Below are positions 1 to 64,000 of a DNA stretch of 64,000 nt, piece after piece. The notes under the pieces were generated by a model, which ran no database searches, was not told the DNA's origin, and was given only the letters and a program-made list of their open reading frames with translations. A program made the position numbers and the translations under genes. The stretch is from an uncultured archaeon (lineage in GTDB: Archaea > Thermoplasmatota > Thermoplasmata > Thermoplasmatales > Thermoplasmataceae): positions 1,064,457 through 1,128,456 of the forward strand of contig CP009479.1 of assembly GCA_000965745.1 (NCBI GenBank), in the 5' to 3' direction. Numbering within the stretch: position 1 is the stretch's first letter; every line of letters starts with the position of its first letter.

Positions 1-28
1 CTAACCCGGTCTATGCTACAACAGGGGT

Positions 29-925
29 ATGAAACCTTTAATAAAGTGGGCCGGAGGCAAAAGGCAGATTCTGCCGAAAATTGTGGATTTACTTCCTGAA
101 CAGTGGAACCGTTATTTCGAGCCATTTGCAGGAGGCCTTGCTCTTCTGGTTGAACTTCACAATACCGGGAAGCTAGGAAGCGCTGTAATATCCGAAACCA
201 ACCCGGAGCTCTACAATCTATACATGACCGTGAAGGAGAACCCGCTCGGCCTTTCAGAAACTATCGAAAGACTTGATTTCAGGAACGACGAGCATTTTTA
301 CTACAGCACAAGAGTAATGTTCAACAGACTAATCGGTTCTGAAGATCATACTTTGGAGAGAGCTGCACTCTTCCTCTATTTCAACAGGCACGGGTATAAC
401 GGCCTCTGGAGGGTTAACAGGAAAGGAAAATTCAATGTGCCTTTCGGAAGATATTCGAGTCCCAAGATTCCAGTATCGCATGATATTCAGGAATTCAGTA
501 AACTGCTGAAAAATGTCAGGATTCTCAGGGAAGACTTTCAATCAGCCATAGAGGATGTCGAGGTTGACGATATGGTTTATTTTGATCCTCCATATTTTCC
601 TGTATCACGGACCTCAAACTTCACTGACTACACTGAATCCGGATTTGGGCTTTCCGACCAGATTAGGCTTCTTAAGACCTGTCAAGCATTGGAACGGGAA
701 GGAAAAAGATTCCTGTTGAGCAATTCTTGTTCTGATAAGATTGTCGAACTATTCGGAGAATTCAATATCATGAAGATCAGGGCCAGAAGGAGCATAAATA
801 GCAACTCCCTCAGGAGAAGCGGACACTTCGAACTCATCATCTCTAATTTAAACCTGGAAAATAAAGCACAAGAGCCGGCTATGACAAACACAGCAGTAGA
901 AAAGACACGCAACTCAACAGCCTGA
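29..925 (+). CDS. D12-class DNA adenine-N6 methyltransferase, orphan
   Basis: A 298-residue Dam-like methyltransferase that would transfer a methyl group from S-adenosylmethionine to N6 of adenine in DNA. The N-terminal KWAGGKR segment (residues 6-12) and EPFAGG (31-36) form the SAM-binding motif, and DPPY (186-189) is the catalytic motif; this order is that of the D12 family. An AGGGG stretch lies just before the ATG. No restriction endonuclease is seen next to it, but only 28 bases upstream are visible. The C-terminal 25 residues are polar and probably disordered. Family assignment is firm; target sequence is unknown. Confidence 0.92.
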   Translation: MKPLIKWAGGKRQILPKIVDLLPEQWNRYFEPFAGGLALLVELHNTGKLGSAVISETNPELYNLYMTVKENPLGLSETIERLDFRNDEHFYYSTRVMFNRLIGSEDHTLERAALFLYFNRHGYNGLWRVNRKGKFNVPFGRYSSPKIPVSHDIQEFSKLLKNVRILREDFQSAIEDVEVDDMVYFDPPYFPVSRTSNFTDYTESGFGLSDQIRLLKTCQALEREGKRFLLSNSCSDKIVELFGEFNIMKIRARRSINSNSLRRSGHFELIISNLNLENKAQEPAMTNTAVEKTRNSTA

Positions 926-1523
926 GGGACAAACAGGAAGTGTGCCCGGTGATTTTGAGGCGCTTCTTCATTGCCTACTCCCGTCCAGGATCTGATAGGA
1001 GGAAAAACTTTCTATACTTCTTCAGGAGATCCAGACTCTTCCAGAAGTTACCAGTGAGAATCTCCCTGCAGTCATTCGTCCTGCATATGCATCTGAATTC
1101 CCATGGTTCATGGCCATTCTGATTAAGATATATCTTAGTATTGTAATGAGTCGGTCATGTGCAAAATCACTGTAAGGTTATAATGGTAAAAATATTGGTA
1201 CACTGGTGAACAGGCCAAACTATGGTGATGTGATCATTCGATATAGGGAAAAGAGGCACAAGGTTGAGTACTAAAACGATCACTGGATGATGATAGGCGG
1301 AATGAATGTAGGATCACACTGCAACATTGATATGGGAGAAGGAGTCAAAAAGAAGAAATTTATGTTGACACATAGGTAAAAAGCGACCTTGTAGCCTTCT
1401 GCCGGATCTTCTGATCCTTTGCCGAACCGTCTCAAGCAACCGAGGAGCGATGAGATTTCACGATTTTTCAGGAAACTTTGAGATAGGTAAATGAAAATAG
1501 CCCAAATTTGCACAATCAAGTAA
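926..1523. other. Non-coding stretch between methylase and tRNA-Ser
   Basis: No convincing gene. The short open frames here lack ribosome sites and family signatures, and the one on the minus strand runs through the tRNA-Ser gene. A perfect hairpin (GGATC, AGAA loop on the minus strand, GATCC) lies near 1405-1420 and could belong to a small RNA or the 3' region of the tRNA transcript; nothing supports a specific family. Confidence 0.5.
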
Positions 1524-1603
1524 CGCCGGGGGAGAGATTCGAACTCCCGATCCACAAGGGAACCAGATCTCAAGTCTGGCGCGTACCACTGGGCCACCCC
1601 GGC
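1524..1603 (-). tRNA. tRNA-Ser(UGA)
   Basis: On the minus strand the ends GCCGGGG/CCCCGGC pair as a 7-bp acceptor stem with discriminator G73, typical of serine tRNA. The anticodon arm is CCAGA-CTTGAGA-TCTGG, giving anticodon UGA (reads UCA). A long variable arm with a small stem (TCC/GGA) and a GGGAG-TTCGAAT-CTCTC T arm follow. The D arm is short with an imperfect stem. No CCA is encoded. It lies 21 bp downstream of the L15e gene on the same strand, separated by a T7 run. Confidence 0.88.
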
Positions 1604-1624
1604 ACCAAAAAAATTGGAAAGAGA

Positions 1625-2221
1625 TTACCTTCTCAGTCTTCCGTTAGCTCTGATTGAAGGCCTGCTCTTCGAGCTTCCGGTTCTACCAGTCCCGAGGCCT
1701 CTTCCCTTGTATCCTGCAGAGGTCAGGCCTCTGTAGACTCTTCCGGTGTTTTGTGGTTCAGCGATCCAGGATATGTGCCTGTCTTTGTAGATAGTCGGCT
1801 GGTTCTTATCAACAAGGATAACCTCGTAATATTTGTAGCCACCATCCTCGCCCACATAGTATGAATTCAAAACTTCCATGTTAGGGTATTTGTCTGCAAC
1901 CCTTTCCTCAGCAATCCGCTGAATGCTCTTTTTGGGAGTAAGTTTGTTGTAAGCCATTCTTCTGGGCCTTCTTCCACCCATGATCTTTTGCCTGTTCCGG
2001 CCTCCTCTCCTAACTCTTGCCCTTACTATAGCGTATCCCACCTTTCTCTTGTAGCCAAGGGATCTCGCCCTGTCCACTCTGGTTGGATACTCAACTCTCT
2101 CAGTAGCAGAACCTTTTCTCCATTCGATCATTCTCTGTTTCTGGATGTTGTAAGATTCGGCCTTCTTTAATTTCTTCCAGGCATCCCGAACTAAACTGTA
2201 AGTACTTGAAACTTCAGACAT
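1625..2221 (-). CDS. rpl15e: 50S ribosomal protein L15e
   Basis: A 198-residue, very basic protein matching the archaeal/eukaryotic L15e family along its whole length: a [14 protein letters not shown] segment, the [18 protein letters not shown] region and a glycine/arginine-rich C-terminus. It is a structural protein of the large ribosomal subunit with no bacterial homologue. It has its own promoter (TATA box at 2264-2275) and is transcribed divergently from the probable RNase P protein gene. tRNA-Ser follows directly. Confidence 0.96.
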
Positions 2222-2263
2222 TATTATCCGCCTTCAATAGTGACAATTAAGGTGTAGCCCACC

Positions 2264-2275
2264 TAAATATAAATA
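2264..2275 (-). promoter_or_regulatory. TATA box for the L15e gene
   Basis: On the minus strand this reads TATTTATATTTA, preceded by a purine-rich BRE-like stretch. It lies about 45 bp upstream of the L15e start codon, so the message would have a leader of roughly 20 nt. Confidence 0.55.
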
Positions 2276-2406
2276 CCTTCTTAGATGGGGAATTCCTATT
2301 TCAGCTTATAGTTTGCATGCCGTTAAATTTCCCTCAATCTGAACCATGACTGGAATGTCATATTATGCGATAGATAAATAAAATAGGACTGGTTAAAGGT
2401 GACACC

Positions 2407-2700
2407 TTGAAATCGTCCTCCTACAGGAAGAGATACATTCTGGTGTATTCTGACAACCTCCAATCCAGGATCAAGCACATAGATTCAGATCTATACAGGG
2501 TATTCAGGGCCAGAAGGAAATATATCAGGGGGAACTATGCCATTTTCAGGACTAACCAGTATTACAGGGATCAGTTCATAGAGTATGTGAAAAATGAGAT
2601 GCCAGGCGTTGAAACGATAACAACGAGCGGTTCTATGAAAAAGTGCAAGGAAGCAATAGCAGCGAGGAAGGATACACAGATTATTGGAGCCAATCTCTGA
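2407..2700 (+). CDS. rnp2: Probable ribonuclease P protein component 2 (Pop5-like)
   Basis: A small basic protein of 97 residues. The N-terminal KRYILVYSD strand, a central strand with YAIFRTNQYYRDQFIEYV and a C-terminal SGSMKKCKEAI segment resemble archaeal Pop5/Rnp2, which binds the catalytic RNase P RNA and takes part in 5' maturation of pre-tRNA. The start is a TTG five bases after a GGTGA ribosome site. It sits between L15e and RFC, a translation/replication setting. The family is divergent, so this is a probable rather than certain assignment. Confidence 0.7.
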   Translation: MKSSSYRKRYILVYSDNLQSRIKHIDSDLYRVFRARRKYIRGNYAIFRTNQYYRDQFIEYVKNEMPGVETITTSGSMKKCKEAIAARKDTQIIGANL

Positions 2701-2701
2701 C

Positions 2702-3994
2702 TCATTTCCCGGATTTTTTCAGCCTTGCAACCTCTTTATCTGAAAGCTGCAGCATTTTCTCGATACCCTCGAGGAACTTCTTGTCCCTGGTGGCGAGATA
2801 GGAGTAGAACCAGAAATAATCCCTTGTCTTTCTCTTGCTGGTATGGGCGGCAACGCTAAGTTTCATCAGAAGCTGTTCCCTGCTTCTTCTAGCCTCCCGC
2901 ATTCTTGACATGGATTTGATTATCTCTGGAAATTTGTATTTCACATAATGCTCGTTTTTCTCTTTGATCATTACAGAGACCCCTGCAGACATCTCTTCTG
3001 CATACATCTTGAACGCGTAATGCTGTTTCTTAAACACTCTGCCGACAAGCCGATCGGCCCTGGACAGAACCTCGTACGCATCCATGAGGTCTTTTGGTTC
3101 CTGCGCCTCATCCGGTAGGTTCTGGTCAATCCACATCATGTAGTCCTCAGTTGTGAAATCCTTGTCGTAAAGGGTTCTAAGCACCTTGTTGTAGTCCTGT
3201 GACTTGAACGTGGTTGATATGGCTTTGTAAATATTCTGTGCAGAGTCTCTGTATCCGACATCTGCCTGGGATGAAGCCCCGCCCTGGCCATAGTCCCTAA
3301 TTGACTCTATGTCATTCAGGATACCCCTTATGTCGTTCTCATTCCGTTCAACAATATCCATTATCTGGCTCTGGCCAATTTTAATGCCTTCTTCCCGCAG
3401 TATCTGGTTTATTCGGGCGAGAAGTTTCATCCTGAACTGTTTGTAATCTGTGTCGTTTCTTCTCTTGTACTGCAGGAATTCAATGTTCAGCGCTTCGTTT
3501 ATGATCTCTGATGCACTTGATTTCCTCCTGAACTCGTAGTACTCGTTCATGGTCAGGACTATTGGGTTCCTGGTGGACTTTATGATCTTCGCAAGTTCAC
3601 TTATTCCGCCGGTATCACCCCCGGATTGCCTGCTTCTTCCCTCAAAGATGTTGTCTGCCTCATCAATCAGAACAATCTTGTTTGGCCCTGACCTATTTTC
3701 GCCAATCGTGGTAAGATCGCCGTAAATGGAAGCCATTAGTGCAATCCTCTTCATGCTGTCCCTGTTTCTCAGGTCGGACGCATTCATTTCCACGACGGGC
3801 CATCCGAGCTCGTTCGCAATTACATGCACGGTGGTTGTCTTTCCAACACCCGGTGGCCCATAAAGTATCATGGCCTTTTTCACAGGTGTGCCCTCTTTCC
3901 AGAGATCGATCCATTTGCTAATCTGGTCAAGTATGCTATCCGAAACAATAAGATCCGCAATCTTCTTTGGCCTGTACTTCTCTACCCATACCAT
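2702..3994 (-). CDS. rfcL: Replication factor C large subunit
   Basis: A 430-residue AAA+ clamp-loader subunit that, with RFC small subunits, opens and loads the PCNA ring at primer ends. The N-terminal WVEKYRPK motif is typical of RFC proteins; Walker A GPPGVGKTT is at 46-54 and Walker B LIDEAD at 109-114. The C-terminal part is lysine/arginine-rich. It converges tail-to-tail with the Pop5-like gene with a one-base gap, and lies just downstream of the small tRNA-binding-domain gene on the same strand. Confidence 0.95.
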   Translation of the reverse strand: MVWVEKYRPKKIADLIVSDSILDQISKWIDLWKEGTPVKKAMILYGPPGVGKTTTVHVIANELGWPVVEMNASDLRNRDSMKRIALMASIYGDLTTIGENRSGPNKIVLIDEADNIFEGRSRQSGGDTGGISELAKIIKSTRNPIVLTMNEYYEFRRKSSASEIINEALNIEFLQYKRRNDTDYKQFRMKLLARINQILREEGIKIGQSQIMDIVERNENDIRGILNDIESIRDYGQGGASSQADVGYRDSAQNIYKAISTTFKSQDYNKVLRTLYDKDFTTEDYMMWIDQNLPDEAQEPKDLMDAYEVLSRADRLVGRVFKKQHYAFKMYAEEMSAGVSVMIKEKNEHYVKYKFPEIIKSMSRMREARRSREQLLMKLSVAAHTSKRKTRDYFWFYSYLATRDKKFLEGIEKMLQLSDKEVARLKKSGK

Positions 3995-4000
3995 ATTAAT

Positions 4001-4330
4001 TCAGGAAATCCTCATTCCGGCTGGAGATTCTCTATCGGTTGTTACAAGTGTGAGAAAATCATCCCTCTCTGCCGCTAGAAGCATACCTTCACTTTCAAGG
4101 CCCATGATTTTGGCTTTCTTCAGATTGGCAACTACAATCAGAGTTTTGCCTATTAGTTCATCCGGGTCGTAATAATCGGATATGCTTGATATAATCTGTC
4201 TCCTTTCATCGCCTGTGTCAACAACTATTCTCAGCAGTCTCCTTGACTTTTCAACCTTTTCGCATTCAATGACCTTTGCAGTCTTGAGTTCTATTTTACC
4301 GAAATCATCGATTGTTATCTCGTCGACCAT
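4001..4330 (-). CDS. MetG C-terminal-like tRNA-binding (OB-fold) protein
   Basis: About 109 residues beginning MVDEITIDDFGKIELKT, which matches the stand-alone form of the C-terminal dimerisation/tRNA-binding domain of methionyl-tRNA synthetase (EMAP/CsaA-like OB fold). The conserved KVEKSRRLL and GKTLIVVANLKKAKIMG segments are present. The start at 4330 is preferred over an upstream one at 4456 because GGTG lies 5 bases before this ATG and the family begins here. It is followed within 6 bp by rfcL, suggesting an operon. It probably acts in trans with MetRS; no synthetase gene is in the window. Confidence 0.85.
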   Translation of the reverse strand: MVDEITIDDFGKIELKTAKVIECEKVEKSRRLLRIVVDTGDERRQIISSISDYYDPDELIGKTLIVVANLKKAKIMGLESEGMLLAAERDDFLTLVTTDRESPAGMRIS

Positions 4331-4723
4331 TGGCACCAGTTTTGTGCATATGTGGTGATGGATATTATAATTTTCATTTTGTGGATTCTTGATGCACAGG
4401 CCAACCGACCGAACAATCTCGAACATGCCAAAACTCCGGCTGGTTCCGAGAGGCAAGTTAAATCGGTGTTCGCTGAATCGGAGGGATGAGTATTTTAAAT
4501 CCTCAATATTAAGGAAACAGAGAAAGAGACGCAGGCGAATTGTCGCCTCTTCTGCCTGCTCTTATCACGGGTCAGAAAATATTTCTTCAGCCAGGGCTGA
4601 AACTAACTTACTCCACAGATTCAGATCAACAGCCGACTCAGGCAGAAACTGTTTGGAGCATTAAGTTCAGATGCTGTATTAAGTACCATAATATTTATCC
4701 TACTTGACTATCATTCGGTAACA

Positions 4724-6250
4724 TTGTTCGCACAGAAATCTCCTCTAATAGTTACTCAGAACGTGATCAACACTGTAGTCGGATACATCGGCCTGTTCTT
4801 CATTACTAGATTTCTGTCACCGGACGTTTTTGGTTTTCTCGCATTTGTGATGGGCTTCGGCGGTGTGTTTTCATTCATAGCCGATATGGGCTTTTCAGCA
4901 GCCCATCAGAAGCATTTGTCCGAAGGGAAGGACATAGGAATATGCAACGGGACATATCTTGCTGTCAAGATCGTCCTCGGATTCGTCTACGTGGGAGTAG
5001 TCTTCGGGGCGCTATTTGTGTGGACCTCAGTCCTTCACAACGGATTTGAGAATCCCGTGGAATTCTGGATGATTATTGCAATTACCCCGTACTATTTCTT
5101 CCAGAGCCTTCTAGGGTTTGCACAGGCATATTTCACCGCAAAACTCTCGCCAGCAAGAATGGCGATTCCATCCATTGCCGAAGCGATCATACGAAACTCT
5201 ATCTTCATAGGCCTTGGCCTGATATTCTATCTTCACCTTTCCTACGGCAATGAGATACATGCTGCAATTCTGCTGGCCGCTACCTACAGTTTCTCCTATT
5301 CAATCTACTTCGTTCTTGGAGTGGTTCTTGGTCGGCCATGGGTCATCTCGAGGCCCACACGAAGAATGTTCAACCTTTACGCAGCTATTGCGATTCCGCT
5401 GGCGGTCTCGGGAAGCCTGGGTGTAATCAATGGGAATGTTGACAAAGTAATCATACAGTATTACTGGCACGCAGTCGCGACAGGTGCCTTCTATCTGGAC
5501 CAGAAGATAGTCCAGAGCATGACCGCGCTAGCAGCGGCCATCACGGTATTCTTCCTCCCTCTGCTCTCAAGGATAACAAAAGCTGAACAGGCGGAGGAGT
5601 TCACCAGTTCCATCAGCCAGTTCGAGAGGATGACATCGCTCTTCGTTTTGCCATTCATAGTGATATTTATCGCGCTGAACAGATTCATTGTAAACCTGTT
5701 TAACGCTGCGTATGTTGAGTATTCCGTGATCCTGTCTGTTCTTGCTTTGAACGTGTACTTCAACGTGACGCTCATGCCTTATGCATCTGCACTCACTGCC
5801 AGGGGAAGAACGAGAATAATAGCGGCAGTTTCAGGCATACGGGTGTCTCTCAACATAGCCCTTAACCTGATTCTGGTACCTCCCATCATATTTGGCATAA
5901 CTTTCCTGTCTCTGGGCGTAGTTGGCGCAGCTGTCAGCTCACTCACTGCGACCATTGTAAACAATATTTTCTTCAGGTATATCCTCCTGAAAGGCGAGGG
6001 CGCGAAAGCGAGCGCAGGAATTCTGAAACACCTGATACCAGTGGGGGCACAATTCCTGTCGATCTACATAATGCTGATGTTCTTCACGCCATATCCAATA
6101 TTCGTTCTTGCACCATTCGCCGTGGTTTCCCTGCTTGTCTACCTTGGAGTAGCGATCGCAATTAAGGAAATATCATTCAGCCAGGTCTGGACATTTGCCA
6201 TGTCCCTGAACCCGCTGGTGATGCTGAAACAACTGAGGGAAGAAAGATAG
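4724..6250 (+). CDS. Oligosaccharide flippase-like membrane protein (MOP superfamily)
   Basis: A 508-residue polytopic membrane protein with about 12-14 hydrophobic segments spread over its length and few charged residues except in short loops. The N-terminal pattern (RFLSPDVFGFLAFV, then FIADMGFSAA) matches the Wzx/RfbX polysaccharide-transport family, which moves lipid-linked glycans across the membrane; S-layer or lipoglycan assembly is the likely role. The start is a TTG without an obvious ribosome site, so a slightly different start is possible. It meets the acyl-CoA dehydrogenase gene tail-to-tail with no gap. Confidence 0.8.
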   Translation: MFAQKSPLIVTQNVINTVVGYIGLFFITRFLSPDVFGFLAFVMGFGGVFSFIADMGFSAAHQKHLSEGKDIGICNGTYLAVKIVLGFVYVGVVFGALFVWTSVLHNGFENPVEFWMIIAITPYYFFQSLLGFAQAYFTAKLSPARMAIPSIAEAIIRNSIFIGLGLIFYLHLSYGNEIHAAILLAATYSFSYSIYFVLGVVLGRPWVISRPTRRMFNLYAAIAIPLAVSGSLGVINGNVDKVIIQYYWHAVATGAFYLDQKIVQSMTALAAAITVFFLPLLSRITKAEQAEEFTSSISQFERMTSLFVLPFIVIFIALNRFIVNLFNAAYVEYSVILSVLALNVYFNVTLMPYASALTARGRTRIIAAVSGIRVSLNIALNLILVPPIIFGITFLSLGVVGAAVSSLTATIVNNIFFRYILLKGEGAKASAGILKHLIPVGAQFLSIYIMLMFFTPYPIFVLAPFAVVSLLVYLGVAIAIKEISFSQVWTFAMSLNPLVMLKQLREER

Positions 6251-7447
6251 TTACTGCTTCAGGAAATCTTTGCCAAGCGTTTCACGGGCGATTATGTGCT
6301 TCATTATCTCCCTGGAACCCTCTGCTAGATAGAAAGATCTTATGCCCCTGAGAGCCCATTCCTCCGGGCAGTCCTTTGAGTACCCGAAGGCACCCTGCCA
6401 CTGAAGTGCATCATTTATTGCCTCAAAGGCCCAGGTTGTTGAAAGAAGCTTAGCCTCTGCCATTTTCTTGCTGACCTCGAATCTGGTAAATCTTCCATGT
6501 TTCTGTTCCTGATCATAGGTCCACAGGGCCTGATACCCAAGGCCTCTCGCAGCATCTATCTTAGCCACGTTGTCAGCAAGCTGGAACTGGAGGCCCTGGT
6601 TTTTACCAATGGGCTGCCCGAATGCCTTTCTTGTCTTCATGTAATTGACTCCGTTCTCGATAGACTTGGCAGCCGCACCAGCTGCTATGACGGAGATGAG
6701 ACCCCTAGCCAGCTCAAAACCTTCGTGAACAAGCTTGAACCCTTTATTCTCTTCCCCGAGCATGTACTTCTTTTCAAGCTCTATGTCGTGAAACCGGAAT
6801 GCTCCCCATGAAGAACCTTCTCTTCCCATTTCCTCGAGATAGGTTATGTCGAATTTGCCCTCAATATACGGCATATAGAAAAGAGAAACACCGGATGTCC
6901 CCCTGTTCATATCAGTTTTTGCGACTGTTACGTAACCCCCGCTCCTTTCCTTTATGTCCCTCACAAGGCTGACAAAGGATTTTTCTCCGTGAAGGACGTA
7001 TTTATCGCCATTCCTGTCAGCCCTGCTTGTCATTGAGCCTATATCGGAACCAAAATTGGGCTCTGTCGAGGCGATCCCCATCAGCGACTCTCCCTTTGCG
7101 ACCTTTGGGAGGACCTCTTCCTTGAGCTCTTCTGAACCGTACTTGCTCACAAGGTATGACCATGCGTTATCAACAAGAAACAGTACTGGTATGGACACTG
7201 TCGGATCAGCCATTGCAATCTCTTCTGCAACTATTCCGGTGGTCACGGCATCCGCACCCATTCCGCCATACTCCTCAGGAACAGTCATTCCAAGCAGATT
7301 CATTCTGGAAAGGCCCTTAAAGACGGAATCAGGGATCTTTCTTATCTTGAACATTTCTTTGATTACTGGTGATATCTCCTTCTGGGCGAATTCTTTGACT
7401 GAACTTCTTAAAATATCCTGCTCCTCTGTGAAGGTATAATCGAGCAT
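6251..7447 (-). CDS. Acyl-CoA dehydrogenase
   Basis: A 398-residue flavoprotein of the normal family length. It has the N-terminal helical domain (FTEEQDILRSSVKEFAQKE), the central beta domain with GIASTEPNFGSD and the C-terminal helical domain (MKTRKAFGQPIGKNQGLQF, then GAFGYSKDCPEEWALR). It would oxidise an acyl-CoA to the enoyl-CoA using FAD and pass electrons to an ETF-type acceptor. It stands alone, so the chain-length preference cannot be inferred. Confidence 0.93.
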   Translation of the reverse strand: MLDYTFTEEQDILRSSVKEFAQKEISPVIKEMFKIRKIPDSVFKGLSRMNLLGMTVPEEYGGMGADAVTTGIVAEEIAMADPTVSIPVLFLVDNAWSYLVSKYGSEELKEEVLPKVAKGESLMGIASTEPNFGSDIGSMTSRADRNGDKYVLHGEKSFVSLVRDIKERSGGYVTVAKTDMNRGTSGVSLFYMPYIEGKFDITYLEEMGREGSSWGAFRFHDIELEKKYMLGEENKGFKLVHEGFELARGLISVIAAGAAAKSIENGVNYMKTRKAFGQPIGKNQGLQFQLADNVAKIDAARGLGYQALWTYDQEQKHGRFTRFEVSKKMAEAKLLSTTWAFEAINDALQWQGAFGYSKDCPEEWALRGIRSFYLAEGSREIMKHIIARETLGKDFLKQ

Positions 7448-7550
7448 GAAATCATGAGGCTTTGGAAATTTAATATTGTTTACATCTGGACAAAATTATG
7501 CACATTGCCATCCCCTGTAATATTTTTATACTTCTCAGTGTTGATTTTCT

Positions 7551-8414
7551 ATGGGCCGGCGAATGCTCATTGCGATAGTAATTGCAGTTGCCTTCATCAT
7601 GGTGGTGAGCATCAGCCCAATTAGATACGTCATACATGAAGACAAGTATTTTTTGGATAAACTGCCTGTACAGAATCTCAGCGACTACAATTTTCCTGCA
7701 GGTTCCCGCAATTTGTCATGGTACGAACCTCCGAATCTGACCCTTAGGGGGGCTGATCAGGTGGTCAGTGCTATGTTGAACCTTTCTCCTTCTGAATCAG
7801 GGGGCAGTATAAAGGTAACAACAGGGTACTGGGCGTTCTACAATAAGAGTACAAATCTTGTGATCAACGTTGTCGAAGAGACAATGAGCACCAAAGGAGG
7901 AATCTATGTTGCTTCTGGTATTATGCCGGGCCTGGTACCAGATTATAGGCCCCAATACAAATACAGCTCAAAAATATCCATAGCACTTCCAGGCAACAGT
8001 TCAGAAACCAGCGTGTATTACAACCCGGATAATACGATCACTGGAAGTGTCCCATCACACTGGTACTTTGGGTATGGGAACACAAGCAGGCTGCCTTTCG
8101 GGTACCCTGAATATGGGGAGGGAAATTCTTCCTCTGGGCAGATGCTGTCAACGGGAATGAATATGTCTTATTTCACCTTGAATACCGTGAGTGAAACTGT
8201 TCTGAAAGGGACGTGGGAATTCTATGATATGAACTATCAGCACTCTCTGGAAATGCACTCTGTTTCCTATATAGTCTCAACCGCGTTTACACCTGTTAAG
8301 GGAGTGAACTATGTTGGCCTGAACGTTTCCAACTTGTTTGCGCAGTCACAGGGATTCGTTCATCACTATTATGTCGTGCAGGAGTCCTATTCTATCCCAG
8401 TCTATCTGAGTTGA
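7551..8414 (+). CDS. Hypothetical secreted or membrane-anchored protein
   Basis: A 287-residue protein with one hydrophobic N-terminal helix (about residues 5-24) after MGRRM, then a serine-, asparagine- and tyrosine-rich exterior with many N-x-S/T sites. This is the look of an exported surface protein held by an uncleaved signal anchor. A TATA-like stretch lies about 30 bp upstream of the ATG. No family is recognised. Flanking genes (acyl-CoA dehydrogenase, Taw1) are on the other strand and give no functional hint. Confidence 0.7.
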   Translation: MGRRMLIAIVIAVAFIMVVSISPIRYVIHEDKYFLDKLPVQNLSDYNFPAGSRNLSWYEPPNLTLRGADQVVSAMLNLSPSESGGSIKVTTGYWAFYNKSTNLVINVVEETMSTKGGIYVASGIMPGLVPDYRPQYKYSSKISIALPGNSSETSVYYNPDNTITGSVPSHWYFGYGNTSRLPFGYPEYGEGNSSSGQMLSTGMNMSYFTLNTVSETVLKGTWEFYDMNYQHSLEMHSVSYIVSTAFTPVKGVNYVGLNVSNLFAQSQGFVHHYYVVQESYSIPVYLS

Positions 8415-8439
8415 CAGAAAAAAAATTTGCAGAAATCAG

Positions 8440-9396
8440 TCAGTTTATTCCTTCCGGAACAATCTGGCTGAAGTCTATCTTGGCCTTCGACGGGTCCTTT
8501 GAGATAAGCGTGACTCTGCTGTCCCTCCTTTCTGCTGTAAAATCATAGCCAAGATTGCTTGCAAGCTGTTTCGAGAAATCAACAACGCTGTCATGAGAAG
8601 GCATGTTGTCGATAGAAAGCCTGTATATAGACTGCCCAACGTGAACGTAGCCCTTGGATTCAATGAAGTCAGGCTGCGAAACACTGTCCATCTTTGTGTA
8701 TTCGTCCAGGTATGGCATGTTTATGTCCTTGACGAGTGTGTGCCTTATGACAGTCCTTGTGTCAAGCGAAGGGAGGAGCTCTAGCGTCTTCCAGAAATTC
8801 TCCCACGCGTTCCCGATGGCAGGGTTCAGCAGTTCGTTGAAAATCTCTTTGTTCGGGCCTGCAGTGGTCACATATAGCTGTGTCGGAAGCGGGTCAAGTT
8901 TTTCCAGAACCATCGGCAGTGTGCCATTTGTCACAAGGAAGGTGGACATCCCCCTCTTCCTCGCCAGTTCTATGAATTCTCCGAGCCTGGTGTAAAGAGT
9001 CGGCTCTCCAGTAAGTGAGATGGCTATGTGCTTGGGGTTGTAGGCCTCATCCCACATCTCCTTTGACATATTCTGGTTTCCCTTGAAGCCGGAAATTAAC
9101 TTTCTGTGAGCCTTAATGGATTCCTCGAGGATGAATTCCGGATCGTCCTCGTCTGAAATGTGCATGCTGTCGAACCCCTGGAACCTCCAGCAGAATGAGC
9201 AGTTTTCAGTGCATGAGGTGAGTGCGGGGGTCATCTGTACGCATTGGTGTGAACCTATACCGTAAAAAGTCCCTTTGTAACAGCCTTCGCCACCTCTCAG
9301 CTTGTCCTTTGTCCAGTGGCAGACCTTGACTCCTGAGTGTTTTCCTACAAGGCCATAATGCTGTTTTTTGTAAATCTGGACGTAGTTATTTTCCAC
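8440..9396 (-). CDS. taw1: tRNA 4-demethylwyosine synthase Taw1 (TYW1)
   Basis: A 318-residue radical-SAM enzyme that builds the tricyclic base of 4-demethylwyosine at G37 of tRNA-Phe from N1-methylguanosine and pyruvate. The radical-SAM cysteines lie at C62, C66 and C69 (CTENCSFC), and C26, C39 and C52 are placed as expected for the second iron-sulfur cluster of Taw1. A TGEPTLY motif follows. Single-gene unit, convergent with the secreted-protein gene. Confidence 0.93.
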   Translation of the reverse strand: MENNYVQIYKKQHYGLVGKHSGVKVCHWTKDKLRGGEGCYKGTFYGIGSHQCVQMTPALTSCTENCSFCWRFQGFDSMHISDEDDPEFILEESIKAHRKLISGFKGNQNMSKEMWDEAYNPKHIAISLTGEPTLYTRLGEFIELARKRGMSTFLVTNGTLPMVLEKLDPLPTQLYVTTAGPNKEIFNELLNPAIGNAWENFWKTLELLPSLDTRTVIRHTLVKDINMPYLDEYTKMDSVSQPDFIESKGYVHVGQSIYRLSIDNMPSHDSVVDFSKQLASNLGYDFTAERRDSRVTLISKDPSKAKIDFSQIVPEGIN

Positions 9397-9451
9397 AGTT
9401 CAAGAAAGTTAGCGATTATATAACCTTAGTGTTAGGATATTCAGTAAGAAT

Positions 9452-9459
9452 AAAAAAAA
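9452..9459 (-). terminator. T-run terminator after the thermosome gene
   Basis: An A8 run on the plus strand, i.e. T8 in the thermosome transcript direction, about 30 bp after its stop codon. Archaeal transcription commonly ends at such U-tracts without a hairpin. Confidence 0.5.
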
Positions 9460-9488
9460 TTGGAGGTTGGTGTGAGGGTGTGGATGGA

Positions 9489-11147
9489 TTACTCCATTCC
9501 ACCCATGCCGCCCATACCTGGGGGCATTCCGCCGCCTGGAGGCATGCCTGGTGGGGCTCCGCCCTGTCCACCGGATGATTTTGTAGCTATTACATCATCA
9601 ATCCTGAGAATCATGACGCTTGCCTCTGTGGCAGAATCAATGACCTGCTTTCCGACTCTGATAGGCTCAATAACGCCTGCCTTCTCCATGTCCTCGACCT
9701 GGCCGGTGTAGACGTTCACGCCCATGTTCTTCTTTCCATTGGCGTGTTCCTGCCTCATCTTTATCAGTATGTCGATCGGATCAAGTCCTGCATTCTCTGC
9801 AAGAGCCCTCGGGATTTCCTCGAGTGCGTTTGCGAATCTCTCGATTGCGAGCTGCTGCCTGCCGCCGACCTTTGAAGCGTACTCCCTCATCTTGTAGGCG
9901 ATCTCGGCTGCAGCTGCTCCACCGCCGAGTGTGTATGCTCCATCCTCGAGTGCTGTTGCAACCACATGAAGTGAGTCTGTAAGGGATCTGTCTATCTCAT
10001 CGACAACGTGCTCTGTTCCGCCTCTGACCAGGACGCTTACAGCCTTGGGGTTCTTGCAGCCTGTTACGAATGTCATATAGTCGTCTCCGACCTTGACCTG
10101 CTCAACTCTCTCGGCATATCCGAGATCGTTTTCCCCTATTTCGTCCATGGAAGCCGCTATTGAAGCTCCCGTTGCCTTGGCGAGTTTTTCAATATCGCTT
10201 TTCTTCACCCTTCTTACAGCGTATATGCCTTCCTTTGAAAGGTAGTGCTGTGCCATGTCGTCTATCCCTTTCTGAGTTATCAGGACTGTGGCTCCAGTTG
10301 CCTTGACTTTCTGCACCATTTCCTTGAGGAGGTCCTCTTCCTGTGAAAGGAATTTCTGTATCATTGAGGGGTCGTCGATCCTTATGTTTGTGTCAAACTC
10401 AGGCTTCTTGATTTCAAGTGCTGCGTTGAGCAGGGCTATCTTGGCGTCTTTAACAAGCCCGGGCATTCCGGGGTGTACCTTCTCCTTGTCCACAATGATC
10501 CCGTTGATCATTTCAGTGGCGTCTATGTCGGCTCCCTGCTTCTTTACGACCTGTATGTTGTCGAAATCAACAGTGTACTTTCCCTCGTTCTGCTCAGCTA
10601 CGGCCTTTACAAGCTCGTATGAGATCTCAGCCAGTTTTTCCTTTGCTCCGGAAGCGCTCTTGCTGCTAAGTGAAGTCTGCGCCATCTTCATGAGAAGTTC
10701 CTTGTCGTCAGGCTTTACCTTCTTTGAAACATCATCAAGAATCTTCTTGGCATGAAGAGCGGCGGTCCTGTACCCGTTTGCTATAACGGTCGGATGCACG
10801 TTCTGTGCAATCAGATTTTCAGCTTCCTGAAGCAGTGCGCCAGCAACAATGACTGCTGTTGTAGTACCGTCTCCAACGTATGAATCCTGGGTCTTTGAGA
10901 CCTCCACCATCATCTTGGCAGCCGGATGCTCCACATCCATTTCTTTGAGAATGGTGACTCCGTCGTTGGTGATAACAATGTCTCCCAAGGAGTCTACCAG
11001 CATTTTATCCATGCCTCTCGGTCCAAGGCTGGACCTTACTGCCTGGGCGATACCTTTCGCAGCTTCGATGTTGTTTTTCATCGCGTCCCTTCCGGACTCT
11101 CTCTTTGTTCCTTCTTTAAGTATGAATATTGGTTGTCCACCCATCAT
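9489..11147 (-). CDS. ths: Thermosome subunit (group II chaperonin)
   Basis: A 552-residue ATP-driven folding chaperonin subunit. The nucleotide-binding GDGTTT motif is at 92-97, [10 protein letters not shown] at 61-70, and the C-terminus is the characteristic Gly/Met-rich tail. Length is normal. Two adjacent ATG codons open the frame; either may be used. A TATA box at 11176-11184 gives an almost leaderless message. A single subunit gene is seen here; further paralogues, usual in this group, would lie elsewhere. Confidence 0.97.
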
Positions 11148-11175
11148 ATCTATCCAATTGCGTAAAAATAAACTT

Positions 11176-11184
11176 CTATATAAG
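11176..11184 (-). promoter_or_regulatory. TATA box for the thermosome gene
   Basis: Minus-strand CTTATATAG with an upstream GAAATA (BRE-like) lies about 33 bp from the start codon. The predicted transcription start is only a few bases before the ATG. Confidence 0.6.
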
Positions 11185-11282
11185 TATTTCTAATTTCATC
11201 TGGACTGTGTAATGCATTGTTTTTGCATTGAATTTTTGGATGTGGAATGAATTGTTGATAATTTTTTTAACCTGAACTATAT

Positions 11283-11579
11283 ATGTCATGCATGATAGAG
11301 TTCAATACCTTTGAGAGAGGAGACAAAACATACACTTACCTGAAAGTTGAAATGGGAAAGGCTCCGTTTCTTCTTGTCAAAGGGCAGAAAGGGTATATTA
11401 TGTGCGGATACATGAACCTGGAGGCTGCAACAAAGCTTGGAGATCTGGGTGTCAGGGTCTCAGGAGTAAGCGACCTCAACACGGTTCTTGAAAGCAAGGT
11501 TGCTGGATGCACCCCAGCCGCGAAGGAAGCTGGAATCGAGGAAGGAGACAGGGTATCGGACATCATCCACCTGATATAA
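11283..11579 (+). CDS. DUF1805 (YunC-like) family protein
   Basis: A 98-residue protein. The central LLVKGQKGYIMCGYMNLEAA segment with its conserved glycines and cysteine, followed by KLGD and the VSGVSDLNTVLESKV region, matches the DUF1805/YunC family, known in archaea and Bacillus; the biochemical role is unknown. It is followed after 25 bp by the Nudix gene on the same strand, so the two may be co-transcribed. Confidence 0.75.
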   Translation: MSCMIEFNTFERGDKTYTYLKVEMGKAPFLLVKGQKGYIMCGYMNLEAATKLGDLGVRVSGVSDLNTVLESKVAGCTPAAKEAGIEEGDRVSDIIHLI

Positions 11580-11604
11580 ACCGGGAAAACAGAAAAGGAA
11601 AGAA

Positions 11605-12090
11605 ATGAGCAAAGGAAAAGGCGAAGCTGCTGTCGGGCTTCTGACAAACGGGGAAAATATTCTGCTTATCAAAAGGGCGAAAAGGGATGGAGACCCATGG
11701 TCCGGGCACATCGCCCTACCCGGAGGGTTTGTCAAGGATGGGGAATCCAGGGAGAAAGCAGTTCTGAGAGAGATATTGGAGGAGACATCCATTGATCTTG
11801 GGGAGAATTCAATAGTAAGAAGGATGCCTGCCCAGCATCCAATGAACAGGAGATATGTAACAGTCTACCCGTTCGTCCTGTCCGTCCAGGGATATGAAGG
11901 TGCTATTCCTGGACCTGAGGTGGAAGACATAAGGGTGGTAAGGCTCAAGGACCTTGTGCATAAAGAACATTACTTCTATGGGAGGGACGCCTATCTGGCA
12001 GACGACTGGATTATCTGGGGCCTCACCTATAAGATACTTGCCGATTACTTTAACGGTGGACCCTACGGGCGCAGCTCGGTGACCACCTGA
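11605..12090 (+). CDS. Nudix hydrolase
   Basis: A 161-residue pyrophosphohydrolase. The Nudix box runs from G41 to I63 (G-x5-E-x7-REIxEE-xS) and carries the metal-binding RE..EE glutamates. The WSGHIALPGG lead-in resembles the CoA-pyrophosphatase/NTP-diphosphatase branch, so it may clean up oxidised nucleotides or CoA derivatives; the exact substrate cannot be read. Likely in one transcript with the preceding DUF1805 gene; convergent with the sugar-kinase gene 5 bp away. Confidence 0.88.
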   Translation: MSKGKGEAAVGLLTNGENILLIKRAKRDGDPWSGHIALPGGFVKDGESREKAVLREILEETSIDLGENSIVRRMPAQHPMNRRYVTVYPFVLSVQGYEGAIPGPEVEDIRVVRLKDLVHKEHYFYGRDAYLADDWIIWGLTYKILADYFNGGPYGRSSVTT

Positions 12091-12095
12091 TCTGC

Positions 12096-13103
12096 CTAAA
12101 AGCGGCTGATTATCCTCGTTCCCGCCGGATCGAACTTTATTCTTATCACAAACTTTGACCACTGCAGCATTTTCTTCTGAAGTTCGGAAATCATCTCTTC
12201 CTTTGAAACAATAAGAAGAAACCCCTGCGAGCCCCCGCCCATAAGCTTCGCCCCCTGGGCGCCATTATCAAGGGCATTCCTGATGATCCGGTCTATCTTG
12301 TTGTTAGTTACATTGGTCCCCAGTTTTTTCTTTATATCCCAACCTTCATTTATGTCTTCAATGAATTTATCCATATCCTCGTTTATCACAGACTTGCGCA
12401 TGTTCTCTGCAAGGTCCCTGAGAACCACAAGGTTCGACAGAACGTCCTGATCATTCCTGCTTGCCTTCTGAACCTGCTCCATCAGGACATCGGAACTCTC
12501 CCTGGTCTCTCCCGTGTATACAAGAAGTATGCGTGATTCCAGGTTCCTGACAAATGAATCCTGGTTCCTGATCGAGTAGTTGTCAACCCCGTCCTTCCTG
12601 AACTTCATGAACTTGAAGCCGCCGAGGGAAATGGCGTATGGGTCCTGTTTTCCCAGTGTAACACCAAACTTGTTTTTCTCCGTCTCAAAGGCCTCTGAAG
12701 CAATCTCCATTTCACTCCTATCCTTGCCTCTCAGCTCATAGATCAGTTTCAGGACAGCGGTAGTCAGTGCGCTTGATGAACCGAGGCCTGATCCGGGAGG
12801 CACATCGCTGTTGATGATCACCCTTCCCGTTCTGATTTCATTCGTGTCAAAGAGGTCCATAAGTTTTTCGAGCACATTGCCAGGCTTCCGGCCTGAGGAG
12901 AGTATGTAACTGCTAACAAAATCCCTGGATGAAATCTCCAGAGGATACCGATCCTCTTTGTAGGTAACTGTGACGCCTCTGTCAATCGTTGTGTTTATGA
13001 CTGCGCCTCCGTGGGTCTCCGGAAAAGGTGAGATGTCAGTCCCGCCTCCTCCAAAACTTATTCTCAAAGGGCTGTAAGATACTACCGGCTTAATTCCAAC
13101 CAT
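12096..13103 (-). CDS. GHMP-family sugar kinase (heptose 7-phosphate kinase-like)
   Basis: A GHMP kinase of 335 residues counted from the ATG at 13103. Motif 1 is SPLRISFGGGGTD near the start, the phosphate-binding PPGSGLGSSSAL is at 102-113, and KLMGGGSQGF near the end is motif 3. The SFGGGGTD start resembles D-glycero-D-manno-heptose 7-phosphate kinases used for cell-surface sugars. The open frame continues without a stop to an ATG at 13196, adding 31 arginine-rich residues; that ATG lies about 27 bp from a TATA box and could be a leaderless start. I prefer the shorter form because the family starts there and the extra segment folds well as RNA. Confidence 0.85.
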   Translation of the reverse strand: MVGIKPVVSYSPLRISFGGGGTDISPFPETHGGAVINTTIDRGVTVTYKEDRYPLEISSRDFVSSYILSSGRKPGNVLEKLMDLFDTNEIRTGRVIINSDVPPGSGLGSSSALTTAVLKLIYELRGKDRSEMEIASEAFETEKNKFGVTLGKQDPYAISLGGFKFMKFRKDGVDNYSIRNQDSFVRNLESRILLVYTGETRESSDVLMEQVQKASRNDQDVLSNLVVLRDLAENMRKSVINEDMDKFIEDINEGWDIKKKLGTNVTNNKIDRIIRNALDNGAQGAKLMGGGSQGFLLIVSKEEMISELQKKMLQWSKFVIRIKFDPAGTRIISRF

Positions 13104-13104
13104 C

Positions 13105-13192
13105 TCCCGACGGACAGTACACCGTGGCTGTTTCTGCATAGCGTTTGGCCACGGATCTAATCCCGTTCGCCCACGGGTTAAACCTCGCCGTC
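13105..13192 (-). promoter_or_regulatory. Possible structured leader RNA before the sugar kinase
   Basis: Read on the minus strand, the 90 nt between the TATA box and the kinase ATG can fold as a three-stem junction: a closing stem GACGG/CCGTC, a hairpin CCCGT-GGGCGA-ACGGG, and a 7-bp stem CCGTGGC/GCCACGG. The closing stem ends directly at GGGAG, the only ribosome-site-like sequence before the ATG. This is what a cis-regulatory leader could look like, but the same bases are also open in the kinase frame. Confidence 0.4.
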
Positions 13193-13215
13193 TCATAACT
13201 TAATCTTTAACTTAT

Positions 13216-13225
13216 TTATTAAACA
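13216..13225 (-). promoter_or_regulatory. TATA-like box for the sugar-kinase gene
   Basis: Minus-strand TTTAATAAAT. It would start transcription near 13195, i.e. at the far ATG of the kinase frame or at the first base of the folded leader. Confidence 0.4.
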
Positions 13226-13278
13226 CTGCGATTGGCCGGCCGCTGTTTTAATCAGATGTTGCGGTGGCCTACTAACGC

Positions 13279-13287
13279 ATTTATACT
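13279..13287 (+). promoter_or_regulatory. TATA box for the pyrophosphatase gene
   Basis: ATTTATACT lies about 25 bp upstream of the pyrophosphatase ATG, so transcription should begin at or next to the start codon (leaderless message). Confidence 0.55.
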
Positions 13288-13306
13288 ATCTGAATATTAA
13301 AGATAA

Positions 13307-13849
13307 ATGACAGGTGAAGGAAGTTTCTGGCATTCTGTCCCAACGGGCCCAAACCCACCTGAGGAACTTTATGTGGTTATTGAGACACCGAAGGGAAGCA
13401 AGAACAAGTATGAGATATCAAAGGATTTTCCGGGAATGATGCTTGACAGGGTCCTGCATTCGTCAGTAATGTACCCCATAGACTACGGACTTATCCCTAG
13501 GACATACTATCTTGACGGAGACCCTCTGGACGCCATGGTTCTCGTATCGCAGAAGACCTATCCCGGAATCGTGATTGAAGCCAGGCCCATCGCGATGATG
13601 GAAATGATCGACCAGGGCGATCTGGACAACAAGATTCTTACAGTGGCAAAGGGAGACCCTATGTTCAGGGATATAGAATCCATGGATCAGCTTCCAAAAC
13701 ACCTTCTAAACGAGATTTCCAACTTCTTCGAGACCTATAAGATACTTGAAAAGAAGAAGACGGAAGTGAACGGCTGGAAAGGAAAGAATGAAGCCGTGGA
13801 TGAGATTAAAAAATCTATAGGGCTATACAACGACAAGTTCAAGAAATGA
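13307..13849 (+). CDS. ppa: Inorganic pyrophosphatase, family I
   Basis: A 180-residue soluble enzyme that hydrolyses pyrophosphate to phosphate. The family signature DGDPLD is at 70-75 after [13 protein letters not shown], and the acidic metal-binding pattern is intact. Length is usual for archaeal PpA. A TATA box 25 bp upstream suggests a leaderless transcript, which may also carry the small gene 15 bp downstream. Confidence 0.96.
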
Positions 13850-13864
13850 TCCTCTGGTGATGCC

Positions 13865-14200
13865 ATGTCAGAAGTCGTCATACCCGTCGGCAAGGGCAGG
13901 GTGCGGATAAAAAAGAATGTTTCAAAGGAAGCGGTGAAAGGAAAATACGTGGTTATGAGAAGCACTGCAAGAACCGGCCCCTGCAACGACGACCTCTGCC
14001 AGATCATCAGGGGAGTGAAAATATCTCTGGAAGTTCCAGGTGAGGACGAAGACGAACTCTCCATTTTTGCCGGTGAAGGCCTGTTCCTGGCAATCGACAA
14101 ATCGATTGTGAATTCCATAGACAAGGGGAGGCAGGATATCACTGTGGGGTTGGGCCTCACAGGGAGACCCTACATCAAAGGATTAAATTACGCAGATTGA
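13865..14200 (+). CDS. Conserved-looking hypothetical protein
   Basis: A 111-residue protein I do not recognise. It is rich in alternating beta-strand-like segments (VVIPVGKGRVRIKK, KYVVMRSTART) and holds one C-x4-C pair in GPCNDDLCQI. The ATG follows a clear GGTGATGCC ribosome site 15 bp after the pyrophosphatase stop codon, so it is very likely the second gene of that operon. No transmembrane segment or signal is present. Confidence 0.7.
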   Translation: MSEVVIPVGKGRVRIKKNVSKEAVKGKYVVMRSTARTGPCNDDLCQIIRGVKISLEVPGEDEDELSIFAGEGLFLAIDKSIVNSIDKGRQDITVGLGLTGRPYIKGLNYAD

Positions 14201-14258
14201 ATTCACCTTTCCTGATCGAGGTCAAGAGGTTGGTGTCTTAATACGCTTCATAATTCCA

Positions 14259-15493
14259 ATGGATCGCCCATTTTCGGAAACAGGATATTCTGGACGGTAT
14301 CCGTAGCATCCTCTATAAGGTCAATCGGTTTCGGGGCAACCTGGCCCTACATGGCCATATATTTCAAGCAGGAGCTTGGACTTCCTACCATTGAGGTTGG
14401 AATAATATTCACCCTTCTCTCAGGGACATCAGTTCTTTTCAGCATAGTAGGAGGGGCACTGGCGGATTATATCGGCAGAAGAAAAACCCTTCTTGTTGGA
14501 AGCCTCGGGGGATTTTTCGTCTACGCAGGTATAGTTGCGTTCATCTCTTTTCATAAGCCTGATCTCTGGATTATAGCCGCATTCATTTTCTCATCATTTT
14601 CAGGCTCCCTTGTTTTCCCTTCTGCGTCCGCACTCGTTTCCGATGTCACTTCTGAGAGCGAAAGGTTCACTGCATTCAGCATTTACAGGATTCTCAGCAA
14701 TGTGGGATGGGCTATTGGCCCACTCATAGGCGCATACATATACGGCACAGGAGTTGAATTCGTATTCCTCTTCGTGGCGATATCAAGCGTGGTGCAGTTC
14801 GTGATCGTCCTTGTACTGGTTAGTGAAAAAGCGATCCCCAACAGGTGGACTGAGCAGAACAAGGGCAAGAAATTCAACATCCTGTCCTTTGACAGGTACC
14901 TTATATTCTTCGGGGCAGGGACCTTCCTGATAACAGTGGTTGCTTCGCAGTTCTCCGTGACACTTCCCACCTACTCGGTTATCCATGTGGGGTTGAGTGC
15001 ATCAGATCTCGGTTATATCTACGCTGTGAATGGTGCAGTTGTAGTTCTTGGGCAGTACCCCATGACCACTTTCATGCGGCGCTTTTCAGACATAACAACA
15101 ATGGCACTTGGAGCAGTCCTTTATAGCATCGGGTATTTTCTTGTGGGTTTCTCGAACTCGCTTCCCCTCCTGATGCTGGACATGGTCATAATCACTGCAG
15201 GGGAGAATCTGACGTCTCCGGGGATAAACACAATAGTCTCTAAGATTGCGCCAAGGGACAGAACTGCAAGGTACATGGGGTTCATAGGAATGCTGAATTC
15301 CACTGGCAGGGCACTTGGGCCATCCGTGGGAACAATCTTCCTTTCGATATACCTGTTCGAGGGGGTAAAAACCTGGGCCTCAATATCTATGTTCGGAGCT
15401 GCAGCGGTGTTCATACTGCTGATATTCGGAAGGGTCCCCTATATAAGGGCCAAAATAGGGGCACAGAAAAAGGCACTGCCTTCTAGAAGTTGA
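14259..15493 (+). CDS. MFS transporter with apparent 5' frameshift
   Basis: A 12-segment major-facilitator permease. The continuous frame from the ATG at 14351 (380 residues) lacks most of the first membrane helix, but the same frame is open upstream and encodes RIFWTVSVASSIRSIGFGA, a good first helix. No ATG, GTG or TTG lies there in frame. An ATG at 14259 in another frame joins it if one base is restored, most simply a fifth T in the TTTT run at 14271-14274, giving MDRPFFGNRIFWT. The rest has ADYIGRRKT between helices 2 and 3, a normal MFS loop motif. Either a sequencing slip or a real inactivating mutation. The substrate is unknown. Confidence 0.8.
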
Positions 15494-16334
15494 GCGAAAG
15501 AACAATTGAGGCAAGAAAAATTATTCCGATGAATGAGTTCGCCCCAAGGAAGGACATTCTGATTGTCCGGGGGTCATCGGGGTTTATGATGTAATGCTGG
15601 TAGATTATCAGTGCCAGTATTATGGCCAGCGCGACGGCATAGTATATCGTGCTGAAGTAGAATATGAGAAGGGCGAGTGCCGCGAACGTTACCACGTGTG
15701 TTGCGACAGAAATCCTGAGGCCCGTTTTTACGGGATATTCAGTCATGACGGTCTTCAGGTTGTTTTTCCTGTCGAATTCAATATCCGGAATCACGTATAT
15801 CATGTCAAAACCCGCGATCCAGAGTGAAGACGCGATAAATATCAGGTATATCTGGGGGTCGGTCGGGAAAACAGGTGTCACTGCCAGGTAACCTGCCAGT
15901 ACGCCCACACCTATGGTCGTACCCATGTAGATGTGCCTCCATCTCGTGACCTTTTTCATGAAAGGGTCAGTAACGAAGAGGAAGAGTACGACGGGGGAGA
16001 GCATAAGAACCAGAGTATTCAGAAGATACGCCGAGACTTCAAAAATTACCACGAAAACCGCTGTCAGCAAGAGGGCAGTGCTGGTTGACATCGATCCCCT
16101 TACCAGGCTCCACTCCCTTTTCCTCGGGTTGGTAACGTCATACTTTTTTCCCTCAATCCTGTTTATGGACATCGCAGCGGCCCGTGCTGTGGTGGTCGCC
16201 ACAAGTATCATGAGAAACTTGAACCAGTCATAGTGTGTCCCTGATGCTATAACTGCCCCGCTGAATACGAACGGAAGATCGAATACCGTGTGCTCGAGCT
16301 TAATGTAGTCAACTATCTCTCTGAAAGTTACCAT
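15483..16334 (-). CDS. UbiA-family prenyltransferase
   Basis: A 283-residue membrane protein with about eight or nine helices. The first Asp-rich-type motif N58-x-x-E-G-x-x-x-D66 and the second with D177, D184 and D188 (DMIYVIPDIEFDRK) bind the Mg-prenyl-diphosphate. It would attach a prenyl chain to an aromatic or quinone precursor. It overlaps the UbiD-family gene by 7 bp, so both act in one operon, most simply in quinone biosynthesis. Its 3' end overlaps the opposite-strand MFS gene by 11 bp. Confidence 0.9.
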   Translation of the reverse strand: MVTFREIVDYIKLEHTVFDLPFVFSGAVIASGTHYDWFKFLMILVATTTARAAAMSINRIEGKKYDVTNPRKREWSLVRGSMSTSTALLLTAVFVVIFEVSAYLLNTLVLMLSPVVLFLFVTDPFMKKVTRWRHIYMGTTIGVGVLAGYLAVTPVFPTDPQIYLIFIASSLWIAGFDMIYVIPDIEFDRKNNLKTVMTEYPVKTGLRISVATHVVTFAALALLIFYFSTIYYAVALAIILALIIYQHYIINPDDPRTIRMSFLGANSFIGIIFLASIVLSLNF

Positions 16335-17770
16335 AGTCCCAGTTTTTTCCCTTTGTCTGCAACAGTCTTCCGCACTTCATCGTCCATCTCGAGTACGTCT
16401 GGCCATTTCCGGTTGTACCCTTCACTCTCACCCTTCCTTGTCGCGTCAATGCCCAGTTTGGAACCGTAGTTGAATAGCATTGATGGATGATCCAGGCTAT
16501 CTGTTACGGTTCCCGGGACGACGAAAACATCCCTCTGTGGATCTATCCTTGTTGAGAGTGCCCAGATAACCTGCTTCCTGTCATGAATGTCGATGTTGTC
16601 ATCCACAACAACAATGATCTTTGAAAACATCAGCTGTCCCAGCCCCCAGAGGGCAAACATGACCTTCTTTGCCTGCCCGGGGTATCTCTTTTTTATGGAT
16701 ACCACAACCATGTTGTGGAACACAGATTCCTCCATGGTGTTTATGTCAACAACCTCCGGGATCTGAAGCTGGATAAGCGGCAGGAATATCCTTTCAATCG
16801 CTTTGCCCATTACTACATCTTCATGCCACAGCTTGCCAACAATTGTTGTCGGGTAAATCGGATTCTTCTTCTCAATGATCTTCCTGATATGGAAAACAGG
16901 AAACTCCTCTTCAAGTGAATAGTATCCTGTGTGATCCCCGAACGGCCCCTCCATCCTTGTTTCCTGCGGGTCCACATAGCCTTCCAGGACAATCTCTGAG
17001 TTTTTGGGGTATTCTAGATCCACCGTGTCGCCCCTGACAAGATCGAACCTCTTCTTCGCCAGCAGGCCCCTGAAGGAAAATTCGTCTATCCCGTCAGGCA
17101 GGGGTGCAACTGATGAGAAGATGCTCAAAGGGTCACTACCGAGCACGACTGCAACGTCCATGGGCTCCTTCCTCCCCCTGCTTTCAGCCGCATGGCCTGC
17201 ACCTCCTTTATGAATCTGCCAGTGCATTCCAGTAGTCTCAGAGTCCAGAACCTGCATTCTGTACATCCCCATATTCTTCTGTCCGGTAACAGGGTCTCTA
17301 GTTATGACCAGAGGCATTGTAATGTACCTGCCAGCGTCCATTGGCCACGTTCTGGGTATCGGGTACCTGTCCAGATCGACCTTTTCCAGGGTGTGGTGCG
17401 AACTGCCAAAGCTTCCTGACACTTTTGGCCTTATTCCACCAAGTTCCTTGAGCATCTCCATTCCCCTGGAGATCATGGACTCAGTGTTGTCTGGAACCCT
17501 CACCAGGTTCTTCATTCTTCTTCCTACCTCAATTGCGTCTCCGCCAAGGACGGCGTTCATTTTCTCTCCTGTTGAAAAGAGGTTACCCACACAGGGTATT
17601 TCTGATCCTTCTACATTCTGGAAGAGAAGAGCCCTGCCCTTTCCAACCCTCTCCTCTTCACTGAGAAGGTAAGTCAACTCAAGATCGGGGTCCACAGAAT
17701 CCTCTATCCTGACGAGATCTTTGTTTTTACCGAGAAAATCCAGATATTCGTGAAGGTCCTCAAAGACCAT
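16328..17770 (-). CDS. UbiD-family decarboxylase
   Basis: A 480-residue member of the UbiD family, which uses prenylated FMN to decarboxylate aromatic acids. The KNMGMYRMQVLD region, EGPFGDHTGYYS and the C-terminal VIWALSTRIDPQRDVFV are characteristic. The ATG at 17770 is preferred over a GTG at 17779 because the GTGATT there fits better as a ribosome site. Coupled by overlap to the UbiA gene, so it probably decarboxylates the prenylated quinone ring. A UbiX-type flavin prenyltransferase was not seen in the window. Confidence 0.92.
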   Translation of the reverse strand: MVFEDLHEYLDFLGKNKDLVRIEDSVDPDLELTYLLSEEERVGKGRALLFQNVEGSEIPCVGNLFSTGEKMNAVLGGDAIEVGRRMKNLVRVPDNTESMISRGMEMLKELGGIRPKVSGSFGSSHHTLEKVDLDRYPIPRTWPMDAGRYITMPLVITRDPVTGQKNMGMYRMQVLDSETTGMHWQIHKGGAGHAAESRGRKEPMDVAVVLGSDPLSIFSSVAPLPDGIDEFSFRGLLAKKRFDLVRGDTVDLEYPKNSEIVLEGYVDPQETRMEGPFGDHTGYYSLEEEFPVFHIRKIIEKKNPIYPTTIVGKLWHEDVVMGKAIERIFLPLIQLQIPEVVDINTMEESVFHNMVVVSIKKRYPGQAKKVMFALWGLGQLMFSKIIVVVDDNIDIHDRKQVIWALSTRIDPQRDVFVVPGTVTDSLDHPSMLFNYGSKLGIDATRKGESEGYNRKWPDVLEMDDEVRKTVADKGKKLGLW

Positions 17771-17907
17771 GGGAATCACACATCTCTTTATCGGATATCA
17801 TAGTTTTGTGCACAACGCCAGCTTCAATGCCCGACAACATCACAATAATGGGACTAATTAAAATAAAATATTTATAAAACACTCCTAATTTCTTATACGC
17901 CTTTTAG

Positions 17908-20595
17908 TCAGTCCTGAAGCTCCTTTTCAGGAATTATCGCAGCCCTTGCTGCTGCAAGCCTTGCGACAGGTATTCTGAACGGTGATGCTGAAACGTAGTC
18001 CAGGCCTATTTCATGGCAGAACTCGATGGTTTCAGGATCTCCTCCCTGCTCACCGCATATGCCTATCTCAAGCTTCCTGTTTGTCTTCCTTCCCTTCTGG
18101 ACTGCCATCTTCATGAGCTCTCCCACACCATTCCTGTCAACAGTAGTGAAAGGATCATTCTGCAGCACTCCCTCTTCAAGGTATTTGGCCATGAATTTCC
18201 CTTCTGCATCGTCCCTGCTGTACCCGAACGTCATCTGGGTAAGATCGTTCGTTCCGAAGGAGAAGAAGTCTGCTGTCTCCGCAATCTGGTCTGCAGTGAC
18301 ACAGGCACGTGGTATCTCGATCATGGTGCCGAACTTGTACTCTATTTCCTGCTCATCAAGTGCCTTTTCGGCCACAGTCTCAAGTCTCTCCCTGAGTTTG
18401 CTGAGCTCGTTCTTGTGGCCTACGAGCGGGATCATGATTTCCGGGTATATCTTCTTTCCTTCCCTTATCACCCTGCTGGCGGCCTTGATGATTGCTGTAA
18501 CCTGCATCTCGTAAATTTCCGGGTAGCTCAGGCCCAGCCTGCATCCCCTGAAACCAAGCATTGGGTTGAATTCTTCAAGGTTCTTTATCGTCCTCAGCAT
18601 CTTGTTGAGCTCTTCAAGCCTGTTTACAAGCCTGTCCAGCTCCCTCACTTCCTTTGCTGCTGAAAGCTTGAATTTTATGTCGAATATTTCTCTCATGACC
18701 TCTTCCTTGTCCGGAAGGAATTCGTGAAGAGGGGGATCGAGGAGCCTGATGATAACAGGGTATCCTTCCATAGTCCTGAAGAACTCGGTGAAATCAGAGA
18801 TCTGCATTGGCAGAAGCTGGTTCAGGTAGAACCTTCTCTCAGATTCTGTAAGGCTCATGATCATGGCCCTCATAATAGGAATCCTGTCTGTGCCGAGGAA
18901 CATCCTTTCAGTCCTTGCCAGGCCGATCCCCTCAGCTCCATTTTCCCTTGCGAGCTTCGCCTCTTCGGGAGTGTTGGCGTTTGCCCTTACCCCGAGCTTC
19001 CTGACCTCATCTGCCCATTCCAGAAGCTCATTCGTCTGCTGCTCTATCCCCGGGACTTCGACTTCCATCTTTTTCAGGTAAAAGTTTCCAGAGGTCCCAT
19101 CCACAGTTATAATGTCTCCCTCACGAAGTACTTCATCGCCTATTGTTACACACTCTTCCCTGATGTCAACCGTTATGGCCTCAGCCCCCACCACGGCGGG
19201 CTTGCCCATGGCTCTTGCAACCACTGCAGCATGGGATGTCATGCCACCTTTCTGAGTTAGAAACCCTTCAGAGACAGCCATTCCCCTGACATCATCGGCT
19301 GTCGTTTCAGGCCTTACGAGAATTATCCTCTTTCCCTGTTTCGTAAGCTCAACAGCCTTTTCTGACGTGAAAACTATGGATCCGACCGCTGCTCCCGGTG
19401 AAGCTGCAAGGCCTGTTCCGGCCGGGACTTCATCATCTTTCCTCTTTATCTGTGGATGCAGGAGCAGGTCGAGCGTCTGTGGAGTGATTCGTGTAAGCGC
19501 CTCCTCCCTGCTGATCAGCTTCTCCTTGACCATGTCCACAGCGACCTTGACAGCCGCTCTGGCAGTCCTCTTTCCTGATCTCGTCTGGAGAAGGTAGAAC
19601 ACGCCTTTCTCGATGGTGAACTCTATGTCCTGCATGTCCTTGTAATGCTTTTCAAGGACCTCTGCAGACTTGATCAGATCGCTGTAGGCGTCGGGCAGGC
19701 TTTTCTTCATGTCGTCAATGTGCTTTGGAGTCCTTATCCCTGCAACCACATCCTCGCCCTGTGCATTTGGAAGGTACTCAGCGAAAAGCATCTTGTTGCC
19801 GGTGTTCGGGTCCCTGGTGAATGCCACACCGGTGGCCGAGTCGTTTCCCATGTTCCCGAATATCATCGAGACCACACTTACTGCTGTCCCGAGGTCCTCC
19901 GGTATCTTATGAATTTCCCTGTAGGTTTTTGCCCTTTCAGAGTTCCATGAATCAAATACAGCCTTGACCGAAAGCCTGAGCTGCTCTATGGGCTCCTGTG
20001 GAAATTTTTGCTTGTTCTTGCGGTACACGAGCTTGTATTCTTCAATAACCTCACGCATCTCATCTGCTGTAAGATCAACATCTTCACGCTTCCTGTGCTT
20101 CTTCTTGATCTGGGTCATCGCACTGTCGAAGTCTGAGTACGGGATACCAAGGACAACGACACCGAACATCTGGATAAGCCTCCTGTAAGAATCGTATGCA
20201 AATCTCTCATTGTCAGTGGATTCCCATAGCCCCTTCACTGTCTCATCGTTGAGGCCGACATTCAGTATTGTATCCATCATCCCCGGCATGCTGATGGCAG
20301 CCCCCGACCTTACTGAAACCAGCAGCGGGTTCTTCTTGTCCCCAAATTTCTTTCCCGTCTCTTCCTCGATCTTGTTCAAATGTTCAATAGCCTGCTCCCA
20401 CATCCCTTCCGGGAAGTCACGGTTGTCAAGAAAATCAATGCAGGCAGCTGTACTTATGGTGAATCCCGGAGGCACATTAAGGCCAAGGTTCTTCATTTCC
20501 GCAAGGCCGGCACCCTTGCCTCCCAGGAGATCACGCATGTCCTTGCTTCCTTCTTCAAAGAGATAAACGTATTTTACAGCGCTTTTCACACACAA
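17908..20595 (-). CDS. ppdK: Pyruvate, phosphate dikinase
   Basis: An 895-residue enzyme interconverting pyruvate, ATP and phosphate with PEP, AMP and pyrophosphate. N-terminal ATP-grasp domain (GGKGAGLAEMK at 24-34, SVRSGAAISMPGMMDT), central phosphohistidine domain with the GGMTSHAAVVAR motif near residue 455 and C-terminal PEP-binding barrel ending with CGEQGGD. Full length. The frame opens with a TTG, and a GTG two codons later is an equally good start. It likely serves gluconeogenic or glycolytic PEP formation. Confidence 0.96.
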   Translation of the reverse strand: MCVKSAVKYVYLFEEGSKDMRDLLGGKGAGLAEMKNLGLNVPPGFTISTAACIDFLDNRDFPEGMWEQAIEHLNKIEEETGKKFGDKKNPLLVSVRSGAAISMPGMMDTILNVGLNDETVKGLWESTDNERFAYDSYRRLIQMFGVVVLGIPYSDFDSAMTQIKKKHRKREDVDLTADEMREVIEEYKLVYRKNKQKFPQEPIEQLRLSVKAVFDSWNSERAKTYREIHKIPEDLGTAVSVVSMIFGNMGNDSATGVAFTRDPNTGNKMLFAEYLPNAQGEDVVAGIRTPKHIDDMKKSLPDAYSDLIKSAEVLEKHYKDMQDIEFTIEKGVFYLLQTRSGKRTARAAVKVAVDMVKEKLISREEALTRITPQTLDLLLHPQIKRKDDEVPAGTGLAASPGAAVGSIVFTSEKAVELTKQGKRIILVRPETTADDVRGMAVSEGFLTQKGGMTSHAAVVARAMGKPAVVGAEAITVDIREECVTIGDEVLREGDIITVDGTSGNFYLKKMEVEVPGIEQQTNELLEWADEVRKLGVRANANTPEEAKLARENGAEGIGLARTERMFLGTDRIPIMRAMIMSLTESERRFYLNQLLPMQISDFTEFFRTMEGYPVIIRLLDPPLHEFLPDKEEVMREIFDIKFKLSAAKEVRELDRLVNRLEELNKMLRTIKNLEEFNPMLGFRGCRLGLSYPEIYEMQVTAIIKAASRVIREGKKIYPEIMIPLVGHKNELSKLRERLETVAEKALDEQEIEYKFGTMIEIPRACVTADQIAETADFFSFGTNDLTQMTFGYSRDDAEGKFMAKYLEEGVLQNDPFTTVDRNGVGELMKMAVQKGRKTNRKLEIGICGEQGGDPETIEFCHEIGLDYVSASPFRIPVARLAAARAAIIPEKELQD

Positions 20596-20729
20596 TTATT
20601 GGTTCATGTTAAAAACTTTTTTCCTGAGTTTTCTCATATATTTTCGAAAATCTGGAAAAATACCACTAGCAGGTATGAAATTATGTTGAAATGATAATTT
20701 TTTGAACAAGAATTGAATAAAGTATTAAT

Positions 20730-21446
20730 ATGGAGAGAACATTCAGGCGAACTTCCTTTGGCGACATTTCATATCTGCACAGGCCCGGCAAAACAAATCT
20801 GATATTTCTGCATGGCCTGGGTGGGTCATCAAACAACTGGATGAAGCTTCCGGAAAGCCTTGACAGCAGTTTTTCGCTATACTTCGTGGATCTGCTTGGT
20901 CACGGCCGGACTGATGCAGGAAACTGGGACTATTCCATTAAAGATCAGTGCAGGATGCTTTCAGAATTCATCGGGAACCTTGGAATAGAAAATTATGGCC
21001 TTGTCGGAAATTCCTACGGCGGGTGGGTTTCAGCAACTTATGCATCCAGGTTTGGAAACCCGGGATACCTTATCCTTGAGGACAGTGCGGGAATCAACCC
21101 CACAGTAGGGGAGTGGGAGAGGAGCAAGATCGAGGAGTTCATTGACCGCCTTCAGTCTTTCGGGAGGGTCAATGACAGGGAGGTAATGGAGAAAATAATA
21201 CTGAACAATTCAACCGGAAGGGAAAAGCTGTCCGAAGGCGACTTGAGGGCCATAAGATCAAAGACACTTGTCATATGGGGCGAGAAGGATAGGATGATCC
21301 CTGTCTCTTACGGCAGAAAAATGAGTGAACTCATCCCGGGAAGCAGCTTCGAATCGATCAGCACTGCGGGGCATATCCCGCACTACACACACTCAGAAGA
21401 GGTATCCCGCTTAATAAACAGATTCATCCTCGGCAAGGTAGTATGA
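20730..21446 (+). CDS. Alpha/beta-hydrolase
   Basis: A 238-residue alpha/beta-hydrolase-fold enzyme. HGLGGSSNNW (29-37) forms the oxyanion-hole strand, the nucleophile elbow is G-N-S95-Y-G-G, and D187 (EKDRMIP) with H215 (AGHIPH) completes the triad. The substrate is unknown; the fold covers esterases, lactonases and C-C hydrolases. Its 3' end overlaps the nitrilase-family gene on the other strand by 36 bp. Confidence 0.88.
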   Translation: MERTFRRTSFGDISYLHRPGKTNLIFLHGLGGSSNNWMKLPESLDSSFSLYFVDLLGHGRTDAGNWDYSIKDQCRMLSEFIGNLGIENYGLVGNSYGGWVSATYASRFGNPGYLILEDSAGINPTVGEWERSKIEEFIDRLQSFGRVNDREVMEKIILNNSTGREKLSEGDLRAIRSKTLVIWGEKDRMIPVSYGRKMSELIPGSSFESISTAGHIPHYTHSEEVSRLINRFILGKVV

Positions 21447-22214
21447 TCCAGGATCTTCGCCAAGGCGTTCCTCCCTCATGTCTCTGAGCCCGTCAATGTT
21501 GAGGGTCTCTGTTATCACATGTGCGTCTCCGTAGCTCTTTGTCTTCAACTTGGCCCCGAACATATACTTTCGGGGGACAGCAATCAAGGAATTTCCCAGG
21601 AATGGATCGGAAAGGGAATTTATGGAAACGAATGGAAGCCTGTTTTCAAGGGACCTTGCCTCAATGTATATTTTCCACATATCGTGGAAATCCTTGTGTA
21701 TCAGGGCCGGATTCAGCATGAGCTCAGACCCTCTCATTGCTGCAAGCCTGGCGTAGTATGGAAAATCTGAATCATAGCATATCGCAACGCTGAATTTCAG
21801 ATCTAAGTTTTCAAAAATCATGGCCCTGGTTCCTGAAGCATATGTTTCTTTCTCCCTGCTGAAAAGTGAGATCTTGTCCTGCCAGCCCAGCAGCTTCCCC
21901 TCTGAAATAACCGGGGAACTGTTGAAAAGACCATCTTCCCTCTTCACGGAAAAGCTCCCGGGAATTATTGTTGACCCTGTCTTTTCCGAGAATTCCCTGA
22001 AAAACAGCAAGATCTTGCCGAGCTCTTCCGAATCTGCATCAAGAGTGTCCGTTATCCATTTTTCCGGCATCACCACGAAATCTGGATCCTTACCAGTAAG
22101 ATCCTCTGTAAACTCGTTAACAAGATACATCATGGCGTCATTCAGGCTTTTCCTCCTGGTCTGCAGGCCCACGATGCTAAGTGTGTCAGTCATCATTCCA
22201 CTCTCATTCGCCAA
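21411..22214 (-). CDS. Carbon-nitrogen hydrolase (nitrilase superfamily)
   Basis: A 267-residue amidase/nitrilase-fold protein. The catalytic Glu-Lys-Cys set is visible: E51 in VVMPEKW, K114 in WQDKISLF and C146 in AICYDSDFP. It would hydrolyse or condense an amide through a cysteine thioester. Another start at Met8 is possible. The first bases overlap the end of the coaBC gene by 11 bp, so the two are translationally coupled; the shared pathway is not obvious. Confidence 0.87.
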   Translation of the reverse strand: MANESGMMTDTLSIVGLQTRRKSLNDAMMYLVNEFTEDLTGKDPDFVVMPEKWITDTLDADSEELGKILLFFREFSEKTGSTIIPGSFSVKREDGLFNSSPVISEGKLLGWQDKISLFSREKETYASGTRAMIFENLDLKFSVAICYDSDFPYYARLAAMRGSELMLNPALIHKDFHDMWKIYIEARSLENRLPFVSINSLSDPFLGNSLIAVPRKYMFGAKLKTKSYGDAHVITETLNIDGLRDMREERLGEDPGSYYLAEDESVY

Positions 22215-23409
22215 TAATTTCAGCTGCAGTTCTCAATACCTGAAGAGTCATTTCGGGTTTAGAAACATTATTGAGTTTCTCAACTGAATCTTCCTTTATG
22301 ATTTCATAGTCATTGAACGTTTCCCCGAAGGGATCTCTCTTTGCAAAGCTGTTGGACACTATCATTTCAGGGCCAGATTTCTTGAATTTCTCGCGGATAA
22401 GTTCGAGGTCCTTTTCCTCCGTCAGGTTGAAGGGAATAAGGAGGCCTTTGTGTTTTTCCCTCACCCTGTCGATAATCTTTCCTCTGGGTTCCAGCTTAAT
22501 CTGATGTGATGATGAGCTTGATATCTTTTCCTTAAATTCCCCGCTGATCCTGAAATCAGATATTGCTGCCGGTGACAGGACAATATCATAGCCTCTTTCT
22601 ACCTCTTTCAGGGCTTCCGCCTCGATCTCAGAACTGGTCTCCGCCTCTATGTAGTTAGTGTAGGACGGAAGATCCTCTGTGCAGTTCCCGACATATGTTA
22701 TCCGCGAAGCACCGAGCCTGAACGCCGACCTTGCAAACCAGTATGCAGTGAACCCTGTGCCATGGTTGGAGAGTGACCTGACAGGGTCTATTGGCTCTTC
22801 CGTGTGGCCCCCAATAACTATCACCTTCTTCCCTGAAAGCGTATGTGAATAGAATGCCCTGCATATGTGGTCAATAATTTCCGCGTTGGCTGAAAGCTTA
22901 GCCTTCTCCTCCGAGATTTCAGGAGGCACTATATCAACACCGATTGATGTCAGGAAGTCAGCATTTCTCCTGTTTGAAGGATTCCTGTACATCCCTTCAT
23001 GCATTGCTGGCGAAAGCACAACTTTGTTCCCGTTTCCCGCGGCAAAGGAATAGAAGGATGAGGGGACATCATCGGAAATGCCGTTTGCAATTTTTCCCAG
23101 AGTGTTGTGGGTGCAGGGCGTGATCGAAAGAACAGTATCACCAGGCTGGCCTTCGAAGAGGGTGATATGTTCAATTTCGCCTGTCAGCTCCGTGGTGACT
23201 TCGTTGCCGGATGCCCATCTCATGATTTTTGGAGAAATGAGGCTGGCAGCTTCTTCACTCATTCCAACAAACACTTGCGCACCTTCTCTTCTCAAGTCCC
23301 TTATCAGATCAGGCACTCTGTAAAGCGAAATACTCGCCGTTACAGCCACCACCACTCTCTTTCCTTTCAGCATACCTGAAAATCTGTTTCTGTCTGCATT
23401 GTCAAGCAT
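22204..23409 (-). CDS. coaBC: Bifunctional phosphopantothenoylcysteine decarboxylase/synthetase
   Basis: A 401-residue coenzyme A biosynthesis enzyme. The N-terminal flavoprotein half (GKRVVVAVTASISLYR, then the histidine in EIEHITLF and the SPAMHEGMY substrate clamp) decarboxylates 4'-phosphopantothenoylcysteine; the C-terminal half (GKKVIVIGGHTEEPIDPVR) has the CoaB nucleotide-binding fold that makes it from phosphopantothenate, a nucleotide and cysteine. Full-length fusion. Overlaps the nitrilase-family gene downstream. Confidence 0.93.
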   Translation of the reverse strand: MLDNADRNRFSGMLKGKRVVVAVTASISLYRVPDLIRDLRREGAQVFVGMSEEAASLISPKIMRWASGNEVTTELTGEIEHITLFEGQPGDTVLSITPCTHNTLGKIANGISDDVPSSFYSFAAGNGNKVVLSPAMHEGMYRNPSNRRNADFLTSIGVDIVPPEISEEKAKLSANAEIIDHICRAFYSHTLSGKKVIVIGGHTEEPIDPVRSLSNHGTGFTAYWFARSAFRLGASRITYVGNCTEDLPSYTNYIEAETSSEIEAEALKEVERGYDIVLSPAAISDFRISGEFKEKISSSSSHQIKLEPRGKIIDRVREKHKGLLIPFNLTEEKDLELIREKFKKSGPEMIVSNSFAKRDPFGETFNDYEIIKEDSVEKLNNVSKPEMTLQVLRTAAEIIGE

Positions 23410-23430
23410 ATATGCAATCTCCTGCCTATT

Positions 23431-23829
23431 CTATCTGAACAGATAATATGTCCCATATGATTCAGCACATAGCACTCCCTTCCCATCCCTTACCTCCACA
23501 TGGCAATAGGCAAGCGTCTTCCCTCCTTTTCTGAGTGTTGCCCTGAAATTTGCCGGGCCTTCTTTTATGGGAATATAGAAACTTGTGCTGAGACTGGAAC
23601 TCACCTCATTTACGACGTCCTCGATGGTCATTGCACAAAACGCTGCAGCAGCATCTGAAAATGCCATTATGGCTGCTCCGCTCATGATGCCGCCCAGTCT
23701 CTCCACGTTTTCCCACATGGGAACACTGATCTCGACGTCACCCTGCTCTAGCCTTATTATCTCAACAGTGTGGTTCCTGAAGAAGCCATCCGTTTCCAGG
23801 ATTTGCCTGGCAAGGTTCACGTCTATCAT
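23431..23829 (-). CDS. PaaI-type hotdog thioesterase
   Basis: A 132-residue hotdog-fold protein. The central helix GGIMSGAAIMAFSDAAAAFCAM and the following strand FYIPIKEGPANFRATLRKGGKTLAYCHVEVRD match acyl-CoA thioesterases of the PaaI group, which release free acids from CoA thioesters. It lies 21 bp upstream of coaBC on the same strand and is probably in one transcript with it. Confidence 0.88.
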   Translation of the reverse strand: MIDVNLARQILETDGFFRNHTVEIIRLEQGDVEISVPMWENVERLGGIMSGAAIMAFSDAAAAFCAMTIEDVVNEVSSSLSTSFYIPIKEGPANFRATLRKGGKTLAYCHVEVRDGKGVLCAESYGTYYLFR

Positions 23830-24049
23830 CAGTAATTTTATATGCTCTCTGTATTTATTTTCTTGCGATCAGGTCTCGAATCGATAACTCGTGCAAACTG
23901 AGTTAACTTTTAGATAATTTCTAGCTATTTTGTTCAGATTCGTGTAAAAGATTCACTAGAATTTGTCACTTTGAGTTGACCTTCGTATCCCGTCTAGATG
24001 GTGGTCAGTGAAAAGAAAAAGAATTTAAACAACTTGTTTATATGTAGCT

Positions 24050-24745
24050 ATGGATGCGAATCCTGAGCAATTGGAGAGAATTCATGGGATGCTGAAATTA
24101 CTTGGTCTTTCATCATACGAAGCACAGGGGTTTGCAGCTTTGGTCTATTACGGTGTGGCAAGCGCAGATACTATAGCAGACGCGGCTAAAATCCCAAGAA
24201 CATCTGCATACAAGGTGATGGAATCTCTAGTGCAGAAGGGATTCGCCAAGGAAACTCAGGGACGGCCCAGAATGTTCAAGCCTGAGGACATGAACCAGAT
24301 CAGGAATGATATGGAGGAGAAGTTCCAGACATTGTTCCGGGACCTGAAGGAGCTGCAGGACCTCCTTCCGTCCAAGGGCGAGCCGCAGCTTGTCTACACA
24401 ATCTATGGAAGCCAGAAGGTCATGGAAAAAATTGAGGAGATGCTGAACCTTACAGAGAATGATATATACATCTGCACCCCAAAGGTCAGGGAAATCAGGA
24501 CAGCCCTGAAAAAGAGCATAGACAACGCAATAAAACGTGGGGTAAAGGTGGTCTTTGTGACGCCGCCAAACAAGCGGGTCCCTCCAAACACTGAAGTTTA
24601 CAGAAAGGAAGGCCTCACGGTTACAGATGTAGTGAGCGACCAGACGCGTGCCATGCTTGCAGGACCTGAAATGGATGCTTGCGGATATACAGACAATCCG
24701 GCACTTGCGATGCAGGTATTCTTATTCATCAGTACCATGATATGA
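24050..24745 (+). CDS. TrmB-family transcriptional regulator
   Basis: A 231-residue protein with an N-terminal winged helix (about residues 8-75: LGLSSYEAQGFAALVYYGVASADTIADAAKIPRTSAYKVMESL region) and a short coiled segment, then a phospholipase-D-like effector domain (residues ~118-225), the standard TrmB/sugar-regulator plan. It probably binds a promoter in response to a metabolite. The last residues (FLFISTMI) differ from the usual end and could reflect a late frameshift. It precedes endonuclease IV but with a 69-bp gap. Confidence 0.87.
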   Translation: MDANPEQLERIHGMLKLLGLSSYEAQGFAALVYYGVASADTIADAAKIPRTSAYKVMESLVQKGFAKETQGRPRMFKPEDMNQIRNDMEEKFQTLFRDLKELQDLLPSKGEPQLVYTIYGSQKVMEKIEEMLNLTENDIYICTPKVREIRTALKKSIDNAIKRGVKVVFVTPPNKRVPPNTEVYRKEGLTVTDVVSDQTRAMLAGPEMDACGYTDNPALAMQVFLFISTMI

Positions 24746-24814
24746 AAATCAGCACAAGATCGGACTCAGTAATTATGTGCCGGTTCAGACATTTCATTTA
24801 TTAACCAAATAGCA

Positions 24815-25687
24815 ATGAAAAGCGCGATGTCATTAAGCAGCACCATCACGATCGGAGGGCACGTATCCGCCGCAGGAGGCCCTTCAAATGCTCCTGGTAG
24901 AGCAAGCGTGTTTTCGTTCAACACATTCCAGATTTTCTCAAAGAACCAGATGCAGTGGAAAAGCAAACCTCTGCCTGAGGAAGAGATAAAGAGGTTCGCT
25001 GATGAAGTTAAATCACATTCCATGAGAAACACCATGGTTCACGCCTCTTATCTTCTAAATCTGGGGACTTCGGACCCCTCGCTGAAGGAAAAGGCGCTGA
25101 ACGGAATGAAGGTCGAACTGGAGAGAATTGAACTTCTTGGGATGGACCTGCTCACTTTTCACCCGGGCTCAAGCAAGGGTATTACAGAAAAGGAATCTCT
25201 CAAAAACATAGCAGAGGCACTCAATCAAGTTCTCTTCAAAGAGCAGAAATCAAAAATCCTCCTTGAAACTGCCGCTGGACAGGGCTCGAACGTAGGCTAC
25301 AACTTCGAGCAGCTTGCAGAAATAATAGATCAGATCAGCCTCAAGGACAAAGTTGGGATTTGTTTTGATACCTGCCATGTCTGGGCATCCGGTTACGATA
25401 TCAAATCGCCGGAAGGCTACGCTGAAACAATGGACTCATTCGATTCAACCTTAGGACTCGACAGGCTGAATGGATTCCATCTCAACGATTCTAAGAAAGG
25501 AACTGGAAGCAGGGTTGACAGGCATGAACAAATCGGCCAGGGAACACTCGGTATGGACGGGATATCAAATTTTGTGAACGACAGGAGGTTCAGGAACGTT
25601 CCCATGATTCTTGAAACTCCCAGGGGCGAAGAAGGCTATGACGAGGACCTCAAGGTCATACGTGGTGTGTTTCAAGAGGAAAGGTAG
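24815..25687 (+). CDS. nfo: Endonuclease IV (deoxyribonuclease IV)
   Basis: A 290-residue TIM-barrel AP endonuclease that cuts 5' to abasic sites in base excision repair. All metal-site segments are present: GGHVSAAGG near the start, TFHPGS, LLETAAGQG, CFDTCHVWASGYD, GFHLNDSK followed by RVDRHEQIGQG, and ILETPRG at the end. The ATG at 24827 is an alternative start. Two bp separate it from the next gene, so the two are an operon. Confidence 0.95.
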   Translation: MKSAMSLSSTITIGGHVSAAGGPSNAPGRASVFSFNTFQIFSKNQMQWKSKPLPEEEIKRFADEVKSHSMRNTMVHASYLLNLGTSDPSLKEKALNGMKVELERIELLGMDLLTFHPGSSKGITEKESLKNIAEALNQVLFKEQKSKILLETAAGQGSNVGYNFEQLAEIIDQISLKDKVGICFDTCHVWASGYDIKSPEGYAETMDSFDSTLGLDRLNGFHLNDSKKGTGSRVDRHEQIGQGTLGMDGISNFVNDRRFRNVPMILETPRGEEGYDEDLKVIRGVFQEER

Positions 25688-25689
25688 AG

Positions 25690-26889
25690 TTGAACATACG
25701 CCCCTTCAGACCGTGCATTTACAGTGAAAATCTAAAGGATGTAACCGCACCTCCATTTGATGGCATTACTCCCAATCAGGAATCTGAACTGAAAAAACAT
25801 CCTTACAACATTACACACCTGACGTTACCCCGCGGCGCGGACGGAGTAGAGAATGCCAGGAAGAAAATCCTGCAGTGGATACAGGAAGGAATAATCGTGG
25901 AGATGGACAGGGATACTCTATTCATACTTGTCCAGGAATTCAGGCTAAACTCTGAGAATATTGAACGAATCGGTGTTATAGGGGTGACCGATGTTTATCC
26001 CGATAATGGAATGGTCAAGCCGCATGAAAACACTTTTCCAGGACCGGTAAGGGAGAGGGCAGCATTAATGAAGGGTCTGGAGGCACAACTTGAGCCGCTG
26101 TTCCTCACCATACTGAACAATAATTTCGAAAGAGTGTTAAGACGCATTATTTCGGGGAAGAGGCCCGACAGGGTTTTTGAAGAGCCATACGGGGTAACGA
26201 ATTCTCTTTATTTTGTGTCTGAAATGGAAAAAATCGAGAAGATTTCAGATGCCATATCCCGGGACAATGCCATAGTCGCTGACGGTCATCACAGGCTGAA
26301 GGCGGCCCAGACGATCGCTGAATCTGCCGAAGCGGAAGAAGGGAATTTCTGGAGCGAGAGTATGGTGTATGTTTCCTCAATCTATGACAGGGGGCTGCTC
26401 ATATCCGGTGTGCACAGGATTGTGAATGACAGTTTTTCTTTCAGGCAGAATCTGGACAGGATTGCTTCATATTTCCAGATAAGGGAGCGCGAAACACTTG
26501 ATACAATTGACAATCTGGTCATTTACGACGGAACATTCAAGTACCTTATACCAAGACAGGGGGCACTTGAATCCCTTTTCGGTAAAGAATACTCTTCAGA
26601 GGATATAGTGGGGTCAAAGGTAATCAACGAGATACTCTTCAAGAAGGTGTTGGGAATGGAGGCAAAGGATCTAGAGTCTTCTGTTCAATACACACACGAC
26701 CTTTCTCTTGCGGTTGGTTACGTAGACAGTGGAAAAGCTAATTTCGCAGTGATCATGCCTGCATGGAACAAGGACGCGTTCATCAAACAGTCAATGAGCG
26801 GACATGTGCTGCCTCAGAAATCAACATATTTTTACCCGAAAATTCCATCCGGGATAGCCATAAGGAAACTGGACAGGAAAAGTTGTTGA
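25690..26889 (+). CDS. DUF1015 family protein
   Basis: A 399-residue member of DUF1015, starting NIRPFRPCIYSENLKDVTAPPFD and containing the ADGHHRLKAA motif near residue 200. DUF1015 has been linked to the ParB/sulfiredoxin-like fold, and the DGHHR signature suggests nucleotide or phosphoryl chemistry, but no reaction is proven. The TTG start lies 2 bp after the endonuclease IV stop codon. tRNA-Thr begins 4 bp after this gene. Confidence 0.82.
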   Translation: MNIRPFRPCIYSENLKDVTAPPFDGITPNQESELKKHPYNITHLTLPRGADGVENARKKILQWIQEGIIVEMDRDTLFILVQEFRLNSENIERIGVIGVTDVYPDNGMVKPHENTFPGPVRERAALMKGLEAQLEPLFLTILNNNFERVLRRIISGKRPDRVFEEPYGVTNSLYFVSEMEKIEKISDAISRDNAIVADGHHRLKAAQTIAESAEAEEGNFWSESMVYVSSIYDRGLLISGVHRIVNDSFSFRQNLDRIASYFQIRERETLDTIDNLVIYDGTFKYLIPRQGALESLFGKEYSSEDIVGSKVINEILFKKVLGMEAKDLESSVQYTHDLSLAVGYVDSGKANFAVIMPAWNKDAFIKQSMSGHVLPQKSTYFYPKIPSGIAIRKLDRKSC

Positions 26890-26893
26890 AATT

Positions 26894-26966
26894 GCCACTG
26901 TGGCTTAGCTGGTAGAGCAGCTGATTCGTAATCAGCAGGTCGGGGGTTCAAATCCCTCCAGTGGCT
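26894..26966 (+). tRNA. tRNA-Thr(CGU)
   Basis: A complete 73-nt cloverleaf: acceptor GCCACTG/CAGTGGC with discriminator U73, D arm GCTT...GAGC, anticodon arm GCTGA-TTCGTAA-TCAGC with anticodon CGU (reads ACG), T arm GGGGG-TTCAAAT-CCCTC. CCA is not encoded. Its 3' 45 bases (26922-26966) recur exactly at 29445-29489 and partly elsewhere, marking it as an integration target. Confidence 0.95.
26922..26966 (+). repeat. Attachment-site copy in tRNA-Thr (attL-like)
   Basis: The 45-bp 3' part of tRNA-Thr, from the anticodon stem to the discriminator, is repeated without mismatch at 29445-29489. Tyrosine integrases of archaeal elements commonly recombine within tRNA 3' halves, leaving the intact tRNA at one end and a partial copy at the other. 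Confidence 0.8.
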
Positions 26967-27376
26967 TATATTACAGAATAAGTGGGTTTCTAACAGAATT
27001 AATTCGGTTACTTTTGAAGCACTTTCAGATTTCACTTTCCTGTAAGTAAAAACGAGTGATACCATGCATTTCTTTGCTATTTTCAGGTAAATTTCATGAT
27101 ACCACCACTATGATTTTTCTTTACCTAATTCTACTGAATCTTACCTAAAGCAGTTCAAACAAGACTTGATGAAATACGGGGCATTAAGAGGACAACCAAA
27201 TTATTACATGTCAACAAATTATATATATAGGTGACGTCAAAGAAATAATCATTGAACATCTTTGTTTAAACCAGAAAAATCACAGTAGCTTGCTTGCAGG
27301 TGAAGGGATATAGATTGTCAAAATTAAATTTACCCCTCATGGGTAATTATGTATATATCTATTGATTGAACTAAGT
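26967..27376. other. Gene-free stretch after tRNA-Thr
   Basis: AT-rich, with stop codons in all frames and no RNA gene seen. It holds short echoes (GTGATACCATG and ATGATACCACC; TTACCTAA twice) and a TATA-like ATTATATATATAGG around 27220-27235, which could serve the downstream surface-protein gene or a lost gene. Confidence 0.5.
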
Positions 27377-29167
27377 ATGAACAGGACATCCAAAATAGTT
27401 GTTGCCATAATGGGTGTGGTCTTGTTAATTACGCCATTAAGTTATTTTGAATATGCAAATAGACAATCCACTGAACCCGCACCAGTCTCACTTGTCCTGG
27501 GTCCTGAACTGAAAATAAGTTCCAACTCTCCTTTGACCAACAATACGACCATAACGCTTCAAGTCACAGCGATTGACCCCGGTGTGCTGGAGCACAAAGG
27601 GTATTTTATGCACACCTACCCTTCTGCTGAAAATGCCAGTGTGCTTCTTCTGAACACCACACTCATCAACCAAACCTCCTCCTTATTCCTCCCAGCTGAA
27701 TTCTACCACATTGTGAAGCAGTGGAAGGCACTTTATGCCGGACAGCCACACGTCAATTTGCCATCACTGCAGATCAACGCTTTCAAGACTGTCAATGACA
27801 ACGGTGTGCTGAGAGTATACAGCTATTACAACAATATCCCTTACAATCCTTACAATATGGCGGAAAAACAGACCAGCAATCTAACAGTCATGAGGGGTCT
27901 GACCAATGGTACCGATGTCAATGTCACAGGTGTCAATAATGTGACATTCTCGAACCTGAACCTTTCCACCGGCATATACTTCTCCGACAGGCCTGTTCAG
28001 GAAATGGCTGTGCAATCCCCTAAATATGATCTTCAGGCTTTGCCAGAATCTTACACTTATTACTATTACAACACCACATCCTACAAGACGTACGATTCCA
28101 CACAATATGTGAATACAATATATAGCTCCCTTCCCTTAATGGCGGTACACATGTCAAATGCTGTGGCCAACGGAAAGTCACAGATAGCCTTCGGAGCATT
28201 CATCGCGTTTCAGAGTGACTCGGTAAACATGAATTCCGTGAACGCATATAATGCAACAAGCGGTCAAATTTCTACAAAAATGAGCACTTCACCATCGTAC
28301 GTCCACGAGGCTAACCTTAGCGAAACATCGTATTCATCTGAGTACAACGCAATTCCATTAAATCTTTTTTCAGGTCAGGAAAACCTCATCCTTAGAGAAA
28401 ATCAGACCACTTCATATGTGGGAATCGGCAATGTCACATACACCTTCACTCATTATAATCAGTATACAGACAAGTACCAGAACGAGTACGAAAGAATCTG
28501 CCAGATCTATCCTGACGGTACTCAGAACTGCCATACAGTGTTCATCAAGTCAACATTAGTTTCAAGGACATATGATGGAAACGGCACTATAGGCGCTATG
28601 AGTGCTGTGAACACTACTAACGGCCAACTGGTTATGTCAGCCGGATTTTTGCCAATGTATGCAGGCAACGTACTTCAGAAGCTCATAGGCACCAGCAACG
28701 GAACAGTTTATCTCTCAACATCCACGCCGGGGAATGTAGTACAGGCATCAACTGTCTGGGCAGATACATATGGATACACCAATGCCAAAAATATCATAGG
28801 CACTGCATCAGATGCGCTGGATACCTTTTCAAGTGCGATCAGCCTCGGATTGGCCATAGCCGATATGCTATCAGCAGAAGGGATCATAGGGGAACCGGGA
28901 GAGATTGCGGACACCATAGGGCTCATTGGAGATACACTGGGAATGACAGGTACAATTCTGGGTTTGTTCTCAAGCATAAGTTTCATAAGTGGGTCAAACT
29001 CAGCCACAATGTCATACAGTGCTACTGACTCTATTGAAATCGAGCCAGGTTCAAACTACACTGCCACATTTTACGAGAGCTACTCTCCTGTGACGTTCAA
29101 TGAGAACGGCAACACATATTCATTCTACGCACCATTGAATTACCTCAACGTCACAGGGATGTCTTAA
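27377..29167 (+). CDS. Large secreted/surface protein of unknown function
   Basis: About 596 residues from the ATG at 27377 (a TTG five codons earlier is less likely). A positively charged start (MNRTSK) and one hydrophobic helix form an export signal. The body is rich in Ser, Thr, Asn and Tyr with many N-x-S/T sites, followed near the C-terminus by a long glycine/alanine-rich hydrophobic stretch (about residues 470-545) and a final beta-like YSFYAPLNYL segment. It is the only complete gene between two tRNA-Thr att copies, so it is cargo of a small integrated unit. No family recognised. Confidence 0.75.
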   Translation: MNRTSKIVVAIMGVVLLITPLSYFEYANRQSTEPAPVSLVLGPELKISSNSPLTNNTTITLQVTAIDPGVLEHKGYFMHTYPSAENASVLLLNTTLINQTSSLFLPAEFYHIVKQWKALYAGQPHVNLPSLQINAFKTVNDNGVLRVYSYYNNIPYNPYNMAEKQTSNLTVMRGLTNGTDVNVTGVNNVTFSNLNLSTGIYFSDRPVQEMAVQSPKYDLQALPESYTYYYYNTTSYKTYDSTQYVNTIYSSLPLMAVHMSNAVANGKSQIAFGAFIAFQSDSVNMNSVNAYNATSGQISTKMSTSPSYVHEANLSETSYSSEYNAIPLNLFSGQENLILRENQTTSYVGIGNVTYTFTHYNQYTDKYQNEYERICQIYPDGTQNCHTVFIKSTLVSRTYDGNGTIGAMSAVNTTNGQLVMSAGFLPMYAGNVLQKLIGTSNGTVYLSTSTPGNVVQASTVWADTYGYTNAKNIIGTASDALDTFSSAISLGLAIADMLSAEGIIGEPGEIADTIGLIGDTLGMTGTILGLFSSISFISGSNSATMSYSATDSIEIEPGSNYTATFYESYSPVTFNENGNTYSFYAPLNYLNVTGMS

Positions 29168-29444
29168 TTACATTTTGGATACACAATTTTTCATTTTTTA
29201 AAGATTTTGAATGTTTCGCCACATTATTTGTTATGACCCTTTTCTTTGGACTTGTCCTTGAGTTCTTCTTCAAGTTATAGTCTCACAATTGAAACATAAG
29301 ATCCTTGCAGGAATAATGTCTTATGGATTTCACAGAAGTATGGTCGTACGGTCATGATTAAATGAGCGCTCTATTTAAATTCACATCTGGAAAGTGATTA
29401 TTTTTAACCAATCGTTTTTCTTGGTCTAGACAAGAACTTAAGCG

Positions 29445-29489
29445 TGATTCGTAATCAGCAGGTCGGGGGTTCAAATCCCTCCAGTGGCT
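29445..29489 (+). repeat. tRNA-Thr 3' copy (attR-like), exact
   Basis: Forty-five bases identical to the 3' part of tRNA-Thr(CGU) at 26922-26966, but with no 5' half. It closes a 2.5-kb segment that carries the large surface-protein gene. Confidence 0.85.
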
Positions 29490-29552
29490 CCCTATATGGT
29501 TGTAATCAGCAGGTCGGGGGTTCAAATCCCTCCAGTGGCTCCCTATATGGTT
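29451..29552 (+). repeat. Tandem 51-bp repeat carrying tRNA-Thr 3' ends
   Basis: Two perfect consecutive 51-bp units (29451-29501 and 29502-29552). Each holds 39 bp of the tRNA-Thr 3' end followed by the 12 bp CCCTATATGGTT. The arrangement suggests two integration/excision events at the same site or slippage within an att region. Confidence 0.85.
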
Positions 29553-29956
29553 GATATGCTAACTCTGGGTCCATCACAGGCCAATGAGAAGAAGATTGCA
29601 ATATCTTTTGAAGGCTCAAGCAGGTATCCGGTATTGTTCCACTCCACAATTCGCATTATTTCCATTCCTGCAACCCGTTCTTCAGGCTTGGGATCATATT
29701 GGACGTGGGCAACCAGAAATATGGCCTCATTGTTATCTATTAAGTCTTTATATGACAAAGAAGATTCCCAGTACTGGTGAACTATGTCCTCAGCCTAATT
29801 CAGATCACGTGCAGTTGCTGGCATCACCATTACATTCAATTTTTCCTCTCTACCATTGTAGGGTATGGTAATTAACCTATCATTCCCTCTGTTGGAGATG
29901 GAAGCTTTAGACCGAACTGCCTCAATCGGAAAATCCGGCCTTCCTAAGATCCCTTT
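29543..29956 (-). pseudogene. Decayed gene with internal TAG next to vapC
   Basis: On the minus strand one frame of 138 codons stays protein-like on both sides of a single TAG at 29795-29797: upstream it reads ITIPYNGREEKLNVMVMPA, downstream AEDIVHQYWESS then EAIFLVAHVQYDPKPEER. There is no ATG, GTG or TTG at the beginning and the frame overlaps the vapC stop region. The tail reaches the tRNA-Thr repeat. I read it as a truncated, stop-containing remnant; the family is not recognised. Confidence 0.5.
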
Positions 29957-30309
29957 TCAGAGAGATTGATCTGCTTGAGGCCAATCTTTCTGTATACCTT
30001 GTCAGAACTGATTATCTTCTCGTTAGCGTGGATAGCATGGAAGGAGTCGAAAACTCCCACTCCCTGTTCTATCAGTTCGGCAGCAGCCTGATACATTCCG
30101 TTTTCCTCATTACATATCGCCATCACATCGATTGCTAATCTGACAGGATCAAGATCATACCGCTTAGCCAGAAGCATCAATTCTATGTATGTTACCTCGG
30201 AAGTTGAAATGTCACCATCCTCTTCTTCCATCATTTTCCTTGCATTCTCCTTCAACCAGTCTGATGGTTTTAACAACGCAAGAAAGAAATCAGTATCAGC
30301 GTACGTCAT
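29944..30309 (-). CDS. vapC: PIN-domain ribonuclease toxin (VapC-like)
   Basis: A 121-residue PIN-domain protein. The acidic active-site set is visible: D5/D7 in YADTDFF, E43 in TYIELM, and aspartates in GVFDSFHA and ISSDKVY. Such proteins cleave RNA and are held inactive by the partner antitoxin. The start overlaps the end of the AbrB-type gene by 14 bp, the classic VapBC arrangement. Confidence 0.9.
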   Translation of the reverse strand: MTYADTDFFLALLKPSDWLKENARKMMEEEDGDISTSEVTYIELMLLAKRYDLDPVRLAIDVMAICNEENGMYQAAAELIEQGVGVFDSFHAIHANEKIISSDKVYRKIGLKQINLSEKGS

Positions 30310-30532
30310 TGTAAGTTTCTTCGAGAATCTCTTTTCTCAATTCCTTTAGTGTTTTTTCCGGGATATTCTTGCCAATTTCTTCTAGGTCCTTAATTGGGTC
30401 TTCCGGCACGCTTGTCAATATGATTTTATCACCCACCCTTTTAATGGTAAATCTGGGCCCCAGATCATCCTTGAGTGACGTTGGAATGTGGATTCTACCA
30501 TTCTTGTCCATTTTGACAATTATTTTGGGCAT
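30296..30532 (-). CDS. vapB: AbrB/MazE-type antitoxin (VapB-like)
   Basis: A 78-residue protein starting MPKIIVKMDKNGRIHIPTSL, a swapped-hairpin AbrB DNA-binding domain, followed by a charged helical tail that would wrap the toxin. The ATG at 30532 has GGTG nine bases upstream and is preferred over a GTG at 30544. It should bind its own promoter and neutralise the PIN toxin encoded immediately downstream. Confidence 0.9.
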   Translation of the reverse strand: MPKIIVKMDKNGRIHIPTSLKDDLGPRFTIKRVGDKIILTSVPEDPIKDLEEIGKNIPEKTLKELRKEILEETYNDVR

Positions 30533-30544
30533 TATGTGCACCAC

Positions 30545-30951
30545 TGTAATGTATATTTAATAATTCCCATTTTACACAAATAATGGTATTAACCACGATC
30601 ATTTCCAAAAACAGATAGTAAGAAAGGACTGTGATTTAAATTGGTGGTTCCATACCTTCTGGCAGAGACCCTCTAGTGGCTCTTTATCGGGATATCGGGT
30701 CTTTCGTGTATTCTTCCTACTTAAGTTTGAACCATTATCTAATTCCTGTAAGTTTGTAAATTCAAGAATTATATATTTTCCTCTATTGGTGGGCCTTTCT
30801 GACAAATGCCAATCCGGCGGTTTTACCTTTACTAATTTGAAAATGATTTTATGTTGAATTAACCAAATAATTCTTGTTTTCCGAATGTTGGGGATTGAAT
30901 TTTTTCAATTTGCAATGATTATAAGTTTTACCAAAACATTTATCAGTTTTT
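30545..30951. other. AT-rich gene-free stretch
   Basis: No supported gene. It contains the vapBC promoter region near 30560 (minus-strand TATTAAATATAC) and, around 30668-30690, CCCTCTAGTGGCTC, which resembles the last bases of the tRNA-Thr repeat but lacks the T loop. Confidence 0.45.
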
Positions 30952-31530
30952 ATGCTCATCGCATTAACGGTGAATAATCAACGCAGTTCAGGAATCCTGA
31001 TATTTATCGGGATCTTCATTTTTTCTATGGCCTTACTTATTGGCGAGGCATTGAGACCTGCCTACTCTCTCAACATGTATTCCATAAGCAGTCTAGGCAT
31101 AGGTACACATGGAGAAATTTTTTATTACTCCATTCTGTTAATGGGGGCCTTAATTGTAATTGCAGGAATCATTTTGTTGTCAGGAGAGAAAAAAGAAGCG
31201 TGGCATTTCACTCTCATACTTGTTGGAATCGGTTCATTTGGGGTAGGAATATTTCCCTATATCGTCAATTACCCTCCATTGCATTCTGACTTTGCCTTCT
31301 TCGCATTCATATTCGGCGGCATTACTGCCTTGCTCTTTGCGACACACAAGGGTACGCCATTCAGGATATTCTCTCCCATTGTAGGTATCACAGTTCTGGC
31401 CTCCATCTTTCTATATGCAAGTGGAAAGCTCTATGGGCTTGGCCCTGGGGGAATGGAGCGCATGATCGTATACCCGACTCTCTTCTGGGCACTTGCATTG
31501 TCCGGGCATCTCATGAACCAGAAGGAGTGA
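30952..31530 (+). CDS. DUF998-type integral membrane protein
   Basis: A 192-residue protein with six hydrophobic helices. The first helix is followed by LRPAYSLNMYSISSLGIG, the typical DUF998 region (a tyrosine and IS-LG pattern after helix one). Function of the family is unknown. It lies within the tRNA-Thr-bounded island, between the vapBC pair and the degenerate tRNA copy. TATA-like TTTACCAAAAC lies near its start. Confidence 0.75.
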   Translation: MLIALTVNNQRSSGILIFIGIFIFSMALLIGEALRPAYSLNMYSISSLGIGTHGEIFYYSILLMGALIVIAGIILLSGEKKEAWHFTLILVGIGSFGVGIFPYIVNYPPLHSDFAFFAFIFGGITALLFATHKGTPFRIFSPIVGITVLASIFLYASGKLYGLGPGGMERMIVYPTLFWALALSGHLMNQKE

Positions 31531-31583
31531 TGGCATGGCCGCTCCGAATATCAAACAATTCTCAATTGCTGACTTTCTTTTAA

Positions 31584-31838
31584 TCCGGCGAACAAAATTT
31601 CGCACACCTGCTTCATAAGAACTTATCTTATCAATGGGGAGGCTGGCAAGATACCTGCGGTAAAAAGGAGCACATCATCGCGGAATATGAGGTGAGGACC
31701 ATATCCAAGGACGGGTTGGCAGGGAGAAATAGAGGTTTCAAATGTGAGCACAACAAGAAGAATTTCTGGGAAACCAAGCTCCCCCATGGGCCTACACCCA
31801 ACCGTATATACACAAAAAGAAGTTTACAAACACAATAA
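31584..31838 (+). pseudogene. Start-less remnant of a protein-coding gene
   Basis: A frame of 84 codons between stops, with codon choice like neighbouring genes and a plausible cysteine/tryptophan-rich protein (YQWGGWQDTCGKKEHIIAEY, then RGFKCEHNKKNFWETK). It has no ATG, GTG or TTG start. It could be the end of a zinc-binding or nuclease-like protein, but no family is recognised. It lies just before the degenerate tRNA-Thr copy. Confidence 0.4.
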
Positions 31839-31935
31839 TGAACAGTGTACTCTTCGCTTTCTAAATGGGTTTGAAGACTGAGTGAAACTCCACATTTCCG
31901 CATTAGCATTTTTTATCTATTGAAGCATCTGACTG

Positions 31936-31980
31936 TGACTCGTAATCATCAGTTCGGGTGTTCAGATTCCTTCAGTAGCT
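31936..31980 (+). repeat. Degenerate tRNA-Thr 3' copy (old attR)
   Basis: Aligns without gaps to the tRNA-Thr 3' end (TGACTCGTAATCATCAG against TGATTCGTAATCAGCAG, continuing through the T arm to AGTAGCT against AGTGGCT), about 80% identity. This suggests an older integration boundary, with the segment 29.5-31.9 kb as older cargo. Confidence 0.65.
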
Positions 31981-32207
31981 TCCAGTGACCATGAAAGTCT
32001 TCTGCGGAGTAACCAACTTGTAAGCATAACCTGACAAGCCGCTGGTGATATCATGAACATCACCTCGTCCAGTTTGCATGGTCATGGTCCCGTTCCCATT
32101 GCAATCAGATAATTGCTGAACTTCGTATTCTACAATCTTAATTGATATACAAAGTGCATAAGGATTTCTAGAAAATGTAAAGTATCCCGAATCGCATATT
32201 TAGATCT

Positions 32208-32217
32208 ATGAGTACTA
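32208..32217 (+). pseudogene. First codons of the membrane-protein gene split by IS630
   Basis: ATG AGT AC followed by TA. Together with the sequence after the element (33433 onward) and one copy of the duplicated TA, it restores ATG-AGT-ACT-AGA-ATT-CCT in the frame of the gene at 33431-34130. Confidence 0.75.
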
Positions 32218-33430
32218 GATGAGCGTTCTCTTAATTTCTATGCTATTACAGTTTCATCCATTTTGTAGGTCCACCTGAATATGACTGGTGACCTGTTCAG
32301 CTCATCGAAATACTGGTCTATGCGTTCTTTGAGCTCTTCAAATCTCTTCACTCTTATCTCTTTCAGGAGCGTCCTTGTAATCTTGCTGAACAGCGTTTCG
32401 ACGATGTTGAGCCATGATCCATGTTTGGGGGTGAACACAAACACGAACCTGTTCGGAACGGTTGCGAGATACTTCCTTGTCTTCTCTGATGTGTGAACCC
32501 TGAGGTTGTCCAGGATCAGCCTCAGGGTTATCTCTTTTGGATATGAGGAATCAAGCTTCTTCAGGAATCTTATGAAGTCGTCGCTATTGTGTGTTCTGGA
32601 GGTAATCTCCGTAACCTTTCCACTGTGAAGATTCAATCCTGCAAGAAGTGATAACGTGCCCAGTCTCCTGTATTCATAATCCCTCGTTACAGATGGGTAT
32701 TTTCCGGGAACAGGAGGAAGCTCCTCAGATTTCAGTGACAGTGCCTGTATTCCAGGCTTCTCGTCGAATGATATTGTTATGGTATCCTTCAGGTCATCCT
32801 CTGCAGATCCGGAGTTGATAATTTCGACCTCCTTGTAAACATGAAGAATGGTTGCCATCTTGTTCTCGAAATCCTCATCCCTGTTCTCTACGTAATACCG
32901 GATCTTGTGCGGCCTGATCGCTGCAAGTGTCAGTATATCGTGAATTGTGGAACGGCTCACGTCTCTCAATGATGGCCTGCTCATCCTTGCATGGGATGTG
33001 AGCAGGGAATATGTCCAGAGTTCATTGGGATATCCATGTTCCGATGGTTTTGTGCAGGCAAGATTCAGGATCCATGCCTTATCGTCGTCGGTGATCCTGC
33101 GTGGCTTTCCTGGCCTTGGAAGATCAGCAAGAGCAGAATCAACGCCGAATTCTCTTAACTTGGAGAGGGTGTTCTTTACGGTGTTCTTATTTACATGGTT
33201 CTTCCTTGCTATGACTTCGTCGCTGAGATCAGCGATGTAGTCAAGAATTATTCCTGCCCTGATTACACGCCTTCTTTCCTCGCTCCTTGAATTCCTTATC
33301 TTTCCAAGATCTGCAAGCTGTTCTTCAGTGAACTTCGGTTTCGGAAAATTCCTCCTGAACACCATTTATATCCATAAGATATGAAAAGATGGTATATAAT
33401 AATAGACTAATTATTAAGCGAACGATAATC
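32218..33430 (-). mobile_element. IS630-family insertion sequence
   Basis: About 1.21 kb. Imperfect terminal inverted repeats of some 30 bp are seen (GATGAGCGTTCTCTTAAT at the left; GATTATCGTTCGCTTAAT on the opposite strand at the right). Both ends abut TA (32216-32217 and 33431-33432), the target dinucleotide duplicated by IS630/Tc1-mariner elements. One transposase gene fills it. Confidence 0.92.
32238..33365 (-). CDS. IS630-family transposase
   Basis: A 375-residue DDE transposase. An N-terminal helix-turn-helix region (IARKNHVNKNTVKNTLSKLR) binds the ends; the catalytic part shows SFDEKPGIQAL (first Asp), LILDNLRVHTS (second Asp) and GSWLNIVETLFS (Glu). It appears intact, so the element may still be mobile. 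Confidence 0.94.
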   Translation of the reverse strand: MVFRRNFPKPKFTEEQLADLGKIRNSRSEERRRVIRAGIILDYIADLSDEVIARKNHVNKNTVKNTLSKLREFGVDSALADLPRPGKPRRITDDDKAWILNLACTKPSEHGYPNELWTYSLLTSHARMSRPSLRDVSRSTIHDILTLAAIRPHKIRYYVENRDEDFENKMATILHVYKEVEIINSGSAEDDLKDTITISFDEKPGIQALSLKSEELPPVPGKYPSVTRDYEYRRLGTLSLLAGLNLHSGKVTEITSRTHNSDDFIRFLKKLDSSYPKEITLRLILDNLRVHTSEKTRKYLATVPNRFVFVFTPKHGSWLNIVETLFSKITRTLLKEIRVKRFEELKERIDQYFDELNRSPVIFRWTYKMDETVIA

Positions 33431-34130
33431 TAGAATTCCTACCAGATTCTTCTTAAGGTACTGGATTCTTGGCACATTTGTACTCATCCTTTTCGTTCTT
33501 CTGATGCTTTCCAGCGAGGCTTACTTCTACGTTCCCCTCCTGGACAGGGCCGGATTTCTTCTCTTCATGTCTTTCGCGATTTCTTTTCTAGTGTATGTTT
33601 ATTTTGAGCTCACTAACATACGGGATGCGGCCGTATCCGAGTATCCATACTACTACGATTATAATGGAATATACAGGGCAAACAACCTGATAGCTGACTG
33701 GACAGAAGTGAAAAAGGTGAGCTTCAAGAGGGTGGCTTTTACCGAAACAATAACAGCAGACTATACCGAATATCCCAGAAGCGGGTTGATGACCAGACAG
33801 CCCCTGAATAACGTGATGCATAACGTGAATGTCAGTGAGATAAAAGTCAGGAAGAGACTTTCAGTTGTTGAAATCCACAAATCTTCCGCCAGTAAATTCA
33901 GGCCGGATATAGTGATTGACATGTCCCCAAAGCGCTTCCTCATCAACAGGACCTGCATGAAAATGAAGAGGTATGTGGAGATGAGGGCAGCAAACGTTGA
34001 GTTTGATGTGGATATTGACATAGATGAGGGGGCTCATCAGAAGACTCTGAGTCCTCAATGCAAACCACTGAATAATCCTCCTGAGGCAGATTCCGCAGAA
34101 TCACTGAAAGTTGATCCTGCTGGTGGCTGA
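33431..34130 (+). pseudogene. Membrane protein gene interrupted by IS630 at codons 3-4
   Basis: The continuous frame begins right at the IS630 junction and runs through RFFLRYWILGTFVLILFV, a first membrane helix, and AGFLLFMSFAISFLVYVYF, a second, then a 150-residue cytoplasmic or external part (DWTEVKKVSFKRVAF, a PH-like or beta-rich look). An ATG at 33504 still opens 208 residues. Rejoined with 32208-32217 the original protein would be 235 residues. Family unknown. Expression now would need a new promoter from the IS or an internal start. Confidence 0.75.
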
Positions 34131-34366
34131 AAATTGCCGCTCCGTCTCTTCTGTTTGTAGAATGAAATCATGGTGCCTATTCAAGCGTTAAAAAATATTC
34201 CCATTAGAATCCTCCCTGATTATTATTGTTAACATCTTGCTGTAAAAAAGAGCCACTTTATTGAAAATCCAACCCTTAACACAACAAACACACAATATCG
34301 AGATAATCAAAGAACCCTAAATATTGATGGAGCCGTATTAAGTTAACAGAGAAGTTTCAGAAATAT

Positions 34367-34849
34367 ATGTATGCAGTCACCTTCATCAGAATGGTCGAGG
34401 ATGAGTACACCGGCCTCCTCAATGATTGCAATGCCCTCAAACAGGCAAACGGATTGGACCTGTTCGAGAAACCAACATTTATATGTGAAAGAGTCCAGAA
34501 GTTCAGAAATTGGCTTACAATGGCAATAAGAAGTGCTGAAATTACCGGGAATGGAGTCTCATTAAAAGCCGAGGACGTCCTCCTGGACGCTGCAATAACG
34601 AAAAAACAGTCTCCTCCGTATGAACCCCTCCACCCTCGAATAGGAAGTGTCCTTACATTGTATGAGAGGACAGATCTTGATGGAATACTTGGAGAGAAGA
34701 GAAGGCTTTCGCTCGAGCAGGGGATACAAAAAGAGATCAACGAATGCAGGTTTAAAGTCTGCTACACTCACTGCCAGTTCATCAAATCCAATTTAAGGCG
34801 GTCATCACAGGACTTCAGCTCAGACAACGAGCCATCTCCTATTACCTGA
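34367..34849 (+). CDS. Hypothetical protein
   Basis: A 160-residue, mostly helical soluble protein with no recognised family and no membrane segment. It begins MYAVTFIRMVEDEYTGLL and ends with a serine-rich tail. An AT-rich promoter-like region precedes it (GTATTAAGTTAAC near 34340). Codon use matches neighbouring genes, so it is probably real. Confidence 0.55.
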   Translation: MYAVTFIRMVEDEYTGLLNDCNALKQANGLDLFEKPTFICERVQKFRNWLTMAIRSAEITGNGVSLKAEDVLLDAAITKKQSPPYEPLHPRIGSVLTLYERTDLDGILGEKRRLSLEQGIQKEINECRFKVCYTHCQFIKSNLRRSSQDFSSDNEPSPIT

Positions 34850-34894
34850 TATCTCCAAGATACCATGTTAAAGAGATATAGTCTGACATACAGG

Positions 34895-36037
34895 TCATTG
34901 AACTATTCTTGATCTTGCCTTCTTTGCATATTCATCCGATATATCTATTCCAACGTACCTTCTGTTTAGATCATGGGCAACCTTCGTGGTTGTTCCTACA
35001 CCATTGAATGGGTCAAGAACCAGGTCACCCTTAAAACTGAACAGCTTAATTACCCTCTCCGCAAGTTTCTCAGGGAACATGGCCGGGTGTCCGAAATCTC
35101 TCATCTTTCTCTCAGGGGCGATGTTCCATCTCGCGTTTACCCAGCTCTTGAATTCTGTGCCGGTTATGTCGGATTTGTCTCTGTCGCCACGATGCTTAAG
35201 GTCTCCCTTGGAAAAAACTTCAATGAACTCCCATGTGTATTTTAGATATGGGTTGCTGGGGCTTTTCCAGCTTCCCCAGGCAGTGTATTTGGCATTGTAG
35301 TTGTTCTTCTCCCACAAAATCTCGTTTCTCCAGATCATCTTTCTCCCGGTCAGGAAATTTGAGATAATGTGGTGTACAGGTATGTAATCAGAATAGAGTG
35401 GCTGAACGTTGATTGCGATTCTGCCTCCAAATTTCGTTACTCTCACACATTCGCCCAGTATCGTGAAAAGCTTGCCAAAGTAACTGTTCCAGTTCACTCC
35501 GTCCTCGTGGTCCTCATACTCAAGGCCGAAATTGTACGGGGGTGAAGTCAGGACAAGATCAACTGAGTTATCGGGATAATCTTTCAGAATTTCCTCTGAA
35601 TCACCACATACAATCCTGTCTGCCAGCTTTTCGGGAACTTCATTGTTGCTGTCAACAAAATTGCTGTCCCTGGCATAATAGTACATCCCCCTGTTTACTG
35701 CCTTCTGCTTTCTGCCTTTTACCTTCCTTTCCCTGTTATAGTCAACAAATGAAAGCTTACCGGCCTTTACCCCGTAGCTTCCGATTGACTCAACCTTCAG
35801 GAGCAGTTCTGTGAAAATGTTATCATGCGGAAGGCCGGCTTTCTCCACTTCAACTCCTATTTTCGACCTGAACCTGCTGATGTCCATCCTGTTGAGGTGA
35901 AGTTCAATCCCTCCATTCTGCGGTGAGATGTAGAGATCATCCCTGGAGAAAACTCTGTTGATCGAATCGATAATCATTCTCTCGGCCTCGCTGATCTCCC
36001 GGCCGATTTCAACCTCTATCTTCAGGTATTCCGTCAT
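34895..36037 (-). CDS. DNA methyltransferase (TSPPY, beta class), orphan
   Basis: A 380-residue methyltransferase counted from the ATG at 36037; a longer frame to 36241 adds an unconvincing hydrophobic lead and overlaps a divergent gene. The catalytic motif TSPPYNFGLEY and the SAM motif DLVLDPFNGVGTTTKVA near the C-terminus give the beta-class order (IV before I), shared by N4-cytosine and some N6-adenine enzymes. About 130 extra N-terminal residues (MTEYLKIEVEIGREISEAER) precede the methylase domain and have no obvious match; they may recognise DNA. No restriction gene is adjacent. Confidence 0.88.
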   Translation of the reverse strand: MTEYLKIEVEIGREISEAERMIIDSINRVFSRDDLYISPQNGGIELHLNRMDISRFRSKIGVEVEKAGLPHDNIFTELLLKVESIGSYGVKAGKLSFVDYNRERKVKGRKQKAVNRGMYYYARDSNFVDSNNEVPEKLADRIVCGDSEEILKDYPDNSVDLVLTSPPYNFGLEYEDHEDGVNWNSYFGKLFTILGECVRVTKFGGRIAINVQPLYSDYIPVHHIISNFLTGRKMIWRNEILWEKNNYNAKYTAWGSWKSPSNPYLKYTWEFIEVFSKGDLKHRGDRDKSDITGTEFKSWVNARWNIAPERKMRDFGHPAMFPEKLAERVIKLFSFKGDLVLDPFNGVGTTTKVAHDLNRRYVGIDISDEYAKKARSRIVQ

Positions 36038-36185
36038 GTTTCTGTGGCCTGAATTCACAAGCCACCCTTGCCCCCTTATGCCACAATGAGAACGCACAAT
36101 TATAATAATTGCTGCTGCAATGGATTTCTGGAGTACCTGGGCAGTTGTATGCCGACATTTAAGTGTGATGATCCCCTGATCAAAT

Positions 36186-36422
36186 ATGTCCGACGAAGAA
36201 ACATTCACATCGGAGGATCTCAGGAAGGATGTTGAGACCATAGATAAAATAACAAAGGACTGGAGGCAGAAGATGGAATATCTGCCTGCAGATCAGCAGT
36301 TCGCCATGTTCAGAAGGGCAGTCAGGCACATTGAGAAAGGCATGGACCTGGTAGAGAAAATAATGTCAAAATTCATCACGGATGACGAAAATGAAACCGG
36401 GGGCGAACCAGATCAGCCTTAA
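36186..36422 (+). CDS. Small acidic hypothetical protein
   Basis: A 78-residue helical, acidic protein beginning MSDEETFTSEDLRKDVETID and ending in an Asp/Glu/Gly tail. A TATA-like CATTTAAGT about 27 bp upstream of the ATG suggests a leaderless transcript divergent from the methylase gene. Convergent with the HAD hydrolase gene (4-bp overlap). No family recognised. Confidence 0.6.
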   Translation: MSDEETFTSEDLRKDVETIDKITKDWRQKMEYLPADQQFAMFRRAVRHIEKGMDLVEKIMSKFITDDENETGGEPDQP

Positions 36423-37147
36423 TGTCCTGAAAACGCCGATATCATGGAATCCCATGCTCTATCTGTGGGTTGATACCCGTCAAGAATAGGCACTTCCACC
36501 TCTGCCGCACCATTTTCAATCCCGAACCTGTTAAACCATACAGGCTTGATTCCAACGCCAATAGCCCCAAGAATATCACTGTCGAGTGAATCACCAACCA
36601 TCAGGGACTTCTCGGGCAGCGTTCCAGTTTTCCTCATGGCAATTCTGAATATTTCGGGGTCAGGCTTCATGATTCCGTAGTCCTGGGAAATTGTCATGCT
36701 GTCTATGTAGCCATCCAAGCCACAGTGCTTAACTTTCCTGTACTGCATTTCTGCTATGTTGTTTGTTATTACTGACACTGTTACACCATGTTCCCTGGCT
36801 TTCTTGAGAATTTCAGCAGCACCGGGAATTGCCGAGGTGCCAGAAATATAAAGTTCCCCGTAATCTGAGACAAGCTTGCCGAGTTCATCCCCGCCGATAC
36901 TGTGGCCAACTGTTTCGAACAGATTCCTGAATCTCGCCGCCCAGTTCTCCTGTATAGTAATCCTGTTAAGGATGAGGAGTTCCCAGTACTTCTGGAAATC
37001 CTTCTGCCATAGCATTTCCAGCTCATCAAGTTCAATTGCACCCAGTACTTCATACTCTTCCTGTAGCTTGGACAGGGCGGATCTTGCGGCGGTGCCATGG
37101 TCTATCAGGGTATCGTCGAGATCGAAGAATATTACGTCGGGCAGCAT
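36419..37147 (-). CDS. HAD-superfamily hydrolase
   Basis: A 242-residue phosphatase-like protein beginning MLPDVIFFDLDDTLIDHG, the DxDxT nucleophile motif. Motif II is SVITNN, motif III KPDPEIFRIA, and motif IV GDSLDSDILGA. A helical cap follows motif I, as in the YjjG/PpaX/haloacid-dehalogenase-like group. The upstream extension of the frame to 37288 is rejected because the family starts at 37147 and the extension overlaps the divergent MFS gene. Confidence 0.9.
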   Translation of the reverse strand: MLPDVIFFDLDDTLIDHGTAARSALSKLQEEYEVLGAIELDELEMLWQKDFQKYWELLILNRITIQENWAARFRNLFETVGHSIGGDELGKLVSDYGELYISGTSAIPGAAEILKKAREHGVTVSVITNNIAEMQYRKVKHCGLDGYIDSMTISQDYGIMKPDPEIFRIAMRKTGTLPEKSLMVGDSLDSDILGAIGVGIKPVWFNRFGIENGAAEVEVPILDGYQPTDRAWDSMISAFSGH

Positions 37148-37251
37148 CAGGATTGCTTTAATTGTAGCCTTGGATATAAAGTTGACAGTGGGCCCCTGCT
37201 TCCAGTATGATTTTATCAATACGGCGGTAATTACAGGGAGGGGACATAGCA

Positions 37252-38469
37252 TTGAAACCGGGCAGGGGCATCGATGAAAGACAGGCAAAGGGAAAGCCGG
37301 GAAAATTACCTGTAGTCGTCCAGATGCTTCTTTTCATGACCCTGGGGAATTTCAGCAACTCTTCCTACTCCCCCCTTGCACCCTTCATAAAGAACAGTTT
37401 CCTTCTCACTTCTGCAGAGGTCGGGCTCATAACAAGCGTGATCTTCATGGGGGCTATCACGGTCTCTCTTTTTTCAGGGTTTCTTGTGGACCGCCTTGGT
37501 CCTTACACCGCCATAAAAATCTCGTTTGCCATAATTGCTTCAGGCGCAGTTATAATATTCCTCGGGCATACATACAGCGTTCTCATCGGGGGATATTACG
37601 CAATAGGATTCGGGTATGGGATCATAACGCCTGCTTCAAACAGCCTGATGATGAAGGAATATTACCCCGACCATGCAACAAGAATGGGTGTCAAGCAGTC
37701 CGGGGTTCCACTTGGTGCAGCATTTTCGGCAGCTATCCTGCCTATTATTGCATTAAATTTCACACTTCGCGGCAGCTACCTCATCCTCATAATAATGGCA
37801 TTGGCCATTGCAATCGTCCTGCCATGGGAGAGGAGAAAGGAGAGTGGTCAGAGAATTGGCAAGGGATATATCAAAGACCTGCTTTCGGCCGGAAGAAGCA
37901 GGCCCCTTCTCGCAGTGGCTGTAGCTGTAGTATTTCTTTCCTGGGGACAGCAGACTCTCCTCACTTTCTTTGTTCTGTTCGAGGAATCGAAGGGAATCCC
38001 GATCATTTTTGCAGAAGCTCTCCTGATTGTACTGCTGGCAGGGTCAGTGTTCGGAAGGATGTTCTGGGCTTACGTCAGCGACAGGGTGTTCAGGAAGAAC
38101 AGAGTGCATACCCTCTCATTGATAATGGCAATTGCCGGATTAGTCTTCGTAATGTTCAACCTGAATGGGAGCAACTACGCTCTTGCTGTTGCCTTCTCAT
38201 TTATCATAGGGATGAATGCAGTCGGATGGAACAGCACTTATGTTACGGTCATATCAGAAATAGCCCCAAGGGCAAAAGTCGGCCTCTTCAGCGGAGTGAG
38301 CCTCATGCTCACCGGAATGGGCACGATCATAGGAACCCCGGTCTCTGGGGTTATCAGGGACATGTTCTCATTCATGGAGATGTGGACAGTACTTGGCAGC
38401 GCTCTCATGGTGATGTCCATGGTTTTCCTGTTTGTCGGAAGCAAATATGTAAAAAGCAGTTATAGCTGA
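37252..38469 (+). CDS. MFS transporter
   Basis: A 405-residue permease with 12 hydrophobic helices. The loop between helices 2 and 3 has SGFLVDRLGPYTAIK, a normal MFS motif A form. The frame opens with TTG after GGAGGGGACATAGCA, a good ribosome site. It is divergent from the HAD hydrolase. Substrate not predictable; the overall look is of the anion/organic-acid or drug-efflux groups. Confidence 0.88.
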   Translation: MKPGRGIDERQAKGKPGKLPVVVQMLLFMTLGNFSNSSYSPLAPFIKNSFLLTSAEVGLITSVIFMGAITVSLFSGFLVDRLGPYTAIKISFAIIASGAVIIFLGHTYSVLIGGYYAIGFGYGIITPASNSLMMKEYYPDHATRMGVKQSGVPLGAAFSAAILPIIALNFTLRGSYLILIIMALAIAIVLPWERRKESGQRIGKGYIKDLLSAGRSRPLLAVAVAVVFLSWGQQTLLTFFVLFEESKGIPIIFAEALLIVLLAGSVFGRMFWAYVSDRVFRKNRVHTLSLIMAIAGLVFVMFNLNGSNYALAVAFSFIIGMNAVGWNSTYVTVISEIAPRAKVGLFSGVSLMLTGMGTIIGTPVSGVIRDMFSFMEMWTVLGSALMVMSMVFLFVGSKYVKSSYS

Positions 38470-38487
38470 ACTTCATATGCCAGTCCA

Positions 38488-39678
38488 TCAGAACAACGAT
38501 ATTTTTCCCTTTACAAGCAGCTCTGTTATGTGATCTATGTCCGATAGGTGCTCGCTCACTATCCCCTTTATCCTTCTCTTCTCTTCCACGGAAGTACTCT
38601 CCCTCACAGATACTGAAGTGACCTGTGGAACCTCAATGGGCTCGCCTATCTTGCCCACAATCTTCACCGTTACCGGTTTGTCCAGTGCATCATATATATC
38701 GCTTGAAATGCGTTTTGCAAGAATATTGTATATTTTTCCAATGTGATTGACAGGATTCTTCCCGGCAACAGCCTCGAAGCTCATCGCCCTGTTTGGCGTA
38801 ATGAGACCGTTCACCCTGTTTCCCCTCCCGACTGCACCATCATCCCCATGCTCTGCACTGGTCCCCGTTACTGTCAGATAGCAGCCGTCCCTGCCCTGCT
38901 CTCTGTCATCGAGCGCATTGAGTGAAACGCTGAATGTGAAATCAGAAGGGATCATGAAGCGAACACTTCCGACAAGCTCCTCAAGGAGCTTCGCCTTCTT
39001 GTCGTAATAGGAATCTATGGTTGGGAGGAACTTGTCAACAAAAGCATTGGCGATGGTGATATCAAGCCTCTTGCCCGTTCTCACAGCAAGAATCTTCACA
39101 TCCTCCCCGGAGAACGAGAACTCGTTCTTGAACTCCCAACTGCTGATTACGTTCTCCATCTCCAGGACAATGTTCTCAGTGGGCGTAAGGGGTGCAAAGC
39201 CCGCACCATACGATGTGTCATTCGAGAAGACTCCGAGCCTCTGGTAAACATTTGAGAGGCTTGCGGACCCGGACTTGGTTTCGAAGAGGTATCTGACACT
39301 GTTGAGGTCAATGAATCTCATGTTCCTCTCAAGCCATTCCTCTGATGAATTGGTGGCTATATCCATAATGGGCAGCCTCTGGTCCTCAATCGTTTCCGTG
39401 GCTCTCCCTGAAAAGAGGATCGATATAGGAGTTATGACCCGCCCTCCACCAAAGTCCGGAAAGGTCCTTCCTCCGATTATCTCAAGCTTGTCCACATTAT
39501 GGTGGAGGATTTTTCCAAAATTGTCGAGGTAGTACCGGGAAAGATTACGGGAAAACGTCTCAGCAATCGAATCGGCCATGTAGTCAGGATGCCCTAGACC
39601 TTTTCTCTCCACGATTTCAACCCTCTGCTTCTCAACTGGAGTGCCCCTGATTCTTTCAACAATAACCTTTCCATTCAT
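38488..39678 (-). CDS. mat: S-adenosylmethionine synthase, archaeal type
   Basis: A 396-residue enzyme making SAM from methionine and ATP. It belongs to the archaeal family, distinct from bacterial Met[19 protein letters not shown] near the start, [11 protein letters not shown], and the [29 protein letters not shown] region. It supplies the methyl donor used by the methylases and radical-SAM enzyme in this window. Single-gene unit. Confidence 0.95.
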
Positions 39679-39862
39679 GCTGTGAGATCACCGGTCCATT
39701 TACATGCATTCAGCGAACTATAAACACTTCCTCATAATATTAAGGAAAAGTCGACGCGTGATTTTTCGGCAGTGGAATATGGAAACGTTTTAAACTCCCT
39801 GACTCTTCTATCAGTTGACGGTATCTGAGTGAAGCCGGAAATATTGGAGTTGACACAATAAT

Positions 39863-41347
39863 ATGGATTTCAGGGTGGAAGAGGCATCGATAGAGCAGAT
39901 TCATGCGGCATTCAAGTCAGGAGATCTGACCTCCAGAAAACTGGTTGAGCATTATCTCAGGCGGATTGAAGCCTTCGACCGGAATGGCCCGGGCATAAAT
40001 TCAATCGTAACACTGAACAGGGAAGCTCTTTCCGAAGCCGACAGGCTTGACCGAATGCTCTCAGAGACATGGATACTGAAAGGCCCGCTGCATGGAATCC
40101 CTTTCCTGATCAAGGACCAGATTGAAACAAGGAGGATAAGGACAACATTCGGATCAAAGGCCTTTGAAAACTACGTTCCTGATGCGGACGCAACCATAGT
40201 CAGGAGGATAAAAGAGTCGGGCGGCATAGTCCTTGGCAAGGCAAACATGCCTGATTTTGGGGTAAGCTGGTATGGTGTATCCTCCGTTCTCGGTGACACA
40301 CTGAACCCCTACGATACTTCGCGCGACCCTGGAGGCTCAAGCAGCGGGATAGGTGCGGGAATAGCAGCGAATTTTGCCACCGTTGGGATAGGAGAGGACA
40401 CCGCAGGCTCAATCAGGGTCCCATCTTCATTCAACAACCTCTTCGGCATTAGGGTAACCACCGGCCTCATAAGCAGATCGGGGATGTGCCCAATCATAAA
40501 TTTCCAGGATACTCCGGGCCCGATGGCAAGGAATGTGAAGGACCTTTCCACAGTCCTGGATGTTATCGCAGGATACGACAAGGAGGACTCTGCCACATCT
40601 ATGTCAGTGTTTTCCGGATCACTCGGAAACTTCAGGTCCTCACTGATGGGCGGGGAACTCAGGGGATCGAGAATTGGGATTCTCAGGGATTCTTTTCCCG
40701 GGCACGATGAGGATGTGAGCCTCGTGATGGGGAGGGCAATCCACACAATGAGCTCAAACGGTGCGGATATTGTTGATCCTGTTGAAATCAGCGACCTTCC
40801 GGCGCGCATTAAAAATTCCGGCCTTTATGACATACAGACAAAATACGATCTCAATGGATTTATCCGGACCAGGAAGGGATCTCCGATGAAGTCCGTGGAG
40901 GATATAGTCTCCGCCGGGATGTATCACGAGCTTATCGACATACTGGAATACGTTTCCAGGGGCGAGTCTCTGCCAGAAGAGCATCCGGAATACTACAGGA
41001 GGAGGTTCGGCCAGAACGAGCTGAGGAAAGCCATAATCGAACTTATCGTATCTTCCGGACTTGACGCAATAATGTATCCTTCCGCAAGAATACTTCCACC
41101 TGCAAAGGACGATATAAGGGGGAGGAAATGGGCTGGCCTGGGCTTTCCGGTTAACTCATTCATATCTTCACATTCAGGATGCCCATCGATAGCGGTCCCC
41201 GCAGGTTTCACCAGCGGCGGGATACCTGTGGGGTTCGAACTGCTCGCGAAACCGCTGGATGAACAGAAGCTACTTAACCTTGCATATTCGTATGAACTGG
41301 TTGCGAATCCAAGAAGGTCTCCTGAAACCACTCCCGACCTGGCATAA
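39863..41347 (+). CDS. Amidase (GatA-like signature family)
   Basis: A 494-residue amidase-signature enzyme. The Ser-cisSer-Lys triad is visible: Lys in PFLIKDQIET, Ser in DPGGSSSG and the nucleophile in GEDTAGSIRVP. It hydrolyses an amide bond; because no gatB or gatC lies nearby it is more likely a stand-alone amidase than the amidotransferase subunit. ATG follows GGAGTTGAC. Confidence 0.9.
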   Translation: MDFRVEEASIEQIHAAFKSGDLTSRKLVEHYLRRIEAFDRNGPGINSIVTLNREALSEADRLDRMLSETWILKGPLHGIPFLIKDQIETRRIRTTFGSKAFENYVPDADATIVRRIKESGGIVLGKANMPDFGVSWYGVSSVLGDTLNPYDTSRDPGGSSSGIGAGIAANFATVGIGEDTAGSIRVPSSFNNLFGIRVTTGLISRSGMCPIINFQDTPGPMARNVKDLSTVLDVIAGYDKEDSATSMSVFSGSLGNFRSSLMGGELRGSRIGILRDSFPGHDEDVSLVMGRAIHTMSSNGADIVDPVEISDLPARIKNSGLYDIQTKYDLNGFIRTRKGSPMKSVEDIVSAGMYHELIDILEYVSRGESLPEEHPEYYRRRFGQNELRKAIIELIVSSGLDAIMYPSARILPPAKDDIRGRKWAGLGFPVNSFISSHSGCPSIAVPAGFTSGGIPVGFELLAKPLDEQKLLNLAYSYELVANPRRSPETTPDLA

Positions 41348-41374
41348 GGGCTCTCAAATCTGACAACCCCATCC

Positions 41375-41851
41375 CTACGTGTTGATCCAGAGTATGGAAA
41401 AGTTCAGAAGTGTAGCAACAGTTCCCCAGGAAAGGTATGGAAACAGGAGATATGCCGAAACTTTGCTTAAAGCCCTGAATTCTATGATCGTGGCCACGAT
41501 GAAAAACCAGAGGAATACAATTTCCACAGCTCCAAAGAGTATTTCGTGAAGGCCGAAGAATATGAGGGACCAGATCACGTTAAGCGCAAGCTGAATGAAG
41601 AAAAGGACGTATGGCAGCACAAGTTCCTTTCTGTTCCTGCCACTGGTCCAGACAACGTAGAGCGCAATTCCCATGAGGAAGTAAAGAGTCAGCCACATTG
41701 GCGCAAAAAGCCAGTTTGGCGGTGTTATGGGGCTTTTGTTCAGGGCTGCATACCATGTGGGAATGGCTTCATAGGTGAAGATGGAACCCAACCCTCCTGC
41801 ACCTTCTGTAATGATTATCGATATCACAAATTTCAGCCAGTTAAATTGCAT
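41375..41851 (-). CDS. tspO: TspO/MBR family protein
   Basis: A 158-residue five-helix membrane protein beginning MQFNWLKFVISIII. NKSPITPPNWLFAPMW followed by LYFLMGIALYVVW is the diagnostic TspO segment, and the fourth helix region has NVIWSLIFFGLHE. Family members bind porphyrins and tryptophan-like ligands. The start at 41851 is used because the family begins there; the upstream frame to 41983 is not supported. Confidence 0.9.
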   Translation of the reverse strand: MQFNWLKFVISIIITEGAGGLGSIFTYEAIPTWYAALNKSPITPPNWLFAPMWLTLYFLMGIALYVVWTSGRNRKELVLPYVLFFIQLALNVIWSLIFFGLHEILFGAVEIVFLWFFIVATIIEFRALSKVSAYLLFPYLSWGTVATLLNFSILWINT

Positions 41852-42070
41852 TGAAGTCGCCTTATTATATAGGTATAAAATGAATGGCGTTTTAATTCTT
41901 AACTTGATATATGAGGGTATAATAAGAAGTGCAAAAGCAGATTCTTTGCGAGGCATTGACAGTTGCATAAACGGGAACTTCAACTTCTCCCAAAGGATGC
42001 CCCCTGCTTCAACTCCCCCGTTGTGCTCTCACGTTCTTCGCTTGTTGTGGAACACCTTGGCATATAATCT
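41852..42070. other. Intergenic stretch before a doubtful gene
   Basis: No supported gene. It holds the AT-rich promoter region of tspO (around 41860-41880) and ends with GGCATATAATC, a TATA-like box just before the doubtful frame at 42071. Confidence 0.4.
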
Positions 42071-42376
42071 GTGGATTCCCTTATATGGCACATTGAGAAG
42101 GATCAGGACAGGCTCCACATATTGGTGAACGGCATTTTGGGTGGTGGCAGGTACGCTCAATGGGACAGGAAGCTGCTGAGGCATGATATCTCAGGCGGAT
42201 TGAAGATGCTTCGTATGGGCATTGACACCCATCTGATAACAAGCGCCAGGGCGCTCCCTCAGATGATTAAAACAGGAAATGCGCCCCTAGTCAAGATGAC
42301 AGACGTAATCAGACCTGATTCTGAAATCAACGACAAAGGTCTCTCCGCTGATGAGACGGGTTGCAGACACCCATGA
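42071..42376 (+). CDS. Doubtful small hypothetical protein
   Basis: A 101-residue frame with GTG start. Codon choice is like real genes here (AGG arginine, GC-rich third positions) and RLHILVNGILGGGRYAQWDR looks protein-like, but there is no recognised family and no clear ribosome site. It may be a short real gene or the remnant of a longer one. Confidence 0.35.
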   Translation: MDSLIWHIEKDQDRLHILVNGILGGGRYAQWDRKLLRHDISGGLKMLRMGIDTHLITSARALPQMIKTGNAPLVKMTDVIRPDSEINDKGLSADETGCRHP

Positions 42377-42425
42377 TTTTAATTAAACCATTTACTATTA
42401 TAACCTTAACCGGAACGTGTTATGA

Positions 42426-43820
42426 ATGGTTTCAAGCAAAGTGGATATTAATAAATTGAGGGAAAGTGAGAGAAAATTTGGAAAATCGCACCACAGATAC
42501 TCAAAGGAAGAAGTCCCAAAATACCGTTTCCCTGAAAAGACAATGGACTCAAGAACTGTATATCAACTTATTCATGATGAGCTGAATCTTGATGGTAACC
42601 CGGATCTGAACCTCGCAACCTTTGTCACAACTTGGATGGACCCGGAGGCAGACAAGCTGATTATTGAGAACCTCCACAAGAACTTCATTGATCATTTTGA
42701 GTATCCTCAGGTCAATAATATTGAGGAGAGGATAGTCAACATCCTGGCAAATCTTTTCAATGTGCCGGACAAAAGCGACTTCATCGGGACATCAACGATT
42801 GGATCATCAGAAGCAATTATGCTGGGGTTGCTTGCACACAAATGGAACTGGCGCCAGGAACGGATAAGAAAAGGGCTTCCCCACGACAAGCCCAACATCG
42901 TGTTTGGTGGCGATACACACGTTTCTTGGGACAAGTTTGCCAGGTATTTTGACGTGGAACCAAGAATAATCCCCATTGCAAAGGACCGTTTTACCATCAA
43001 GCCGGAGGACGTGCTGAAAGAGGTGGATGAAAATACCATTGCTGTGGGCGTTGTACTTGGCACAACTTTCACGGGTGAATTCGATCCTGTGCAGGAGATC
43101 AACGATCTGCTCTTGAAGCTCAAGCGTGAGAAAGGGCTGGATATCCCCATACATGTGGATGCAGCAAGTGCCGGATTTATCACGCCGTTTTTTGAGCCCG
43201 GATTCGAGTGGGACTTCAGGCTTGAGCAGGTGAGTTCGATAAACACATCGGGCCATAAATTCGGGCTTGTATATCCCGGACTGGGCTGGCTCATATTCCG
43301 GCATCATAATCTCCTTCCGGAGGAGCTGAAGTTCTACGTAAATTACCTTGGAGATGAAATGCCCACTTATACCCTGAATTTCTCGGAAGGAAGCTCAATG
43401 ATCATAGCCCAGTACTTCAACATCATGCACCTGGGAAAGGAGGGTTATAGGCAGATAGTGGACAGGATGATGGAAAACGCATCACATCTCGCTGCCAGGC
43501 TGCAGGAAAGTAAGGAGTTTCACGTGATAAACGATGCAAAGCATATTCCTGTGGTTACATTCAGGTTCGCCAAGGATGAAGACTTTACCCTTTTCGATCT
43601 TTCGTACCGGGTCAGGGAAAGAGGATGGATCGTCCCGGCATACTCTTTACCGCCACATGCTGAGGAAGTAACAATAATGCGGGTTGTTGTGAGGGAGAAT
43701 TTCACCAGAAACCTGGTTGACATCTTCGTGGATGACCTGCTGAACGCAAAGAGGGCCCTGAAAACCGGCTCAATTAAGACGTCTCAGCGTTCTGCCAGGG
43801 AGGGGCATCCCGTCTCGTGA
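42426..43820 (+). CDS. gadB: Glutamate decarboxylase (PLP-dependent)
   Basis: A 464-residue group II decarboxylase. The PLP lysine is at about residue 277 in NTSGHKFG, preceded by HVDAASAGF (Asp that pairs with the pyridine nitrogen) and GTSTIGSSEAIMLG (phosphate-binding). It converts glutamate to GABA, consuming a proton, a usual acid-stress response. No antiporter is adjacent. Confidence 0.93.
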   Translation: MVSSKVDINKLRESERKFGKSHHRYSKEEVPKYRFPEKTMDSRTVYQLIHDELNLDGNPDLNLATFVTTWMDPEADKLIIENLHKNFIDHFEYPQVNNIEERIVNILANLFNVPDKSDFIGTSTIGSSEAIMLGLLAHKWNWRQERIRKGLPHDKPNIVFGGDTHVSWDKFARYFDVEPRIIPIAKDRFTIKPEDVLKEVDENTIAVGVVLGTTFTGEFDPVQEINDLLLKLKREKGLDIPIHVDAASAGFITPFFEPGFEWDFRLEQVSSINTSGHKFGLVYPGLGWLIFRHHNLLPEELKFYVNYLGDEMPTYTLNFSEGSSMIIAQYFNIMHLGKEGYRQIVDRMMENASHLAARLQESKEFHVINDAKHIPVVTFRFAKDEDFTLFDLSYRVRERGWIVPAYSLPPHAEEVTIMRVVVRENFTRNLVDIFVDDLLNAKRALKTGSIKTSQRSAREGHPVS

Positions 43821-43836
43821 AGCTTCTTTTTCAAAG

Positions 43837-44094
43837 GTGACTACCTTTAATGTGACAGTTACGGGAGGTTTTGGTCTTGTAACCTCTGAGCACCCAAGCT
43901 TTCTTGCTGCCATAGAGTCATTTGTGAAAGTCCGCATAAACGGAACCTTCCATTTAACATACGCTCCACTGAGTGACAAACTTTACGGTCCTTGGGAGGT
44001 AATAGGGAACTTCACGCTCGAGCAAAATGATGTTGGAAACCTTAGAAATGTGAGTTCCATAACTCAGGGTCGGATGCATGCAACTATGTTATAA
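43837..44094 (+). pseudogene. Likely fragment of a secreted protein gene
   Basis: A short frame of 85 codons. VKVRINGTFHLTYAPLSDKL and GNFTLEQNDVGN look like a piece of a Thr/Asn-rich exported protein, but there is no signal sequence or ribosome site and the end is abrupt. It lies at the border of the accessory island, next to the integrase, so a truncated gene is the simplest reading. Confidence 0.35.
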
Positions 44095-44303
44095 CACCCG
44101 GCAATGAATTGGATGCACCTGTTTCCAACCCTTATGGTGTTTTAAGTTGGATCAAGAACTGCAGAACCAATGAAATCTTATGAAAATACACTTTTGTAAC
44201 TGTTCTGGGAACTTGAATTGATTATATAATGCTCCGGTCGAGCACTCGAATATAGGTCAAATACTCTAACAAAATTTAAAATACTTACACCAATTATTCT
44301 TTC
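44095..44303. other. Integrase promoter region with short palindrome
   Basis: AT-rich leader of the integrase gene. GCTC-CGGTC-GAGC (around 44231-44243) is an inverted repeat, and AAAATTTAAAATAC about 25-35 bp before the ATG is TATA-like. The palindrome may be an operator or an integrase arm site. Confidence 0.4.
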
Positions 44304-45593
44304 ATGGGCTTCTACGGTTTCACTTTGGAAAAGGAGCTATTCAGACTCGATAATTCAGCATTAGATGGTGAGGTAAAGAAGAAAATCAGAGAATTCATAG
44401 ATGATATAAAGTTGAAAGACAACCTCTCTGAGAACAGACTTTACTACTATGCAGTTAGAATAAGAAAAGTTGCAGAAATTCTGGGTGATAAATGTCTAAC
44501 GGCAGAAGCTCCAGATCTAAAGAGAGCAATTTCCGAGATCTCGTCAAGAAAACACAAGAATGGAATAAAATATTCTGAGAATACCATAGAAGACTACAAG
44601 ATAGCAGTAAAGAGATTTTACAGATGGCTGATAAGTAACGATGGCGAGGTTCCAGAAAATGTCAAGTGGATCAAGAAGAAGAGAGTAACTAATAGGCACG
44701 TGAAACCCGATGCTCTGATCACGGAAGCTGAGATGTCACTTATAGTCCAAAATTGCAAGAATGCAAGAGATAAGGCTCTGTTCTCTTTGTTATATGATTC
44801 TGGGTGTAGGATAGGGGAATTGATGACGCTCAAGAACAAGGATGTTGATTTTGATCAGTACGGGGCGGTCCTCTCTGTTACTGGCAAGACTGGTTACAGG
44901 AAAGTCAGAGTAGTGGGTAACTCTGTTCCGTATCTAAGAGAGTGGCAGAATTCACACCCCCACAGGAATGATGAGGAATTCCGGCTATTTTGCGGAATAT
45001 CTGACAACACAAGAAATAAGGCTATGACCTATGACGACTTACACTCAGCCTTGAAGAAGACGCTAAAGAGGGCAGGGATAAAGAGAAGGATTTATCCCCA
45101 TCTCTTTAGACATACTAGGGCGACAATACTTGCATCCAAGGTAACCGAGGCACCTCTTGAAGCACAAATGGGCTGGATCCACGGATCAAGAATGACGCAA
45201 ACCTACGTTCATCTGTCAGGGAGAGATCAGGATAACGCCATTCTCAAAGCATACAGTATTGACGTCAAGGACGAGGGTCTAATACAATCAGAAAGACCCT
45301 CTGCTTGTCCAAGATGCAATGAGCCAAACGATAGGAATTCGAGGTTCTGTTGGAAATGTGGTATGATTCTTGACAAGACTCTCACGAATGAGAAGCTAAA
45401 AGAGGAGGCTGACAAGATAGAGGAGAGCGTTCTAGAGTCTGAAGCAGTGGATGATACAACGAAATCAATGATTAAGTCCTTCTCGCCCGAGTACAAGGAC
45501 CTTATACTTGAAGTTGTATTGAGTGATGTTTTCAAGAATTCTTCTAAGCTGGAGAAAATAAGAGAAGAATTGGCGAGAAAAGGAATGACTTGA
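44304..45593 (+). CDS. Tyrosine recombinase/integrase with C-terminal zinc ribbon
   Basis: A 429-residue integrase. An N-terminal SAM-like core-binding domain (about 25-115) precedes the catalytic domain with R169 (SGCRIGEL), K195 (TGKTGYRK), H266-x-x-R269 (HLFRH), H293 and nucleophile Y301. After it comes a zinc ribbon with two Cys pairs (CPRCNEPNDRNSRFCWKCG, about 334-352) and a charged helical tail. It is complete and likely active. Its att sites are not certain; the tRNA-Thr repeats 15-18 kb away fit this kind of enzyme. Confidence 0.92.
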   Translation: MGFYGFTLEKELFRLDNSALDGEVKKKIREFIDDIKLKDNLSENRLYYYAVRIRKVAEILGDKCLTAEAPDLKRAISEISSRKHKNGIKYSENTIEDYKIAVKRFYRWLISNDGEVPENVKWIKKKRVTNRHVKPDALITEAEMSLIVQNCKNARDKALFSLLYDSGCRIGELMTLKNKDVDFDQYGAVLSVTGKTGYRKVRVVGNSVPYLREWQNSHPHRNDEEFRLFCGISDNTRNKAMTYDDLHSALKKTLKRAGIKRRIYPHLFRHTRATILASKVTEAPLEAQMGWIHGSRMTQTYVHLSGRDQDNAILKAYSIDVKDEGLIQSERPSACPRCNEPNDRNSRFCWKCGMILDKTLTNEKLKEEADKIEESVLESEAVDDTTKSMIKSFSPEYKDLILEVVLSDVFKNSSKLEKIREELARKGMT

Positions 45594-45751
45594 CCCAACA
45601 AAAATTTGAAAAAAAATGCACAACTATTATTATTACAATACGGGTAGACCTTGAATATTTATCAGAGGCTGAAGTCTTAAAGTCAGGCGAAAGATTATTC
45701 AAAGGTGGTTTGGTCCCCTAATTGTGGACAGGATTGGCTTATGAGTCATGC

Positions 45752-46648
45752 TCATTCTTCTATTAGATTTTCTTTCCATCTTTCATAAACCTCCCTTGGT
45801 GCTTTATAGCCTATGGCTGAGTGTAGTCTCTCGTTGTTGTAGAATGCAATGAACCTATCAATGGTGTCATCAGCATCCTGGAATGAAGAGAACTCGAACC
45901 TTCTGATCACTTCCTTCTCAAGGATGGAATTGAAGGATTCGATGAAACCGTCCTCCTTGGGCGTTGCAGGATGGATCCTCTCATGTTCGATATGGGATGA
46001 AGCGAGAAACAGCTCCACTATCCGTGATACGAATTGAGTCCCATTATCACTGCGGATCCTGACACTGGATATTGCCTCTATTCCCCTGTCCATGAAGGCA
46101 AAATCCATTGCCATCTTCACATCTGAAGAGGTGCAGTGGTATCCCAGGTACTTTCCGACAACTTCTCTTGTATAACAGTCAATCATTGCAAACAGGTATG
46201 CTGTCCGATTCTCTCCCTGTATGTACACATACTTGATGTCCATCTCCCAGACTTTATTCGGGTTATGAACCCTGACAATGGATTCAACCACCCTCTTTGC
46301 AGGGCTGCGGTAGTTGTATGTGTGGTTGAGAAGATGGTTCTCTTTCATGATGCGGAAGACCTTCTTCCTGTTGATCCTGTAGCCAGTGCGCTGCAAATGT
46401 TTGGTGACCTTCCTGTATCCATAGCATACAAATTCCCTTGACAGCAACTCAATGATGTCGGCAAGGACCTGATCATCGGGAATCATTATGATATCCTGGC
46501 CAACAATGCGTTCAGTCATCGATGAAGGCTTCCTCCCTCTCTTGAGATGCAATGCAGGCGATGAATGATAGAATGTGCTCCGTGGTATCCTTAGAAGTTC
46601 CAGGATTCTGGTCGTTGAGAGCCCACGTCCAGCATACTCATTGATCAA
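45752..46648 (-). CDS. IS3-family transposase OrfB (DDE integrase core)
   Basis: A 298-residue rve-type catalytic subunit. The three acids are in VWEMDIKYV (Asp), RSDNGTQFVS (Asp) and KEDGFIESFN (Glu). The TTG start overlaps the orfA stop codon (TTGA), but the functional product is more likely the OrfAB fusion made by frameshifting at the A7 run just upstream. Confidence 0.92.
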   Translation of the reverse strand: MINEYAGRGLSTTRILELLRIPRSTFYHSSPALHLKRGRKPSSMTERIVGQDIIMIPDDQVLADIIELLSREFVCYGYRKVTKHLQRTGYRINRKKVFRIMKENHLLNHTYNYRSPAKRVVESIVRVHNPNKVWEMDIKYVYIQGENRTAYLFAMIDCYTREVVGKYLGYHCTSSDVKMAMDFAFMDRGIEAISSVRIRSDNGTQFVSRIVELFLASSHIEHERIHPATPKEDGFIESFNSILEKEVIRRFEFSSFQDADDTIDRFIAFYNNERLHSAIGYKAPREVYERWKENLIEE

Positions 46649-46947
46649 CGCGGTTTCCTCCTCGTTTTTTTATATGCTTCCTGGAGCAGTGATACCTCCA
46701 GTTCCTTCTCTGCAAGCATCTTCTTCAATCTCTCGTTCTCCTTCTTCAGCTTTCTGAGGCCTGGTTCCAAGGACCTTGTACGGGATCTGAGCCCATCCAT
46801 GCCTAGTGCATCGAAGGCCTGTTTCCAACGGTAGAACATGGATGGATCCACAGAATATTTTCTGCAGGTTTCAACGACATGTCCGCTTTCTTTGATCTCG
46901 TTGATGAGTGCCAGTTTCTCTTCCGCTTTCCAGTATCTGCGAGTCAT
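46645..46947 (-). CDS. IS3-family transposase OrfA (helix-turn-helix)
   Basis: A 100-residue DNA-binding subunit with an N-terminal helix-turn-helix (EEKLALINEIKESGHVVETC) and a leucine-zipper-like tail (LKKENERLKKMLAEKELEV). Near its end the message reads TATAAAAAAACGAGG; a -1 shift on the A7 run continues as KNEEETALINEYAG into OrfB. Confidence 0.9.
   Translation of the reverse strand: MTRRYWKAEEKLALINEIKESGHVVETCRKYSVDPSMFYRWKQAFDALGMDGLRSRTRSLEPGLRKLKKENERLKKMLAEKELEVSLLQEAYKKTRRKPR
46664..46676 (-). promoter_or_regulatory. Probable programmed -1 frameshift site of the IS3 element
   Basis: An A7 run followed by C on the minus strand, 16-28 bases before the orfA stop codon, of the A-AAA-AAC type used by IS3 elements. 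Shifting back one base joins OrfA to OrfB in frame without a stop. Confidence 0.7.
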
Positions 46948-47049
46948 TTCCCCCTAGAACCCCCCTATATATACTTTTCTATTACTATAAGCCAATGTTG
47001 TCCAATTATTTAAGGGGCCAGCACAAAGGCTTACCTAATTTTACTCTTC

Positions 47050-47637
47050 ATGAACGTTGATCTTATCGCTGCAGATATTGCCCTTCTACTATCGAATCTT
47101 CAATTTTATGTTGCAGTTGGAACGATTTCGATGGCCATTACGACAGCCTGGTCGGTTAGAAGACAAGGAAGACTTGACAGAATTAAGGATATAAGGGACA
47201 GGATACATTCCTTTTATTACCCAGTTATGAATTTGTTTACATTCCCTTGGCCCGATGATGACCGATTTCAAGCAGAATGGAATAGAATCAGACCTTTTGT
47301 AAGAAATGCATCAAACAAAACTCAGAACGCTCTATTTGGAAAAGGTATTTATGAAAAAATGCCACGGTTGCAATATGTGGAGGGAGATACGCAGTCAGAA
47401 TTAGAGTACAATGCTTGGGATAACTTTTACAATAAGGCTTGGGAAGACCTGAGAAAATTAGATTCGATACTAATGAAACTGCAAAGAACAAAAGGTACAG
47501 AAACTCCCAAGGAGCCCTATCCACATAACTTCAACCTTGAACCCTTACCAATACCTAAGAAAGTGAAAGGAATGGAATGGCAGAAAGACTCAAAATCAAC
47601 CGACGAAAATAAGGATGATCTGACTAATAAAAGATGA
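47050..47637 (+). CDS. Hypothetical single-membrane-helix protein
   Basis: A 195-residue protein with one N-terminal hydrophobic helix (LQFYVAVGTISMAITTAWSV, about 16-35) followed by an Arg-rich turn and a soluble, aromatic-rich domain ending in a lysine/aspartate tail. The helix then positive-charge pattern places the bulk in the cytoplasm. Caught between the IS3 and IS21 elements; no family recognised. It may be an island accessory gene. Confidence 0.6.
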   Translation: MNVDLIAADIALLLSNLQFYVAVGTISMAITTAWSVRRQGRLDRIKDIRDRIHSFYYPVMNLFTFPWPDDDRFQAEWNRIRPFVRNASNKTQNALFGKGIYEKMPRLQYVEGDTQSELEYNAWDNFYNKAWEDLRKLDSILMKLQRTKGTETPKEPYPHNFNLEPLPIPKKVKGMEWQKDSKSTDENKDDLTNKR

Positions 47638-47720
47638 TAAGTAAAGGTAGGGTTGTCAGATTGGGCCTTATCTTATGAAAAACATAGATCAGAAATATTT
47701 GGAAGTGAAGCCTGAGTAAA

Positions 47721-47725
47721 GTTAG
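47721..47725 (+). repeat. IS21 target-site duplication, left copy
   Basis: GTTAG directly before the left end of the IS21 element, repeated directly after its right end at 49861-49865. Confidence 0.8.
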
Positions 47726-47804
47726 TGTAAATGCCGGTTGATTTTTCACCAATAATGACGGAATAAAATTCCCCACCCATATTTATAATTTCACTCATTT
47801 TCTT

Positions 47805-48566
47805 TCACACCTTTTTGTATGGAGGAGGGTTGCCCTTCCTCCGGTCCTTAAGCCTGTATGAATCTCCTCTTATGTTCACCACGATGCTGTGGTGCAATAC
47901 TCGATCGAGAACAGCGGATGCCATTACCTGATCACCGAGAACTTCACCCCACTCCGAGAAAGACTTGTTCGAGGTGAATATGGTGGAACATTTCTCATAC
48001 CTGTACGATACCAGCTGGAACAGGAGATTTGATTCCTCCCTGTTCAACGGGAGGTATCCTATCTCATCAATGATCATGAGAGGATACCTTGCGTATTTCC
48101 TGAGCAGTGTGTTCAGGCTGTCTTTCATGAATTCCTTCCTCAGTGCCTGGACAAGCTTCACCGCTGACACATAGTACACAGAAATATCCGATTGCAGCGC
48201 GTGCATTCCTATTGCAACAGAGAGGTGGGTCTTCCCGACACCCGGAGGACCCAGGAAGACAAGGTTCTCCCTGTTGTGTATGAACCTCAGGGTCATCAGG
48301 TCATTGATCACTGATTTGTCTATGGACGGCTGAAAGGAGAGATCGAATTCATCCATGGTTTTTCTGAACGGGAATCCGGCGTACTTCAGCTTGGTATCAT
48401 ATCTCTTTGATCGCTTGCTCCTGACCTCTTCGGAAAGCAGGTGGTCAAGTACTTCCAGGACACTCTTATCATGCGCATTTTCCAGGTAGTTGTCAATGGT
48501 CTTTTCCATGACGTCAAGACCTAGGCTGGCAAGGTGCTCATGAACTCTTTCGTATGAGTCCATCAT
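47805..48566 (-). CDS. istB: IS21 helper ATPase IstB
   Basis: A 253-residue AAA+ protein of the DnaA/DnaC type. Walker A GPPGVGKTH follows NLVFLG, and LMIIDEIGYLPL is Walker B; the GDQVMASAVLDRVLHHS segment is sensor 2. It assists IstA in target selection. Overlaps the istA stop by 4 bp. Confidence 0.95.
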   Translation of the reverse strand: MMDSYERVHEHLASLGLDVMEKTIDNYLENAHDKSVLEVLDHLLSEEVRSKRSKRYDTKLKYAGFPFRKTMDEFDLSFQPSIDKSVINDLMTLRFIHNRENLVFLGPPGVGKTHLSVAIGMHALQSDISVYYVSAVKLVQALRKEFMKDSLNTLLRKYARYPLMIIDEIGYLPLNREESNLLFQLVSYRYEKCSTIFTSNKSFSEWGEVLGDQVMASAVLDRVLHHSIVVNIRGDSYRLKDRRKGNPPPYKKV

Positions 48567-49759
48567 GACACCTCCTCATACCTTGACAGATCGCGTTTCT
48601 CCACAAGCGTTTCGAAGGCTGTGAGGTTCTCAGACCTTATGGCCTTGAGAAGGCCTTCGAAGTGTTCCTTCTTTCTGGATATCCTTCCCGATCCAGGAAG
48701 GATGTCATGCTCCGCTATGACATGGGAATCAACCTGGATCCTCAGGGTCGATTCCTCCGTCACCAGTGCCTCCCTTCCTGCATAGATCCAGGGCACGCTG
48801 TATCGATTGCCGTTCCATGAGACATAGCAGTCCCTGGATACCTTGCGTGTTTCTTCTTTGCGGGTGAAGTATTCCGGTGCACGATCTACAGGGTTTAGCT
48901 TCTCCATTGCAAGGAGGTCCATTGGAATCTGGTGCGTTGTGCCATGTATCTGGGAATTCACTCGTTTAAGCCACTGCAGGCACTGTGCATTCATGTCATC
49001 AAGGGATGTGAATGTTCTACCGGCCCAGAAATTGTATCTCAGATACTTGATCGTGTTTTCGATCTTTCCCTTGGTCTGGGCACGATAGGGGAAGCACAGC
49101 CGCACGATGAATCCATAGTATTCCGAGAAATCCCTGAACTTCATGTTGAAGACGGATTCGGAGGCCTTTATCCTCCTCTCGAGGACCACTTGTTTCATGT
49201 TATCGAAGAGGATGGTGTCAGTGTATCCTCCAAAGAAGCGGAAGGCATTCATGTGCATTTTAATGACATTCTCCGTGGATATATCGGTGGTGAACTCGGC
49301 ATAGCGCATCCTTGAGTATCCCAGGATGATGCTGAATGCGTACAGCTTCTTCCTCTTTGCATCGATCTCGATGTGCCCGAACTCTCCGAAGTCCACTTGT
49401 GATTGTTTTCCAGGATCTGTCTCGTAACGGTACACAGCCTGTACCCTTCGATCCTTGCGGAGTGTGTAACAGTAATCTCCGAGGATTGTCCTTCCTCCGT
49501 CGTATCCCTGCTTGCGGATCTCCTCGAGTATCCTGACTGTGGACAGGTTATATCTGTCCACCAGCTCCCTGATACTGTCCCTGTAAGGATCGAGCTTCGA
49601 ACTTCTTCCAACGCGCGGCTTTGTGGTGGGAATACCGTCGCTCTTTGCATACTTCCTCACCGTCTTTCTGTCTATTCCCAGTTGCCTTGAGACCTCAGAT
49701 ATACTGAAGCCTTTGTCCAGCATGTTCCTTATCATTCTCCACCCCTCACTGCCGAGCAA
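48563..49759 (-). CDS. istA: IS21 transposase IstA
   Basis: A 398-residue DDE transposase with an N-terminal helix-turn-helix (GFSISEVSRQLGIDRKTVRKY), then the catalytic core with VDFGEFGHI (Asp), DNMKQVV (Asp) and TKGKIENTIKYL (Glu). Apparently intact, as is the partner gene, so the element may be active. Confidence 0.95.
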   Translation of the reverse strand: MLGSEGWRMIRNMLDKGFSISEVSRQLGIDRKTVRKYAKSDGIPTTKPRVGRSSKLDPYRDSIRELVDRYNLSTVRILEEIRKQGYDGGRTILGDYCYTLRKDRRVQAVYRYETDPGKQSQVDFGEFGHIEIDAKRKKLYAFSIILGYSRMRYAEFTTDISTENVIKMHMNAFRFFGGYTDTILFDNMKQVVLERRIKASESVFNMKFRDFSEYYGFIVRLCFPYRAQTKGKIENTIKYLRYNFWAGRTFTSLDDMNAQCLQWLKRVNSQIHGTTHQIPMDLLAMEKLNPVDRAPEYFTRKEETRKVSRDCYVSWNGNRYSVPWIYAGREALVTEESTLRIQVDSHVIAEHDILPGSGRISRKKEHFEGLLKAIRSENLTAFETLVEKRDLSRYEEVS

Positions 49760-49860
49760 AATTCACCACGTTCTCTATCAAACACATGGGGAATTTTAAA
49801 CCGGCGATCCTGGGGAATTCTAAACCGACAAAATTGAGGAATTATGATCCGGCATTTACA

Positions 49861-49865
49861 GTTAG
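49861..49865 (+). repeat. IS21 target-site duplication, right copy
   Basis: GTTAG following the right end, identical to 47721-47725. Removing the element plus one copy would restore the pre-insertion junction AAAGTTAGAAAGG. Confidence 0.8.
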
Positions 49866-49951
49866 AAAGGACTAGCTGGATCTACTGCATTTCAACTTAT
49901 AGTTGCAAGTAGGTATGTAATAAGTGCCCTATTGCATAACAAGCAAGTAAG

Positions 49952-51007
49952 CTAATCTACTTCCTCCTCTGGACTATCAGCCCGAACTAGTATGTCACTT
50001 AGCTGCTTGGTAATAAGACTCCTTCCAACCTTGTTGGATAGTGCGCTTATTGAGCCTGACCTCCAATCTAAAGAAATTGTCCCTCCACCAGGAAGCTGTA
50101 TATGTGTTCCAACTAGTGTATCCATTTGATTTTTGAAGCTCTGAGCATTATACTTCATCCCCTCATTTAGATCGCACCTTCTGCAAACAGCTGCAAAGGT
50201 ACCCATCATTACTTCAATTCCCATCGGTTTTGTGAGAAAATAACTCTTGTTGTTCCCCCAGGCATCTGGCCACAATTCAGAAATGGCTTTGAAGTAGTCT
50301 ATTATTATTCTTGCTTGGGCATCAGGGCTCTTACCTGATAATATTCCACCAGTTCCCACATATGGAGTTGTTACACCTTTCATTTTTTTATTAGTTACCC
50401 AAGTGCCCACTTCATCATCTCTCATTTTTATCTTACCAGCCAATGGAGAGTCTGAAATCGTGTTTAACTTAGAAACAACATCCATTGTAGTTGACTCTTC
50501 CTTAGGTAGTTCTTTAATCTGGTAATAAAGTGAAAGTGTCAGAACATCACTCACTCTTTGCTGCAAGCTGTTAATATCTGCAAATATCTTGCCCCTGAGG
50601 TCTAGATCAGCATTGTAGAGGGCTACTACTGGCAGATCAAAAACAATTCCATCACTGTGTTTAAACCCAGCAAGTCTATGCTGGCCGTCGAGTACATATG
50701 CAAATTTTCCAGATTCCTCAGGGAAAACCAAGGTCACATTCTTTCCGTTTGCTTGAGGATTTATTTTGACTTCGTCTGACAAGCTCACGACTATACCGTT
50801 TGGAAGAACGTTGTTTTCTTGCTTAATATACTTCCCAATCTCTCTAGCTCTTTTTTCGTTTAGGATTCTTTGAACTTCATCAGGATCGTCCTTGCTCCTC
50901 GGTGTTACATAACATATGCTGTTCAGAGTCTTTGAATCTAACGAGAACAGGTACATTTGAATTCCGTGCTGTCTCAGTACTTGAGCATCTATGCTAAATT
51001 TAGCCAT
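49952..51007 (-). CDS. DGQHR-domain protein (DndB-like)
   Basis: A 351-residue protein with the diagnostic DGQHR at 107-111 followed by FADINSLQQRVSDVLTLSLYY, as in DndB and other DGQHR proteins related to the ParB fold. In DNA-phosphorothioation systems DndB is a transcriptional regulator; in other islands the role is unknown. No dndCDE genes are present here. A strong GGAGGTG ribosome site precedes the ATG and the gene overlaps the HNH gene by 19 bp, so the two are coupled. Last gene of the defence-like cluster. Confidence 0.85.
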   Translation of the reverse strand: MAKFSIDAQVLRQHGIQMYLFSLDSKTLNSICYVTPRSKDDPDEVQRILNEKRAREIGKYIKQENNVLPNGIVVSLSDEVKINPQANGKNVTLVFPEESGKFAYVLDGQHRLAGFKHSDGIVFDLPVVALYNADLDLRGKIFADINSLQQRVSDVLTLSLYYQIKELPKEESTTMDVVSKLNTISDSPLAGKIKMRDDEVGTWVTNKKMKGVTTPYVGTGGILSGKSPDAQARIIIDYFKAISELWPDAWGNNKSYFLTKPMGIEVMMGTFAAVCRRCDLNEGMKYNAQSFKNQMDTLVGTHIQLPGGGTISLDWRSGSISALSNKVGRSLITKQLSDILVRADSPEEEVD

Positions 51008-51492
51008 GGAACACCTCCCTCCACTTTGTCAGATTTTTTCAAGTTGCAATCAGAACACAGAAACTGTAAATTGTTTGCTCTAGACGAACCACCCATACTG
51101 ATTGGAAAGATGTGATCTATATGAAGTTTCACTTCCGGAGGTCTTTTGCTGCATTTCTTACACACAGGCTCTGAAAACCACAACAATTTAAGGTAATCTC
51201 CAGTGTCAATGGACTCTCTATATTGTTTCCCCTGTGTTTTTTGCAGGCACGCCTCGTAGATCGTTTTAATTTGTTCATGACTCCATTTACGTCCAGTTAG
51301 CCCAGTCAAGATCTGGTCAAACTCTTTTAGTCTTTGCGGGCCTCTACGCTCCATTATCTCCTTGTAACCATCCTGCCGTATAATTTGTTTTACTAGCAAC
51401 TCATTCAACGACCATTCAATGAAGTCGTAGAACGATTCATTGTCCACTCCCAAGGAATCTATAAGCAGCGAAAGACGATCCATTCTTTCCAT
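50989..51492 (-). CDS. HNH endonuclease
   Basis: A 167-residue protein. The C-terminal third has a C-x2-C pair (VCKKCSKRPP), HIDHIFPISMGGSSRANNLQ and LCSDCNLKKSD, i.e. a zinc-stabilised HNH nuclease of the McrA/5-methylcytosine-nuclease type. The N-terminal 100 residues are helical and unassigned. It would cut DNA; translational coupling with the DGQHR gene suggests they act together, as nuclease and recognition or control factor. Confidence 0.88.
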   Translation of the reverse strand: MERMDRLSLLIDSLGVDNESFYDFIEWSLNELLVKQIIRQDGYKEIMERRGPQRLKEFDQILTGLTGRKWSHEQIKTIYEACLQKTQGKQYRESIDTGDYLKLLWFSEPVCKKCSKRPPEVKLHIDHIFPISMGGSSRANNLQFLCSDCNLKKSDKVEGGVPWLNLA

Positions 51493-51541
51493 TTTTCATT
51501 TAGTGAGACATTGTTAAAATATTTTGATCTGTTCTTTTAGC

Positions 51542-54199
51542 TCACAGAGAGTTAAGCACACTCCCTATGCTCTTCAATTTATCGAATGAATACATAACAT
51601 CGTTTCTAAACTCCACAGATCTATTTTTTCGATTTAGGCCATTAAAGAGGCTAAGTTCAAAGTTTTCAAGCACTCTTTTTTCATCGGCTAAGGAAACCCT
51701 GTGAATCAGCTTACAAAGTGAGGAAAGGGAGTTTACAGAGAAGTGTTTCCGTATTGCATTGTCCAATTTCTCCTTTTCTTCATTGGATAAATGACTCAAA
51801 ACCCCCAATGTGTACCCATCTTTTTTCCCTTTTTGACACAGCAAGTCTATCAAGTTAATGCGATCAATGGCCCGTATTATAATTGTCTTTACCGAAAGTT
51901 GGCTGCTCTCTTGACCTGATAGGGATGCGAGTATGCTGATTTTCTCGGCAGATGGGAAGTTTTCTCCTTTAATCAGTTTTCCAATGACGTCTACAACAGA
52001 GCTGTCATCTCTGACTCCAACAATTCTGGTAAAGCTCCTTGAAGGGACAAATCTGTAAAGATTCAGCGTTGTTGTGTTGTAAATGTCTTCGTGCCCATCA
52101 CGCAAGCATTCCTCCCTGTAGATTTTATCAAATCTCTCAGAGAACTCCTCAAAAGTCTCTTCTCTTGGTATCATTCCAAACCTAGTGTGCTCTCCGCTTC
52201 CCTGCTCCATCATTATATTGTTTTCTCTTCCAATTTTGTCTACTAAGGGTATCACATTTCCTTTACTGTTTGCATCTTTCGTCAAAATAAATGCGCTAAC
52301 CGTTCCATAGTCCAGTAGACTCTGTATATTAGATCCTAGAAGTCCATCTTCGAGTAACTCCTTGACGGACTGTTTAAAAATTTCCAGAGATGAAACATCA
52401 CTTATCTTATGATTTATCGCTTTTACATCCCTTCTTATTGAATCCATCATATAGCTGTCAAGACTTGTAATACTTGTGTACAAAACCCCCACAGACATTT
52501 TCTCTTTAAACGGTAGGAAGTACCTGTCATTTCTTGCAGCTGAATTGTCATATGTAGAAATTGCAGAAAATATTGTTTTATCAAGATCTTGCGATGAGAC
52601 GCGTTCGGTATCTGATAGAACTGCGTACTCATAAAGAATTCCAACAGTATCCTCGTGCGAAGAGAATTTCATGCATAGCGAATTGAGTATGGGACTTTGT
52701 ATTCTGAATAGATGTAATATCAGAAGGCTTTCACTAATTATGTTTGCAAAATTTGGAAGTTCACTAAGATAGGCACTCTTCAAAATGTCATATTCCTGTG
52801 TTATCTCGACCGCCAGAGCGACAACTCGTTCCAAGTGATCTGTTATCGAGTTGCACAGGTTGAAAATGTCATTGGTGTTTATCATTTCACTTTTTGGCAC
52901 TGCTCCAATCCTCTTCAAGAATTTTTGATAGTCTTTCGCAAATGACAAAACTTCTTCAAAGCTGGAAATCCTGACCTGAAATGTTTCAGGGGAGAAAGTG
53001 TGCACACCTTTTAGTATCTCAACCAGTTCTTGGGGACTTGAACTACTACGTATCACTCCTTCTTTCAGCATAACTTCGCATAACCTTTGGAGAAAGTCTT
53101 CATTTTTCTTTAACTGATTCCACCTCGAATCTGTTACAGATAAAGGAATAAAAGAAAGTAGGAAGTATTCTACTACCCGTTCTTCTGTTCCACAAAGTTT
53201 AGAGAGACGTTTCACGTATTCCGACTTCAATTCCGAAATTCCGCGATATTGGATTCCCCCGTCTAAGCTCCCAATTTTCCTGTTTGGAAAATAAGTCTGG
53301 ATCAAATTGTTGATTGAAGATTTCAGCTTTCTAATCTCGATATTCTCCTCAATTAGTGAAGAATGCAGTAACTCCAAATCAAAAGCTGTCATCCTAGACA
53401 TTATTGCTTTTAGTACGCTTTTTTCGAAGGGGATATCATACTCAAGCTTTATTGTTCCAGTATCTACAAGCATTTTCTGTAGATCGAGAAACTTCTCTAG
53501 ATCGCCCCTGATCTCTCCGTAAATTGTGTGGTTTTGCGGGAATGGATATTCCAAGTATATGAGCCTGAATATATCCTCAACTATCCCCATTGAGCTTAGT
53601 TTTTTGGCCATTTCTTCCATGAGGGCCAGCTCAATATCTGTTGGGCTCTCAAAAATATCAATTTGATGCTCGATGCCTGGAACTTCCAAGAGCCCATACC
53701 TTCTCAATACATGCTTAGTCTTGGATTTGAAGTCTTGGATGAGTAATTTGTGCTCACCTCTCCTCAGTGTCATGTCAACAAATTTGTCTAATTGCCTCAA
53801 GTTGTAGAGCATTGAATTTTTGAACTGTGACCAGCCGCTTCTAAGGGTGGGTACATCAAAATCTAGAAAGTTGGAATAGATTACTACAAATAATTCTAAA
53901 AACAAAGTGACAAGAGTTGCTGTAATTGCGCCTATTAAGTATTTTCGAAAGAAAAGATATGATACAGTTGTAGCCGCAAATAGAACAATCAATGTTGCTA
54001 TGTAGAATATTAGGCGGTTTCTATACTCTGCTTTAGCAATATTCAATGATCTTCCTTTTCTTTCCAGCTCTTCAATAATAGAATCTCCTCTGGCCGAATA
54101 TTGCTCAAGTTTCGATGGTAAGTCTAAAATTGACTCGTTCTGGTCGCCATCGGAGACGCCATTCGAACTATCTTCATTATTTCCACTTTCTTGAGTCAT
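51542..54199 (-). CDS. Large protein with two N-terminal membrane helices, unknown
   Basis: An 885-residue protein I cannot assign. The start is acidic and disordered (first ~30 residues), then a short coil and two hydrophobic helices at about 64-83 and 87-112 with a basic turn between (FFRKYL). The remaining 770 residues are soluble, helical and charged with no nucleotide-binding, nuclease or repeat motif I can recognise. Helix placement suggests the large part is cytoplasmic. It sits between the PLD-helicase gene (100-bp gap) and the HNH gene (49-bp gap) on the same strand, so it is a likely subunit of the same system. Confidence 0.75.
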   Translation of the reverse strand: MTQESGNNEDSSNGVSDGDQNESILDLPSKLEQYSARGDSIIEELERKGRSLNIAKAEYRNRLIFYIATLIVLFAATTVSYLFFRKYLIGAITATLVTLFLELFVVIYSNFLDFDVPTLRSGWSQFKNSMLYNLRQLDKFVDMTLRRGEHKLLIQDFKSKTKHVLRRYGLLEVPGIEHQIDIFESPTDIELALMEEMAKKLSSMGIVEDIFRLIYLEYPFPQNHTIYGEIRGDLEKFLDLQKMLVDTGTIKLEYDIPFEKSVLKAIMSRMTAFDLELLHSSLIEENIEIRKLKSSINNLIQTYFPNRKIGSLDGGIQYRGISELKSEYVKRLSKLCGTEERVVEYFLLSFIPLSVTDSRWNQLKKNEDFLQRLCEVMLKEGVIRSSSSPQELVEILKGVHTFSPETFQVRISSFEEVLSFAKDYQKFLKRIGAVPKSEMINTNDIFNLCNSITDHLERVVALAVEITQEYDILKSAYLSELPNFANIISESLLILHLFRIQSPILNSLCMKFSSHEDTVGILYEYAVLSDTERVSSQDLDKTIFSAISTYDNSAARNDRYFLPFKEKMSVGVLYTSITSLDSYMMDSIRRDVKAINHKISDVSSLEIFKQSVKELLEDGLLGSNIQSLLDYGTVSAFILTKDANSKGNVIPLVDKIGRENNIMMEQGSGEHTRFGMIPREETFEEFSERFDKIYREECLRDGHEDIYNTTTLNLYRFVPSRSFTRIVGVRDDSSVVDVIGKLIKGENFPSAEKISILASLSGQESSQLSVKTIIIRAIDRINLIDLLCQKGKKDGYTLGVLSHLSNEEKEKLDNAIRKHFSVNSLSSLCKLIHRVSLADEKRVLENFELSLFNGLNRKNRSVEFRNDVMYSFDKLKSIGSVLNSL

Positions 54200-54299
54200 T
54201 TTAGTAGATATTTCCTCTTTTCAGTGACAGATTCCTTAATACCAGGAAATTAGTCGTGAGTGTGAACATTAAGTCCTTCTTGGCTTCACAACATCTTGA

Positions 54300-57200
54300 T
54301 TAACTTGAAAGCAGACACCAGCAGACACGCTTAAGAGACAACTCCTTCCGAGATTCAGGCTCAGGTTTTTCAGACTGCGATAGGATAAGCTTTCTTGCCT
54401 TCTCTATGAAATTAGCATCATTTATTGCTTCGTATAATGATTTTACTAGTGTTTCTTTGGATGCAACGGTTCTGAACATTAGGGCCAGTTCCTCATCACC
54501 TTCACTTATCTTTGTGTAGATTTCTTTCCCTTTCTTGGAAAGGTTTGGAACAGTTGATGTGGAAGACCTTTTGATTCTATCACTCTCCAAAGAATGATTA
54601 GTGTCCTCCTTCAATTTCTTTAGCCTATCAACCAGGTCCTTGTATTCAATCTTCTTTCCCGATGAGTCTTTCTCTTTGTCTTTTAACAATATTCCAACGA
54701 TCTGCCCAGGGTCAGTTATGATGTTTTTTTCGCCCTCGAATCTTAGTCTCCAATAGTAATTGGCACCATCAGTAAAAAGGCAAAAGAGACCGTCTTTACT
54801 GTATTGTTTGAAAGCACCAATTCCTCGAGGAATGGATTTGATTCTTTCCTCCCCTAGGTCGTCAATTATCTCCATAAGTTGGTCTTTAGGATCATTTGTG
54901 AATTGTTCTATTTCCTTTTCCAGTTCGTTTAGCACAGAACTTTTTCCTTCAGCAATTAGTTTTTGCAAGGTACCAAAATCTTTAGGCTCAGCATCCTCCC
55001 CTAGAATGGGTGCATCAATTCCAACAGTATTCTTTATTCCTGAGATTTTCCCGTACAGCTTTCTCATTAGATTTATGAAATGCTGCAAAGAATTCGGATC
55101 TTCGGCATCATCATTCTCTTGCATGATGTTTATTAGATACACGAATTTGTGAACTGACCCCATTCTGTCTATTCTTCCAACCCTCTGTATTAGGACCACT
55201 GGATTCCATGGAAAATCATAATTAGCCACATATTGCGCATTTTGTAGATTTTGTCCCTCACTTAGTACATCTGTACTTATCAGGAGGCCACCATGTTCCT
55301 GAAATTGCTCGACGATCTTTGTGGTATCGGAGATTCTCCCCCTGTGATCCCTGCATATAGTTCCAGACGTAAGATATGTAAGTGGATAAAGATCCTTCAA
55401 TGAGTTATAGAGTAATTTTGCAGTTGCAGTGTACTGGGTGAATATCACAACACCGTTGGGCTCCTTTATTCCTGGAATCAATTCCTTCATTCTTTCCTGA
55501 AATTTAATCAGCTTCGCGTCTGTCGGGGGTATTAATTTCAGGATTACCTCTATTTGATCTAAATCCTCTTTACAGGCACTCAGGAAGTATTCCTTTTCCT
55601 TTTCTGTTAGCAGGCATCTTTCCTGAAGGTCCCTGTATTTCTCACTTTCGAATATATTGGGGGGCATATCCTCATCAAAATCGAATAGTGGATCGTCAGC
55701 CGCACTTCTAGGCAGGAAATACCCTTCTGAATTAGCAAACTCCATCGCTTTCTCCATGTACGATGAAATGGATTTCAGTGTTTCTCTGAAAGCGTCCTGG
55801 GAACTCTCAAGTCTCTTGAATAAGTTAAGCCTCACTATGGTTTTTACAAGTTCCTTGAGCTTCTCCTTTTTTTCTCTTTCCTTGAACTGTGAAATTGATT
55901 GCCCAGTGGGAAGTTTTAGCTCTGTAAGCTTTTCCACAGAAAACTCGTAGGGAGCAAAGTGTAATTTCTCGAGTTTGTAATCGAGGTCTTCATATTCTAT
56001 ATTGGAAGTGTATCTGTTGTTTTTGTTCGTGTCGATTACCCTTTCGGGAAATCCTTTCATGTCCTTTTCAAGCATCTGGGCAAATTTTCTTGAATGTCTT
56101 ACTACGAACCGTTCGAGGACCTGGGACATCTCAAACGATTTCCCCTCAAGAAGCAATTTCTGGCTGCTTCCAAAATACCCCTTAAGGGTCATACCTTCTA
56201 TATCCATTATTGATTCCTCCGACGCGAAAAGAGCGATGAGATTGTATAGATCCATTAGGCTGTTGTTGACTGGAGTGGCAGTTGCAAGGACCACTTCTGC
56301 GGAGTTGTGAAGTATCAAGTCCCTTAGAGCCTTATACCTGTTGGAGGATGAAGATTTGAAGTAATGAGCTTCGTCCACCATAATGAAGTTGTTTCCCTTG
56401 CCACTATATTTCTCCACAAAGTCATCTGGGTTTGCAGAAATATACTCTGAATTGATGCCTTCTATTTTTGTGTCGAGAACTTCCATCTCCTTTTCCCAAG
56501 TGGTTTCGAGGACACTTTTCGGGGCAATAAGCAATACTTTCTTTCCCTCCCTCCTTGCTTCATGAGCTAGAGCTATCATGGTTCTTGTTTTTCCCAATCC
56601 TGTGGAGTCCGCTATAACTACGCCCTTGTATTCTGAAAGTATCTTTCTGGCTTCAAGGACAGAAACCACTTGAAATCTCTTTAACCCCATCATCTTGATT
56701 TTCTCCGCCTCTTGAAGGTCTTTGTTGTAGTATTCGTACAACGCCTTTGAGGCTACTTCATACGGAGTATGGGTGATTGTATAATTCTTCAGGAAGCTAA
56801 TAAAATTGCTCTTGTAATCTTCTGCCGATTGCCATTTATCGTCAAACCAGGTTGTTATCTCCCTAAGCAACTCTCTATCTGTATTCTCAACGTTTAACTC
56901 ACTGTTTGTCTTCAAACCCGCATAGGTGAAGTTGCTGGACCCAACGATGCCAATTCCAGTCTTCGGGTTATCAAGACTTGGAGAAACTCCAACGTACGCC
57001 TTTCCGTGAAAGAATGGGCCATTCTTCTTTCTAACTTCTCGTTTATCGTTTGAAAAGTAGTTTACGGCATCCATCATAAGTGAGTAATACTCTGGATCAT
57101 CCTCCTGCTCCTCAAGCTCCCTGACAATCTCTTCCTCAAATGTTACACTTTCATCCTGAGGTCTGCCTAACAGAAATTTTAGTGGTTTATCCTCGATAGA

Positions 57201-57329
57201 ATCTTTGAGGAGACCAAACCCTCTAATATTGAAGTAAGCAGATGCAAATGCTAGTTCATTGACGCTTTTTAGTTCTTGATTGAGAGAATCCGCAAGCTTC
57301 TCCTTCCCGTTGTCAATTATCCTGCTCAT
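54300..57329 (-). CDS. PLD nuclease domain fused to SNF2-type helicase
   Basis: A 1009-residue protein. Residues ~1-190 form a phospholipase-D-like nuclease with one HKD-type motif: H108-G-K110, then GSSN at 130-133. The helicase core follows: Walker A in DSTGLGKT (241-248), DEAH at 319-322, LATATPVNN at about 348, and the second lobe with STDVLSEGQNLQ and RVGRIDR (motifs V and VI). The C-terminal 250 residues are charged and unassigned. Such PLD-helicase fusions occur in archaeal and bacterial restriction-like islands. Start overlaps the methylase gene by 17 bp, implying coupled synthesis. Confidence 0.9.
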   Translation of the reverse strand: MSRIIDNGKEKLADSLNQELKSVNELAFASAYFNIRGFGLLKDSIEDKPLKFLLGRPQDESVTFEEEIVRELEEQEDDPEYYSLMMDAVNYFSNDKREVRKKNGPFFHGKAYVGVSPSLDNPKTGIGIVGSSNFTYAGLKTNSELNVENTDRELLREITTWFDDKWQSAEDYKSNFISFLKNYTITHTPYEVASKALYEYYNKDLQEAEKIKMMGLKRFQVVSVLEARKILSEYKGVVIADSTGLGKTRTMIALAHEARREGKKVLLIAPKSVLETTWEKEMEVLDTKIEGINSEYISANPDDFVEKYSGKGNNFIMVDEAHYFKSSSSNRYKALRDLILHNSAEVVLATATPVNNSLMDLYNLIALFASEESIMDIEGMTLKGYFGSSQKLLLEGKSFEMSQVLERFVVRHSRKFAQMLEKDMKGFPERVIDTNKNNRYTSNIEYEDLDYKLEKLHFAPYEFSVEKLTELKLPTGQSISQFKEREKKEKLKELVKTIVRLNLFKRLESSQDAFRETLKSISSYMEKAMEFANSEGYFLPRSAADDPLFDFDEDMPPNIFESEKYRDLQERCLLTEKEKEYFLSACKEDLDQIEVILKLIPPTDAKLIKFQERMKELIPGIKEPNGVVIFTQYTATAKLLYNSLKDLYPLTYLTSGTICRDHRGRISDTTKIVEQFQEHGGLLISTDVLSEGQNLQNAQYVANYDFPWNPVVLIQRVGRIDRMGSVHKFVYLINIMQENDDAEDPNSLQHFINLMRKLYGKISGIKNTVGIDAPILGEDAEPKDFGTLQKLIAEGKSSVLNELEKEIEQFTNDPKDQLMEIIDDLGEERIKSIPRGIGAFKQYSKDGLFCLFTDGANYYWRLRFEGEKNIITDPGQIVGILLKDKEKDSSGKKIEYKDLVDRLKKLKEDTNHSLESDRIKRSSTSTVPNLSKKGKEIYTKISEGDEELALMFRTVASKETLVKSLYEAINDANFIEKARKLILSQSEKPEPESRKELSLKRVCWCLLSS

Positions 57330-60300
57330 CTGAATTCTCCCTCGACTTAAGTGGGCGTGCCGCCTTCAGCAATCTGTCCTCCACTAACTCAATAAATTCT
57401 GTGTAAAGTTGTTCCAATGAGAGATCGTCAATGCCAATCGCATTTAACGTATCGGCATCAAGCGCTTGTCTGTCCTTCATCTTTATTTCATCAAAGTAAA
57501 TTCGTACATCTCGATTCATTGTAATACCATGTTCCTTAACAGAATAGAGATTCAGATCTGGGACGGGCATCTGTTCATAATCTCCCACCATTATATCTGA
57601 TGCTCCCCCTCCCAATCGTCTGCAAAACAGCTCAACTGTCATTAAGAATAGAGTTGAATTCAGGTATTTCCAGATCCTTTCTGGATCCTTAACGTCCAAC
57701 GCATACAGCCGATGGTCACAAATAACTGGTTCGTGGGAGATGGGAATGTACAGTTTATCCATCATTGACATGGGTAAAAGTATTCTTACAGGCTTCAAAT
57801 CCGCAAGTTTAAACCAGGGCTTCCTGTTTTTGGTGGTTTCAAGACTGTTGTACCCTTTTACTTTTCTGCCTTTTCCTCTCACTTCAATTTCCTGCTGTTC
57901 ACCCCACCTTATGTATTGTTCAGTCAGGCTTCCGGGTTCGTGCGTGTAAAGACAGAGCGTGATAGGTTCTTTGATTACATAACTGCCAAGTTGTTTTGGA
58001 CTTCGAATTAAAGGCTTGACATCTTTCTTGTCTAAAACAAACCTCTCACCACCCTCATTCTCAATATAGGTGAGGTCTTGCTCCCTCAGCTCATTCTCAT
58101 TTTTTGCTTTAACGCCCGACTCATCGAATTTTCTTGGATTGGAATGATAGTCGGCTTCGTACTGTGATGAGACATCTTTCATGTAGAAGAATTCGTTTGC
58201 TCCCGTTGTGAATCCACGCTTTATTTCGGTAAAGTCACCCAGCTTGTGCGTAAGTTTAGGGTAGACCTCCTCCATGAACATTTTCGGAGCGCGAAGATAG
58301 AACCATTTCCCCGGTCTAAGATTGTATCTGACAAATGTTACATTGTTCCGAGCCTGTCGAGATAGGTAAGATTCCAGATAGACAAAATCTGTGTTCTTTG
58401 AAGAATCCGTCTCGGAACTGTAAACGAAGATTATGCTGTTTATATCTGCTCCAAATGTTCTATTTCGCTGCCCATATATGCCTATGAGTCTCGATGACAA
58501 CCTCTCTTGAATGTCAGCTCCATAACCGGTTTCAAGCCACTTATCAGAACTTATTACGGACACCACTCCATCGTCACGCAGCAGTTGAAGAGCCCTAACT
58601 ATGAAATACCCGTACAAATCCGATTTTTTATTGAGCTTGTGTGCGGAGTTATAATATTTTTTCTTATCCTCTGGTATGTTTTCCTGTCTAACATAAGGTG
58701 GGTTCATGACTATTATGTCTGCTTTGTCAGGCAGCCAGGACTCTATCATGCCTCCTTTGATTCCTGTCTTAATTTCCAGTTCCATCTGAATTTCGGCCAA
58801 TTCTCTCCTTAACTTTGCTCTTTCAGTGGAACTCGTGGCATTGGTAAACCTCTCTCTAATAAATTTCATTCTTTCGAAAATGTCTAAAGATTCGTCGCCT
58901 AACTTTGCTTGAACGCCTTGTGGTTTAACCAATGAGTCTCCTATTGTCACTAAGTTCATATCTAAGCTTCTAAGAACTTCAGGGTCCTTCTTATCTACAA
59001 TCATGGATAGCCACAGACGGAGTCTGGCAATCTCTATTGCTTCACCCTCAATGTCAAAACCAAAGAGGTTCTGAAGTATCTGATCCTTGTATTGGTTAAC
59101 GGAGGATTTCCAACCAACGGACTCGTCCAATCTTGTGAGAATTCCAATTATCTCCTGCATCATACCCAGAAGAAAGCCTCCAGAACCTACTGCTGGGTCC
59201 AGTACTCTGATACTTAGTAGTTTTCTTCTTAGTTCCAGAACATCTTTCTCACTCCTTTTTTCACTCAAGGTATTAAGGAGAATATCGATCCCATCTTTCA
59301 GAACTTTTTTGCCATCCAGCTGTTCAACTGGTTCAGACATTCCCAGAAAGTTTGACAGCGCCCTTCTGCAAATAAAAGATATTTCTTCAGGGGGAGTGTA
59401 GAAGGTTCCTTTCGACCCCCTCTCATTCTCAGGCAGCATATTCTCGAATATCGTTCCTATCATTGCAGGGTCTACGCTTACTTCAACGTCATTTGGCGAC
59501 AACTCATCTACTGTAAAGTTGTATTTGTTCAGGAATTCCCTTGCCTTGTAAAAAATGTCATTCATGGGTTCGCGCAATTCCTGCTCAATGCTTTTGGGGA
59601 AGTAGTCCTCCCTCTCAAACAGCGTTCCGTCTAGATATGGAAAACCTACATTGCCTTCTTTGCTTAGTGCCTCGTAAAATATCCAATTCAGTTCATCATA
59701 GTTTTTGACGGTGTCTACGAACTTACTATCTCCTTTCAGCCAACCCTTTTTCTGAAGGAAATAAAGGAACATTAACCTGCCCAGGAACCTCTGAGAATAC
59801 GCGTTCGTATTAGATCCAAGAACATCCTTGGTTACGCTATAAATTTCTTGATATATATCCCTGTATTCTTGGAAAAACGCCTCTCTTAACTTTTCATAGG
59901 GTAGAAATTCATTGTCGTATGCTTCTCTCAGGGCTTTCTTATCGGATATATACTTAAGTGAACTAAGAGCCTCGGAATCGGTCCTGTATATATTACCAGA
60001 GAGACTCAGAATTCTAGCTTTCGTGGAATCCTCCTCAACTGCTCCAGGAATAACTATTGAATAGCTATCTTGTCCATCTTCGAAAATAATCAACTGCCTT
60101 CCCTGCTGATGGGTTTTCCAGTATCGTGAAATTCTTGAGGCAGCTGCCCTGGTTGGCAATTCATCAAATTCAAGAAGTATTAAATCAAAAGTAAGAGGGT
60201 CTGAATAGAAAAGAATGCCTCTTTTGAGATTGACACCTGGAGGAATGGCTTTTCTCTCTCTTAGAAAATTCACAGGAATGTCTGTTTCCCCGGTAGGGTA

Positions 60301-60357
60301 GCCTAATTTTATCAGGCGTTCATGCCAGAATGCTCGTCCGAATTCTTCATTTGCCAC
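57313..60357 (-). CDS. Eco57I-like adenine-N6 DNA methyltransferase, large
   Basis: A 1014-residue methylase. SAM-binding LDPAVGSGGF lies at about 384-393 and the catalytic NPPYVRQ at about 551; between them is an insert typical of Eco57I/PglX-type enzymes. The C-terminal 300 residues (IKRGFTTGANEFFY, then the PRIL and YLNST segments) resemble a TaqI-type target-recognition domain. N-terminal 300 residues may carry a specificity or nuclease-like domain, but no clear PD-(D/E)XK set is seen. GTG start with GGTGAT upstream; overlaps the zinc-ribbon gene by 11 bp. It likely marks self DNA for the cluster. Confidence 0.92.
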   Translation of the reverse strand: MANEEFGRAFWHERLIKLGYPTGETDIPVNFLRERKAIPPGVNLKRGILFYSDPLTFDLILLEFDELPTRAAASRISRYWKTHQQGRQLIIFEDGQDSYSIVIPGAVEEDSTKARILSLSGNIYRTDSEALSSLKYISDKKALREAYDNEFLPYEKLREAFFQEYRDIYQEIYSVTKDVLGSNTNAYSQRFLGRLMFLYFLQKKGWLKGDSKFVDTVKNYDELNWIFYEALSKEGNVGFPYLDGTLFEREDYFPKSIEQELREPMNDIFYKAREFLNKYNFTVDELSPNDVEVSVDPAMIGTIFENMLPENERGSKGTFYTPPEEISFICRRALSNFLGMSEPVEQLDGKKVLKDGIDILLNTLSEKRSEKDVLELRRKLLSIRVLDPAVGSGGFLLGMMQEIIGILTRLDESVGWKSSVNQYKDQILQNLFGFDIEGEAIEIARLRLWLSMIVDKKDPEVLRSLDMNLVTIGDSLVKPQGVQAKLGDESLDIFERMKFIRERFTNATSSTERAKLRRELAEIQMELEIKTGIKGGMIESWLPDKADIIVMNPPYVRQENIPEDKKKYYNSAHKLNKKSDLYGYFIVRALQLLRDDGVVSVISSDKWLETGYGADIQERLSSRLIGIYGQRNRTFGADINSIIFVYSSETDSSKNTDFVYLESYLSRQARNNVTFVRYNLRPGKWFYLRAPKMFMEEVYPKLTHKLGDFTEIKRGFTTGANEFFYMKDVSSQYEADYHSNPRKFDESGVKAKNENELREQDLTYIENEGGERFVLDKKDVKPLIRSPKQLGSYVIKEPITLCLYTHEPGSLTEQYIRWGEQQEIEVRGKGRKVKGYNSLETTKNRKPWFKLADLKPVRILLPMSMMDKLYIPISHEPVICDHRLYALDVKDPERIWKYLNSTLFLMTVELFCRRLGGGASDIMVGDYEQMPVPDLNLYSVKEHGITMNRDVRIYFDEIKMKDRQALDADTLNAIGIDDLSLEQLYTEFIELVEDRLLKAARPLKSRENSDEQDN

Positions 60358-60529
60358 TTAAATCACCGTCAATTCTCTTTGGTATGGTGAATGATTTACC
60401 CTCTCCCACATATATATTAAAATTTTCTCCACATTCCGAACACTTGACTCTTTTTACGAGATAGGTTCCAAATTGCCATGACTTGAATGGTTCATTAGAA
60501 TTCTCTAGCCCGCAAGTTGGACATTTCAT
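60347..60529 (-). CDS. Small zinc-ribbon protein
   Basis: A 60-residue protein with two C-x2-C knuckles (KCPTCGLEN near the start and KCSECGENF in the middle), hence a single zinc ribbon, and a basic C-terminal tail. It overlaps the methylase gene by 11 bp, so it is translated just ahead of it and may assist its DNA binding or regulation. No specific family recognised. Confidence 0.75.
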   Translation of the reverse strand: MKCPTCGLENSNEPFKSWQFGTYLVKRVKCSECGENFNIYVGEGKSFTIPKRIDGDLSGK

Positions 60530-60561
60530 AAGTTGATCAAGAAGTGTGTATATAATAAATT

Positions 60562-60762
60562 TTCAATCAAACAGTTGCAGATTAGTAATCACTCCAATTT
60601 TTCAATAACCACCTTCCCGTCCTCCAGGTAAAAGCCAATTATCTCTTCAGCACTGAGGGCCAGTACATTCGTAACCTTACGTGGAACTGTAATCCTCAAC
60701 GAAGATCCTCTCTTTGAAACATGTGACACATCTATCAATTCTTTGTGCATCATTTGCTGCAT
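60562..60762 (-). CDS. Small AbrB/SpoVT-like DNA-binding protein
   Basis: A 66-residue frame (or 63 from the ATG at 60753). VSKRGSSLRITVPRKVTNVL followed by EEIIGFYLEDGKVVIEK is the swapped-hairpin AbrB pattern (K-R-G-S-x-R-I-x-V-P-K). It lies 32 bp before the zinc-ribbon gene and 60 bp after the nuclease gene on the same strand. It could be the transcriptional regulator of the cluster or a former antitoxin without toxin. Confidence 0.65.
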
Positions 60763-60822
60763 GATTGTTTGCGAACGAATGGAATTGGAACTTCAACTAT
60801 ACAGGATGCCGGTCAGCAAAGT

Positions 60823-61863
60823 TCACTCAAGTTCCAAGTCCGAACGGCTGAAACCAAACTTCTCCAACAGCTCGTATGATTTCATGACAATATTGCTCGC
60901 ACTAAGATTAAGCATAAGCCATAGTCCCCCATTGATCGGTTTTCCTCCAGGGAGAGGTTTCCCATTCTTATTGCGATTCTCTTTGTTGATAAGATATCTC
61001 TTGTATCCTGCTTCTATCGGAACATTATTTCTAGAGAGCTTTCCCTTCTCTACAAGCCAGTTTGCCACATTTATGAGAATCTGGTTTTGGGCACTAATTT
61101 TATACTCCCTGCCATTGAGGCGCATTTTGGTATAGTATCTGTTGCTGTAACTTGTCTCAATATCGTTGTGATCCATCACAGGAGGTTCTACAGACCCAGG
61201 AGACAATAATGACTCCGCTTTTTCCCTGAGAAAATCGCGTACTTCCTCAAGTTCATATTTAAACTGTGCAGATCTTGAGCTCAACTGTTCGATGAAATAA
61301 CTTGAGAAAACATTAGAAAATGCCTCTGGGTCTTCTATGAGTTCGTCCCACAGTGAATTTAGGTTATCGTTCTTAGCTACTAGTTCCTCAATCTTCATCA
61401 CGTTGTTCGGGGACAGACTGCTTAGATTTCTGAGCACTCTTTCAACAGAGTCATTCTCAATATTGACTCGCCATATGACTCTGTCAATATATGGCTTGAA
61501 CTCTTCATAGGACTTGAACAGAACAAAGTCGGAACCATTTGTTATGAGACCGTATCTAGATCCTACGTCGGATGAATACCTGGCAAGCTGCTTTATCTTC
61601 TGCATAGTATCCTCCCGCAGTTTCTTTGCCTCGAGTAGAATGATTTTTTTATCTTCTTGAAGGAGGGAATAGTCAGGAAATCCCCCTTCTCCAGTATTTT
61701 CTTCTGGTACAACTTCGTCCGGATTCTCGATATCCCATCCAAGCTCTCTTAGTATTGGGTCTATAATCTGTTGTCTTACAGCTGCCTCGTTCCTGTCATA
61801 CAGGTCTCTGTGGTCTTCTATTCTCTTCTTAATTTTCTCGACAAACATCTTATCAAATGACAT
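60823..61863 (-). CDS. HsdR-N-like PD-(D/E)XK nuclease protein
   Basis: A 346-residue protein. The first 160 residues match the N-terminal nuclease domain of type I restriction R subunits: RQQIIDPILRELGWD (about 30-44), D64 in GFPDYSLL and E78-A-K80 in IILLEAKK, then the QLARYSSDVGSRYGLITNG strand-helix pair. There is no helicase part; helicase activity may come from the PLD-SNF2 protein. The C-terminal half (about 225-346) is a separate unassigned domain. A GGGAGGAT ribosome site precedes the ATG. First gene of the cluster. Confidence 0.88.
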   Translation of the reverse strand: MSFDKMFVEKIKKRIEDHRDLYDRNEAAVRQQIIDPILRELGWDIENPDEVVPEENTGEGGFPDYSLLQEDKKIILLEAKKLREDTMQKIKQLARYSSDVGSRYGLITNGSDFVLFKSYEEFKPYIDRVIWRVNIENDSVERVLRNLSSLSPNNVMKIEELVAKNDNLNSLWDELIEDPEAFSNVFSSYFIEQLSSRSAQFKYELEEVRDFLREKAESLLSPGSVEPPVMDHNDIETSYSNRYYTKMRLNGREYKISAQNQILINVANWLVEKGKLSRNNVPIEAGYKRYLINKENRNKNGKPLPGGKPINGGLWLMLNLSASNIVMKSYELLEKFGFSRSDLELE

Positions 61864-61958
61864 AACTTATCCTCCCATATCGATTGCATGAACGAGTCTG
61901 AGGTGATTTGGGCAAAGTCTCTGTATACTTGTAATTAAGGAACTGTAATAAACTAATA

Positions 61959-61967
61959 AATTATTGC
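61959..61967 (+). repeat. IS5-type target-site duplication, left copy
   Basis: AATTATTGC directly before the element, repeated at 62969-62977. Confidence 0.8.
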
Positions 61968-62968
61968 TAGTGCGTTGCACAATTCAATAGGCATGTGTCA
62001 TCTCTCTCATGATGTTGTAGTACTGCACCTTCAGGGCGATCTCCTGAACTATGTAATCAGACCTGACAGCCTTGATCACCTCACCCATTGTTCTCTTGAG
62101 ACCTGAGAAATATATCTCTACATTCCACCGTTTCCCATACTGTACCGATTCCTTCCACCTCTTCTCAGATGTCCTTCTGATCTGTCTGACAACCTTAGCC
62201 CTTGCCGGTGATCCCCTGGATTGTGTGGAGGCGTTCTTCCTTGGCGGTATTATTGTGCCATGCCCAAAGTCATTGAATATCTTCTTTGAATCATATCCCT
62301 TGTCTCCGTATATCCTCAGTATTCTGTCCCTGACAGATTCCAGTATCTTTCTGCCCTCCTTCGCATCATGGACATGCTCATCGGTGATGGAGAAGGAGAG
62401 CACCGAGACATCATGTATTGAGATGACCGCATGGAGCTTGTTCCATCCTCTTCTGCGGCGATTCCATTTAGTACCCAGATAATCGCCCCTGATAGTGATC
62501 TTGAAACCGGTGGAATCAATGGCACAGTCCACCGGTTTCCCATCAGTATGGGGAAGAGTTGGCACGATCTTCCTGATCCTCCTGAATATGTTGGTATAGC
62601 ACACTGTCCTGATTCCCGAGATCCTGGAGAATACCCTGGCAATTCCTTCAAGAGACCTGAAGGGAACGCTGTACAGTGCTCTCAGCTTCGCAAGGAATGT
62701 TATGAACGCATTTGGTGTTTTGAAGGGATGTCCTCTCTTTCCTCTGTTGTTATCCTGCAGCAGGTTCTTCCAGTTCATGAGGAATGAAGGGTCCATGAGG
62801 TCTTCAACCCTGTTCACCAAGGATCGGTTGTACCTGTCATGCCTTCGGTTAGAACCAACCCAATATCTTCTTGTGCTTCTATTGCCTATTGCAGTGATTT
62901 GTTGTGGTGTCATAACAACAAATCGTTCCCCTGTATTTCATTATACAGGGGAATTATGCAACACACTA
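61968..62968 (-). mobile_element. IS5-family insertion sequence
   Basis: A 1001-bp element with near-perfect 18-bp ends: TAGTGCGTTGCACAATTC at the left and TAGTGTGTTGCATAATTC on the opposite strand at the right (two differences), flanked by 9-bp direct repeats. One transposase gene fills it. Inside the right end CCCCTGTAT/ATACAGGGG is a further perfect palindrome. Confidence 0.93.
61984..62913 (-). CDS. IS5-family transposase (DDE)
   Basis: A 309-residue transposase. CAIDSTGFKI holds the first Asp, YGDKGYDSK the second and YFSGLKRTMGEVI the Glu region (Y-x2-R-like of IS4/IS5 elements: RWNVEIYFSGLKR). A Lys/Arg-rich linker (PPRKNAS) precedes the last part. Intact frame. Confidence 0.92.
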   Translation of the reverse strand: MTPQQITAIGNRSTRRYWVGSNRRHDRYNRSLVNRVEDLMDPSFLMNWKNLLQDNNRGKRGHPFKTPNAFITFLAKLRALYSVPFRSLEGIARVFSRISGIRTVCYTNIFRRIRKIVPTLPHTDGKPVDCAIDSTGFKITIRGDYLGTKWNRRRRGWNKLHAVISIHDVSVLSFSITDEHVHDAKEGRKILESVRDRILRIYGDKGYDSKKIFNDFGHGTIIPPRKNASTQSRGSPARAKVVRQIRRTSEKRWKESVQYGKRWNVEIYFSGLKRTMGEVIKAVRSDYIVQEIALKVQYYNIMREMTHAY

Positions 62969-62970
62969 AA

Positions 62971-63174
62971 TTATTGCGTTACTCTTATAATTCTGTGCAT
63001 GTAAACGGCAACTGAATTGTACCCAGTTATGGCAAACGAAAAGTATCCAGTCTTGGGAGCAGAACCAATGTAACTGGTTCCTGGATAGGACAGGTAAAGT
63101 CTAAAGTTGACGTCGTCGAACTTATTGCACTCTAAGCTCCTATTGGTACGCTGGATTTTTACATGATACGATTG
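62971..63174 (-). pseudogene. C-terminal remnant of a gene beside the IS5 element
   Basis: A frame of 67 codons without a start codon, beginning after a TAG at 63175-63177. It reads as a coherent protein end (FDDVNFRLYLSYPGTSYIGS, then KTGYFSFAITGYNSVAVYMH). The TAA stop lies inside the IS5 target duplication, so the element landed exactly at the gene end. The aromatic, Ser/Thr-rich look resembles exported proteins of this genome. The front part is missing. Confidence 0.45.
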
Positions 63175-63208
63175 CTATAAGCCAACTTCGGCAGTATGCA
63201 ATGTACAG

Positions 63209-63985
63209 TCAATTTTTATGAGTCTTTTTCTTGGGCCTTTTCTTCTTCTGAACTCGGCGTACCATGTATATAGCTGATTTTGACCCATCCTCTCTGATGT
63301 CTTCCAACGAAAATATATCGGGCAGGTTTCTAACGAGGTCAGTTAATTTTTTAAACCCAAACGATCGTTGATCGAACCCAGGGTTTATCTTGCGCACAGA
63401 TTCACCTATACAGGTCAGATAAGCCTTTTCCTCATCCTTTTCACACATTTCGTAAGCTCTAAGCAACTGGTCAATTATTTCCCTGTTCTTTTCCTTGCTC
63501 CTTGGAGACTCTTCTAGAATCACTTTCACATCTTTTTCTGCCTTGGTTAAATTATCAGTGTAAACAAACACATTACATGCATTCACCAAGGAAGAAGAGG
63601 TTATATTTCTGCCAATTCCAAGGACAAATTTTCCACTTTCCTTCAGCCTTAAAACTAGTCTTGTGAAATCACTGTCACTCGACACAAGGCAAAAGGCGTC
63701 TATTTCGTTATTATACAGTATGTCCATCGCATCTATCACCATAGCAAAGTCCGAGGAATTTTTGCCGGAAAGATTGTGTATCTGAAGAACTGGAGAGAAT
63801 GCTTTCTCAAGAATAACCCTGTTCCAAGGGCTCATGCTCTGAATCGTGAAGTCACCATATATTCTTCTGATTACCACCTCTCCATATTTTCCTATCTCAT
63901 CCACAACAGAGTCTATGAGTTTATGTTCTGCGTTTTCAGCATCAATAAGCAGGGCAAATTTTAGCGATCTGTCAGATTCTTCCAT
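63209..63985 (-). CDS. NYN (LabA/DUF88) nuclease-like protein with OST-HTH domain
   Basis: A 258-residue protein. The N-terminal 150 residues form a PIN-like NYN domain: FALLIDAENAE (first Asp), DFAMVIDAMDILY and SSDSDFTRLVLRLKE (acidic pair), expected to cleave RNA. Residues ~170-245 resemble the OST-HTH/LOTUS domain (EIIDQLLRAYEMCE, then FGFKKLTDLVRNLPDIFSLE), an RNA-binding module often fused to it. The C-terminus is a lysine-rich tail. It lies at the island edge behind the defence cluster but is separated from it by the IS5 element. Confidence 0.88.
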   Translation of the reverse strand: MEESDRSLKFALLIDAENAEHKLIDSVVDEIGKYGEVVIRRIYGDFTIQSMSPWNRVILEKAFSPVLQIHNLSGKNSSDFAMVIDAMDILYNNEIDAFCLVSSDSDFTRLVLRLKESGKFVLGIGRNITSSSLVNACNVFVYTDNLTKAEKDVKVILEESPRSKEKNREIIDQLLRAYEMCEKDEEKAYLTCIGESVRKINPGFDQRSFGFKKLTDLVRNLPDIFSLEDIREDGSKSAIYMVRRVQKKKRPKKKTHKN

Positions 63986-64000
63986 GTTATTCCAGTATAG

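Follow-up and report, generated by a model that had tools for sequence, protein, structure and literature searches.

The locus occupies the minus strand of a 64,000-nucleotide stretch of archaeal DNA (hereafter, the window), which belongs to a genome assembled as one complete contig of 2.23 Mb. It comprises eight genes, encoding in order an HsdR_N nuclease, an AbrB-like protein, a zinc ribbon (ZnR), an Eco57I-type methylase, a PLD-SNF2 helicase, a two-helix membrane protein of 885 residues (MEM885), an HNH protein and a DGQHR protein (Table 1). A sequence-only reading of this DNA had reported the shared strand, this order and three overlaps, all of which were confirmed: 11 bp between the ZnR and methylase genes, 17 bp between the methylase and PLD-SNF2 genes, and 19 bp between the HNH and DGQHR genes. 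The remaining genes are closely spaced, with gaps of 100 bp between PLD-SNF2 and MEM885 (54200-54299), 49 bp between MEM885 and HNH, and approximately 60 bp on either side of the AbrB gene. The GC content of the cluster is 0.39–0.42, compared with 0.41–0.51 elsewhere in the window, and is similarly low in all eight genes. An AT-rich cluster flanked by two insertion sequences is as expected for a horizontally acquired defence island.

Table 1. Genes of the cluster and its flanking insertion sequences, with positions in the window
Feature	Position	Strand	Remarks
IS21 istAB	47805-49759		flank of cluster
DGQHR	49952-51007	-	351 aa
HNH	50989-51492	-	167 aa
MEM885 (two-helix membrane protein)	51542-54199	-	885 aa
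PLD-SNF2	54300-57329	-	1009 aa
Eco57I-type methylase	57313-60357	-	1014 aa, GTG start
ZnR (zinc ribbon)	60347-60529	-	60 aa
AbrB-like	60589-60762	-	57 aa
HsdR_N	60823-61863	-	346 aa
IS5 transposase	61984-62913		flank of cluster

Profile searches upheld the earlier assignments of the HsdR_N, Eco57I, PLD-SNF2, HNH and DGQHR proteins and, with them, the view that the cluster carries a defence-type, restriction-like theme. The methylase belongs to the Eco57I family (PF07669, 8.4e-27). The helicase matches PF00271, PF00176 and PF13091, as well as the PADLOC ‘HKD+Snf2’ model C3a139 (2.2e-52), which is also matched by the helicases of a second locus in the same genome and of Planktothrix; no source paper for the label C3a139 could be traced in the literature. 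We queried the helicase against 390 genomes of the phylum and against GTDB species genomes, and then read the surroundings of its relatives. Close relatives, with 43–86% identity, were recovered from Thermogymnomonas, from one further Thermoplasmata bin and from five additional genomes of the family to which the window belongs; Nitrososphaeria, Calditenuaceae, Aigarchaeota, Hadesarchaea, Marsarchaeota and Bathyarchaeota also carry them, while viral contigs yielded distant helicases only. In the window, and at each of the 12 related loci for which upstream sequence is available, a methylase of about 1000 residues is encoded immediately before the helicase. The two genes overlap by 4–20 bp in 10 of these 12, the overlap being 17 bp in six of them, as in the window, 20 bp in one and 4–8 bp in three. 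At one locus (L045) a single OLD-type gene separates the methylase and helicase genes, and another (L054) is a broken copy.

The catalytic motifs of both proteins are preserved. Motif I (DPAVGSGGFL) and motif IV (NPPY) of the methylase are present in 12 of the 12 sequences compared. In the window, PLD-SNF2 retains the PLD residues H108, K110, N133 and E144 together with Walker A, DEAH, TATP and motif VI of the helicase. All complete relatives, and the others where their sequence extends that far, likewise retain H108, K110 and E144 along with the helicase motifs, and N133 is kept in 11 of 12. Conservation of the catalytic residues spans six archaeal lineages. As judged from these sequences, the conserved unit of the locus is the pair formed by the methylase and PLD-SNF2, with ZnR as a frequent and HsdR_N as an occasional companion. 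In several distant relatives, variable genes spanning 0.6–4.2 kb separate the two. In such loci, on plasmids and in the same genome, the cargo includes a RosmerTA-like antitoxin with DUF4411, an OLD-type ATPase/TOPRIM protein, a nucleotidyltransferase with SLATT, DUF262 and AbiEii. This arrangement suggests that the methylase and PLD-SNF2 genes frame a slot for changing cargo, such as toxin–antitoxin-like genes, OLD-type ATPases and nucleotidyltransferases.

Tree comparisons of the methylase indicate that its C-terminal region (residues ~690–1014) has been exchanged between relatives, as expected of restriction-modification. In the N-terminal part, the window sequence and that of a relative from the same family (G110) are sisters (support 100/99, 80% identity), and their helicases share 86% identity. 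In the C-terminal part (690–1014), by contrast, G110 groups with four other family members at 72–75% identity, whereas the window sequence reaches only 53–58% identity to any of them. Forcing the window and G110 together in this part costs 65 lnL units (AU p = 1e-4); this is a large effect, although the p value is not blind, as the group was picked after the identities had been seen. Restriction-modification systems, as known from type I and type IIG, typically swap their specificity part and leave the motor in place, and residues ~690–1014 are predicted to be the methylase's own specificity region. An AlphaFold model of the methylase built from five sequences (mean pLDDT 52) was too poor for use, apart from hinting at an alpha-beta N-terminal domain.

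The sequences themselves show which genes are present, that the catalytic motifs are intact, that the two core genes are paired and overlap in a conserved way, and that the specificity region has been exchanged. These observations are consistent with the explanation that we consider likely: the core would be an ATP-dependent restriction-modification system, lying with locus-specific accessories in a defence island that is bounded by two insertion sequences. The cutting and methylation of DNA, the target and all accessory roles are predicted as follows. The methylase would recognise a specific sequence via its C-terminal region and mark an adenine of host DNA. PLD-SNF2, encoded by the overlapping gene, would translocate on unmarked foreign DNA and cut it with its N-terminal PLD nuclease.

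Upstream of the pair, HsdR_N (PF04313 HSDR_N, 1.1e-12) is a stand-alone protein without a helicase, and its PD-(D/E)XK motif is intact (PD..EAK). A full-length relative with 45% identity occurs in another genome (G190) within a type I operon, arranged on one strand as HsdR_N, HNH_2, ZnR, HsdM and HsdS, an order that parallels HsdR_N, AbrB, ZnR and methylase in the window. A diverged HsdR_N gene, its catalytic glutamate apparently missing, also lies ahead of the pair in Marsarchaeota; viral contigs gave no HsdR_N match. HsdR_N is probably an accessory nuclease, adding a second nuclease to the proposed system. The AbrB call, in turn, rests on a weak PF04014 match (MazE; 0.0027). Its proximity to the pair means little, because the genome holds 12 other PF04014 matches, and we rejected adjacency as evidence. 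This AbrB/MazE-like small DNA-binding protein could be a local regulator, and its membership of the cluster is the weakest.

ZnR resembles the Lar family weakly (0.0067; 16.7 bits against TIGR03655, under the 39.6-bit cutoff), so that ‘Lar-like’ is a lead only. Weak as the family call is, the 60-residue protein clearly belongs to a real conserved family (A3), with the pattern CPxC...W...RYKC..C..FN.Y...(F/Y)TIPK. In the window and at three related loci (L019, L021 and L022) it lies ahead of the methylase, and in a Bathyarchaeota locus (L052) it sits beside the methylase on the opposite strand. Members of the family also adjoin a type III system, a type I system and methylase-RmrA-DUF4411-PLD/SNF2 loci, which suggests that the small Lar-like ZnR accompanies restriction systems of four different architectures. 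Among 19 copies in 26 family genomes, 11 adjoin a restriction system, a share that is inflated because many of these genomes were already known to carry such systems. The other 8 lie among housekeeping genes, and we therefore rejected ZnR as a strictly restriction-linked gene. Viral contigs gave one weak ZnR match. Within the proposed system, ZnR would probably tune restriction or modification.

Downstream of the pair, the HNH protein matches PF01844 and PF14279 (7.3e-13 for the latter), and the DGQHR protein matches TIGR03187 (1e-41). The Priestia filamentosa plasmid pBEH1 encodes a 164-residue HNH protein (35% identity over 100 residues) followed, after 5 bp, by a DGQHR protein (27.6%) and then by a BglII/BstYI endonuclease gene; no membrane protein is encoded upstream of these two genes. 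HNH–DGQHR is thus a genuine pair that also exists outside the window locus. In Rhizobium pRiA4 and Acinetobacter pTR3_1, the gene for a DGQHR relative follows, with a 1-bp overlap, one for a hydrophobic multi-segment protein. Elsewhere, the partner is a GIY-YIG nuclease or a hypothetical protein of roughly 300 residues, often beside restriction genes. The genome that contains the window has a second DGQHR gene, whose neighbours are a Schlafen-type gene and a type III system. In the restriction-modification explanation, the HNH–DGQHR pair would add a nuclease, with DGQHR probably acting as a nucleotide- or DNA-sensing regulator of HNH, by analogy with what has been inferred for DndB relatives. 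MEM885 and this pair would be accessories that have accumulated in the island alongside the core.

MEM885 was described at the outset as a two-helix membrane protein, and it does contain two hydrophobic segments near its N-terminus (residues ~61-85 and 86-114), followed by a long, probably helical cytoplasmic part. The profile libraries yielded no family at cutoff, and we found no relatives in 300 genomes of the class, 77 of the family and 293 of the phylum (overlapping sets), nor in plasmids, phages, viral contigs or the PDB. Three weak matches in genomes of the phylum (E 3e-4 to 9e-3) were rejected as chance after reading: one is an ATPase-like protein, one a short membrane protein with an HTH and one a frame riddled with stops. 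An LptF/LptG match (E 0.011) was rejected as a generic membrane helix. The single-sequence AlphaFold model (mean pLDDT 34) was too low in confidence for use. MEM885 is a locus-specific orphan, in the sense that it is one within genomes of its own phylum, plasmids, phages, viral contigs and the PDB.

These properties bear on how the downstream genes relate to the core. The sequence-only reading had proposed a single undescribed eight-gene system, and recurrent synteny with the 885-residue protein was to be its deciding support. We looked for such synteny and did not find it: the MEM885, HNH and DGQHR genes are absent from all 12 related core loci with at least 2 kb of downstream sequence. The existence of HNH–DGQHR as a pair of its own in Priestia also speaks against the proposal, as does, weakly and by inspection, an AT-rich TATA-like box preceding the HNH gene, which may mark the start of a separate unit. 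Several features do fit one system in which MEM885 would be an anchor or effector subunit. The genes share one strand, short gaps, three overlaps, a similarly low GC content and insertion sequences on both flanks. The 100-bp gap after the helicase gene holds no obvious terminator, so that the downstream genes may share a transcript with the core. Inspection for TATA boxes and Shine–Dalgarno-like (SD-like) sequences, which is suggestive only, revealed an SD-like GAGG before the MEM885 gene and no TATA-like box above background. Weighing both sides, we regard a single eight-gene defence system as very improbable. What stands of the earlier claim is that none of the libraries places the eight genes together in a single named system.

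Two narrower readings of MEM885 deserve consideration. In the first, MEM885, HNH and DGQHR form a separate membrane-linked defence module, with DGQHR as sensor, HNH as nuclease and MEM885 as membrane effector, lying downstream of the core by chance. The 19-bp overlap of HNH and DGQHR, their pairing in Priestia and the neighbours seen in pRiA4 and pTR3_1, which make the pairing of DGQHR with a membrane protein a recurring theme, favour this module. However, MEM885 has no relative in any set searched, the Priestia pair lacks an upstream membrane protein, and the small membrane proteins of pRiA4 and pTR3_1 are unlike MEM885; we hold the module to be possible but somewhat doubtful. This reading is compatible with the restriction-modification explanation of the core. 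A more specific version, in which the three genes constitute an undescribed membrane-linked effector module that steps in once the neighbouring methylase/PLD-SNF2 pair has been overcome, appears improbable to us. In the second reading, MEM885 is an unrelated passenger without a defence role, as might be supposed for a protein that is an orphan in all searches and contains no recognised domain. Its position between nuclease genes of a defence island, on the same strand and with gaps of only 100 and 49 bp, argues otherwise, and defence loci often contain fast-evolving orphans; we consider the passenger reading rather unlikely.

If the restriction-modification explanation of the core is true, the two-gene pair would be among the smallest ATP-dependent restriction-modification systems, and exchange of the methylase C-terminus would allow it to acquire a new target. 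The pair is found across deep archaeal lineages from hot, acidic places. Being small, widespread and potentially target-swapping, it lends itself to direct testing by methylome and cleavage assays.

To place the locus among described systems, we checked the defining features of DISARM, BREX, Dnd, PbeABCD, DndB, DpdB, type I and Lar one by one and found each of these sets lacking. For the methylase plus HKD/SNF2 type, the features that sequence can show were present, namely intact motifs I and IV, the pairing, the PLD site and the helicase motifs, with sequence-specific methylation and ATP-dependent cutting predicted. With type III and type I systems the locus shares a methylase carrying its specificity, a separate translocating nuclease and an HsdR_N domain. 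It differs in having no HsdS, no full HsdR and no Res endonuclease domain, the predicted cutter being PLD-SNF2: the cluster gave no Methylase_S match and no full-length HsdR, containing an isolated HsdR_N domain only. Dnd is addressed by DndC (TIGR03183), for which the genome holds no match, so that by this test the locus is not a phosphorothioation locus. The DGQHR protein is DndB/DpdB-like and ParB-related, and it scores 25.3 bits against the DndB equivalog TIGR03233 (cutoff 328) and 85.8 bits against the DpdB equivalog NF041060 (cutoff 300); Dnd/Dpd partner and modification genes are absent from the cluster.

DISARM and BREX share with the locus an SNF2 helicase like DrmD, a PglX-like methylase and the PLD nuclease theme, but the scores fall far below the family cutoffs (122 against 610 for DrmD, 67 against 500 for PglX). 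DrmA, DrmB (DUF1998) and DrmC are absent from the cluster and its immediate neighbours, and the cluster gave no match to PglZ or BrxC/PglY. PbeABCD likewise contains a PLD (HKD)-helicase protein, and some versions pair with methylases (PMC6459918, PMC10853773); the window pair, however, adjoins neither an ABC ATPase nor DndE, and no CxC ABC ATPase or DndE-like protein was found among the cluster proteins. PbeABCD blocked virus without visible cleavage of viral DNA, and PbeA has the same PLD-helicase make-up (PMC6459918), which makes cutting by the window pair less than certain. By such a mode, PLD-SNF2 would bind or move on unmarked DNA and block replication without cleavage, and the domain-level matches of the helicase to the DrmD and BrxH models would agree with it. 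We nevertheless think a non-cutting mode quite unlikely, since none of the partners that it requires (DrmA/DrmB, DndC, DndE/ABC ATPase) turned up here, PLD-SNF2 retains its PLD catalytic residues, and the CglI and NgoAVII systems, in which PLD nucleases act with SF2 ATPases, do cut DNA with ATP (PMC4267653).

CglI and NgoAVII also provide a parallel to the restriction-modification explanation. They bring together a PLD-type nuclease, an SF2 ATPase and a methylase, with ATP-dependent cutting that is established for them and predicted here. They differ in that their nuclease and ATPase are separate proteins (PMC4267653, PMC5737866), whereas in the window a single protein combines both and the methylase is of the adenine type. 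The PADLOC ‘HKD+Snf2’ loci share the same two framing genes, an Eco57I/N6 methylase and a PLD-SNF2 helicase, but several distant ones enclose variable genes, whereas the window pair overlaps by 17 bp and encloses no cargo. The core is usual for the methylase plus HKD/SNF2 kind, and what sets this locus apart is the cargo-free overlap of the pair together with its accessories.

The interval between the Eco57I-type methylase and PLD-SNF2 nuclease-helicase genes holds differing cargo at five comparison loci (L045 and L167–L170): an OLD-type ATPase, a sigma-like protein, AbiEii, a nucleotidyltransferase with SLATT, and DUF262. This variation suggests that the interval serves as a swap slot for accessory effectors. 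In the second such system of the window's own genome, the interval holds the gene for RmrA, an antitoxin of RosmerTA-like type, along with one for a DUF4411 protein; this layout is repeated in genomes G153, G206, and G162. The Thermogymnomonas acidicola pair is split over many frames, through either decay or poor assembly.

Coordinates of the features discussed
Locus	Position	Genome position (approx.)	Feature
Window	60347-60529 (-)		Lar-like zinc ribbon
Window	63209-63985		NYN nuclease with LOTUS/OST-HTH domain, adjoining the IS5 element
L029	4044-12548	613043-621547	Second methylase/PLD-SNF2 system, window's own genome
L054	6077-12120		T. acidicola pair
L107	6450-6974		Small multi-pass membrane protein
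L148	3287-9977		Type I-like operon, G190
L152	3407-11833	399406-407832	Type III Mod/Res pair and three further genes, window's own genome
L176	3277-3900		Small multi-pass membrane protein

The membrane-protein genes of L107 and L176 overlap DGQHR genes by 1 bp and, together with them, adjoin BglII-type restriction genes; DGQHR and membrane protein possibly form a module. A second DGQHR protein follows Mod/Res in L152, between an opposite-strand zinc ribbon and a Schlafen/AlbA-type gene. L148 reads HsdR_N nuclease, HNH_2 protein, zinc ribbon, HsdM, and HsdS, with no full-length HsdR recognised within the stretch read.

Members of the small Lar-like zinc-ribbon family neighbour restriction systems in the window and at L019, L021, L022, L028, L029, L033, L052, L148, L152, and L199. 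Across 26 family genomes, 11 of 19 copies do so, a share inflated because many of these genomes were already known to hold restriction systems. The neighbouring systems span four architectures: type I and type III, the methylase/PLD-SNF2 pair, and its variant with RmrA.
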